Assembly: GCA_947165275.1 (NCBI GenBank)
Contig: CAMUZQ010000022.1
Location: forward strand, 1 to 34,962
DNA length: 34,962 nucleotides
Reading direction: 5' to 3'
DNA from: an uncultured Lachnospiraceae bacterium
GTDB lineage: Bacteria > Bacillota > Clostridia > Lachnospirales > Lachnospiraceae
A model generated the notes under the pieces. That model worked only from the letters and a program-made list of their open reading frames with translations. It was not told where the DNA came from and did not search any database. The position numbers were made by a program, and so were the translations under genes. Shown one piece after another: positions 1 to 34,962 of the stretch; positions within the stretch are counted from its first letter, which is position 1; every line of letters begins with the position of its first letter.

Positions 1-1
1 A

Positions 2-23
2 GCCACAGATGTATTTCTGTGGC
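2..23. terminator. hairpin beyond the lon stop, probable terminator
   Basis: An 8-bp perfect stem (GCCACAGA / TCTGTGGC) encloses a 6-base loop. On the plus strand it is followed by a T-rich tract, so it would terminate a plus-strand gene entering from outside the window. It also lies about 10 bases past the lon stop codon. Whether a U-run follows on the minus strand cannot be seen because the window ends here. Confidence 0.6.
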
Positions 24-32
24 CTTTTCTTT

Positions 33-2423
33 TTATTTCTTTCTCACGGTTTTACCCGTTCCTGCCTTTGTTCTTCCTGTTTTCCCTGCTGTACGTGCCC
101 TTCCGGCTGTCCCGGTCTTCTTTGCGGCCGCTGTCCTTGCCTTTCTGGGAGATGTTATTCCTGCTTCCTTCAATACATCCGTTACACTTCCAACCGGGAT
201 TATCTCCAGCGCCTCTTTGACCTCCTCGGCAACATCCTTGAGATCCCCTTCGTTATCCGCCGGGATAAAGGCTCTGGTACAGCCCGCTCTCTGTGCAGCC
301 ATCAGCTTCTCCGGCAGCCCTCCTATGGGTTTTACCCTTCCTTCAAGCGATACCTCTCCTGTCATACAGATATGCGGATCCACCGGCTTTTCGGTGATAA
401 GGGAAGCCAGGGCTGTCGTAAGCGTGATCCCCGCCGACGGTCCATCCTTGGGGGTTGCCCCGTCCGGCACATGGATATGCAGATCACTCTTATCAAAAAC
501 CGCCGACTTTGTGGGATACATTGATTTTACCAGTGACAGGGCTATCTGGGCTGATTCCTTCATCACGTCACCGAGCTGTCCGGTTATGGTTATATTTCCC
601 TTGCCCTTCGTAAGAAGGGTTTCTATGAAAAGTATCTCTCCGCCAACCTGTGTCCAGGCAAGTCCGGTGACAACTCCAGGCGCCGTTTCCCTCTCAACTA
701 TATCATGGGGCATCGGTGTCATGTCCAGAAGGTCTCTTAAAGCATCTTTCTCAACCTTTAAGCTTTTGCCGTTTCCCTCTACTATTCTGACTGCTACCGA
801 ACGGCAGAGAGTATCTATCCTCTTTTTCAGGCCCCTTACTCCGGCCTCTCTTGTATAATCAGATATTATCATATTCAGCGCTTCATCGGAGATCTCCAGA
901 TTTCTGGACCTGATGCCTACATCCTTCATAGCCTTGGGTATCAGATGCTTCCTGGCTATCTGGAATTTCTCTATTGGAGTATATCCGTTAAACTGAATGA
1001 CCTCCATACGATTTAATAAAGGCTCCGGTATGGTATCCAGGCTGTTTGCCGTGCATATGAAGAGCACATCCGAGAGATCGTAGGGTACATTCAGATAATG
1101 ATCCGTAAATGTATTATTCTGCTCAGGATCAAGAACCTCAAGCAGAGCTGCTGCAGGATCTCCGTTATAGCTTACTGACAGCTTGTCTATCTCATCAAGT
1201 ACCATGACCGGATTGGATGCTCCGGCCTTGCTTATCCCGTCCATTATGCGTCCGGGCATGGATCCGATATATGTTCTCCTGTGTCCTCGTATATCAGCCT
1301 CATCCCGCACACCTCCCAATGAAACTCTTACATATTTTCTCTTAAGAGCTTTGGCTATGGAGGATGCTATGGAGGTTTTTCCGGTTCCGGGCGCTCCCAC
1401 AAAGCATATAATGGACCCGGACTGCTCCTTCTTCAGGTTCATTACGGCTATCTGCTCTATGATCCTTCGTTTTGTCTTTGTCAGTCCGTAATGATCCTTA
1501 TCCAGGATCTTTCTGGCGTCATCCAGCGATATCTTCCGGAATTTCTGCTTTTTCCAGGGAAGACCGGTCAGAAAATCAAGGTAATCCAGAAGCATTCCGG
1601 ATTCCTGTGAAGCCTGTCCCTCCTGTTTCAGGCGGTTTATGAGCTTCGTTCCCTCTTTTCTCGCTGTTTCGTTCATATCAGACTCTTTAAGCTTTATTTC
1701 AAGGCGTCTGATATCCGATATCTCCTCCGGATGCATCTCATCCAGCTCCTTCTGGAGATAGTCCATCTGTTTTCTTATCGCATTCTCACGGTAGATCTTC
1801 TGATAATCAGCCTCCTGGGCTGTCTTTGCTTCATTATCGATGCGTGTCATCTCAAGGTTCTCGTAGATGAGCTTTTCCAGCATCTCGTTCCGTTTAGCAG
1901 TGGAATCCTCAGCGAGCAGCGCATACCTTTCATCATTGGAGTTCATTATCCATGGGCTCATCGCCGTTGCTATCTCCGCAAGACTTGTCCACTGAGCTAT
2001 ATAGGCTCTTGTTGCGGCAACCCATTGGAAATTCTCTGCATACTTGGACAGTGAGGCCTTTATCTCCTTCAGCTTTCGTGACAGAAGCTCCTTATCAGCA
2101 TCATCGATATCCTCTCTTTTGGATATATTGATATCTATGGATTTATCATGATAAACCGTGACCTCTTCAATATTAACCCTTGATCTTGTATGTACAATAA
2201 AATATCCGTTTGTACTCACCTCGGTTATTATTCCCGAAATACCTATCGGCTGGAAGGAATCACTTTGGAAATCATCCTTTGTTATATTTTCCTTTTGGAC
2301 TATCAGTGTGACTCTGTCATCAACCTGTGGCTCCCTGCCTGTTATCTTGTTGAAAAAGTCATTTTTGAAATATATGTTGCAATCCGGCAATGCGAGGATA
2401 TTGTATATAGGAAGTACTGCCAT
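33..2423 (-). CDS. lon: ATP-dependent protease Lon (LonA type) with a basic C-terminal tail
   Basis: This is a cytoplasmic AAA+ serine protease that degrades misfolded and regulatory proteins. Counting from the start chosen here (796 residues), the protein has the N-terminal Lon substrate domain and a coiled-coil region to about 300. The AAA+ module follows, with Walker A GAPGTGKTS at about 343-351 and Walker B VMVLDEID. The protease domain has catalytic Ser about 663 in KDGPSAG and Lys about 706 in GGLPEKL. The frame opens upstream with a TTG at 2459, but that codon lies inside the CIRCE operator. The ATG at 2423 has an AAAGGAG site 8 bases ahead and starts with the typical MAVLPIYN, so I chose it. 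Residues about 759-796 form a Lys/Arg/Ala/Thr/Gly tail with 14 basic and no acidic residues, which ordinary Lon lacks. The gene is monocistronic as far as seen and is probably controlled by HrcA. Confidence 0.96.
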   Translation of the reverse strand: MAVLPIYNILALPDCNIYFKNDFFNKITGREPQVDDRVTLIVQKENITKDDFQSDSFQPIGISGIITEVSTNGYFIVHTRSRVNIEEVTVYHDKSIDINISKREDIDDADKELLSRKLKEIKASLSKYAENFQWVAATRAYIAQWTSLAEIATAMSPWIMNSNDERYALLAEDSTAKRNEMLEKLIYENLEMTRIDNEAKTAQEADYQKIYRENAIRKQMDYLQKELDEMHPEEISDIRRLEIKLKESDMNETARKEGTKLINRLKQEGQASQESGMLLDYLDFLTGLPWKKQKFRKISLDDARKILDKDHYGLTKTKRRIIEQIAVMNLKKEQSGSIICFVGAPGTGKTSIASSIAKALKRKYVRVSLGGVRDEADIRGHRRTYIGSMPGRIMDGISKAGASNPVMVLDEIDKLSVSYNGDPAAALLEVLDPEQNNTFTDHYLNVPYDLSDVLFICTANSLDTIPEPLLNRMEVIQFNGYTPIEKFQIARKHLIPKAMKDVGIRSRNLEISDEALNMIISDYTREAGVRGLKKRIDTLCRSVAVRIVEGNGKSLKVEKDALRDLLDMTPMPHDIVERETAPGVVTGLAWTQVGGEILFIETLLTKGKGNITITGQLGDVMKESAQIALSLVKSMYPTKSAVFDKSDLHIHVPDGATPKDGPSAGITLTTALASLITEKPVDPHICMTGEVSLEGRVKPIGGLPEKLMAAQRAGCTRAFIPADNEGDLKDVAEEVKEALEIIPVGSVTDVLKEAGITSPRKARTAAAKKTGTAGRARTAGKTGRTKAGTGKTVRKK

Positions 2424-2448
2424 TTGAAATCCTTCTCCTTTCATCCTA

Positions 2449-2475
2449 TTAGCACTCAATTTGATAGAGTGCTAA
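2449..2475 (-). promoter_or_regulatory. perfect CIRCE operator (HrcA site) in the lon leader
   Basis: The sequence reads TTAGCACTC, nine bases, GAGTGCTAA, which is the exact CIRCE consensus bound by the heat-shock repressor HrcA. It starts about 5 bases after the predicted -10 box of lon, so it sits at the transcription start and in the 5' leader, the usual place for CIRCE. It ends 26 bases before the chosen lon ATG. Confidence 0.95.
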
Positions 2476-2480
2476 TAGTT

Positions 2481-2509
2481 ACAATACCATCTCCCTGCCT
2501 GTTCGTCAA
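2481..2509 (-). promoter_or_regulatory. SigA-type promoter of lon
   Basis: On the minus strand, TTGACG (2509-2504) and TATTGT (2486-2481) are separated by 17 bases. The -10 box is preceded by TGG, an extended -10. The CIRCE operator follows directly. Confidence 0.75.
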
Positions 2510-2559
2510 GTACATCCTCAGTCAAATGATCCTTTTTCTGCGATCAGGTGAGACTCAAA

Positions 2560-2585
2560 GACCGCACATCCAAAGATGTGCGGTC
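2560..2585 (-). terminator. hairpin terminator downstream of the ABC ATPase gene
   Basis: An 11-bp perfect stem GACCGCACATC / GATGTGCGGTC with a 4-base loop lies 28 bases past the stop of the ATPase gene. On the minus strand it is followed by a short, interrupted T tract (CTTTGAGT), so it may be only partly effective. It separates the ATPase gene from the lon promoter. Confidence 0.65.
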
Positions 2586-2613
2586 CGTTAAAGGTTTTTG
2601 TTATCAGGCTTTA

Positions 2614-3729
2614 TCAGTTTGTTATCGTATGTGTTGTCTCTTTGTCAAATACATGGATCTTCTCAACGTCTATGGCAAACTTTACCGTGTCGCCCGGACG
2701 TGCGGTCGTACGAGGATCAACTCTGGCCGTCATCGGGAAGTCTGCAAGATCAAAATACAGGAACACTTCTGCGCCGAGAAGCTCATATACATTTATCTTT
2801 GCATCAAATACTGCGCCGGAAGGAAGAGTATTTATCGACATCTCTGAATCATATACATCCTCGGGTCTGATACCGAAGGTAACTGTCTTTCCGTCATATC
2901 CGCCGTCGATAAGCTTCTTTGCCTTTGCGGGAGGAAGCGGTATGGAGTGACCTGCGCACTCAAGTGTAACATTCTCGCCGTCCTTCTTGACCGTAGCATC
3001 AAGGAAGTTCATCTGAGGTGATCCCATGAAGCCTGCAACAAAAAGATTTTCAGGCTTCTCATAGAGATTCTGAGGAGTATCTACCTGCTGTACGATGCCA
3101 TCCTTCATAACAACGATACGATCGCCGAGAGTCATAGCCTCTGTCTGATCATGTGTTACGTAAATGATGGTCGTTCCGAGCTTCTGATGAAGCTTTGCGA
3201 TCTCTGTTCTCATCTGCACACGAAGCTTTGCATCGAGGTTTGAAAGAGGCTCGTCCATAAGGAAAACCTTAGGATTACGAACGATAGCACGTCCCATAGC
3301 CACTCTCTGTCTCTGTCCGCCTGAGAGAGCCTTCGGCTTTCTGTCCAGAAGCTTTGTAAGATCAAGGATCTTGGCGGCCTCATTAACCATCTTATCTATT
3401 TCATCCTTGGGAACCTTCCTGAGCTTAAGGCCGAATGCCATATTGTCACGGACTGTCATGTGAGGATACAGGGCATAATTCTGGAAAACCATCGCTATGT
3501 CCCTGTCTTTGGGTTCTACGTCATTTACAAGCCTGTCGCCTATCCTGAGCTCTCCGGATGAGATCTCTTCAAGTCCGGCTATCATACGCAGCGTTGTGGA
3601 CTTACCACATCCTGAAGGTCCTACAAAGATGATGAACTCCTTATCCTGGATCTCAAGGTTGAAATCTTTAACAGCCTCAAAACCATTGGGATAGACCTTG
3701 CAGATATTCTTTAATGAAAGACTAGCCAT
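2614..3729 (-). CDS. msmK: sugar ABC transporter ATP-binding protein, MsmK/UgpC/MalK type
   Basis: This is the cytoplasmic ATPase subunit of CUT1 carbohydrate importers. Its 371 residues are the normal family length. Walker A GPSGCGKST is at 37-45, the Q-loop at FQNYALYP, the signature LSGGQ at 135-139, Walker B VFLMDEP at 155-161 and the switch His at 193 (VTHDQTEAMTLGDR). A C-terminal OB/TOBE regulatory domain follows from about 235. An AGGAGG site precedes the ATG. The gene stands alone with its own promoter. The importer at 9590-13033 has no ATPase gene, and in Firmicutes a single MsmK commonly serves several importers, so this protein probably powers it. That partnership is inference from content and proximity. 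The symbol follows this shared-ATPase role; UgpC is the alternative name. Confidence 0.95.
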   Translation of the reverse strand: MASLSLKNICKVYPNGFEAVKDFNLEIQDKEFIIFVGPSGCGKSTTLRMIAGLEEISSGELRIGDRLVNDVEPKDRDIAMVFQNYALYPHMTVRDNMAFGLKLRKVPKDEIDKMVNEAAKILDLTKLLDRKPKALSGGQRQRVAMGRAIVRNPKVFLMDEPLSNLDAKLRVQMRTEIAKLHQKLGTTIIYVTHDQTEAMTLGDRIVVMKDGIVQQVDTPQNLYEKPENLFVAGFMGSPQMNFLDATVKKDGENVTLECAGHSIPLPPAKAKKLIDGGYDGKTVTFGIRPEDVYDSEMSINTLPSGAVFDAKINVYELLGAEVFLYFDLADFPMTARVDPRTTARPGDTVKFAIDVEKIHVFDKETTHTITN

Positions 3730-3765
3730 AAAACAAATAACCTCCTATAGATTGATTAAAAACAA

Positions 3766-3797
3766 TATCGTTGGATCCAAACCCTGACCCAACGATA
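3766..3797 (-). promoter_or_regulatory. inverted repeat at the msmK transcription start: operator or leader hairpin
   Basis: The arms TATCGTTGG (3766-3774) and CCAACGATA (3789-3797) are perfect 9-bp inverted repeats. Allowing one mismatch they extend to 12 bp with an 8-base loop. The element begins 2 bases past the predicted -10 box, the classic position for a repressor operator. In minus-strand RNA it would also fold into a hairpin followed by ATTGTTTTT, so it could act as an attenuator or as a terminator for the upstream diguanylate cyclase gene. Confidence 0.6.
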
Positions 3798-3799
3798 AA

Positions 3800-3828
3800 A
3801 GTATATCAATTTGAGGTTATTAAACCAA
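3800..3828 (-). promoter_or_regulatory. promoter of the msmK-type ATPase gene
   Basis: On the minus strand, TTGGTT (3828-3823) and TATACT (3805-3800) are separated by 17 bases. The predicted start falls at the edge of the inverted repeat at 3766-3797. The leader is about 65 bases. Confidence 0.65.
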
Positions 3829-3886
3829 TACGCACACTCAACAAAAATACATAACGTTTTTTAGTGAAAATGATATTATTGCAATA

Positions 3887-3904
3887 CTCAGGATCCTCAG
3901 GATC
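3887..3904. repeat. tandem 9-bp duplication over the diguanylate cyclase stop codon
   Basis: CTCAGGATC occurs twice back to back (3887-3895 and 3896-3904). The stop codon at 3897-3899 lies inside the second copy. It looks like a small slippage duplication, with no function apparent. Confidence 0.8.
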
Positions 3905-5438
3905 TTCCAAGTTCGATAACCGGTCCGTCCAGCTTCTCTCCATAGTATGCGACTCTGTTCTTTCCATGTCTTTTAGACTCATACATGGCCGTATCCGCAG
4001 CCTTGTAGAGCTCTTCGAAATCTTTTCCGTCTTCGCTGAATACGGCTCCTCCTATCGATGCTGTACATCTGTACTGCACATATTCACCCACCTTAAAGTC
4101 CCTGAAAAACCTTAGCAGCTTGTCAGCTTCACGCTTCTTTGTTTCAGCGTCGGCGTTTATGTTTCTCATAAGCACCAGGAATTCATCTCCTCCGATACGC
4201 CCCACTATATCAGTAGCCCTGAAAAGAGTAGAAAGTCCAAGTCCCAGCCCTGTCAGAAGCTCATCACCGAAGGCATGTCCCATGGTATCGTTGACCTTTT
4301 TGAAGTTATCTATATCTATCAGAAACAGGATCGCGCCCTGTCCCTTGCTCCCGGCTTCCTCAAGATATTCCCTGACCTTTTGCTCTGTCGAGATCTTATT
4401 GAGCAATCCCGTCAGCAGGTCTGTTTCCGCTTTCTGCTGCAGAGACTGATTGTGCTTGGTACTGACGGCTTTATTCGCAAAATGGATGGCAAGTATCGCT
4501 ATGAAGAAAGCGACCATCGCTACTACTATACGTATCATTATGCTTTCCATATTCGAATACGTCGAATGTACTTCATTATCTATGTAGCTCTGTGTCACCA
4601 GAGAGGCAACGGACAATCCGCCGTATTCAACCGGATCGAATACTATAACCCTGTCCTCACCTGCGACATTACAGGGTGTGTAGCCGGCATTACGATTGGT
4701 AAGATTGTTCCTCGTCCGGTTTTCCAGGCCGGGATCCAGCTTGATATTATCCGATGTGAAAATATTATCACCGGTTTCGATTATTTTCCTTCCGGCTACG
4801 CTCACCACCGTTCCGTCACTGGCCAGGACAGCATAGCAGCTCCTGCCGTCAAACTTGGACGTTGTAGGTATATCATCAAAGGTGTCGATTATGAAAATAT
4901 AGGCCAGCACATACTCCGGCTTACCGTCAGGACCTGCCACCGGAGCACAGACGTCCATATACCAGGATCCATCCTTTTCATAAGGCGCTGAAACAGTGAC
5001 CGTATTCTCCTCCAGGGTTTTTTTGATATCACGGGTATCGTCAACTGTTTTTTCCAGACCGGTATCAGTTATTCCCTTTCCGGAGGCATCTGTAATATAT
5101 GCTCCGAGAGCATTTGCATTATCCATTGCAGGAGTCACAACAGTGCTCATAATGCTCTTCAGATCTTTTCCGTCACCCAGCTCCCTGGCTGCCACCTCTG
5201 CAGTGGCACCTGCTACAGAGCAGGCTTTATCCATTTCCGCATCATATGAGACTATAAGGAGATTGTTATAATCAGATATCTTCTGACGGATCGTATACTG
5301 CGCATCCTTGCGCATATCAGAAGAAAAACTGTACAGCGTGATCAACACATAAATGAACAGTATCGCAGCAGGTATGACCCACTGGGTCACATTTATTATT
5401 TCTGCAGTATTTATGCCCTTATTATTCTTTTTTGCCAT
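3897..5438 (-). CDS. membrane-bound diguanylate cyclase with extracytoplasmic sensor domain
   Basis: The protein (513 residues) makes the second messenger c-di-GMP from two GTP. A first membrane helix lies at about 18-38. Residues about 40-300 form an extracytoplasmic region with the pattern of a Cache/PDC ligand-binding domain. A second helix follows at about 301-320, then a GGDEF domain at about 335-500. The active-site motif is intact (GRIGGDEF, 416-420). Five residues before it is RATD (407-410), an intact RxxD inhibitory site, so product feedback is expected. The ATG overlaps the end of the DUF624 gene by 17 bases, with GAGG upstream inside that gene, so the two are probably translationally coupled. 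The ligand is unknown; the context suggests a sugar or another carbohydrate-related signal, which is inference. Confidence 0.93.
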   Translation of the reverse strand: MAKKNNKGINTAEIINVTQWVIPAAILFIYVLITLYSFSSDMRKDAQYTIRQKISDYNNLLIVSYDAEMDKACSVAGATAEVAARELGDGKDLKSIMSTVVTPAMDNANALGAYITDASGKGITDTGLEKTVDDTRDIKKTLEENTVTVSAPYEKDGSWYMDVCAPVAGPDGKPEYVLAYIFIIDTFDDIPTTSKFDGRSCYAVLASDGTVVSVAGRKIIETGDNIFTSDNIKLDPGLENRTRNNLTNRNAGYTPCNVAGEDRVIVFDPVEYGGLSVASLVTQSYIDNEVHSTYSNMESIMIRIVVAMVAFFIAILAIHFANKAVSTKHNQSLQQKAETDLLTGLLNKISTEQKVREYLEEAGSKGQGAILFLIDIDNFKKVNDTMGHAFGDELLTGLGLGLSTLFRATDIVGRIGGDEFLVLMRNINADAETKKREADKLLRFFRDFKVGEYVQYRCTASIGGAVFSEDGKDFEELYKAADTAMYESKRHGKNRVAYYGEKLDGPVIELGRS

Positions 5439-6147
5439 TATCCTCTACCATATCTTCCGACTGAAGCCTTGACAAATATTCCTCATCCGTGCCTGTTTCG
5501 GCCGTCTCATCAATCTGTATATACTGATCGAAGATCCTGACAAATATATACGAATTGGCATAAGCCGGTACTGCTAAACCAAGACATATATACAATGGTG
5601 CCAGAAAGCTCTGTCCGTTGCGGTATAATCCTGTCAACGTGATCAAAAGAAAGATCACATCAATGAAAACTATCGCCAAAGTCTTCGGAAAATGACGTAT
5701 CCCCATCAGGATCGCATTCTTCATGGTCTGTCCAACCGTATTATAAAACTTTGCAAGTACTGGAAAGACATACGCTGTTTCAATGATCAGAAAAACCGCG
5801 CACACCGTTGTAAGTATCATAAAGGCCCCTGCCGCCGGGATCTTTTCCCTGTTCAGGGACATCAGCCTGTAATCAAAAAACAAAACACTGCTTAAAATAA
5901 ATAATACAAGCCATATTACAGTGGCCTGTCTGAAATTCTGCCTGAAGGATCTGAAATAATCCTTTGTAATATAGGTTTCCTCATCTCTCACCATCTTCAT
6001 AGTCACATAGTAAAGAGCTGTAAAGGAAGCCCCTACAGTAAATAAAGGGATTGAACATACAAGGGTAAGCAGATTAAGGACAAACAAACTCCCCAGCTTA
6101 TCAAGCACCCTGAAAAAGCCGCTGTCATAACTAAAAAACCCTTTCAT
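5422..6147 (-). CDS. DUF624 (YesL-like) integral membrane protein
   Basis: This 241-residue polytopic membrane protein belongs to DUF624. Family members are often encoded with carbohydrate ABC importers and glycoside hydrolases (as YesL in Bacillus); the molecular function is not established. Family features visible are the N-terminal FFSYDSGFFRVLDKLGSLFVLNLL, the SIPLFTVGASFTALYYVTMKM helix and the YFRSFRQNFRQATVIW loop, followed by about four more hydrophobic helices. The frame is open up to 6204, but that extension overlaps the promoter. The ATG at 6147 has GGGGGA just ahead and matches the family start, so I chose it. The gene overlaps the diguanylate cyclase start by 17 bases. A second member lies at 13219-13854. 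Confidence 0.9.
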   Translation of the reverse strand: MKGFFSYDSGFFRVLDKLGSLFVLNLLTLVCSIPLFTVGASFTALYYVTMKMVRDEETYITKDYFRSFRQNFRQATVIWLVLFILSSVLFFDYRLMSLNREKIPAAGAFMILTTVCAVFLIIETAYVFPVLAKFYNTVGQTMKNAILMGIRHFPKTLAIVFIDVIFLLITLTGLYRNGQSFLAPLYICLGLAVPAYANSYIFVRIFDQYIQIDETAETGTDEEYLSRLQSEDMVEDNGKKE

Positions 6148-6175
6148 TTCATCCCCCAAAATTGCATACAAAGAT

Positions 6176-6204
6176 ATTATACCCTTGCACACTGTTTTCC
6201 GCAA
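6176..6204 (-). promoter_or_regulatory. promoter of the DUF624-diguanylate cyclase operon
   Basis: On the minus strand, TTGCGG (6204-6199) and a perfect TATAAT (6181-6176) are separated by 17 bases. The leader to the chosen ATG is about 22 bases. Confidence 0.75.
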
Positions 6205-6222
6205 CCTTCACCGACAAAATAA

Positions 6223-6261
6223 GCCTGCGCCATACTGTGAGGTCGCAGTGTCAGCGCAGGC
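6223..6261 (-). terminator. terminator of the GH3 gene
   Basis: The outer stem GCCTGCGC / GCGCAGGC (8 bp) encloses a second small stem (ACTGTG / CGCAGT with one wobble pair). On the minus strand it is followed by TTATTTTG. It begins about 20 bases past the GH3 stop and separates that gene from the next promoter. Confidence 0.7.
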
Positions 6262-6282
6262 CCGGGAAAAATGAAAAAGAAA

Positions 6283-8415
6283 TCACCCAACTGAAATATG
6301 TCTGTCCTTCACCTCTATCGTGAATGACACCGGTCTCTTTCCGGTCAGCTCAAAGCTCCTTTCATCAGGCTGTAAACCGCCTATGAAAACGGTATATCTG
6401 CCATCGAGCATTACTTCTGTACCATCCTCAAGAAATGAATCCAGAGCCGATCCGGGTATCTCAAACTCAAGCGATGTGACGGATCCGGATGCGATCTCCA
6501 CGGATCTGAAATCAACGAGGTGGTGCACCGGCTTTTCGAACGCTTCTCCTTCATATCTGACATATACCTGTACGATCTCCGTGGCATCAAAATCTCCCTT
6601 ATTCTCCACCTCTGTATGAAGTCTGATCGTCTGACCGTCGGTATCAATGCCTGTATCCTTGTATACAAATTCCGTATAGGAAAGACCGAAACCGAAGGGA
6701 TACCACGGCTTGCCGTCTATGAATTTGTATGTCCTTCCCGCCATATGATAGTCCTTGAAATCAGGCAGGGACTGATCATTATAATAGAACGTTAACGGCA
6801 GCTTTCCCGATGGGCTGATCTTTCCGAAAAGGATCTCGGAAAGAGCCTCTCCGCCGGCTTCTCCGCTGTACCACGCCTGCACGATCGCATTCGCCTCAGG
6901 CTCATATGCACTCAGATCCAGCGCGCTGCCGCTGTTTATAACGATTATCACCGGCTTTCCCATGGCGATAACCCTGTCGCAGAGCTTTCTCTGAGATACC
7001 GTAAGAAGGAGATCCGGCTTGTCTCCGGACGCAAACGCATTTCCGGTATCACCTTCTTCGCCCTCAAGATCCGCATCGAGTCCTACACAAAGGATCGTGA
7101 TATCACTGATCGAAGCTATCTCCTCAGCCTCACTGATATATTTACCGGGTCTTGCAAGCGGATCCTCCTTCTCCTCCGCTATATCACAGCCTTTGCTGTA
7201 ATATACACGTATATCGTCACCTGCAGCTTTTCTGATGCCGTCCAGATTTGTACACCATTGCCCGCTCTCTCCGTTATAATTTCCATAAAGGGCTTTTGCG
7301 CTGTATGCGTTTGGTCCGATGACGGCTATGGAGCTTATTTTCTCCCTCTTCAGAGGAAGAATGCCGTCGTTTTTCAAAAGCACCAGTGATTTTTCCGCCG
7401 CCTTGAGGGCAAGCTCGTGATTCTCTTTACAGTTCACGACCGAATAAGGGATATTGTCAAACGGACTGTTATCGTCAAACATACCCAGCCTGTACCTGGT
7501 GGTAAATACTCTTACCGCGGCGGCTCTTATCTCCTCTTCCGTTATCAGTCCCTCATCCAGGGCCATCAGAAGATATTCAAATGTGCATCCGCAATTCAGG
7601 TCGCATCCTCTTCTTACCGATATGGCTGCGGACTCCTGCGGTGTCTTCGTGAAATGATGATCTCCATGCAGATCCTTCACCGCCCAGCAGTCTGAGACGA
7701 TATGCCCGTCGAAGCCCCATTCCTTCTTGAGTATCCGGTTGATCAGCCTGTCATTTGCACAGCAGGGCTCTCCGAATACACTGTTATATGCTGTCATTAC
7801 CGCTTCCACACCGGCATCCTCGACTGCCCCCCTGAAAGCAGGAAGATATGTTTCCCTCAGATCCTTTTCGCTTGGAGATACGTCAAAACCGTGTCTCAGC
7901 GTTTCAGGTCCGGAATGTACCGCAAAATGCTTTGCGCAGGCAGCGATCTTCAGATATCCGCTCTCATCATTTCCCTGCAGACCCTCAATGAAAACCCTGC
8001 CGAGTCTTTCGGTCAGTACCGGATCCTCACCGTAGGTCTCATGACCCCTGCCCCAGCGCGGATCCCTGAATATGTTTATATTAGGACTCCAGTATGTAAG
8101 TCCTTTGTATATATCCCTGTCTCCGTGTCTTTTGGCCGCATTATATTTAGCCCTTGCTTCATCAGCGATGACTTCCGCTTCTTTACGCAAAAAATCATCA
8201 TCAAAGGAGGCGGCCATACCTATAGCCTGCGGAAAAACCGTGGCTATCCCGGCCCTTGCCACTCCGTGAAGGCCCTCGCTCCACCAGTTATATTCCGGGA
8301 TCCCCAGCCTTTCAATAGCCGGAGACTGATGCAGAAGCTGGGATACCGCCTCCGCTATCGTCATTTTTCCTACCAGCTCTTCCGCTTTTTTTCTGCATTC
8401 TTTTCTGTCTGTCAT
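6283..8415 (-). CDS. glycoside hydrolase family 3, probable cytoplasmic beta-xylosidase or beta-glucosidase
   Basis: The 710-residue enzyme probably releases single sugars from the non-reducing end of imported beta-linked oligosaccharides. The N-terminal (beta/alpha)8 domain has the beta-xylosidase-like signatures WSPNINIFRDPRWGRGHETYGEDP and KHFAVHSGPE. The GH3 nucleophile is the Asp of HIVSDCWAV (about 242). An alpha/beta sandwich domain follows (VIGPNAYSAKALYGNYNG, then LEGEEGD), ending in a fibronectin III-like domain from about 600. No signal peptide is present, so action on imported oligosaccharide is expected. The frame opens at 8448, but the ATG at 8415 has AAGAGGA at the right distance and matches family starts. 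It is divergent from the AraC-type regulator and ends in its own terminator. Xylosidase is favoured by the nearby xylulokinase; sequence alone does not settle xylose versus glucose. Confidence 0.92.
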   Translation of the reverse strand: MTDRKECRKKAEELVGKMTIAEAVSQLLHQSPAIERLGIPEYNWWSEGLHGVARAGIATVFPQAIGMAASFDDDFLRKEAEVIADEARAKYNAAKRHGDRDIYKGLTYWSPNINIFRDPRWGRGHETYGEDPVLTERLGRVFIEGLQGNDESGYLKIAACAKHFAVHSGPETLRHGFDVSPSEKDLRETYLPAFRGAVEDAGVEAVMTAYNSVFGEPCCANDRLINRILKKEWGFDGHIVSDCWAVKDLHGDHHFTKTPQESAAISVRRGCDLNCGCTFEYLLMALDEGLITEEEIRAAAVRVFTTRYRLGMFDDNSPFDNIPYSVVNCKENHELALKAAEKSLVLLKNDGILPLKREKISSIAVIGPNAYSAKALYGNYNGESGQWCTNLDGIRKAAGDDIRVYYSKGCDIAEEKEDPLARPGKYISEAEEIASISDITILCVGLDADLEGEEGDTGNAFASGDKPDLLLTVSQRKLCDRVIAMGKPVIIVINSGSALDLSAYEPEANAIVQAWYSGEAGGEALSEILFGKISPSGKLPLTFYYNDQSLPDFKDYHMAGRTYKFIDGKPWYPFGFGLSYTEFVYKDTGIDTDGQTIRLHTEVENKGDFDATEIVQVYVRYEGEAFEKPVHHLVDFRSVEIASGSVTSLEFEIPGSALDSFLEDGTEVMLDGRYTVFIGGLQPDERSFELTGKRPVSFTIEVKDRHISVG

Positions 8416-8460
8416 AAGTTCCTCTTTAATAATATTCTGTGTATACAACCGTTATATAAG

Positions 8461-8483
8461 CGACCGGTATCAGCTGCCGGTCG
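8461..8483. repeat. short inverted repeat upstream of the GH3 gene
   Basis: CGACCGG (8461-8467) and CCGGTCG (8477-8483) form a perfect 7-bp stem with a 9-base loop, 45 bases upstream of the GH3 start. It may be a leader hairpin or a regulator site. A TATATA box lies between it and the gene, with no good -35, as expected for an activator-dependent promoter. Confidence 0.5.
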
Positions 8484-8502
8484 AAATGCTGCTCCGCAGT
8501 AT

Positions 8503-8539
8503 ATGCAATTATCAGGTATGACCAGAATAATAATTGCAT
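8503..8539. promoter_or_regulatory. 10-bp inverted repeat, probable operator between GH3 and araC-type genes
   Basis: ATGCAATTAT (8503-8512) and ATAATTGCAT (8530-8539) are perfect inverted repeats with 27 bp between arm starts. The right arm covers the -35 box of the regulator gene. The site lies between two divergent genes and fits autoregulation by the AraC-type protein plus control of GH3. Confidence 0.65.
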
Positions 8540-8562
8540 GAGTTTTTTCGAAACCTTATAAT
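8534..8562 (+). promoter_or_regulatory. promoter of the AraC-type regulator gene
   Basis: TTGCAT (8534-8539) and a perfect TATAAT (8557-8562) are separated by 17 bases. The -35 box is embedded in the right arm of the inverted repeat. Confidence 0.75.
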
Positions 8563-8620
8563 AAAGAGATAGTTTTTACAGGCACACACCTGCCACAGCT
8601 GCAACCGGAGGTTATCATTT

Positions 8621-9583
8621 ATGCCCAGGACATCGTCATCTCCTGCAAAATACAGGCAGCCGATCCGTGATTATGTCGGCAGAACCCTTATGGGTGAAAC
8701 AGAAATAGTCGATTTTGTACCCCAGTCCCATCTTCGTATCTGGTACAATACACAACAGGAAGGATATACGGCGCACCATCATTCCGCAGCGGAGATAATA
8801 TATTGCATTGAAAACCTTTATACCGTAACAATAGGCAATGAAGTCTATCATCTCAATGCGGGAGATATTCTTTTCATACCTCCTGATACCATACACTCTC
8901 TCAACGGCGGCGAGGGGATCCGTTTTATATTCCTTATCGACCTCATGCCGCTGCAGAGCTTTGTCGATTATAACGTGATCGAAACAGTGACCATGCGTCC
9001 TCTGTTTCTGTCAGAAAAATCCCTTCGTCCTTTGTATGAAAGGGTCAGAGACCAGCTGACAGATATAACCGACATTTATTTCCGCTCCCAGAGTATGTGG
9101 GAGCTTATGGTCTTCTCAAGGCTGACCCAGATGTATGCCGATATCGGAAGGTTTAATTTCAGCCATAAGGAAGAACGTTCCGAAAATGAAAACTCCCTTG
9201 TCTACTATGAGAAATTTGCAGGCCTGCTGAAATATGTCGATACCCATCTCAATGAAACCCTGTCGCTTGACTGGGCAGCCGATTTTACAGGCTTCTCCAA
9301 ATACTATTTTCTCCGTCTTTTCAAGGAATATACCGGCATGACCTATTACGATCTTATCCTTCATAAGCGGATACAGTCCGCCCAGAGGCTTTTATATTCC
9401 AAGGAAAGCGTGACCAACATAGCCATCCGTACCGGCTTCAATAACCTTACATCCTTCAGCCGGAGCTTCAAAAAACTCACCGGAGTATCACCGTCCCAGT
9501 ACAGGAACCGCAAGGAAGAGTTTGACCACCATGGTACAAGCAAACAGCTGATCCCTCTTCCTGCGGCACAATCTGCTCTGTAG
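8621..9583 (+). CDS. AraC-family transcriptional regulator with N-terminal cupin domain
   Basis: This 320-residue protein is a sugar-responsive type of regulator. Residues about 35-115 form the cupin ligand domain (HHHSAAEIIYCIE at 52-64, then NAGDILFIPPDTIHSL). Residues about 215-305 hold two helix-turn-helix units: SLDWAADFTGFSKYYFLRLFKEYTG, then NIAIRTGFNNLTSFSRSFKKLTGVSPSQYR, the usual AraC signature. A CCGGAGG site precedes the ATG. It is divergent from GH3 and convergent with the importer operon, whose last stop codon is only 6 bases away. Likely targets are GH3, its own gene and possibly the importer; the inducing sugar is unknown. Confidence 0.95.
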   Translation: MPRTSSSPAKYRQPIRDYVGRTLMGETEIVDFVPQSHLRIWYNTQQEGYTAHHHSAAEIIYCIENLYTVTIGNEVYHLNAGDILFIPPDTIHSLNGGEGIRFIFLIDLMPLQSFVDYNVIETVTMRPLFLSEKSLRPLYERVRDQLTDITDIYFRSQSMWELMVFSRLTQMYADIGRFNFSHKEERSENENSLVYYEKFAGLLKYVDTHLNETLSLDWAADFTGFSKYYFLRLFKEYTGMTYYDLILHKRIQSAQRLLYSKESVTNIAIRTGFNNLTSFSRSFKKLTGVSPSQYRNRKEEFDHHGTSKQLIPLPAAQSAL

Positions 9584-9589
9584 GTTTTG

Positions 9590-10426
9590 TCAGCCCTTGA
9601 CGCTCCCGAGAGCGACGCCTGCTATTATGTACTTTGAAAGAAGCAGGTATACTACTATCAAAGGCAGCGCTGTAAGGGTCAGGCCCATATATATGGAGCC
9701 GTATTCCGTCTTATATATATCTCCGCGAAGAAGGGAGATCATTATAGGCAGTGTATATTTCTTCTGATCTGTAAGCAGGATCAAAGGTGTAAAGAGATTG
9801 TTCCAGCTTGATACAAAGCAGAAGATAGCCTGTGTAGCTATTGCCGGCTTCATTATAGGCAGCGCTATCTGATTGAAGATAAAGAACTCCTTCGCTCCGT
9901 CTATCCTGGCAGACTGGACTATCTCCAGGGAAAGCGCCGGCTTCATATACTGTCTCATGAAAAATACCATCGATGGCGATGCAATGGCCGGCAGGATCAG
10001 CATCGACAGGTGATTGGTCATATGTATCTTATAAACCATCTGATAGAAACCGATCATTGTTATCTGTGCAGGTATCATCATGATCGCCATGATAAAGCTG
10101 AAAAACACATTGCGGAGCTTCCACTCATAAACAACTATGGCATAGGCCGTAAGCGTCGAGAAATAAGTTGCGAGTACAGTCGCTCCGATCGATACTATAA
10201 GCGAATTGGCAAAACCAACCGCAGGATTGAAGCTCTTACCGAGAAGGATCTTCAGGTTACTGCTGAAGTATGTGGACGGTATGAGCGAAACTGCATGCTG
10301 CTGTATCTCTGTTGTAGATCTGGTCGAGTTCACGATCATTATGATAAAGGGCATCAGGCTCAGGAGTGACAAAAAGATACAGAGTATGAAAATGACTGTC
10401 TTTTTAAGGATTTGATTCTTAGCCAT
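9590..10426 (-). CDS. CUT1 sugar ABC transporter permease, MalG-like
   Basis: This inner-membrane permease (278 residues) has about six helices. The EAA-loop that docks to the ATPase is seen as VQSARIDGAKEFFIFNQIALPIMKP. The N-terminal LMPFIIMIVNSTRSTTEI and the late FVSSWNNLFTPLIL segment are typical of MalG-type proteins. It overlaps the upstream permease gene by 8 bases and carries a GAAGGAGG site inside that gene, so translation is coupled. Its stop lies 6 bases from the end of the convergent regulator gene and no terminator is visible between them. Substrate is inferred from the neighbours to be an oligosaccharide. Confidence 0.93.
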   Translation of the reverse strand: MAKNQILKKTVIFILCIFLSLLSLMPFIIMIVNSTRSTTEIQQHAVSLIPSTYFSSNLKILLGKSFNPAVGFANSLIVSIGATVLATYFSTLTAYAIVVYEWKLRNVFFSFIMAIMMIPAQITMIGFYQMVYKIHMTNHLSMLILPAIASPSMVFFMRQYMKPALSLEIVQSARIDGAKEFFIFNQIALPIMKPAIATQAIFCFVSSWNNLFTPLILLTDQKKYTLPIMISLLRGDIYKTEYGSIYMGLTLTALPLIVVYLLLSKYIIAGVALGSVKG

Positions 10427-11402
10427 TGTTTTGCTTTGCCTCCTTCATCTTCTTTTTCTGCAGCTTTATCTGCTGTCTCATGATCTTGCGCATCTCTGCT
10501 TCATCCTTGTCTCTCAGAATATAGAAAAGAAGAGCTGAGACGGCAACTATTATCACAAACATTATCATACTCGTAGCGGCTGCCCTGTTGTACAGATAAC
10601 CTCCGCTGAAGGCCTGATTATAGATAAAGACGCCTACAGTAAGTGTTGCATTGTCAGGTCCTCCCATAAGGAAGAGCTTGGGTATATCAAACATGTTCAA
10701 TCCGCCGATAAGACTTGTCACCAGCGTGAACAGCAGTATTGTCTTGATGTTGGGTATGGTGACAAACCAGAATGTCTGCCAGCCGTTGGCTCCGTCAACC
10801 TCCGCAGCTTCGTATATCTCCGGACTTATTCCAAGTATTCCCGAGATCAGTATGATCATAGTATATCCATACCACATCCAGGTCTGTATGAAGATAACGA
10901 TATTCTGCGCTATGTCTTTTTTCACCAGGAAATTATATGGCTCACTCAAAAGACCGAATCTTGTCATAAGATCATTCACAGGTCCCATCGGATAACCAAA
11001 AAGGGAATAAAACAGTATAGCCACAGTTGCTGCCGTGATGATATTGGGCATGTAGAATACTACCTTAAACAAACCCGCGCCGGGTATTTTAAATCTTTTA
11101 TCGGTAAACCATGCCGAAAGCAGCAGCGCAAGCGCCAGCTGTGGAATGAAGTTGGAAACCCACAGCTTCAGTGTATTGCCGAAAGCCGTATGGAAGGTAG
11201 GGCTTGCGAGTATGGCTTTGTAATTGCCAAATGGATCATCTAAAAAGTGTATTGTGGTATTCCCGATACCTTTCAGATCCGTAAATCCTATTACCGCCGT
11301 ATAAAGCGTCGGATACAGAGAAAAGATCAGGAAAGCAAGAAGGAACGGAAGACTGAAAAGGTACCCGTATCTTGCATAACTGAATGTACTTTTCTTTTTC
11401 AT
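10419..11402 (-). CDS. CUT1 sugar ABC transporter permease, MalF-like
   Basis: This second membrane subunit (327 residues) has six or so helices and the EAA-loop YEAAEVDGANGWQTFWFVTIPNIK. The start MKKKSTFSYARYGYLFSLPFLLAFLIF is typical. The C-terminal tail is unusually rich in Lys and Met (MRKIMRQQIKLQKKKMKEAKQNN) and would lie in the cytoplasm. The gene follows the binding-protein gene after a 122-base gap with a stable hairpin, and overlaps the MalG-like gene. No ATPase gene is in the operon. Confidence 0.93.
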   Translation of the reverse strand: MKKKSTFSYARYGYLFSLPFLLAFLIFSLYPTLYTAVIGFTDLKGIGNTTIHFLDDPFGNYKAILASPTFHTAFGNTLKLWVSNFIPQLALALLLSAWFTDKRFKIPGAGLFKVVFYMPNIITAATVAILFYSLFGYPMGPVNDLMTRFGLLSEPYNFLVKKDIAQNIVIFIQTWMWYGYTMIILISGILGISPEIYEAAEVDGANGWQTFWFVTIPNIKTILLFTLVTSLIGGLNMFDIPKLFLMGGPDNATLTVGVFIYNQAFSGGYLYNRAAATSMIMFVIIVAVSALLFYILRDKDEAEMRKIMRQQIKLQKKKMKEAKQNNG

Positions 11403-11480
11403 TGGATTACCCCCGAATACGATAAGAGACTCCGGTTATATAAGCAGACTCCCTGTACTGACCTCAGAACTCTGAAAATA

Positions 11481-11510
11481 TCGGGACAGATGACCGGACA
11501 TCTGCCCCGA
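11481..11510 (-). terminator. intra-operon hairpin between binding protein and permease genes
   Basis: The stem TCGGGACAGATG / CATCTGCCCCGA has 11 of 12 pairs around a 6-base loop. On the minus strand it is followed by TATTTT, a weak U tract. Its position just after the binding-protein gene suggests partial termination or 3'-end protection, giving more binding protein than permease, as in many sugar importers. Confidence 0.6.
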
Positions 11511-11524
11511 AAACACCGTATTAA

Positions 11525-13033
11525 TTACGGAGCATCGATTCCAAGAGTATCAGAAACTGTGGTCTTGAAATCCTTTATTGCATCCTCTCTGCTCTTTTCA
11601 CCTGCAGCGTATGCACGTACCTGATCTCTCCAGATGAGGTTTATAGCCTCGTCATACTGGGTCAGATTCTTACCGTTTGCATAGCTGTTTGCAGGTACAA
11701 AGTAATCAAACATATTCTGTCCGCCGAGGAAATCAAGTGATCCGTCAGACTTGTCCATGACTGCGCCTGATGCAACGGAATCCTTTGTTCCGCCTTCTCC
11801 GTTAAGAGTGCCGTTTGCCCACTTATACTGAAGTCCGTCCTCTGTAGCATCAAGTGTTATCCACTGAATAATATCCTTTACTGCAGATACCTTATCAGCA
11901 TCCATGTTCTTGTTTGCAAGAAGCCATGTGCCGCCCCAGAAAAAGCCTATAGGAGAATCGCAGATAGCCCAGTCGCCGTATGTGCCTTCGCCTGCCTTCT
12001 CGCCGCCGCAGTTAGGTGCAAGTGTGTAGTTGATGAGCCATGCAGGTCCGAAGAAACCGAATACAGGCTTTGATCCCTCGCCCTTCATGTCTGCAAACCA
12101 TGCATCCTGCCAGTCCTGAGTCTGGTTTGACCAGCCGTTGTCTGTAAGGTTCTTGGAGATATCAAGGAACTCTTCTCTCTTGGGGTCGATCTGCAGAGCG
12201 CCGCTCTCATCGATCCAGCCCTTGTCTGAGCTGTTCTCAACTGCATGCCAGATATCACCGTCGCCTGATACTATAGCATCGCCCTTATCTGCAAGAGTCT
12301 TTGCTGCTTCCCAGAACTTATCCCATGATCCTGAGCCGCCGCCGATTATCTTTGAGATCTCTGCGGGATCATCTGTTCCGAATACATCCTTGGCTATTGA
12401 ACGTCTGTAAATGAATGCGCCGCCTGTGGCCTGATAACCGAGGGCATCCACATCCCCGTTTTTATTTGTTCCTATATCTACTGAATACTGAGCAATGTTT
12501 GAATTCTTTATCTCAGAATCAATATCTATGCCGAGATCCTTGTAGGGCATTGCGTAATCCTGCATATCGCCTTGTGAATACTTAAGAACAAATGCCGCCT
12601 CTGCGCAATAGATATCGGGCTGCTCGCTGCCGCCTGCCTGAAGAGCCGCGTCAAGAGCGGGCTGATATGCGCCCTCTGTTGTGGCAATTATCGTGGAATT
12701 GATGGAATAAGGGAAATCCGGATGCGCTTCGATATACTTATCAACCATTCCCGGTACCTCATCCGTGAACGCCCACAGATTGATCGTGCCGCTTCCACCG
12801 CCTGAAGCCGGTGTAGCGCTGTCTGTAGAAGCATCACTTCCTGCATCAGCTGCAGTATCCTCTGCTGCCGCCGTGTCTTCTGCTGCCGCTGTGTCCCCTG
12901 CTTCCTCAGCGCCTGCATCTGCTGCCGGAGCATCAGCTGCCGCACCTGTGTCAGCTGCACTTCCTCCGCAGCCTGCCAGCAATGTTGCTGTCATAGCGCA
13001 GGACAATACGATCGCCATTAACTTTCTTTTCAT
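11525..13033 (-). CDS. extracellular sugar-binding lipoprotein of an ABC importer
   Basis: This family 1-type solute-binding protein (502 residues) captures the sugar outside the membrane and delivers it to the two permeases. A lipoprotein signal peptide ends in LLAGC with the lipidated Cys at 22. Residues about 24-80 are a low-complexity Ala/Asp/Glu/Thr/Gly linker. The binding domain follows (GTINLWAFTDEVPGMVDKYIEAHPDF, then QDWQDAWFADMKGEG and GFFGPAWLINY). The frame starts at a GTG (13057), but that would place the ribosome site inside the gene. The ATG at 13033 has a perfect AGGAGG 5 bases ahead and gives a normal signal peptide. Divergent from the second DUF624 gene. The exact sugar is not readable from sequence. 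Confidence 0.94.
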   Translation of the reverse strand: MKRKLMAIVLSCAMTATLLAGCGGSAADTGAAADAPAADAGAEEAGDTAAAEDTAAAEDTAADAGSDASTDSATPASGGGSGTINLWAFTDEVPGMVDKYIEAHPDFPYSINSTIIATTEGAYQPALDAALQAGGSEQPDIYCAEAAFVLKYSQGDMQDYAMPYKDLGIDIDSEIKNSNIAQYSVDIGTNKNGDVDALGYQATGGAFIYRRSIAKDVFGTDDPAEISKIIGGGSGSWDKFWEAAKTLADKGDAIVSGDGDIWHAVENSSDKGWIDESGALQIDPKREEFLDISKNLTDNGWSNQTQDWQDAWFADMKGEGSKPVFGFFGPAWLINYTLAPNCGGEKAGEGTYGDWAICDSPIGFFWGGTWLLANKNMDADKVSAVKDIIQWITLDATEDGLQYKWANGTLNGEGGTKDSVASGAVMDKSDGSLDFLGGQNMFDYFVPANSYANGKNLTQYDEAINLIWRDQVRAYAAGEKSREDAIKDFKTTVSDTLGIDAP

Positions 13034-13070
13034 TTTTCCTCCTAACCGTGTTTTCACACTTTTGTTATTT

Positions 13071-13088
13071 TCCGGATCTGCATCCGGA
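13071..13088. repeat. inverted repeat in the binding-protein leader
   Basis: TCCGGAT (13071-13077) and ATCCGGA (13082-13088) form a perfect 7-bp inverted repeat with a 4-base loop, about 38 bases upstream of the binding-protein ATG. It is followed by A residues rather than T, so it is not a terminator. It may be an operator or a leader hairpin. Confidence 0.55.
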
Positions 13089-13133
13089 CATTACACTAAA
13101 TATATATATAACATTTCCCATGGGATCAGTTTA

Positions 13134-13183
13134 TACAAAAATTGCTCTCAGTTATTCATTTCTTGTCAAAATGTACAAAAATT
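13134..13183. repeat. direct repeats TACAAAAATT in the divergent control region
   Basis: TACAAAAATT occurs at 13134-13143 and 13174-13183, offset by 40 bp (about four helical turns, the same face of DNA). A TTGACA box on the minus strand (13169-13164) lies between them but lacks a -10 box at normal spacing. This pattern fits an activator-dependent promoter for the importer operon. Confidence 0.5.
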
Positions 13184-13191
13184 TCTAACCG

Positions 13192-13212
13192 AAACGTTTT
13201 TTGTTGTATAAT
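13192..13212 (+). promoter_or_regulatory. promoter with AAACGTTT palindrome ahead of the second DUF624 gene
   Basis: A perfect TATAAT is at 13207-13212 and no recognisable -35 stands at the right distance. An 8-bp palindrome AAACGTTT (13192-13199), with the central CG step typical of LacI-family operators, lies where RNA polymerase would span. Transcription would start at or next to the ATG at 13219. Confidence 0.55.
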
Positions 13213-13218
13213 CTGCTC

Positions 13219-13854
13219 ATGGATAAGCTGTTTAATCCCAATAATCCGGTCATGATCCTTTTGTCCAGGATCTTTGACCTTATAGCCCTGAATGTCTGCT
13301 TTGTGATCGCCTGTATTCCTGTCTTTACCATAGGACCGGCTCTCACAGCTTTATATGCCGTTGCTTTAAGAATGGCTGAGGGCGAGTTTGGAGATACGAT
13401 CCGGGTTTTTTCGGCTTCCTTCAGAAAAAACTTCAGACAGGCAGTAATACTTTGGATCCCTGCAGCCCTGGCTGCCGCCTTCCTGTCGGCGGATCTTTAC
13501 ATTATATTTAATTATCTCCCTTCCAAATTCCTTCTCCTCCAGATCCCGGTCTGGCTTTTACTGTTTCTGGATGTATCCGTGATCATATATGCCTTTCCCA
13601 TGCTTGCAGGATATGAGCAGACCAGTCTGATGCTTGTAAAAAACTCCCTGCTTTTAAGCATCGGCAATATACCTTTAACCGTTTTTATTGTTGTAATACT
13701 TGGGATCATAGCAGATCTGTCCCTTCACAACGGCAGCCTGCTGGTGTTCTTTTTCAGCATTTTTCTGTTTATAGGCTGTGCTCTGCTGGCCAGGCTCTTT
13801 GCCGTTTTTTTCAGAAGGATCTTCCTTAAGATATCCGGTGTTGAATCTGATTGA
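13219..13854 (+). CDS. second DUF624 (YesL-like) membrane protein
   Basis: This 211-residue polytopic membrane protein resembles the one at 5422-6147. The shared pattern is MDKLFNPNNPVMILLSRIFDLIALN, CIPVFTIGPALTALYAVALRM and SASFRKNFRQAVILW, then about four hydrophobic helices. Function is unknown; its place between an importer and xylulokinase supports a role in sugar uptake. The frame opens at a TTG (13201), but the ATG at 13219 matches the family start. No Shine-Dalgarno sequence precedes it and a TATAAT box ends 6 bases upstream, so the mRNA may be leaderless. xylB follows after 59 bases and is probably on the same transcript. Confidence 0.9.
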   Translation: MDKLFNPNNPVMILLSRIFDLIALNVCFVIACIPVFTIGPALTALYAVALRMAEGEFGDTIRVFSASFRKNFRQAVILWIPAALAAAFLSADLYIIFNYLPSKFLLLQIPVWLLLFLDVSVIIYAFPMLAGYEQTSLMLVKNSLLLSIGNIPLTVFIVVILGIIADLSLHNGSLLVFFFSIFLFIGCALLARLFAVFFRRIFLKISGVESD

Positions 13855-13913
13855 CATGTCGGATATCCATAGGATAAAGTTTTAATATATCAACATTTTT
13901 TAGGAGGGTATTT

Positions 13914-15377
13914 ATGTATTACATTGGTGTAGATCTGGGTACTTCCGCTGTCAAGCTCCTTCTCATGGAGTCTGACGGCACCATCACAAACATCGTTTCC
14001 GAAAAATATCCCATCGCTTTTCCGCATCCCGGCTGGTCGGAGCAGGAGCCTGCGGACTGGTGGGCAGCCGTGAAGAAGGGCATACCTGAGCTGGTTTCCG
14101 GGATAGACGCCTCAAAGGTAGCAGGCATTTCCTTCGGCGGCCAGATGCACGGTCTTGTCGTTCTGGATGAAAACGACGAGGTCATCCGTCCTGCCATACT
14201 GTGGAATGACGGCCGCACACAGAAGGAAACCGATTATCTCAATGAAGTGATAGGTAAAGAAAAGCTTTCGGAGTATACGGCAAATATTGCTTTTGCCGGA
14301 TTCACAGCTCCCAAGATCCTTTGGATGAAGGAGAATGAACCCGATAAATTCGCGCGGATCAAAAAGATCATGCTGCCTAAGGATTATATAGCATATATGC
14401 TCACAGGCGTACACTGTACAGATCCTTCCGATGCTTCCGGAATGCTCCTTTATGATGTAAAGAATCGTAAATGGTCCGAGGAGATGTGCGATATCTGCGG
14501 TATAGACCAGAGCATGCTGGCAAAGGTATACGAATCCTATGAGAAGGTAGGGACATTAAAAGAAGATGTTGCAGCTGAGCTGGGTCTTTCACCGTCTGTC
14601 ATAGTAGCGGCAGGCGCCGGCGACAATGCAGCCGCAGCAGTCGGGACCGGAACAGTGGGAGAGGGCCTTTGCAATATAAGCCTTGGTACCTCAGGCACTA
14701 TATTTATTTCCAGCCATGAATTCAAGGTGGATTCCTTTAATGCCATCCACTCCTTTGCGCATGCAGACGGATATTATCATCTCATGGGCTGCATGCTTTC
14801 AGCAGCATCCTGCAAGGCATGGTTTATAGAAGACATACTGAAAACAGACGACTATGCCGGCGAGCAGGGCAAGATCACAGATGATATGCTCGGTAATAAT
14901 AATATTTTCTTCATGCCCTACCTCATGGGAGAGCGCTCACCTTACAATAATCCCAACGCCCGGGCCGCTTTCATCGGCATGTCCATGGACAGCACCAGGA
15001 CAGATATGCTTCAGGCTGTTATGGAGGGCATAACCTTCGGGATCAGGGATTCGTACGAGGTCGCAAAGGCTCTGGGTATAGATGTCAAGCGCACCCGCAT
15101 CTGCGGAGGCGGAGCAAAGGGCGAGCTTCCGAAGAAGATGATGGCAAATATCCTGAATATAGACGTGGATGTGCCTGCGAATGATCAGGGACCTTCCATG
15201 GGAGGCGCCATACTTGCCGCTGTAGCTGCAGGTGAATACTCTACCGTGGAGGAGGCTGCCGCCAGGATAGTCAAGATGGAGGGAACTATCCATCCTGATC
15301 CTGAGATCGCCAAAAGATATGAAGAGAAATATCAAAGATACAGAAAGCTTTATCCGCTTCTTAAGGAATGGTATTAA
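13914..15377 (+). CDS. xylB: xylulokinase
   Basis: This FGGY-family kinase (487 residues, normal length) phosphorylates D-xylulose with ATP to give xylulose 5-phosphate, which enters the pentose phosphate route. Xylulokinase signatures are all present: MYYIGVDLGTSAVK, SFGGQMHGLV, AILWNDGRT, TAPKILWMKE, LPKDYI and TDPSDASGMLLYDV. The catalytic Asp is about residue 237 in GAGDNAAAAVG. The C-terminal nucleotide-binding part has RICGGGAKGELPKKMMANIL. A TAGGAGGG site is well placed. It ends in a strong terminator. No xylose isomerase gene is in the window, so that step must be encoded elsewhere. Confidence 0.96.
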   Translation: MYYIGVDLGTSAVKLLLMESDGTITNIVSEKYPIAFPHPGWSEQEPADWWAAVKKGIPELVSGIDASKVAGISFGGQMHGLVVLDENDEVIRPAILWNDGRTQKETDYLNEVIGKEKLSEYTANIAFAGFTAPKILWMKENEPDKFARIKKIMLPKDYIAYMLTGVHCTDPSDASGMLLYDVKNRKWSEEMCDICGIDQSMLAKVYESYEKVGTLKEDVAAELGLSPSVIVAAGAGDNAAAAVGTGTVGEGLCNISLGTSGTIFISSHEFKVDSFNAIHSFAHADGYYHLMGCMLSAASCKAWFIEDILKTDDYAGEQGKITDDMLGNNNIFFMPYLMGERSPYNNPNARAAFIGMSMDSTRTDMLQAVMEGITFGIRDSYEVAKALGIDVKRTRICGGGAKGELPKKMMANILNIDVDVPANDQGPSMGGAILAAVAAGEYSTVEEAAARIVKMEGTIHPDPEIAKRYEEKYQRYRKLYPLLKEWY

Positions 15378-15389
15378 CAGATGCAAAAA

Positions 15390-15422
15390 GACCTCCCGTG
15401 AGATCACGGGAGGTCTTTTTAT
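15390..15422. terminator. bidirectional terminator between xylB and the small-protein gene
   Basis: An 11-bp perfect stem GACCTCCCGTG / CACGGGAGGTC has a 4-base loop. It is flanked by AAAAA before and TTTTT after, so it has a U-run in both directions. It serves xylB on the plus strand and the convergent gene at 15433-15666 on the minus strand. Confidence 0.93.
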
Positions 15423-15432
15423 TGCGGTCTGA

Positions 15433-15666
15433 TCACTGGTTTATCATGTAGTTGACCAGCTTATCTATATCCTCCGGCTCGTAAGCTACAAGCTCGAGCT
15501 CCTTTATAACGCCGTCTGAAAAGATATTGGCCATTGATACATACTGTGAAAGCTTACTCTTAAGGTTAAGTCTGTCGCCTTCGCCCGTGACAAGCTCAAC
15601 CTTGCCCTTGCATTCGTCAACTACCTTAAAAAACTTGTCAATGTCCTTAATGTTTTCGATCTTCAT
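15433..15666 (-). CDS. small acidic protein of unknown function (77 residues)
   Basis: I do not recognise an established function. The protein starts MKIENIKDIDKFFKVVDECKG and continues KVELVTGEGDRLNLKSKLSQYVSMANIFSDG. It is highly charged, has no Cys pair, signal peptide or membrane helix, and looks like a compact alpha/beta cytoplasmic protein. Similar small proteins occur in Clostridia as far as I recall. It is probably a real gene: it has a perfect AAAGGAGG site, a strong promoter at 15743-15771 and a clean terminator. The gene stands alone between xylB and ridA. Confidence 0.85.
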   Translation of the reverse strand: MKIENIKDIDKFFKVVDECKGKVELVTGEGDRLNLKSKLSQYVSMANIFSDGVIKELELVAYEPEDIDKLVNYMINQ

Positions 15667-15689
15667 GGTAAAAACCTCCTTTATTACCC

Positions 15690-15705
15690 GGGACTTCCAC
15701 GTCCC
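15690..15705 (-). ncRNA. leader hairpin just ahead of the small-protein ribosome site
   Basis: GGGAC (15690-15694) and GTCCC (15701-15705) pair around a 6-base loop in the leader, ending about 10 bases before the Shine-Dalgarno sequence. It is short, so it may only shape the leader. It is not a recognised riboswitch. Confidence 0.4.
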
Positions 15706-15742
15706 TCATCTACTTCTCACAACTGTTTCCTGTTTCGGTGGG

Positions 15743-15771
15743 ATTAAACCACATTTTGCGGATAATGTCAA
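15743..15771 (-). promoter_or_regulatory. strong promoter of the small-protein gene
   Basis: A perfect TTGACA (15771-15766) and TTTAAT (15748-15743) are separated by 17 bases, with TGTGG before the -10 (extended -10). The -35 lies 20 bases past the ridA stop. The leader is about 70 bases. Confidence 0.82.
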
Positions 15772-15790
15772 ATTTCTTATGAAAAACCCC

Positions 15791-16165
15791 TTATTTCTCC
15801 GCTACAGCCTCCACTTCGATCAATACATCCTTCGGCAGGCGGGCCACTTCCACGCAGCTTCTTGCAGGATAAGGCTTGCTGAAAAAATCCGCATAGACCT
15901 CATTTATACTTCCGAAGTCATTCATATCTTTTATGAATACCGTTGTCTTTATTACCTTTTCTATACTGCTGCCTGCATCCTCCAGCAGCGCAGCAAGATT
16001 TGTAAATGCCTGCCCTGCCTGTGACGGCGCATCCTTTCCCGATATCTCTCCTGTAGCCGGATCCACGGGGATCACTCCTGATGTGAATATCATGTCTCCT
16101 GCTTCTATCGCCTGGGAATATGGTCCTATAGCCGCCGGCGCCCTGTCAGTGCTTATCTCTTTCAT
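15791..16165 (-). CDS. ridA: RidA family enamine/imine deaminase
   Basis: RidA (YjgF/UK114) hydrolyses reactive 2-aminoacrylate and other enamines or imines formed by PLP enzymes. The 124 residues match the family, with SGVIPVDPATGEI, TVFIKDMNDFGSINEVYADFF and the signature PARSCVEVARLPKDVLIEVEAVA. The catalytic Arg is 102. The start overlaps the end of cvfB by 20 bases and its AAAGGAGG site lies inside cvfB, so the gene is the last of the operon and probably coupled. No clear terminator is seen before the next promoter. Confidence 0.96.
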   Translation of the reverse strand: MKEISTDRAPAAIGPYSQAIEAGDMIFTSGVIPVDPATGEISGKDAPSQAGQAFTNLAALLEDAGSSIEKVIKTTVFIKDMNDFGSINEVYADFFSKPYPARSCVEVARLPKDVLIEVEAVAEK

Positions 16166-16976
16166 ATATTCCGTCCTCCTTTATCACTATGAGCTTTTTC
16201 TTCAGCATATGTCCAACAGCTCTCTTAAATGCTGCTTTGGAAAGTCCCGTTTCCGATCTTATCATTTCCGGGTCGGCCTTATCCGTGAAAGGCAGTTTTC
16301 CGTCAGCCCTGATCCTTTCAAATAAAAGCTCCGCATCATCATCTATCTGAAGATATGCTTTTTTTCTGAGTGACAGATCCAGTCTGCCGTCAGACTTCAC
16401 ACCGGTAACACGGCAGGTAACAGTGTCTCCCGGCTTCGCTTCTCCGCCGAATTCCCTGGCAGGTATCAAGGCCGAATATCTGTCATCTACAGCAACAAAC
16501 GCTCCGAAATTCCGGCTTATCTCATACAGGGTACCGGTAACCTCATCATCCTTTTTATAATCCGGTCCGCTCTCCAGATATTCATACAGCTTTTCAGTTG
16601 CGCAGAGTCTGCCGGATTTGTCTGTATACATGGCGACAAGCACTTGATCTCCCTCTCCGGGCTGTCTTGTCATTTCATGAAAGGGCAGCAGCAGATCCCT
16701 TTCCAGACCCATATCAAGGAAAGCTCCTATTTTTGTGACCTGTTTGACCCTGAGTCTGGCTACCTCGCCAAGATGGATCAAAGGCTCCCTTGTCGTTGAT
16801 ATTATGCGGTCCTTGGAATCACGATAAATAAAAACCGTGACCTCATCTCCTGTCCCGGCGCCCTCCGGCACCTGTCTGGAGGGAAGCAGGACGTCACTTT
16901 GCCCGTCTGAAAGATATGCTCCCTGTGGGGTGAGCCGTTTTATCTCAAGTGTTGTTTTCTTTCCTACCTCGATCAT
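16146..16976 (-). CDS. cvfB: CvfB/YitL family RNA-binding protein with S1 domains
   Basis: This 276-residue protein has three S1-like OB-fold domains followed by a winged-helix domain. The S1 parts are seen at about 1-60 (LEIKRLTPQGAYLSDG), 68-130 (VARLRVKQVTKIGAFLDMGLERDLLLPFHEM) and 143-205 (VTGTLYEISRNFGAFVAV). The C-terminal 215-270 segment (LLFERIRADGKLPFTDKADPEMIRSETGLSKAAFKRAVGHMLKKKLI) is the winged helix. CvfB homologues bind RNA and affect virulence-factor expression in Staphylococcus; the role here is unknown. It overlaps the thioesterase gene by 4 bases (ATGA). Confidence 0.93.
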   Translation of the reverse strand: MIEVGKKTTLEIKRLTPQGAYLSDGQSDVLLPSRQVPEGAGTGDEVTVFIYRDSKDRIISTTREPLIHLGEVARLRVKQVTKIGAFLDMGLERDLLLPFHEMTRQPGEGDQVLVAMYTDKSGRLCATEKLYEYLESGPDYKKDDEVTGTLYEISRNFGAFVAVDDRYSALIPAREFGGEAKPGDTVTCRVTGVKSDGRLDLSLRKKAYLQIDDDAELLFERIRADGKLPFTDKADPEMIRSETGLSKAAFKRAVGHMLKKKLIVIKEDGIYERDKH

Positions 16977-17692
16977 ATCTGAATCCCCGGCTGAAATTCC
17001 ACTACTGAATACGGATTACCTTCCGTGTCTGACAGATCAACCACTATCCTGTCCTCCATCCTGTATATTCTCGGCTTTATTACCTCACCGAGAAAAGCCT
17101 GTTTTCTGTATTCAACACGAACTTTTTTCACTTCGTGCTGTTCAGGGATTATCCCTGCTGCCAGCTCTACATATTTTCCGTTATTAACATGATGATTGGC
17201 ATCCAGCAGATACTCTGTTATATGGATATCCTGCACAGCCTCGCCTCCTTCTTTGGGGATGGCTATCTTTCTGTTCCGGTAGTCCATATCTATACGCTGC
17301 TCGAGACCGTAAGCATCCATGATATCCTGGGGTATCCGTTCGGGGACTCCCGTTCCCATGGAGATATAAGTCCACAGCGAATCAGCCTTTGCAAGATACT
17401 GACCTGCTGCATCCTTCATAAAGAAATTTCTCTTACCGAAAAAGCCCCTTATCTCGTAGGGTATGGTTCCTGTCTCAATCCTTTCCCCGAGTCCGGGCAT
17501 CCTTATGATCTCTATATGCCATGAATTCACCACCCAAAGGGTTCCCCGCTCGTGAAGCGCTTTGACACCTACCCCGAGGTCCTCCGACTGCATGGTGGAA
17601 CAGTCCTGAAAATAATTTAAGAGCGCCGTTACGGCGAGCTTCCCTTCTGAATCACATTCACTGTATCTTATACGTGAATCAAATGAGTACAT
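16973..17692 (-). CDS. acyl-ACP thioesterase (FatA/BFIT-like, double hotdog)
   Basis: This cytoplasmic enzyme (239 residues) releases fatty acids from acyl carrier protein. The N-terminal hotdog begins RIRYSECDSEGKLAVTALLNYFQDCS. The C-terminal one carries the catalytic set in LLDANHHVNNGKYVELA (Asp about 164, Asn 166, His 168). Length is typical of bacterial members of PF01643. The ATG follows the NlpC/P60 stop codon with no gap, with AAGAAGGA inside the upstream gene. It sits in an operon with asnS, a wall hydrolase and cvfB. Chain-length preference cannot be read from sequence. Confidence 0.92.
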   Translation of the reverse strand: MYSFDSRIRYSECDSEGKLAVTALLNYFQDCSTMQSEDLGVGVKALHERGTLWVVNSWHIEIIRMPGLGERIETGTIPYEIRGFFGKRNFFMKDAAGQYLAKADSLWTYISMGTGVPERIPQDIMDAYGLEQRIDMDYRNRKIAIPKEGGEAVQDIHITEYLLDANHHVNNGKYVELAAGIIPEQHEVKKVRVEYRKQAFLGEVIKPRIYRMEDRIVVDLSDTEGNPYSVVEFQPGIQI

Positions 17693-19099
17693 TTATACGA
17701 TCCTTCTTATCGATGATACTGATCTGTAGGTAGCAGTTGTGATCTTTATCCCTGTTGCGGGAGTAGATGCATGTACTATATATCCGTTTCCTATATAGAT
17801 CCCCACGTGGCCCACATAATAGAATATATCTCCCGGCTGTGCATTTTCCATGCCGTTTACCGCCCTGCCGCTGGCTCCCTGCGCTCCGGATTGTCTGGGA
17901 AGGCTGTATCCGAAATGACTGTATACAGACTGTACAAACCCCGAACAGTCACAGCCATCGGTAAGGCTTGTTCCTCCTGGAACATAAGGATTTCCTATAA
18001 ACTGCTGCGCGTAGGAAGCGATCTCAGAGCCCTTCCCGCTTCCGGATGAAGAGCTGCTTTCATGCTTCTCCTCCTGCTCCTCGGATTTCTCTTCTGTCTT
18101 TTCCTCGGATTCCTCCTCCTGCTTCTCCTCAGGCTCTTCTTCCTGTTCCGGAGCTTTTTCTGCGGGTTGCTCTTCGGTCTTTTCCACTGTCTTTGTTTCA
18201 GCCTTTTCCTCTGCGGCCGCCTTGCCTGCTTCTTCCTGCTTTTTGCTCTGCTCCGAGGCCCTGGATGCCTCCTCGGCTGCTTTCTTCTTTGCGGCTTCTT
18301 CAGCAGCCTTCTTCCTTGCAGCTTCCTCTTCCGCCTTCTTTCTGGCCGCTTCCTTTTCCGCTGCTACTATTTTGGCGATCTTGACATTATCTTCCTCTAT
18401 CTTTTTCTGATAGGCTTTTGCTTCGCTCTTTGCCGCTGCCAGCTTTGAACTGAAGTTTTCTATGGAAGCACGCTGTTCTTCTATGGTAGTATTCAGCTCC
18501 TGCTCTCTCTCCTCCAGATCTGTCTGCTCTTCCTCGAGCTCAGACAGGTCGTCCTCCAGGGCTCTCTGCCTCTCGGCGACTGCTTCCTTTGCCTCTATAA
18601 ACTTATTGAGCATGTTTCTGTCATACTCCGCGAGCTTTTCTGCATATGCAGCCTTATTGAGCGCATCTGTAAGGCTTTCCGCATGAAGAAGGATATCCAG
18701 ATATTCCGTCGAGCTGTTCGATCCGTTCTCATACATATATTTGATACGGGCCCGCATCGTATTATACTGCCGTTCTTCTTCCTTTTTCGCCGCCTCGTAA
18801 TCCTCTTCAGCCTGTGCGATCTCTACCTTTTTATTCTCTATATCGGATTTAAGTATATCCACCTCGGCCAGGAGCTGTACCAGCTGCTGCTGGGCATTTT
18901 CAAGCTCTGCCTCCGCTCCGGCCTTCTCCGATGCTATGTTTTCCGCCTCGGACTGCGCCTGACTGAGCTTCGAACGGTTTGCGTCCGCATCCTTTTGCAG
19001 ATCGGATTTTGTGTCAGCATAACCATACTGTACGGAAATCTCCGCCAGCATCACAAAAGCCAGTAAGAAGGATATGATCTTGGAATTTCTCTTCTTCAA
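17693..19099 (-). CDS. secreted coiled-coil NlpC/P60 peptidoglycan endopeptidase
   Basis: The protein (468 residues) is a cell-wall hydrolase related to CwlO/PcsB. A signal peptide covers about 1-30. Residues about 30-245 are a long coiled coil. Residues about 250-350 are a low-complexity Lys/Ala/Glu then Glu/Lys linker. The C-terminal NlpC/P60 domain (about 357-468) has catalytic Cys about 385 (GCDCSGFV), His about 431 (GHVGIYIG) and a third polar residue His about 443. In PcsB-type proteins the coiled coil keeps the hydrolase inactive until the divisome (FtsEX) activates it; that is analogy here. The frame opens at TTG 19114, but the second TTG (19099) has AGGAG 5 bases ahead and gives a normal MKKRNSKI start, so I chose this non-ATG start. 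It lies 11 bases after asnS. Confidence 0.92.
   Translation of the reverse strand: MKKRNSKIISFLLAFVMLAEISVQYGYADTKSDLQKDADANRSKLSQAQSEAENIASEKAGAEAELENAQQQLVQLLAEVDILKSDIENKKVEIAQAEEDYEAAKKEEERQYNTMRARIKYMYENGSNSSTEYLDILLHAESLTDALNKAAYAEKLAEYDRNMLNKFIEAKEAVAERQRALEDDLSELEEEQTDLEEREQELNTTIEEQRASIENFSSKLAAAKSEAKAYQKKIEEDNVKIAKIVAAEKEAARKKAEEEAARKKAAEEAAKKKAAEEASRASEQSKKQEEAGKAAAEEKAETKTVEKTEEQPAEKAPEQEEEPEEKQEEESEEKTEEKSEEQEEKHESSSSSGSGKGSEIASYAQQFIGNPYVPGGTSLTDGCDCSGFVQSVYSHFGYSLPRQSGAQGASGRAVNGMENAQPGDIFYYVGHVGIYIGNGYIVHASTPATGIKITTATYRSVSSIRRIV
18266..18349 (-). repeat. in-gene repeats coding Lys/Ala/Glu-rich linker
   Basis: About 28 codons encode repeated units of the form AARKKAEEE, AARKKAAEE and AAKKKAAEE. 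The DNA is correspondingly repetitive and purine-rich on the coding strand, so length variation among strains is likely. Confidence 0.75.
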
Positions 19100-19110
19100 A
19101 TACGCTCCTG

Positions 19111-20502
19111 TCAAATGTCACAATTATTTACAGTACGGGGGAATGGCAGCACATCGCGTATATTTTCCATACCGGTGATATACATTACAGCCCTTTCAAA
19201 ACCCAGGCCGAAGCCGGCATGCCTGACTGTACCGTATTTTCTCAGATCCAGATAGAAATCATATTGGGATTCATCCATCCCGAGCTCTCTGATCCGGCCG
19301 ATCAGCTTGTCATAATCCTCTTCACGCTGTGAGCCTCCGATTATCTCTCCGATACCCGGCACCAGACAGTCCATGGCGGCGACAGTTTTGCCGTCCGGAT
19401 TCTGCTTCATATAAAACGCCTTGATGTCCTTGGGATAATCCGTTACAAATACCGGCCTTTTGAATACCTGCTCCGTAAGATACCTTTCGTGCTCGGTCTG
19501 AAGATCACAGCCCCATTCCACCTTATACTGGAAATCCTTATTATGCTCCTTGAGTATATCTATCGCCTCCGTGTAGGTGACTCTTCCGAAATCCGACTCC
19601 ATGACATGAGTCAGTCTGTCTATCAGTCCCTTGTCAATAAAGGAATTAAAGAAGGCCATCTCCTCAGGTGCATTGTCCAGAACATACTTTATCATATATT
19701 TGATCATGTCCTCGGCAAGCTGCATATCATCCTCAAGATCTGCAAATGCGATCTCCGGCTCGATCATCCAGAACTCTGCAGCATGTCTTGTTGTATTTGA
19801 ATTCTCGGCGCGGAAGGTGGGACCGAAGGTATATATATTCTTGAAGGCACAGGCAAAGGTCTCCCCGTTAAGCTGACCGGATACAGTAAGATTTGTAGGC
19901 TTATTAAAGAAATCCTGTGCAAAATCCACAGCATCGTCTTCCGTCCTCGGGATATCCGACAGGGGAAGCGTCGTAACCTGAAACATCTCCCCTGCCCCCT
20001 CGGCATCCGAGCCTGTTATTATCGGGGTATGCACATATACAAAATCCCGCTCCTGAAAGAATCTGTGGATAGCATATGCGATCAGGGATCTGACACGGAA
20101 TACAGCCTGAAATGTATTTGTTCTTGCCCTCAGATGTGTCATAGTCCTGAGATATTCAAGTGTATGTCTCTTTTTCTGCAGGGGATAATCCGGACCGGCG
20201 GCTCCCTCGATCACAATCTCCGAGGCCTGTATCTCAAAGGGCTGCTTTGCTTCGGGAGTAGCGACCAGCCTTCCTTTTGCTATGACGGCCGTTCCTACAT
20301 TCGTTTTGGCAATATCCGGGAAATTCTTAAGCGAATCCGCGTATACTACCTGCAATGTATTGAAATATGTCCCGTCAGACAATGTAAGGAATCCAAAAGT
20401 CTTTGAATCCCTGTTTGATCTGACCCATCCTCCGACGGTCACCTCCGTATCCGTGTATTTTTCTGTCTCTTTGTAAAGTGTCCTTATATCCGTAAGATCC
20501 AT
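19111..20502 (-). CDS. asnS: asparaginyl-tRNA synthetase
   Basis: This class IIb synthetase charges tRNA-Asn with asparagine. The 463 residues match bacterial AsnRS. An N-terminal OB-fold anticodon-binding domain covers about 1-110 ([25 protein letters not shown]). The catalytic core has motif 2 ([26 protein letters not shown]) and motif 3 ([28 protein letters not shown]). It follows the trigger-factor-like gene by 22 bases with an AGGAGG-type site. Confidence 0.97.
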
Positions 20503-20524
20503 ATCCCGGTCTCCTCCTTATTCC

Positions 20525-21604
20525 CTACTTTCCGCTTGCAACCGCATTGTCATACAGGAAGTCCGATACCTCCTGCTCCAGTAAGTATCTCTTCAGCTCA
20601 TCCTGCGGTATGGCATTCTTTACCTGCTGCACAGTAGCCTTATAATCTGCGGCATATTTTGAATAATAATCCTCGATCTCCTTATCAGTTACCTCAAGCC
20701 CCTCTTCCTTTGCGATGGCGAGGACTACCAGATCGGTTTTTGCCTGCTTCTGACCATACTCCTTTGCTTCATTCTCAAAGGCTTCACGGTCGCTCCCCAT
20801 AGCAGAAAGATAATCATCAAGAGACATGCCGTACTGCCGGATAAATGATTCCGTGCTTGATTTATATTCCGCTGCATTCTGCGACACAAGCCATTGAGGC
20901 AGCTTATCCATATCACATTTTGCATTATCGACCGCTGTCTCCAGTAATTTTGCTTCCGCACTTGTCTTTGCCGAGGCTTCCTTCTGCTCTGTAAGCTGAT
21001 CACGCACCAGCTTCCTGTATTCTTCGACAGTGTCGGCATCGTTATCCAGTTCTTTAACAAATTCATCCGTAAGCTCCGGCAGCTGATCCTCTGATATCGA
21101 ATTCACCGTAACCGTGAATACAGTATCTGCGCCGGCAAGGTCTGCATTGCCATAATCCTCCGGAAAGGTAAGCTCAAGATCCTTGGTCTCTCCGGCCTTC
21201 ATGCCTACCACACCTTCCTCAAATCCGGGAATGAAGCTTCCGGAACCCAGCTCCAGATCATAATTTCCGGTGCCGCCCTCAAAGGCAATCCCGTCTTTTT
21301 TTCCTTCATAATCTATGTTTACAGTATCACCAAGCCTGGCTGCTCTTCCGGTAACCTCCTTGAGCTCGCCCCTGCCCGCCAGCGTGTTCTGGATATAATC
21401 CTCCACATCGGCGTCACTTACCGTTGAATCAGAACCATCTACTGAAAGTCCTTTGTATTCACCTAAGGTAACGTAGGCTGCAGGATCTGTCTTATCCAGA
21501 GATTCCGCATCCTTTGAATCACTGCCTCCGCAGCCTGTCAGCATTACTGTCATCAGTATTCCGGTAAGAATATATACGATCAGTTTCTGTCGGTATTTTT
21601 TCAT
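20525..21604 (-). CDS. surface lipoprotein with FKBP domain, trigger-factor-like foldase
   Basis: This 359-residue protein is probably a peptidyl-prolyl isomerase or chaperone acting outside the membrane. The signal peptide ends in MLTGC, with the lipidated Cys at 25. Residues about 90-170 form the FKBP domain (GDTVNIDYEGKKDGIAFEGG, then GSFIPGFEEGVVGMKAGETKDLELTFPEDYG). Residues about 175-355 resemble the helical C-terminal arm of trigger factor (ELTDEFVKELDNDADTVEEYRKLVRDQL). The ribosome-binding N-terminal domain of true trigger factor is replaced by the signal peptide. AAAGGAG lies 13 bases before the ATG. It is the first gene of the six-gene operon. Confidence 0.92.
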   Translation of the reverse strand: MKKYRQKLIVYILTGILMTVMLTGCGGSDSKDAESLDKTDPAAYVTLGEYKGLSVDGSDSTVSDADVEDYIQNTLAGRGELKEVTGRAARLGDTVNIDYEGKKDGIAFEGGTGNYDLELGSGSFIPGFEEGVVGMKAGETKDLELTFPEDYGNADLAGADTVFTVTVNSISEDQLPELTDEFVKELDNDADTVEEYRKLVRDQLTEQKEASAKTSAEAKLLETAVDNAKCDMDKLPQWLVSQNAAEYKSSTESFIRQYGMSLDDYLSAMGSDREAFENEAKEYGQKQAKTDLVVLAIAKEEGLEVTDKEIEDYYSKYAADYKATVQQVKNAIPQDELKRYLLEQEVSDFLYDNAVASGK

Positions 21605-21718
21605 TGATATATGTTTTCTCCTTTATTAAACCTGGTTTTGTATCTGATCTGCTCTGCAGGATCCGGCGCTGGAGGGCAAACCATGCCCGAAAAACAGGGA
21701 TATCCTACATCTTGTATC

Positions 21719-21734
21719 AAATAACACGTTATTT
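21719..21734. promoter_or_regulatory. 16-bp inverted repeat over the -10 box of the asnS operon
   Basis: AAATAAC (21719-21725) and GTTATTT (21728-21734) are perfect 7-bp arms around AC. The element overlaps the -10 box (21731-21736) and the predicted start, the typical place for a repressor. The cognate regulator is unknown. Confidence 0.55.
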
Positions 21735-21760
21735 TACCACATATATCAGATAGTGGTCAA
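21731..21760 (-). promoter_or_regulatory. promoter of the foldase-asnS-nlpC operon
   Basis: TTGACC (21760-21755) and TAAAAT (21736-21731) are separated by 18 bases, with TGTGG before the -10 (extended -10). The leader is about 120 bases. I see no T-box specifier or antiterminator pattern in it despite the presence of asnS. Confidence 0.7.
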
Positions 21761-21806
21761 CATAACTCTGCCGTCAGGTCTGTGATTTTTTGGTGAACTG
21801 CGGTTT

Positions 21807-23201
21807 TCAGTGATCTGAGACATACTCTGTAAGGTCATTGATCCAGATACCTTTTCTTACCATGATAAAGCCGATGCAGCATTTTATTATGTCCATCAGC
21901 TGCACACACGCGAATACCTGAAGTATGGTCAATCCCGAGAATCTGACCAGAACATACAGAGCGGGTATAGATACGACCCAGATAAAAGCAGAATCAAACA
22001 GAAACGTGATCCATGTCCTGCCTCCAGACCGTAAAGTAAAATATGTAGTGTTTTCATAGGCATATATCGGCATGAATACCGCGCTGATACGCATAAAACC
22101 TGTTGCAAGAGCTCTTATCGTATCCGAAGTATTGTAGATCATGGGGAAGTACGGTGACACGGCAAACAGAGCCGCACCGGAGAGGATACAGACGCTCACC
22201 GAAAAGAAGGTAAGCTGGTGTGCCTTTTCCAGTATCACTGCCTTATCATTTTTTTTCATTCCCAGCTCCTGACCGAGAATGATCGCTGTGGATTCTCCCA
22301 TAGCGATAAAGACGATATTAAAGACATTGCTGACTGTCGAGGATATGTTCAGGGCCGCTACCACCTCCAGTCCCATAAGAGAATACTGCTGGTTCAGCAT
22401 CGTCATGCCTCCGGACCAGAGAAATTCATTCAATAAAACCGGCGAACTCTTCAATGCGATGTTTTTTACCAGATCGGCCGGTACAAAAAGGCTTTCGTAC
22501 AATCCTGTTACAAAAGGGTTCCTCCTGACATGCGTATGTGTCCAGTATATCTCGATAAAGGCTTCAACAAATCTCGATATAACCGTTGCAAGGGCCGCTC
22601 CCACAACACCGAGGGCCGGCGCACCGAATTTTCCGTATATCAGTACATAGTTTCCGATAAGATTAAGGATCACCGCCGCCACGCCGGCCTTCATCGGCAA
22701 TATCGTCTCTCCCGACTCCCTCAATGTCCCGGCGTATGACATGGATAAGGCCATAGGCGGTATCTGAAAAAGACTCACCAGCATATAGCGCCTTGCGGAT
22801 AACAGTGTATTTTCAATATTTCCGGAGCCGCTTTCTCCCTGAAGCCAGAGTCTGATCAGCTCCTGGCCGAAGAAAACAAATACCGCTATCCATATGAGAG
22901 CAAGGACCAGCGAAACAACAAGCTTTATCCGCATAGTGTACTTTACCCCTTCATTATCCCCCTTTCCGGAGAATTGCGCGGTAAATATGCCGATCCCCGC
23001 AGTCGCGCCGAAAAGACACAGCACGTATACGAAAAAAAGCTGGTTGACTATCGATACCCCGCTCATTGCGTCGGTACCTACCCTCCCGACCATTATATTG
23101 TCAAGCATGCTGACAAAATTAGTGATGCCGTTCTGAATCATTATCGGAACGGCAACCTTCATGATCTTTTTATAAAAATCCCTGGTTCCTATGAGCCTCA
23201 T
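21807..23201 (-). CDS. MATE family multidrug/metabolite exporter
   Basis: This integral membrane antiporter (464 residues) has about 12 helices in two repeats. The start KKIMKVAVPIMIQNGITNFVSMLDNIMVGRVGTDAMSGVSIVNQLFF is the classic MATE N-terminus. The second half has FLWSGGMTMLNQQYSLMGLEVVAALNISSTVSNVFNIVFIAMGESTAIILGQELG. Such proteins use H+ or Na+ gradients to export cationic drugs or metabolites. The ATG overlaps the receiver-protein stop (ATGA), so it is the last gene of the region 4 operon. I see no strong terminator after it. Its substrate is unknown. Confidence 0.94.
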   Translation of the reverse strand: MRLIGTRDFYKKIMKVAVPIMIQNGITNFVSMLDNIMVGRVGTDAMSGVSIVNQLFFVYVLCLFGATAGIGIFTAQFSGKGDNEGVKYTMRIKLVVSLVLALIWIAVFVFFGQELIRLWLQGESGSGNIENTLLSARRYMLVSLFQIPPMALSMSYAGTLRESGETILPMKAGVAAVILNLIGNYVLIYGKFGAPALGVVGAALATVISRFVEAFIEIYWTHTHVRRNPFVTGLYESLFVPADLVKNIALKSSPVLLNEFLWSGGMTMLNQQYSLMGLEVVAALNISSTVSNVFNIVFIAMGESTAIILGQELGMKKNDKAVILEKAHQLTFFSVSVCILSGAALFAVSPYFPMIYNTSDTIRALATGFMRISAVFMPIYAYENTTYFTLRSGGRTWITFLFDSAFIWVVSIPALYVLVRFSGLTILQVFACVQLMDIIKCCIGFIMVRKGIWINDLTEYVSDH

Positions 23202-23965
23202 ATCTTCTTCGCAGTCTGGGCAAGGAAAAATTCTTCCAGCTTATCTCTCAATCCCTTTTTATCTATTGTTTTAAGCAGGTAATCCGCCGGCTTCAGAGCC
23301 AATACCCTCATAATGCTGTTCTTATCATTCCTGCCTGTAAGAAACATCACGGGGATCTCTGATGTCTGGGCCTCCGACCTTATCATCTCAAGCACCTGCG
23401 GTCCTGAAGTGATCGGCATCTCATAATCCAGAAGTATCAGATCCGCATGGTTTTTCGCAAGCCAGGTTATCGCCTGCATTCCCGAATTTGCCATTGCCAC
23501 CCGGTACGTATCTTTAAGCCAGTCGAAAATCATGCTCATATATGAAACATCATCGTCTACTATCAGTACGCTTTTTCTTCTTTCATGCGCGGATACCTCG
23601 GACAGATATTTTTCCACCTCATCGAGAAATTTTTCCATCTCCAGCGGTCTCTCAAAAAAACTCCTGATACAGCCTGACGGAAGAAACTGTACCACTGTCT
23701 CATACTCTGCTTTTGCCCCTATCACAATGATCTGCTCATCATGGGCGATGCAGAAATCCTTTATATATACAAGGGCCTCCGCCGCATCATCTATGGATTC
23801 GTCCGTATACAATATCAGAAGCTCCGTTCCGGGACATTTTACTTCCAGATCGGAAATCTTTGGCACCGCATATGACGGGTTCACATCTATTCCCTTTAAT
23901 TTCATCTCAAGTCCTCTGACCGAGAATGTCTCCGCTGTGCTGACGATCAGTGCGTTTCTTCCCAT
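23198..23965 (-). CDS. pseudo-receiver plus receiver response regulator without output domain
   Basis: The protein has 255 residues. The N-terminal half (about 1-125) has the receiver layout (ALIVSTAETFSVRGLEMKL, TELLILYTDES) but lacks the acidic pocket and the phospho-acceptor Asp. The C-terminal half (about 130-255) is a canonical receiver: VLIVDDDVS, phospho-acceptor Asp about 180 in LILLDYEMP, Thr about 210 in MFLTGR and Lys about 232 in ADYLLKT. No DNA-binding or enzymatic domain follows. The frame begins at 23983, but the ATG at 23965 has AAAGGA 7 bases ahead and starts MGRNALIV, so I chose it. It follows the hybrid kinase by about 38 bases and is a likely phosphorelay partner of it. 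Confidence 0.88.
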   Translation of the reverse strand: MGRNALIVSTAETFSVRGLEMKLKGIDVNPSYAVPKISDLEVKCPGTELLILYTDESIDDAAEALVYIKDFCIAHDEQIIVIGAKAEYETVVQFLPSGCIRSFFERPLEMEKFLDEVEKYLSEVSAHERRKSVLIVDDDVSYMSMIFDWLKDTYRVAMANSGMQAITWLAKNHADLILLDYEMPITSGPQVLEMIRSEAQTSEIPVMFLTGRNDKNSIMRVLALKPADYLLKTIDKKGLRDKLEEFFLAQTAKKI

Positions 23966-24003
23966 TTTATATTCCTTTCCCATACCCGCGAATGTGATCC
24001 GTT

Positions 24004-27000
24004 TTAAAAAACAGTCCCTAATATAAACTTTATGCCATCCCAGTCAAGCTGTGAAAGTCTGGTCCTCAGACTGTCAAATCTTTCCTTATCCTCTGCCGGC
24101 AGTCTGTAGCCCTTCATTTCGTCAAGCACCATCTTCGTTGTCTCATAATCCATTGCCTCGGCGAAATCCGAAAGTGACAGATACGCGTCCTTTATCATGG
24201 CCTCGGGCGCTTCGGGCAGATCATCTCCCTGTTCCGCAACCGGAGCAAGAGAATCCGTATAGGATCTGAAAAGTGCCAGCAGAGCAGGCGTATCCTCTTC
24301 TATCACACTAAGATTCCGTGCATCCCCCGCAGCCTCAAGGAGCCTTGCCCTCTCTGAAATCTCCGTCGCTCCTATGATACGGGCGGAGGATTTCAAGGCA
24401 TGGACCTTTATAGTATAATTCTCCCAATCCCTGTCATCAAAATATCTCTGGATCTCATCCGCCTTTTCCGCTACAGTTGACTGGAAGCTGACAAGGATGG
24501 AAATATAGCTTTCCACTGAACCGCAGTTTTTAACTCCGGAATCAGCATCGACCGCCGTGCTTTCCTCGAGCCATTCGGGAAGCTTCTCTTCACCGGACTC
24601 CTCTTCGGCAATACCGGTATCCGCAGGGACTGTCTCTTCAGGAGCCGTTTCTGCGTATGCCTGTATCTCCTCCGGCGGCGTATCCGTCCGGGATGTATTA
24701 TTCAGAAGCTCCTCCACGAATTCCGCAACCGCGCTGTCCTTATAGCCCCTCTCATTCATCAGATAGTCCGTATCCGAATCTATAAGCTGCAGCATTTTGT
24801 CCGCTACTGCGGGATCAAACTGACTGCCGCTGCATCTCTGGATCTCGGCTCTGACATCAGCCTGCGCCCTGATATTTGAATAAGAACGGTTGGATGTCAT
24901 GGCATCATAGCTGTCAGCCACGCAGATGATCCTTGCTATAAACGGTATATCCTCCCCTGATCTGCCATCGGGATATCCTTTGCCGTCGAATCTTTCGTGA
25001 TGCCATCTGGCGCCTGTCGCAAGCTCGGGGAGCTCTGTAATGGTTTTAAGGATATCATATCCCATGGCGGGATGCTGTTTGATCTGCGCGAATTCTTCAT
25101 CTGTAAGCCTCGCGGGCTTATTGATTATCTCCTCCGGTACACCGATCTTACCCACGTCATGAAGCAGACCGATATCATGAATTTTGACCAGATCTCCTCC
25201 TGACATTCCAAGCTTTGCCGCAAGCATTGTCGTATATCCGGCGACACGCTCCGAGTGTCCGTTTGTATAGTGATCCTTTGCGTCGACAGCCTTTGACAGA
25301 ACCTCCATGATCTCCTGGGTAAGGTGCTCTATCCGTAAGGTCTTGATATTTACCTCTTTTTGCAGACTCTTTTGAAGTCTTGAAAGATTTATGGAGTGTC
25401 CTACTCTCTGAAGCAGTATTTCCGATGCGATCGGCTTACGGACAAAATCCCAGGCTCCCGCCTTTAATCCCTTCATCTCTGTATCGCGGTCATCACTGCC
25501 TGTCAAAAAGATCACGGGGATCGATCTGGTCCTGCTGTCAGACTTCAGTCTCTGCATCACGTCAAAGCCGTCTTCATGCGGCATTTTAACATCGAGCAGG
25601 ACAAGGTCCGCCTCAGTCTCCCGAAGCCTTGCAAGCCCCGCTTCTCCCGAATCATACGCTTCGAAACGATAGGCCTTGCCCAATATTCCCCCGGCAAGCT
25701 TATGCATGGTGCTCTCATCATCTATCATTATCACAAGGGGCTTCTGATCAGTATCCCGTGCTTCTTCTTTTCGGGTTTTTGTTTCTTCCTCACGCTTTAT
25801 TACATGCACCTTGCTTTCAGGAAGATAACGTATGAGCATATCCTCAAGCTTTTCAGAGTCTATCGGTTTTGTCAGATAATCGGCAAAGCCTATGGTAAGG
25901 TACTCCTCCCGCGCTCCCGAAACCGCGTTTGCAGTAAGGGACACCACCGGCGCGTCAATGCTCTTATTATCCGGAAGCTCTCTCATTTTTTTGAAGCATT
26001 CGATCCCGTCCATATTCGGCATCCGGTGATCCAGGAAGATGATATCGTAAGCGTTTTTTACCACAAGCTCCAGAGCTTCCTGCCCGCTCCCGGCAGTGTC
26101 GATGTGTATCCGAGTCTTTTTCAGGAGATTCTTCATTACCTCAAGGTTCATTCTCGTGTCATCCACAACAAGGATGCTGGCGTCCTGCGCAGTGAATTTC
26201 TCGCGGTATTTCTTATGATCCAGGGAAGCCTTCCTCCATCTGTCATTTATATCTCCGATGGGCTCGTCCCTTGATATCCCCTGCTTTATGATAAATGAAA
26301 AAGTGGAACCCTCGCCGTATTTGCTCTCGACATGAAGCTCACTCTCCATGAGTCCTAGCAGCTGGTTTGTGATATTAAGTCCAAGTCCCGTGCCCTCTAT
26401 GGTCCGGTTTCTTTCCTCCTCCACACGCTCGAAGGCATTGTAGAGTCTGGCCATATCTTCTTCCTTTATGCCTATTCCCGTATCCTTTACGGAAACCTCA
26501 AGCTTTACCGGGTTTGTAAAGCAGGCCGCTCCATGACATTCTTCCCTCTTTCGGGGGTCCTTATCCTCCGGAGAGTCCGCTCTTCTTATCTTTAATGTAA
26601 CACTGCCCTTTTCCGTATATTTGACCGCATTGGTAAGTATATTTGTGATCACCTGCTTGAGCCGTATTTCGTCTCCGTACAGGATGGCGGGAATAGACGG
26701 ATCGATATCAAGCTTTATCTCAAGCCTCTTATCCTCCGCCCTTTTCCTGATCACGTTATACAGATCATTTATAACGGACGCAAATTCGTATTCTACCGGA
26801 ATGATATCCATTTTTCCGGCTTCGATCTTTGAAAAATCCAGCACATCATTGACAATGCCAAGAAGGCTGTTGCCTGCGGAATGGATATCCTCGGCATACT
26901 CAAGTATCTCAGTTTCATTGCTTTCCCTGAGGATCATTTCGTCCATACCGAGGATCGCGTTTATGGGGGTCCTTATTTCATGGGACATATTGGAAAGGAA

Positions 27001-28359
27001 TGCGGATTTTGCGATGTTTGCCGCCTGCGCTTCCTTTGCCATTCCCTCGAGCTGACTCGTCATCTTGCCCATAAATACAGACATTCTCTCCGATAAGGGG
27101 ACAATTTTATCATGATGCAGGCATCTGGCGTATCTTTCTATATGCTCATGTACAGTTCCATGTCCTTCGCCCTCGCTCATCCCTATCGCCAGATGGGCGC
27201 TGTTTAAGACGCCTCCCATACCATGATGGTAATACAGCTCGCTTGCCCCGTGAATAAGCGCGTAATCCGGAGCTATATTCTTAAAGCACTCCCACTCAAG
27301 TCTTGCGTCCTCATGAAGAAAATTGATCCGGTTTCCGCAAAGTATGAGAAATACCGCTTCCGGACCAAATTCCTCCATCCTGTCATGGGACTCCCTGGCC
27401 GCGCTCAATACCTCATCATGTGAAGCAAAGGAAAATCTCAGGAGCTCCCCCTCCTTCAATGCAATATTGAAATACAGCTCACCGTTTTTGCCGAAATCAA
27501 AGGGAATGAGGCAGATATCTATCCCCTCTCTCTGTACCATAAGGGGGAACTCGCAGATATTTCTTATAAAGTAATCATTGGGTTCAACCCCTAAATACTC
27601 ATTGAAAAGATCCACTGCCCTCACTCCGTCGATCTCGGTAAGAGCGGTTTCTCCCGATTTCTCCCTGTCAGCTTCTATGGTAACCGGCATCCCCCGTCCT
27701 ACGGGGTGCCAGCCCAGGGCATAATTCATCTGCACCCTCAGCTTCTCACCCGAGAATAATACGGCTACCAGACCATCCGATATGATCTCATCGCCTATGG
27801 CAAATTCGTTGTCCCTGAATATGCTTCTTCCGAAATTCAGGATATTCAGGTTATCAGTAGTCATGCCCCTGGGCATTCTGTAGGAGGTTACAGTACCGAA
27901 AACGCCGATATCCTCACGTCCCTTAAAGGCCTGCTCCATTACATGAGTCATCCCTATGCCCATATTGCTGAAAAAGAGCTCTGCGGCTTTTGTCTCAGGA
28001 TGCTCATCGATCCTGCTTCTGAGCTCTTCTGCTACCGAATCCTCTTCTCCGGGCTTAAACGGTATGGTTATCACGTCAATATCGGTCTCTTCCGTAAGTA
28101 TCAGATTCAGTCTCACGCCCACACCCATCGGACGGAGATCCGCTATGGCATAGAGCGAGCATCCGGCAATCTTCACATCGCCTATGCCGCTGTTTCTTAT
28201 CTTGTCGATCAGATTCAGGATCTGTTTTTTCGGAAATCCTGTCTCATATATGGTTATCAGGGCATCCTTATGAGGATGGCCCAATACCGTATTCCTGAGA
28301 TCGCCCATCACTGTTCCTATGAGCATGGGATTGTTTATAAGATAGTCCTTCTGGATCAT
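24004..28359 (-). CDS. giant hybrid sensor: FIST-HisKA-HATPase-REC-REC-HD-GYP-HPt
   Basis: This 1451-residue cytoplasmic protein has no membrane helix. Domains in order: FIST_N and FIST_C small-ligand sensor (about 25-400); HisKA with His460 (SHEIRTP); HATPase_c (about 565-693) with N577, DTGIGI at 626-631 and GTGLGL at 656-661; receiver 1 (about 727-846) with Asp777, Thr809 and Lys831; receiver 2 (about 874-990) with Asp923, Thr953 and Lys975; HD-GYP c-di-GMP phosphodiesterase (about 1010-1205) with H1067-D1068 (LLHDVGKIG) and HHERFDGKGYP at 1120-1130; an acidic linker; HPt with His1320 (KVHALKSSARIIG); and a helical tail of about 80 residues. All catalytic residues I can check are present. 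It could pass phosphate His460 to Asp777 to His1320 to Asp923 or to the next gene's receiver, and so tune c-di-GMP breakdown; this route is inference. It lies 29 bases after the HAD-GH3 gene. Confidence 0.93.
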   Translation of the reverse strand: MIQKDYLINNPMLIGTVMGDLRNTVLGHPHKDALITIYETGFPKKQILNLIDKIRNSGIGDVKIAGCSLYAIADLRPMGVGVRLNLILTEETDIDVITIPFKPGEEDSVAEELRSRIDEHPETKAAELFFSNMGIGMTHVMEQAFKGREDIGVFGTVTSYRMPRGMTTDNLNILNFGRSIFRDNEFAIGDEIISDGLVAVLFSGEKLRVQMNYALGWHPVGRGMPVTIEADREKSGETALTEIDGVRAVDLFNEYLGVEPNDYFIRNICEFPLMVQREGIDICLIPFDFGKNGELYFNIALKEGELLRFSFASHDEVLSAARESHDRMEEFGPEAVFLILCGNRINFLHEDARLEWECFKNIAPDYALIHGASELYYHHGMGGVLNSAHLAIGMSEGEGHGTVHEHIERYARCLHHDKIVPLSERMSVFMGKMTSQLEGMAKEAQAANIAKSAFLSNMSHEIRTPINAILGMDEMILRESNETEILEYAEDIHSAGNSLLGIVNDVLDFSKIEAGKMDIIPVEYEFASVINDLYNVIRKRAEDKRLEIKLDIDPSIPAILYGDEIRLKQVITNILTNAVKYTEKGSVTLKIRRADSPEDKDPRKREECHGAACFTNPVKLEVSVKDTGIGIKEEDMARLYNAFERVEEERNRTIEGTGLGLNITNQLLGLMESELHVESKYGEGSTFSFIIKQGISRDEPIGDINDRWRKASLDHKKYREKFTAQDASILVVDDTRMNLEVMKNLLKKTRIHIDTAGSGQEALELVVKNAYDIIFLDHRMPNMDGIECFKKMRELPDNKSIDAPVVSLTANAVSGAREEYLTIGFADYLTKPIDSEKLEDMLIRYLPESKVHVIKREEETKTRKEEARDTDQKPLVIMIDDESTMHKLAGGILGKAYRFEAYDSGEAGLARLRETEADLVLLDVKMPHEDGFDVMQRLKSDSRTRSIPVIFLTGSDDRDTEMKGLKAGAWDFVRKPIASEILLQRVGHSINLSRLQKSLQKEVNIKTLRIEHLTQEIMEVLSKAVDAKDHYTNGHSERVAGYTTMLAAKLGMSGGDLVKIHDIGLLHDVGKIGVPEEIINKPARLTDEEFAQIKQHPAMGYDILKTITELPELATGARWHHERFDGKGYPDGRSGEDIPFIARIICVADSYDAMTSNRSYSNIRAQADVRAEIQRCSGSQFDPAVADKMLQLIDSDTDYLMNERGYKDSAVAEFVEELLNNTSRTDTPPEEIQAYAETAPEETVPADTGIAEEESGEEKLPEWLEESTAVDADSGVKNCGSVESYISILVSFQSTVAEKADEIQRYFDDRDWENYTIKVHALKSSARIIGATEISERARLLEAAGDARNLSVIEEDTPALLALFRSYTDSLAPVAEQGDDLPEAPEAMIKDAYLSLSDFAEAMDYETTKMVLDEMKGYRLPAEDKERFDSLRTRLSQLDWDGIKFILGTVF

Positions 28360-28388
28360 GTGTTTCCTGTCCTTTTGCTAAAACTCTG

Positions 28389-31300
28389 TCAATTAGCCAT
28401 GTATTTCATACTCAAAAGCTTAACGTCTCCAAAAAGACGTATTTCCGTTTTGCCGGTTAATGACGCTCCGTTAAGATCATGGATCAGACATTCTGTCTCA
28501 CTCCATGCTGCCGGCCCTCCTTCGGGTAAGATCGTATTCTCCGAGGGCAGCTCATACAGGGGCAGCTTCTTTTCAGGAGAAACTGTATTTCCCTCCCATC
28601 CGGCAATACGGTTTTCATTCCAATAGATCTCGACCCTGCCGTTTGTCCCGGATTTTAACAACAGCATCACCTTTTTCGCCTTTTCGGGCATATGGTTTTT
28701 TGTAAATATAAGCGATGCAGTTCTTCCCTCTTCCCTTACTGAAGCCGCGGTCATACCGAAGTGACCCTTTGTAAACTCGATATTCTCATAGAAATCGCAG
28801 GCGTACACAGGGTTAAGGTCAGACAGCTCCCGTGCCTCGAAATCCTGTCCCTTAAGGGTTATATCGCAGGATACGATCTCATTAAGAGCATCCCGTCCGG
28901 CGTAAATATGATACCTGCCGCCGTATATCATGTAGTCATTCAGCACCACATCGAAAACCTGAAAACTGGACTTATCAATGGCAAGCTTTATTTCCCTTTC
29001 TTCGCCCGGCTTTATGTCATGTACCCTCGTGAAGCCTATGAGCCTTCTGCCGTAACCGTAATCTCCGAATTTATCATCCGAAAAATCCGCCGTGGTATAT
29101 ATCTGGACCACCTCATCCGTTACATACGGCCCGTTGTTACGGATATTGACCGTCACTTCCGTTTTAAGGCCGTCCCCACTCTCTCCTGCGGTCATTCCCG
29201 TATAGGATATTTCACTGTAGGTAAGCCCGTACCCAAAGGGATAAAGTATCCCGTCCGTTAAATATCTGTATGTCCGCTTTCCTCTTATCTGATAATCAGT
29301 TATATCCGGCAGCACCTCACAGGAAACAGGCCAGGTCTGCGTCAGCCTTCCCGCCGGCGCTGTCCTGCCGAACAACGCCGCTGCCACCGCATCCCCCATG
29401 TATTCCGAACCCGAAGCTGAAAGCAGCAGCGCATCCGTCCTTTTTTCCATACCGTTAAAGATATAGGGATAATTTGAGATAAGAACCGTTATTATCTTTT
29501 TACCTGATCCTGCCATGGCTTCAAGAAGCTTCTGCTGTCCCGGCGGCAGCGCAAGCGAAGTCCTGTCAAAATCCTCTCTTGCGGGTACCATGGGATTACA
29601 GCCGAGCACCAGGATCACGCAGTCCTTACCGGAGACGGCTTTTATCGCCTCCTCTGTCCCGTCAGTTGTCTTTTCAAGTGAGAACTGCATTTCCGGAAGC
29701 CTGTCATCCGCTTTTAGCCTTCCTTCAGCCGTTACCGATACCGGCTGGTTGAACCTGTCTTTTATCCTGACATTTCCGTTGCCGGCATCACTTATATTGA
29801 ATCTGCAGGTCACAAACCAGTCAAGGGTATCCTCCCTGTCCGCGCAGAGTATCTCCCTATCATCCTCTGATGCTGCATAAAACAGGATCTGTACATATTT
29901 TCCGGTTTTTGTGCTTCTTATCGTATGGTAGCCTTCACCCCAGTCTTCTATATAGAAGGTATCTCCCTCAGCCCTGGAAGCCAGCGTGACCTTCCCGTCC
30001 GGTTCCAGATGCCATGCCTTGTCTCCGGATACGATACGGTATTCATCAATTCCTTTCGTTACCGGAAAATCCATATTTAACAACGCCTTCAGACCGTCAC
30101 TGACTGTATGGCAAAAAGGCGGATTTCCTCCATACCAGTCTTTATACCATTCATCGGCAAGGGGTCCGACCAGAGCGATATTTCCGGCATCCTTCAAATC
30201 CAGAGGCAGCGCTGCAGCCTTGTTTTCAAGCAGCACCAGGGCTTCCTCTGACAGTCTGCGGCATATTTCCCTGGCTTCTCCGGTATCGATCTCACCGGCT
30301 GAAATGCCGTCATAGGGACAGGTGCCCTCAGGATCATAGATGCCAAGCTTCATCTCTGCCATCAGAATATTCCGCAAAGCCCCGTCCAGCTCTGCTTCCG
30401 ATAAAAAAGAAAGCTCCAGGGCATCACGCACTGCTTTTTCCACATCCTCCGGCTTGTCCGACATACTGTCGACCCCTGCCCTTACGGACTCCGCCATACA
30501 CTCTGCAAGCGTTCCGTATTCCCTGTGAAAATCCTTTAATTTGGCCATGGCAAAGCCGTCACTGACCGCATGGGTCAGCCCGTGCTTTCCCTTAAGGAGC
30601 TTTCCGACCTCCGGATTCGTCATTCCGGGAACCCCGTTTATCTTGTTATATGCGGTCATCACGCCCAGGGCTTTGCCCTCATCAATACCTGCAAGGAAGG
30701 GCGGGAGATAATATTCAAATTTATCACGCATGCCTACGGATGAATTGGAAAAAAACCTGTCGGCTTCCCTGTTATTGGCATAGAAATGCTTAAGAGTCGC
30801 TCCGCATTTAATATATTCGGGGTCATTTCCCTGCATTCCCCTGATATAGGACACGGCATTTACAGAGGTGAGCAGAGGATCTTCTCCATATCCCTCCTCA
30901 TTTCTTCCCCAGCGGGGATCTCTTTCCGGGTCTACTGTAGGCGCCCATCTTGAAAGCCCTGTTTTTCTGTGACGCTTCCAGCAGGCTCTGGCTTCATCAC
31001 CCACAACTGAACCTGCTTTATAAATAAGGCCGGTATCCCAGGATGAGCTCATCCCTATGGGATTCGGGAAGGATGTCGTTTTATCAGGAGTGTTTATCCC
31101 GTTCTGCTCGTTTCTGGCCTCCACTCCATGTGCGGCTTCCCCGCCGAGGAAGAAGCCTTCCACACCCAGTCTTCCCACTCCCCTTTCAGGATGGGAATAA
31201 AGGGTGATCTTCTCCTCCAGAGTCATTTCAGATAAAAGCCGGTTTATCCTCTCCTCCCTCGGAATCCCGGGATCATGGAAAATATTGCTTATACCGTCAT

Positions 31301-31901
31301 CCGAGAGCAGTCTGTCAAGATATCCGGACAAAACCTCCTCCGAATATATCACCCGTCCGTCTATCCCGCATTTTCTCCCGCCGTCCACATTGTCCTGTCT
31401 GTCATCAAAAAAGAGACATTCCGCGGGGTCCAGTTCATATTCCGATAACAGGGACTCATATATTTCCTTATGCGGCTTGAGCTGGTGTACCTTGTAGGAT
31501 ATGATCCCGCCGTCTACACTGTCAAAAACAGGCTGTCCCTCTGTATGCTTACGGAGCATCCTTTCGGAATAGTTGGAAAGCAGATATATATTATACCCTT
31601 TTTCCTTCAGTCTCCGCATTTTCTCCCATATCTGCGGTCTGGGAACCGGCATACGCTCCAGATGGCCGAATATATATCTGATATGTTCCTCGTCAGACGG
31701 ATATTTGGCCACGTAATCCTCCACCACATCATCAAATGGTCTGATACCTATATCAAATTCAAGCCACAGAGGGTCCTGAAAGATCCGTCTTCCGAAAGCT
31801 CTGGCTTCTTCCTCGTCAGTCACCGTTTCCATGATGATATCAAACCACCTGTATGAAAACAGTACTCCGCCTATATCAAAAATAATATTCTTGTATTTCA
31901 T
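28389..31901 (-). CDS. fusion of a HAD-family sugar phosphatase and a GH3 glycosidase
   Basis: The protein has 1170 residues and no signal peptide. Residues 1-200 are a complete HAD-IA phosphatase of the YihX (alpha-glucose-1-phosphatase) type: Asp9 in IIFDIGGVLF, Ser109 in YLLSNYSE, Lys142 in LKPHKEIYE and Asp166-Asp167 in CLFFDDRQDN. GH3 starts at about 205 (DPGIPREERINRLLSEMTLEEKI), with RWAPTVDPERDPRWGRNEEGYGEDP, KHFYANNREADR and the nucleophile Asp448 in HAVSDGFAM. The alpha/beta sandwich domain (about 550-865) is interrupted at about 620-745 by a beta-rich insert with a fascin/ricin-like look (YRIVSGDKAWHLEPDG, TGKYVQI). A fibronectin III-like domain (about 905-1005) and a further beta domain (to 1170) follow. 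The frame is continuous with no sign of a lost stop. It is the first gene of the region 4 operon. Glucosidase and glucose-1-phosphatase activities are predicted, not shown. Confidence 0.9.
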   Translation of the reverse strand: MKYKNIIFDIGGVLFSYRWFDIIMETVTDEEEARAFGRRIFQDPLWLEFDIGIRPFDDVVEDYVAKYPSDEEHIRYIFGHLERMPVPRPQIWEKMRRLKEKGYNIYLLSNYSERMLRKHTEGQPVFDSVDGGIISYKVHQLKPHKEIYESLLSEYELDPAECLFFDDRQDNVDGGRKCGIDGRVIYSEEVLSGYLDRLLSDDGISNIFHDPGIPREERINRLLSEMTLEEKITLYSHPERGVGRLGVEGFFLGGEAAHGVEARNEQNGINTPDKTTSFPNPIGMSSSWDTGLIYKAGSVVGDEARACWKRHRKTGLSRWAPTVDPERDPRWGRNEEGYGEDPLLTSVNAVSYIRGMQGNDPEYIKCGATLKHFYANNREADRFFSNSSVGMRDKFEYYLPPFLAGIDEGKALGVMTAYNKINGVPGMTNPEVGKLLKGKHGLTHAVSDGFAMAKLKDFHREYGTLAECMAESVRAGVDSMSDKPEDVEKAVRDALELSFLSEAELDGALRNILMAEMKLGIYDPEGTCPYDGISAGEIDTGEAREICRRLSEEALVLLENKAAALPLDLKDAGNIALVGPLADEWYKDWYGGNPPFCHTVSDGLKALLNMDFPVTKGIDEYRIVSGDKAWHLEPDGKVTLASRAEGDTFYIEDWGEGYHTIRSTKTGKYVQILFYAASEDDREILCADREDTLDWFVTCRFNISDAGNGNVRIKDRFNQPVSVTAEGRLKADDRLPEMQFSLEKTTDGTEEAIKAVSGKDCVILVLGCNPMVPAREDFDRTSLALPPGQQKLLEAMAGSGKKIITVLISNYPYIFNGMEKRTDALLLSASGSEYMGDAVAAALFGRTAPAGRLTQTWPVSCEVLPDITDYQIRGKRTYRYLTDGILYPFGYGLTYSEISYTGMTAGESGDGLKTEVTVNIRNNGPYVTDEVVQIYTTADFSDDKFGDYGYGRRLIGFTRVHDIKPGEEREIKLAIDKSSFQVFDVVLNDYMIYGGRYHIYAGRDALNEIVSCDITLKGQDFEARELSDLNPVYACDFYENIEFTKGHFGMTAASVREEGRTASLIFTKNHMPEKAKKVMLLLKSGTNGRVEIYWNENRIAGWEGNTVSPEKKLPLYELPSENTILPEGGPAAWSETECLIHDLNGASLTGKTEIRLFGDVKLLSMKYMAN
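31329..31341 (-). promoter_or_regulatory. in-gene ribosome site and TTG between HAD and GH3 parts
   Basis: On the coding strand GGAGGAGG (31341-31334) is followed two bases later by an in-frame TTG (31331-31329), codon 191, exactly at the HAD-GH3 junction. Initiation there would give a free GH3 of 980 residues. It may be chance from Glu-Glu codons. Confidence 0.35.
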
Positions 31902-31962
31902 AGACCTGCCATATTCTGAAAATCTCTGTTAACGGTTCATATGCGGATCAATGGCTGCTGAT

Positions 31963-32018
31963 CATACGGTTTTTCAAAAAGCCACGCCCGACGGACAAAC
32001 ATCTGCCATACGGTTTTT
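31963..32018. repeat. 12-bp direct repeat CATACGGTTTTT upstream of the HAD-GH3 gene
   Basis: The two copies lie at 31963-31974 and 32007-32018, offset by 44 bp, in the 174-base gap between glgD and the HAD-GH3 gene. No convincing sigma-A promoter is visible for the HAD-GH3 gene, so these could be regulator sites, or a chance duplication next to the terminator. The HAD-GH3 start has only a weak AGG (GGCAGG) ribosome site. Confidence 0.55.
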
Positions 32019-32019
32019 T

Positions 32020-32049
32020 AAAGCCGGCTCCATGAAAGAAGCCGGCTTT
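32020..32049. terminator. hairpin downstream of glgD
   Basis: A 10-bp perfect stem AAAGCCGGCT / AGCCGGCTTT encloses a 10-base loop, 27 bases past the glgD stop. The minus-strand U tract is short (TTT then A residues); the plus strand has TTTTT. It probably stops most glgCD transcription but may leak into the HAD-GH3 operon. Confidence 0.7.
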
Positions 32050-32075
32050 TTCGGATCAACAAACCTGTAAACGGA

Positions 32076-33191
32076 TTACAGCGTATCGCCTCTCATTACA
32101 TAGCCCGGATCATCAGGAGTAGCGATAAGCTTCTTAACATTCAGAACCTTCGCCCATTTATCCACTACCTGGCATTCAACCCTTACACCTTCGCCGATCT
32201 CGGCATGACCCAGGATCACACAATCCTTCACGTACGCGCCCTTCCGGATCTCAACACCTCTGCCGATGACACTGTTCTCAACCGTGCCTTCGATCACACA
32301 TCCGTTCGCGACTACGGAGTTTTTAACCTTTGAACCCTTTACGTATCTTACGGGGCAGGCATCGGTGGTTACCGTATATATAGGCCAGTCATCGGTAAAA
32401 AGATCTCTCGCCTTATCGAAATCAAGCAGTTCAAGATTCGCTTCATAATAGCTTTTGAAATCAGTTACCGCGCTGAAAAATCCCTTGTGGGATATTCCCC
32501 TGATATCAAGATCATCTATTTCTTCATTTATGATATCCACGAGCCTGTATACGGAGGATATCTTCTGAGCCTTGTGTATAAGCTTGATGAAAAGCTCCCT
32601 GCTCAGCACGTATGTATCCATGAAGATATTCGCATCCGGTACAGATCCATCGTTCCAATCTATACTCTTTATCCCCTTCTGTCTGTTAAGGGCTACCGTC
32701 CGGCAGTTTCTGAAGGTCTTGTCAGCATTATCAACCTTATGATACAAAAGCGTTACATCGGCACCCGACGCGATATGCTCCTTCAAAAGATCACCGTAAT
32801 CCTCCTTGAATATCATATATCCGGGAGTGATTATCACATAAGGCTCATGAGCAAGCTCTATAAGATCCATGTTTTCCGTATAGGCTTTTATATCCGTATT
32901 ATAGATCTCATTTACTTTTGAATCCTGGTTAAAAAGTAACTGCAGCTTGCCCCTCTTTGAGTTGATATTGTAGGTGCGTCCTGTCCCAAGGTGCTCCGCA
33001 AGAGATCTCGGGTTCTGGCTTACATACACCTGTATATGCTCTATGTCGCTGTTCGACATGTTTGATACAGGGAAATCAACGATCCTGTACCTTCCAAGGA
33101 ATGAAAACGCCGATATCGGACGGAAATGATCCATTCCATGTACTCTCATGTTATTTCCTGACGGAGTGACGATTCCTAAAGCTCTCGGCAT
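32076..33191 (-). CDS. glgD: glucose-1-phosphate adenylyltransferase regulatory subunit GlgD
   Basis: GlgD is the GlgC-like partner found in Firmicutes, which improves ADP-glucose synthesis when paired with GlgC. The 371 residues keep the fold (GRYRIVDFPVSNMSNSDI at 33-50, then the C-terminal left-handed beta-helix VANGCVIEGTVENSVIGRGVEIRKGAYVKDCVILG). The pyrophosphorylase loop GGRGxRL of GlgC is replaced by TPSGNNMRVH. The catalytic Asp of the GDH motif is replaced (TPGYMIF, Tyr125). It is therefore probably not catalytic alone. It starts 1 base after the glgC stop, with a GGGGG-type site inside glgC. Confidence 0.95.
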   Translation of the reverse strand: MPRALGIVTPSGNNMRVHGMDHFRPISAFSFLGRYRIVDFPVSNMSNSDIEHIQVYVSQNPRSLAEHLGTGRTYNINSKRGKLQLLFNQDSKVNEIYNTDIKAYTENMDLIELAHEPYVIITPGYMIFKEDYGDLLKEHIASGADVTLLYHKVDNADKTFRNCRTVALNRQKGIKSIDWNDGSVPDANIFMDTYVLSRELFIKLIHKAQKISSVYRLVDIINEEIDDLDIRGISHKGFFSAVTDFKSYYEANLELLDFDKARDLFTDDWPIYTVTTDACPVRYVKGSKVKNSVVANGCVIEGTVENSVIGRGVEIRKGAYVKDCVILGHAEIGEGVRVECQVVDKWAKVLNVKKLIATPDDPGYVMRGDTL

Positions 33192-33192
33192 T

Positions 33193-34332
33193 TTACTCCA
33201 CCCCCTTTACATCCTGGTCTACAAGCAGTATCTCTGCACTGTTCGCCGAACCAACCTTCGCGCCTTTACCGATCTTTATGCCATCCGCTACAAGAGCCCT
33301 CGTTACCTTTGCTCCTTCAGCAACCTCCGCTCCCGGCATAAGCACTGTATCCTTTACCACCGCTCCCGGAGCCACCTGTGCATTGGTAAACAGTACGGAA
33401 TTTATTACCTTTCCGTCCACTATGCAGCCCTGTGTGATATACGCCGTATCGATCTCTGCGTCAGGTCCTATGTACTGCGGCAGATCCGTAGGGTCCTCGG
33501 AATAAATACGCCAGGTATAATCGGAAAGGTTCAGCTCGCTCGCATGATCGAGCAGATCCATGTTTGCTTCCCAAAGGGAATCGATCGTTCCGACATCCTT
33601 CCAGTAGCCCTTGAACCTGTATGCGTATACATTTTTGCCTGCGTCCATGAGCGCCGGTATAATGTCCTTACCGAAGTCATGACTCGATTTTTCATTTTTC
33701 TCATCCGCCAGAAGAGTCTTGCGCAGTGTTTTCCAGTTAAAGATATAGATGCCCATGGAAGCCAGATTGCTCTTCGGATGCTTCGGCTTTTCCTCAAACT
33801 CATAGATCTTGTCATTCTCATCCGCATTCATGATACCGAAGCGGCTTGCCTCCTTCATCGGCACGCCTATGACTGCTATAGTGGCTTCTGACTTATGCTC
33901 TTTATGATAATCGAGCATCTTGGCGTAATTCATTTTATAAATATGATCTCCGGAAAGAACCAGCAGATATTCCGGATTATAGGTGTCGATAAAGTCTATG
34001 TTCTGAGTGATAGCATCTGCCGTACCCTTATAGACATCAAGCTCTGCATCGGCTTTCTCTCTGGGCGCTATCGCATACACCCCTGAATCTCTTGTATCAA
34101 GTCCCCAGTATCTGCCCTGTGATACATATGAACTCAAAAGCACCGGTTCATACTGTGTAAGAATACCGACTACATCCAGGCCGGAGTTCGCACAATTAGA
34201 AAGCGGGAAATCGATGATCCTGTATCTTCCCCCAAAAGATACCGCCGGCTTTGCTATCTTGCTTGTCAGCGCTTTAAGCCTGCTGCCCCTTCCGCCTGCC
34301 AGGATCATGGCAAGCATTTCCGTTTGCTTCAT
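33193..34332 (-). CDS. glgC: glucose-1-phosphate adenylyltransferase catalytic subunit
   Basis: GlgC makes ADP-glucose and pyrophosphate from glucose-1-phosphate and ATP, the committed step of bacterial glycogen synthesis. The 379 residues show the nucleotide loop [21 protein letters not shown] (11-31), [18 protein letters not shown], catalytic Asp129 in [11 protein letters not shown], the sugar-phosphate Lys in FEEKP, and a C-terminal beta-helix ([38 protein letters not shown]). An AGGAGG site precedes the ATG. It has its own promoter and a long structured leader. No glgA, glgB or glgP gene is in the window. Confidence 0.97.
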
Positions 34333-34404
34333 ATAAAATACCTCCTGTCTTTTGGCATGAGGCGCCTGTACCTTCAGGACGAAGCCCTATGCCGATTGAT
34401 TTTT

Positions 34405-34456
34405 GCACTGTCTGTTTTTCAGACATGCCTGCCGCTTTTATCGGACAAATGCGGCA
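34405..34456 (-). ncRNA. structured 5' leader of glgC
   Basis: Two hairpins lie in the roughly 145-base leader. One pairs TGTCTG with CAGACA (34409-34425) around five T residues and extends by 3 bp past a one-base bulge. The other pairs TGCCGC (34430-34435) with GCGGCA (34451-34456). A third small stem and GGCGCC lie nearer the gene (34340-34395). I recognise no known riboswitch. Confidence 0.45.
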
Positions 34457-34484
34457 TTACCCCATAAAGAAAAATATTAAATCT

Positions 34485-34493
34485 ATTATACCA
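34485..34493 (-). promoter_or_regulatory. extended -10 promoter of glgCD
   Basis: On the minus strand TGG is followed by a perfect TATAAT (34490-34485). No strong -35 is at 17 bases, as is common for extended -10 promoters. Transcription would start near 34478. Confidence 0.7.
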
Positions 34494-34526
34494 CTATTCT
34501 GTATACAATTGGCTGTTTTTTTATGA

Positions 34527-34962
34527 TTAAATTACTTCTTCCATTCCATAGAGCTGTATCTTCATTCCCATGGCATTATAAAAAGATTTTGCTTTATCGT
34601 TATGCTCCCAGACATGGAGTGTTATGTTATAAAAGCCGTTTTTCTTCGCCCAGTCCCTGACATATCCATAAAGAGAGCTGCCTACGTGTCTTCCCCTTAT
34701 GCTCTCATCAACACACAGATCATCAATATACAGGGTTTTATGCGGAGGTTCGTTAAAACCGGTATGTTCCTCTATAACGGTGAAGCAATAACCAAGAAAC
34801 GTACCGTCCTCATCCTCTGCCACAAATACAGGCCTGCTGTCATCAGATATTATGGCAGCAAGCGCATCTTCTGTGTATTTTCTTTTACCGGCTATGAAAA
34901 GATCCGGCCTGATATCGGCATGAACCCTGCATACCTGCTCAAGCAGCCGCTCCATATCAGGC
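34527..34962 (-). CDS. GNAT family N-acetyltransferase, 5' end outside the window
   Basis: At least 142 residues of a GNAT acetyltransferase are present. The acetyl-CoA loop region is DDLCVDESIRGRHVGSSLYGYVRDWAKKNG, followed by NITLHVWEHNDKAKSFYNAMGM, both standard. An in-frame ATG occurs at 34955, but the frame stays open to the window edge (Pro-Asp just before it) and family members normally have about 8-12 residues ahead of this MERLLEQV segment, so the true start probably lies beyond 34962. The acceptor substrate is unknown. The gene is just upstream of the glgC promoter, with no obvious terminator between. Confidence 0.88.
   Translation of the reverse strand, partial: PDMERLLEQVCRVHADIRPDLFIAGKRKYTEDALAAIISDDSRPVFVAEDEDGTFLGYCFTVIEEHTGFNEPPHKTLYIDDLCVDESIRGRHVGSSLYGYVRDWAKKNGFYNITLHVWEHNDKAKSFYNAMGMKIQLYGMEEVI

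Follow-up and report, generated by a model that had tools for sequence, protein, structure and literature searches.

The window, by which we mean the whole stretch of 34,962 nucleotides that was analysed, carries on its minus strand one gene (28389..31901, an open frame read from 31901 to 28389) that encodes a protein of 1170 amino acids followed by a stop codon, and all the features of this gene given below lie on that same strand. A sequence-only reading of the DNA had placed a frame of 1170 codons here, and its coordinates and length prove right, the strand being the minus one. The protein opens with a YihX-like HAD domain with a helical cap (residues 1-200, 31302..31901), recognised by Pfam family PF00702, by a match to YihX (8pno) and in an AlphaFold2 model, and both sequence and model have the HAD core begin directly at the protein N terminus. 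The PF00702 match spans residues 3-179 and the entire profile (1-191 of 191, E 7.4e-16), and its 59.5 bits against a gathering score of 26.4, together with motifs I-IV, make the domain a member of HAD superfamily IA. A linker without a stop codon (residues 200-207, 31281..31304) leads into a GH3 module (residues 208-1020, 28842..31280) that consists of a barrel, a C domain and an Fn3-like domain. Pfam places the GH3 N domain at residues 274-513 (profile 81-314 of 316; 103.2 bits against a gathering score of 27), the GH3 C domain at residues 555-895 (133.3 bits against 31) and the Fn3-like domain, also over its cut-off, at residues 930-1004. Within the C domain sits a fascin-like beta-trefoil insert (residues 617-748, 29658..30053), which has 12 strands in the AlphaFold2 model and matches the profiles of fascin (E 2.9e-10; 62 of 136 positions) and of designed trefoils, while RicinB_lectin_2 (E 0.0038) stays under its cut-off. 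Such a trefoil in the C domain is common to GH3-only relatives too. The chain closes with a beta-rich C-terminal domain (residues 1031-1170, 28392..28811) that is seen in the model and has no Pfam match. The model, which comes without a domain-domain error estimate, is mostly confident (pLDDT 90.6, pTM 0.88).

Active sites and specificity of the two halves

The sequence-only reading had described the first part as a complete YihX-like HAD with all four motifs, and these are indeed present as D9, S109-N110, K142 and D166-D167. Motif I reads D-x-G-G-V, so that Gly occupies the position of the second Asp that many HAD phosphatases carry there. The nucleophile of this motif, Asp9 (31875..31877), is invariant in all nine of the fusions described below, as are the other HAD catalytic residues, and motifs I-III are also kept in both HAD-only relatives (G432 and G433). 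This invariance bears on the idea that the HAD half mainly serves the dimerisation or stability of the GH3 half, for which the phosphatase half of soluble epoxide hydrolase is the comparison. A match to TIGR02247, 'epoxide hydrolase N-terminal domain-like phosphatase' (5e-10), points that way from under its cut-off, at 39.5 against 125.4 bits, but a scaffold would hardly call for every catalytic residue to be kept or for the HAD half to outlive the GH3 half, and we regard such a role as improbable. By sequence, the nearest solved structure is YihX of E. coli (8pno, E 1e-10, 45 bits; also 2b0c), which shares HAD subfamily IA and aligns over residues 86-198 with motifs II-IV; the similarity is weak, and YihX stands alone whereas the HAD of the fusion does not. 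The glucose-1-phosphatase equivalog PRK09456 scores 44.1 bits against a cut-off of 295. YihX itself gave no psicose from psicose-6-phosphate (extract of PMC10576766).

In the GH3 half, alignment finds an Asp nucleophile at Asp448 (30558..30560), as the sequence-only reading of a complete GH3 enzyme had proposed, and a Glu acid/base at Glu776 (29574..29576). The two residues align with the positions that differ between the T. maritima beta-xylosidase 7zb3 and its mutant 8c7f, where Asp is changed to Asn and Glu to Gln, the PDB title of 8c7f giving D281N and E517Q of that enzyme. Asp448 is found in nine of nine fusions and Glu776 in all eight that reach this position. Most likely, to judge from these residues, both active sites are intact.

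Glu255 (31137..31139) is placed by alignment at the xylosidase-type glutamate of the -1 subsite, Glu62 in PcBxl3 and Glu89 in TrXyl3A, which binds O4 of xylose in those GH3 beta-xylosidases while a Trp lies near C5 (extract of PMC8913315). Two residues before Glu255, at the position of this Trp, the fusion has Gly253. Since the Glu is present and the Trp is replaced, the site is xylosidase-like in part, and the -1 subsite may perhaps have room for a sugar larger than xylose. Next to PcBxl3 (7vc7), TrXyl3A (5a7m) and the T. maritima enzyme (7zb3), all of which have the Trp and no HAD, the trefoil insert and the C-terminal domain are likewise features of the fusion; GH3 beta-glucosidases such as PSTG1 (9lql) also have no HAD. 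The nearest curated model is Xyl3A of NCBIfam, at 376.8 bits against an equivalog cut-off of 1250, and none of the matched NCBIfam equivalog models for beta-glucosidase, xylosidase or glucose-1-phosphatase reached its cut-off. Fold comparison, which covers model residues 205-1022 only and barely touches the HAD and the C-terminal domain, ties beta-glucosidase with beta-xylosidase.

The GH3 half might also have been a phosphorylase that feeds a sugar-1-phosphate to the HAD half, by analogy with GH65 and its beta-phosphoglucomutase. Mutase function requires the second Asp of HAD motif I, however, and this candidate is disfavoured by the motif I found here and by the Glu acid/base. The phosphorylase activity of the GH3 enzyme Nag3 is explained by a His acid/base (extract of PMC8950772), and in a comparison with Nag3, one of two GH3 phosphorylases on record (the second is BglP), the fusion has Glu776 instead. 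Because the acid/base is Glu and phosphorylase activity is ascribed to His, hydrolysis is favoured and phosphorolysis unlikely; an extract of PMC6987092 questions whether every GH3 enzyme of the His type is a phosphorylase, which leaves the Glu case untouched.

Occurrence, origin and losses of the fusion

The same continuous frame is found in nine of the 48 genomes of the genus, 45 of which give some match: G000, G401, G402, G403, G408, G424, G428, G429 and G438, the window's own genome included. Four of the frames (G401, G408, G428, G438) end at contig ends, and over their aligned parts the eight other fusions are 58-72% identical to the window protein. The sequence-only reading had called for a search for this order in other genomes, and had held that an error would be indicated if close relatives always encoded the parts separately; eight other genomes encode them fused. 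The genome behind the window is indeed a draft in 153 contigs, in which two genes could have been joined through a stop codon lost in sequencing or assembly. But the same order in nine genus genomes at these identities is not what a sequencing error leaves behind, a short linker is present in each fusion-bearing genome in the alignment of the nine, and the fusions, from separate assemblies, form one clade, so that we consider an artefact extremely unlikely. The fusion is thus confirmed as a real joining of two complete domains.

Among 24 loci from named genomes, three hold the fusion, namely those of the metagenome-assembled genomes (MAGs) RUG12868, RGIG3644 (goat rumen, the fusion cut at a contig end) and RGIG1624 (goat abomasum), and all fusion-bearing records with names are MAGs. 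Their matches agree with G429, G408 and G403, and we treated them as the same assemblies and did not count them twice. In a family sample of 397 genomes (371 with some match) the fusion appears, among the matches listed, solely in the window's own genome, and the same holds for a phylum sample of 398 genomes, 30 of them with a match at the stricter limit of 1e-50; in both samples up to two candidates were scored per genome, among which a fusion should rank first, though the fusion of a more distant HAD to a GH3 could escape notice. Three long GH3 frames, in L024 (1283 aa in the locus), G210 (1287 aa) and G546 (1213 aa), contain no HAD match. The 22 pattern matches in viral contigs include no relative of the fusion, and in the best 20 of 505 matching plasmid records none extends before residue 191. 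Most likely, then, going by these samples, this is a narrowly distributed combination of two known families, and the combination is new. The sequence-only reading knew of no well-described enzyme with this order, and we too found none in the open-licence PMC literature, where, among the papers listed by searches for HAD fusions, no title or abstract start names a HAD-GH3 fusion.

In the trees, a single clade (support 100/100) takes in the GH3 halves of all nine fusions, set among GH3-only genes of other genera. The HAD halves likewise fall into one clade (97/99), which also contains the HAD genes from G432 and G433, the two of 11 HAD-holding genomes that have the HAD without the GH3. The fused label requires three changes on the HAD tree, which fits one gain and two losses of GH3; forks within the fused clade are mostly poorly supported, and the placement of G432 and G433 is inexact. 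In G433 the frame passes the junction and then breaks, and GH3 residues 835-853 follow in another frame, a scar that, as far as its sequence tells, is the mark of a large internal deletion. No GH3 remnant adjoins the HAD in G432, and we infer that this genome lost its GH3, as opposed to never having had one. HAD-only genomes exist and no genus genome, among the matches listed, has a GH3 of the fusion clade without the HAD, so the HAD is the more persistent half. G079 has glgD at 85% identity and neither half of the fusion, and in other genera the GH3 relatives are proteins without a HAD. The trees support a single origin of the fusion, within one clade of a Lachnospiraceae genus, and two losses of GH3.

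Mean pairwise identity is 0.73 for the HAD and 0.70 for the GH3 barrel (36 pairs each), 0.53 for the trefoil insert (36 pairs) and 0.44 for the C-terminal domain (15 pairs). Synonymous differences, at 0.67-0.89, are near saturation, with dS saturated in most pairs, so that selection can be read qualitatively only. The nonsynonymous ones are lower, at 0.05-0.24 for the HAD and 0.16-0.27 for residues 211-616 of the GH3. Both halves have most likely been under purifying selection since the fusion.

The junction and the neighbouring genes

Three of the nine fusions (the window, L041 and L042) have, 17-24 codons ahead of the GH3 part, a GTG or TTG codon placed about 2 bases behind a Shine-Dalgarno-like run, a spacing that is tighter than usual. 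The other six were scanned at the junction and show no GTG or TTG behind such a run, and an internal GH3 start is therefore not a conserved feature; where it occurs, it could possibly yield some free GH3.

The genes glgC-glgD adjoin the fusion gene in the window, and glgD is adjacent in ten of the 11 HAD-holding genomes, the remaining case being G438, where the fusion is close to the end of one contig and glgD close to the end of another. In the ten, glgD and the HAD lie on the same strand seven times and are convergent three times (G403, G424, G433). Between glgD and the fusion gene of the window stands a strong hairpin (32020..32049, minus strand; -22.1 kcal/mol, z -4.5), a possible terminator. 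A terminator scan, which found 5 sites against 2.9 expected, lists a weaker site at 31997-31985 and not this hairpin. An operon with glgCD is disfavoured by the changes of orientation and by the hairpin. Compared with the window, L079, L080 and L052 have the fusion in either orientation between glgD and MATE or trigger-factor-like and asnS genes.

These neighbours bear on the proposal of the sequence-only reading that the protein may join two glucose-yielding steps, a glucose-1-phosphatase and a beta-glucosidase, a proposal considered here together with a tie to the adjacent glycogen genes. YihX as the nearest solved structure, the glg genes next door with glgD adjacent in nearly all HAD-holding genomes, and the fold comparison that ties beta-glucosidase with beta-xylosidase all lend it something. 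It is weakened by the xylosidase-type Glu255, by the equivalog cut-offs that were missed, by the hairpin and by the varying orientation of glgD; nor was a glg gene recognised among the minority of neighbours that could be named at four HAD-only loci. We think it unlikely that the proposal holds.

Beside the GH3 of three GH3-only loci (L089, L090, L092) lie genes for an ABC permease and a binding protein, and beside that of L091 a binding protein; of the six such loci, which also include L088 and L093, this count refers to the four whose neighbours were scanned. The four HAD-only loci have no GH3 gene nearby. At L096, the gene for a stand-alone HAD relative is flanked by araA (L-arabinose isomerase) and a sugar symporter gene, a setting that gives a faint hint of pentose phosphates as HAD substrates.

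Two probably autonomous active sites on one chain

The explanation we lean towards, at somewhat better than even confidence, is a bifunctional enzyme of the cytosol with two autonomous sites, of one origin, twice deprived of its GH3 half and held under purifying selection. On a single chain, a YihX-like HAD at the N terminus would be followed, after a short linker, by an exo-acting retaining GH3 beta-glycosidase; the HAD would dephosphorylate a small sugar phosphate, while trimming imported plant oligosaccharides would fall to the GH3, these being of xylose or glucose type, and the two sites would work independently, probably in the cytosol.

The sites might instead be coupled through the tether in a two-step enzyme, in which the HAD takes the phosphate off a phosphorylated plant glycoside, or off a sugar phosphate that has been released, and cleavage is left to the GH3. 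We know of no counterpart to a phosphorylated-oligosaccharide route of this two-step kind, and we give the scheme little credence. In a broader form of coupling, the substrate of the HAD would be either a phosphorylated glycoside or a sugar phosphate made or required by the GH3, and compounds would be handed from one site to the other, as happens in HAD-terpene cyclases. There are precedents for a HAD that works on the product of its partner. One is AsDMS, likewise a HAD phosphatase fused to an enzyme, though not to a glycosidase, whose HAD works on the cyclase product (extract of PMC12365925); another is MtlD, known here from a PDB title, a HAD phosphatase fused to an enzyme that is again no glycosidase. 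The junction is also kept in nine genomes, which could mean selection for tethering itself. Against coupling stand the HAD alone in two of 11 genomes, the GH3 relatives of other genera without a HAD on the chain and the HAD-only loci without a GH3 nearby, and we judge it a less probable account, though not a negligible one. The HAD kept without GH3 argues against strict coupling and is still compatible with a benefit of tethering; since it persists in this way in two genomes, the HAD does not have to rely on the GH3 for its substrate.

The locus offers a conserved, verified fusion in which a HAD of sugar-phosphatase type is joined to a GH3 glycosidase, of single origin by the trees, and the two HAD-only genomes provide a natural test of how far each half depends on the other. 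Should the halves cooperate, they would link plant-polysaccharide breakdown with sugar-phosphate control in gut bacteria.

Elsewhere in the window, a hybrid sensor kinase of 1451 aa with FIST, histidine kinase, receiver, HD and Hpt domains (24004-28359, minus strand) starts 29 bases past the end of the fusion gene, and the HAD of G432 is followed by a different kinase-like gene (about 30% identity). Further along lie a second GH3 gene, nearest Xyl3A at 759.5 bits against the cut-off of 1250, and near it two ABC permease genes (6283-8448 and 9590-11402, respectively, both on the minus strand), as well as the xylulokinase gene xylB (13914-15377, plus strand), which at 567.7 bits is over its cut-off. 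Together, these genes suggest a pentose-use region.
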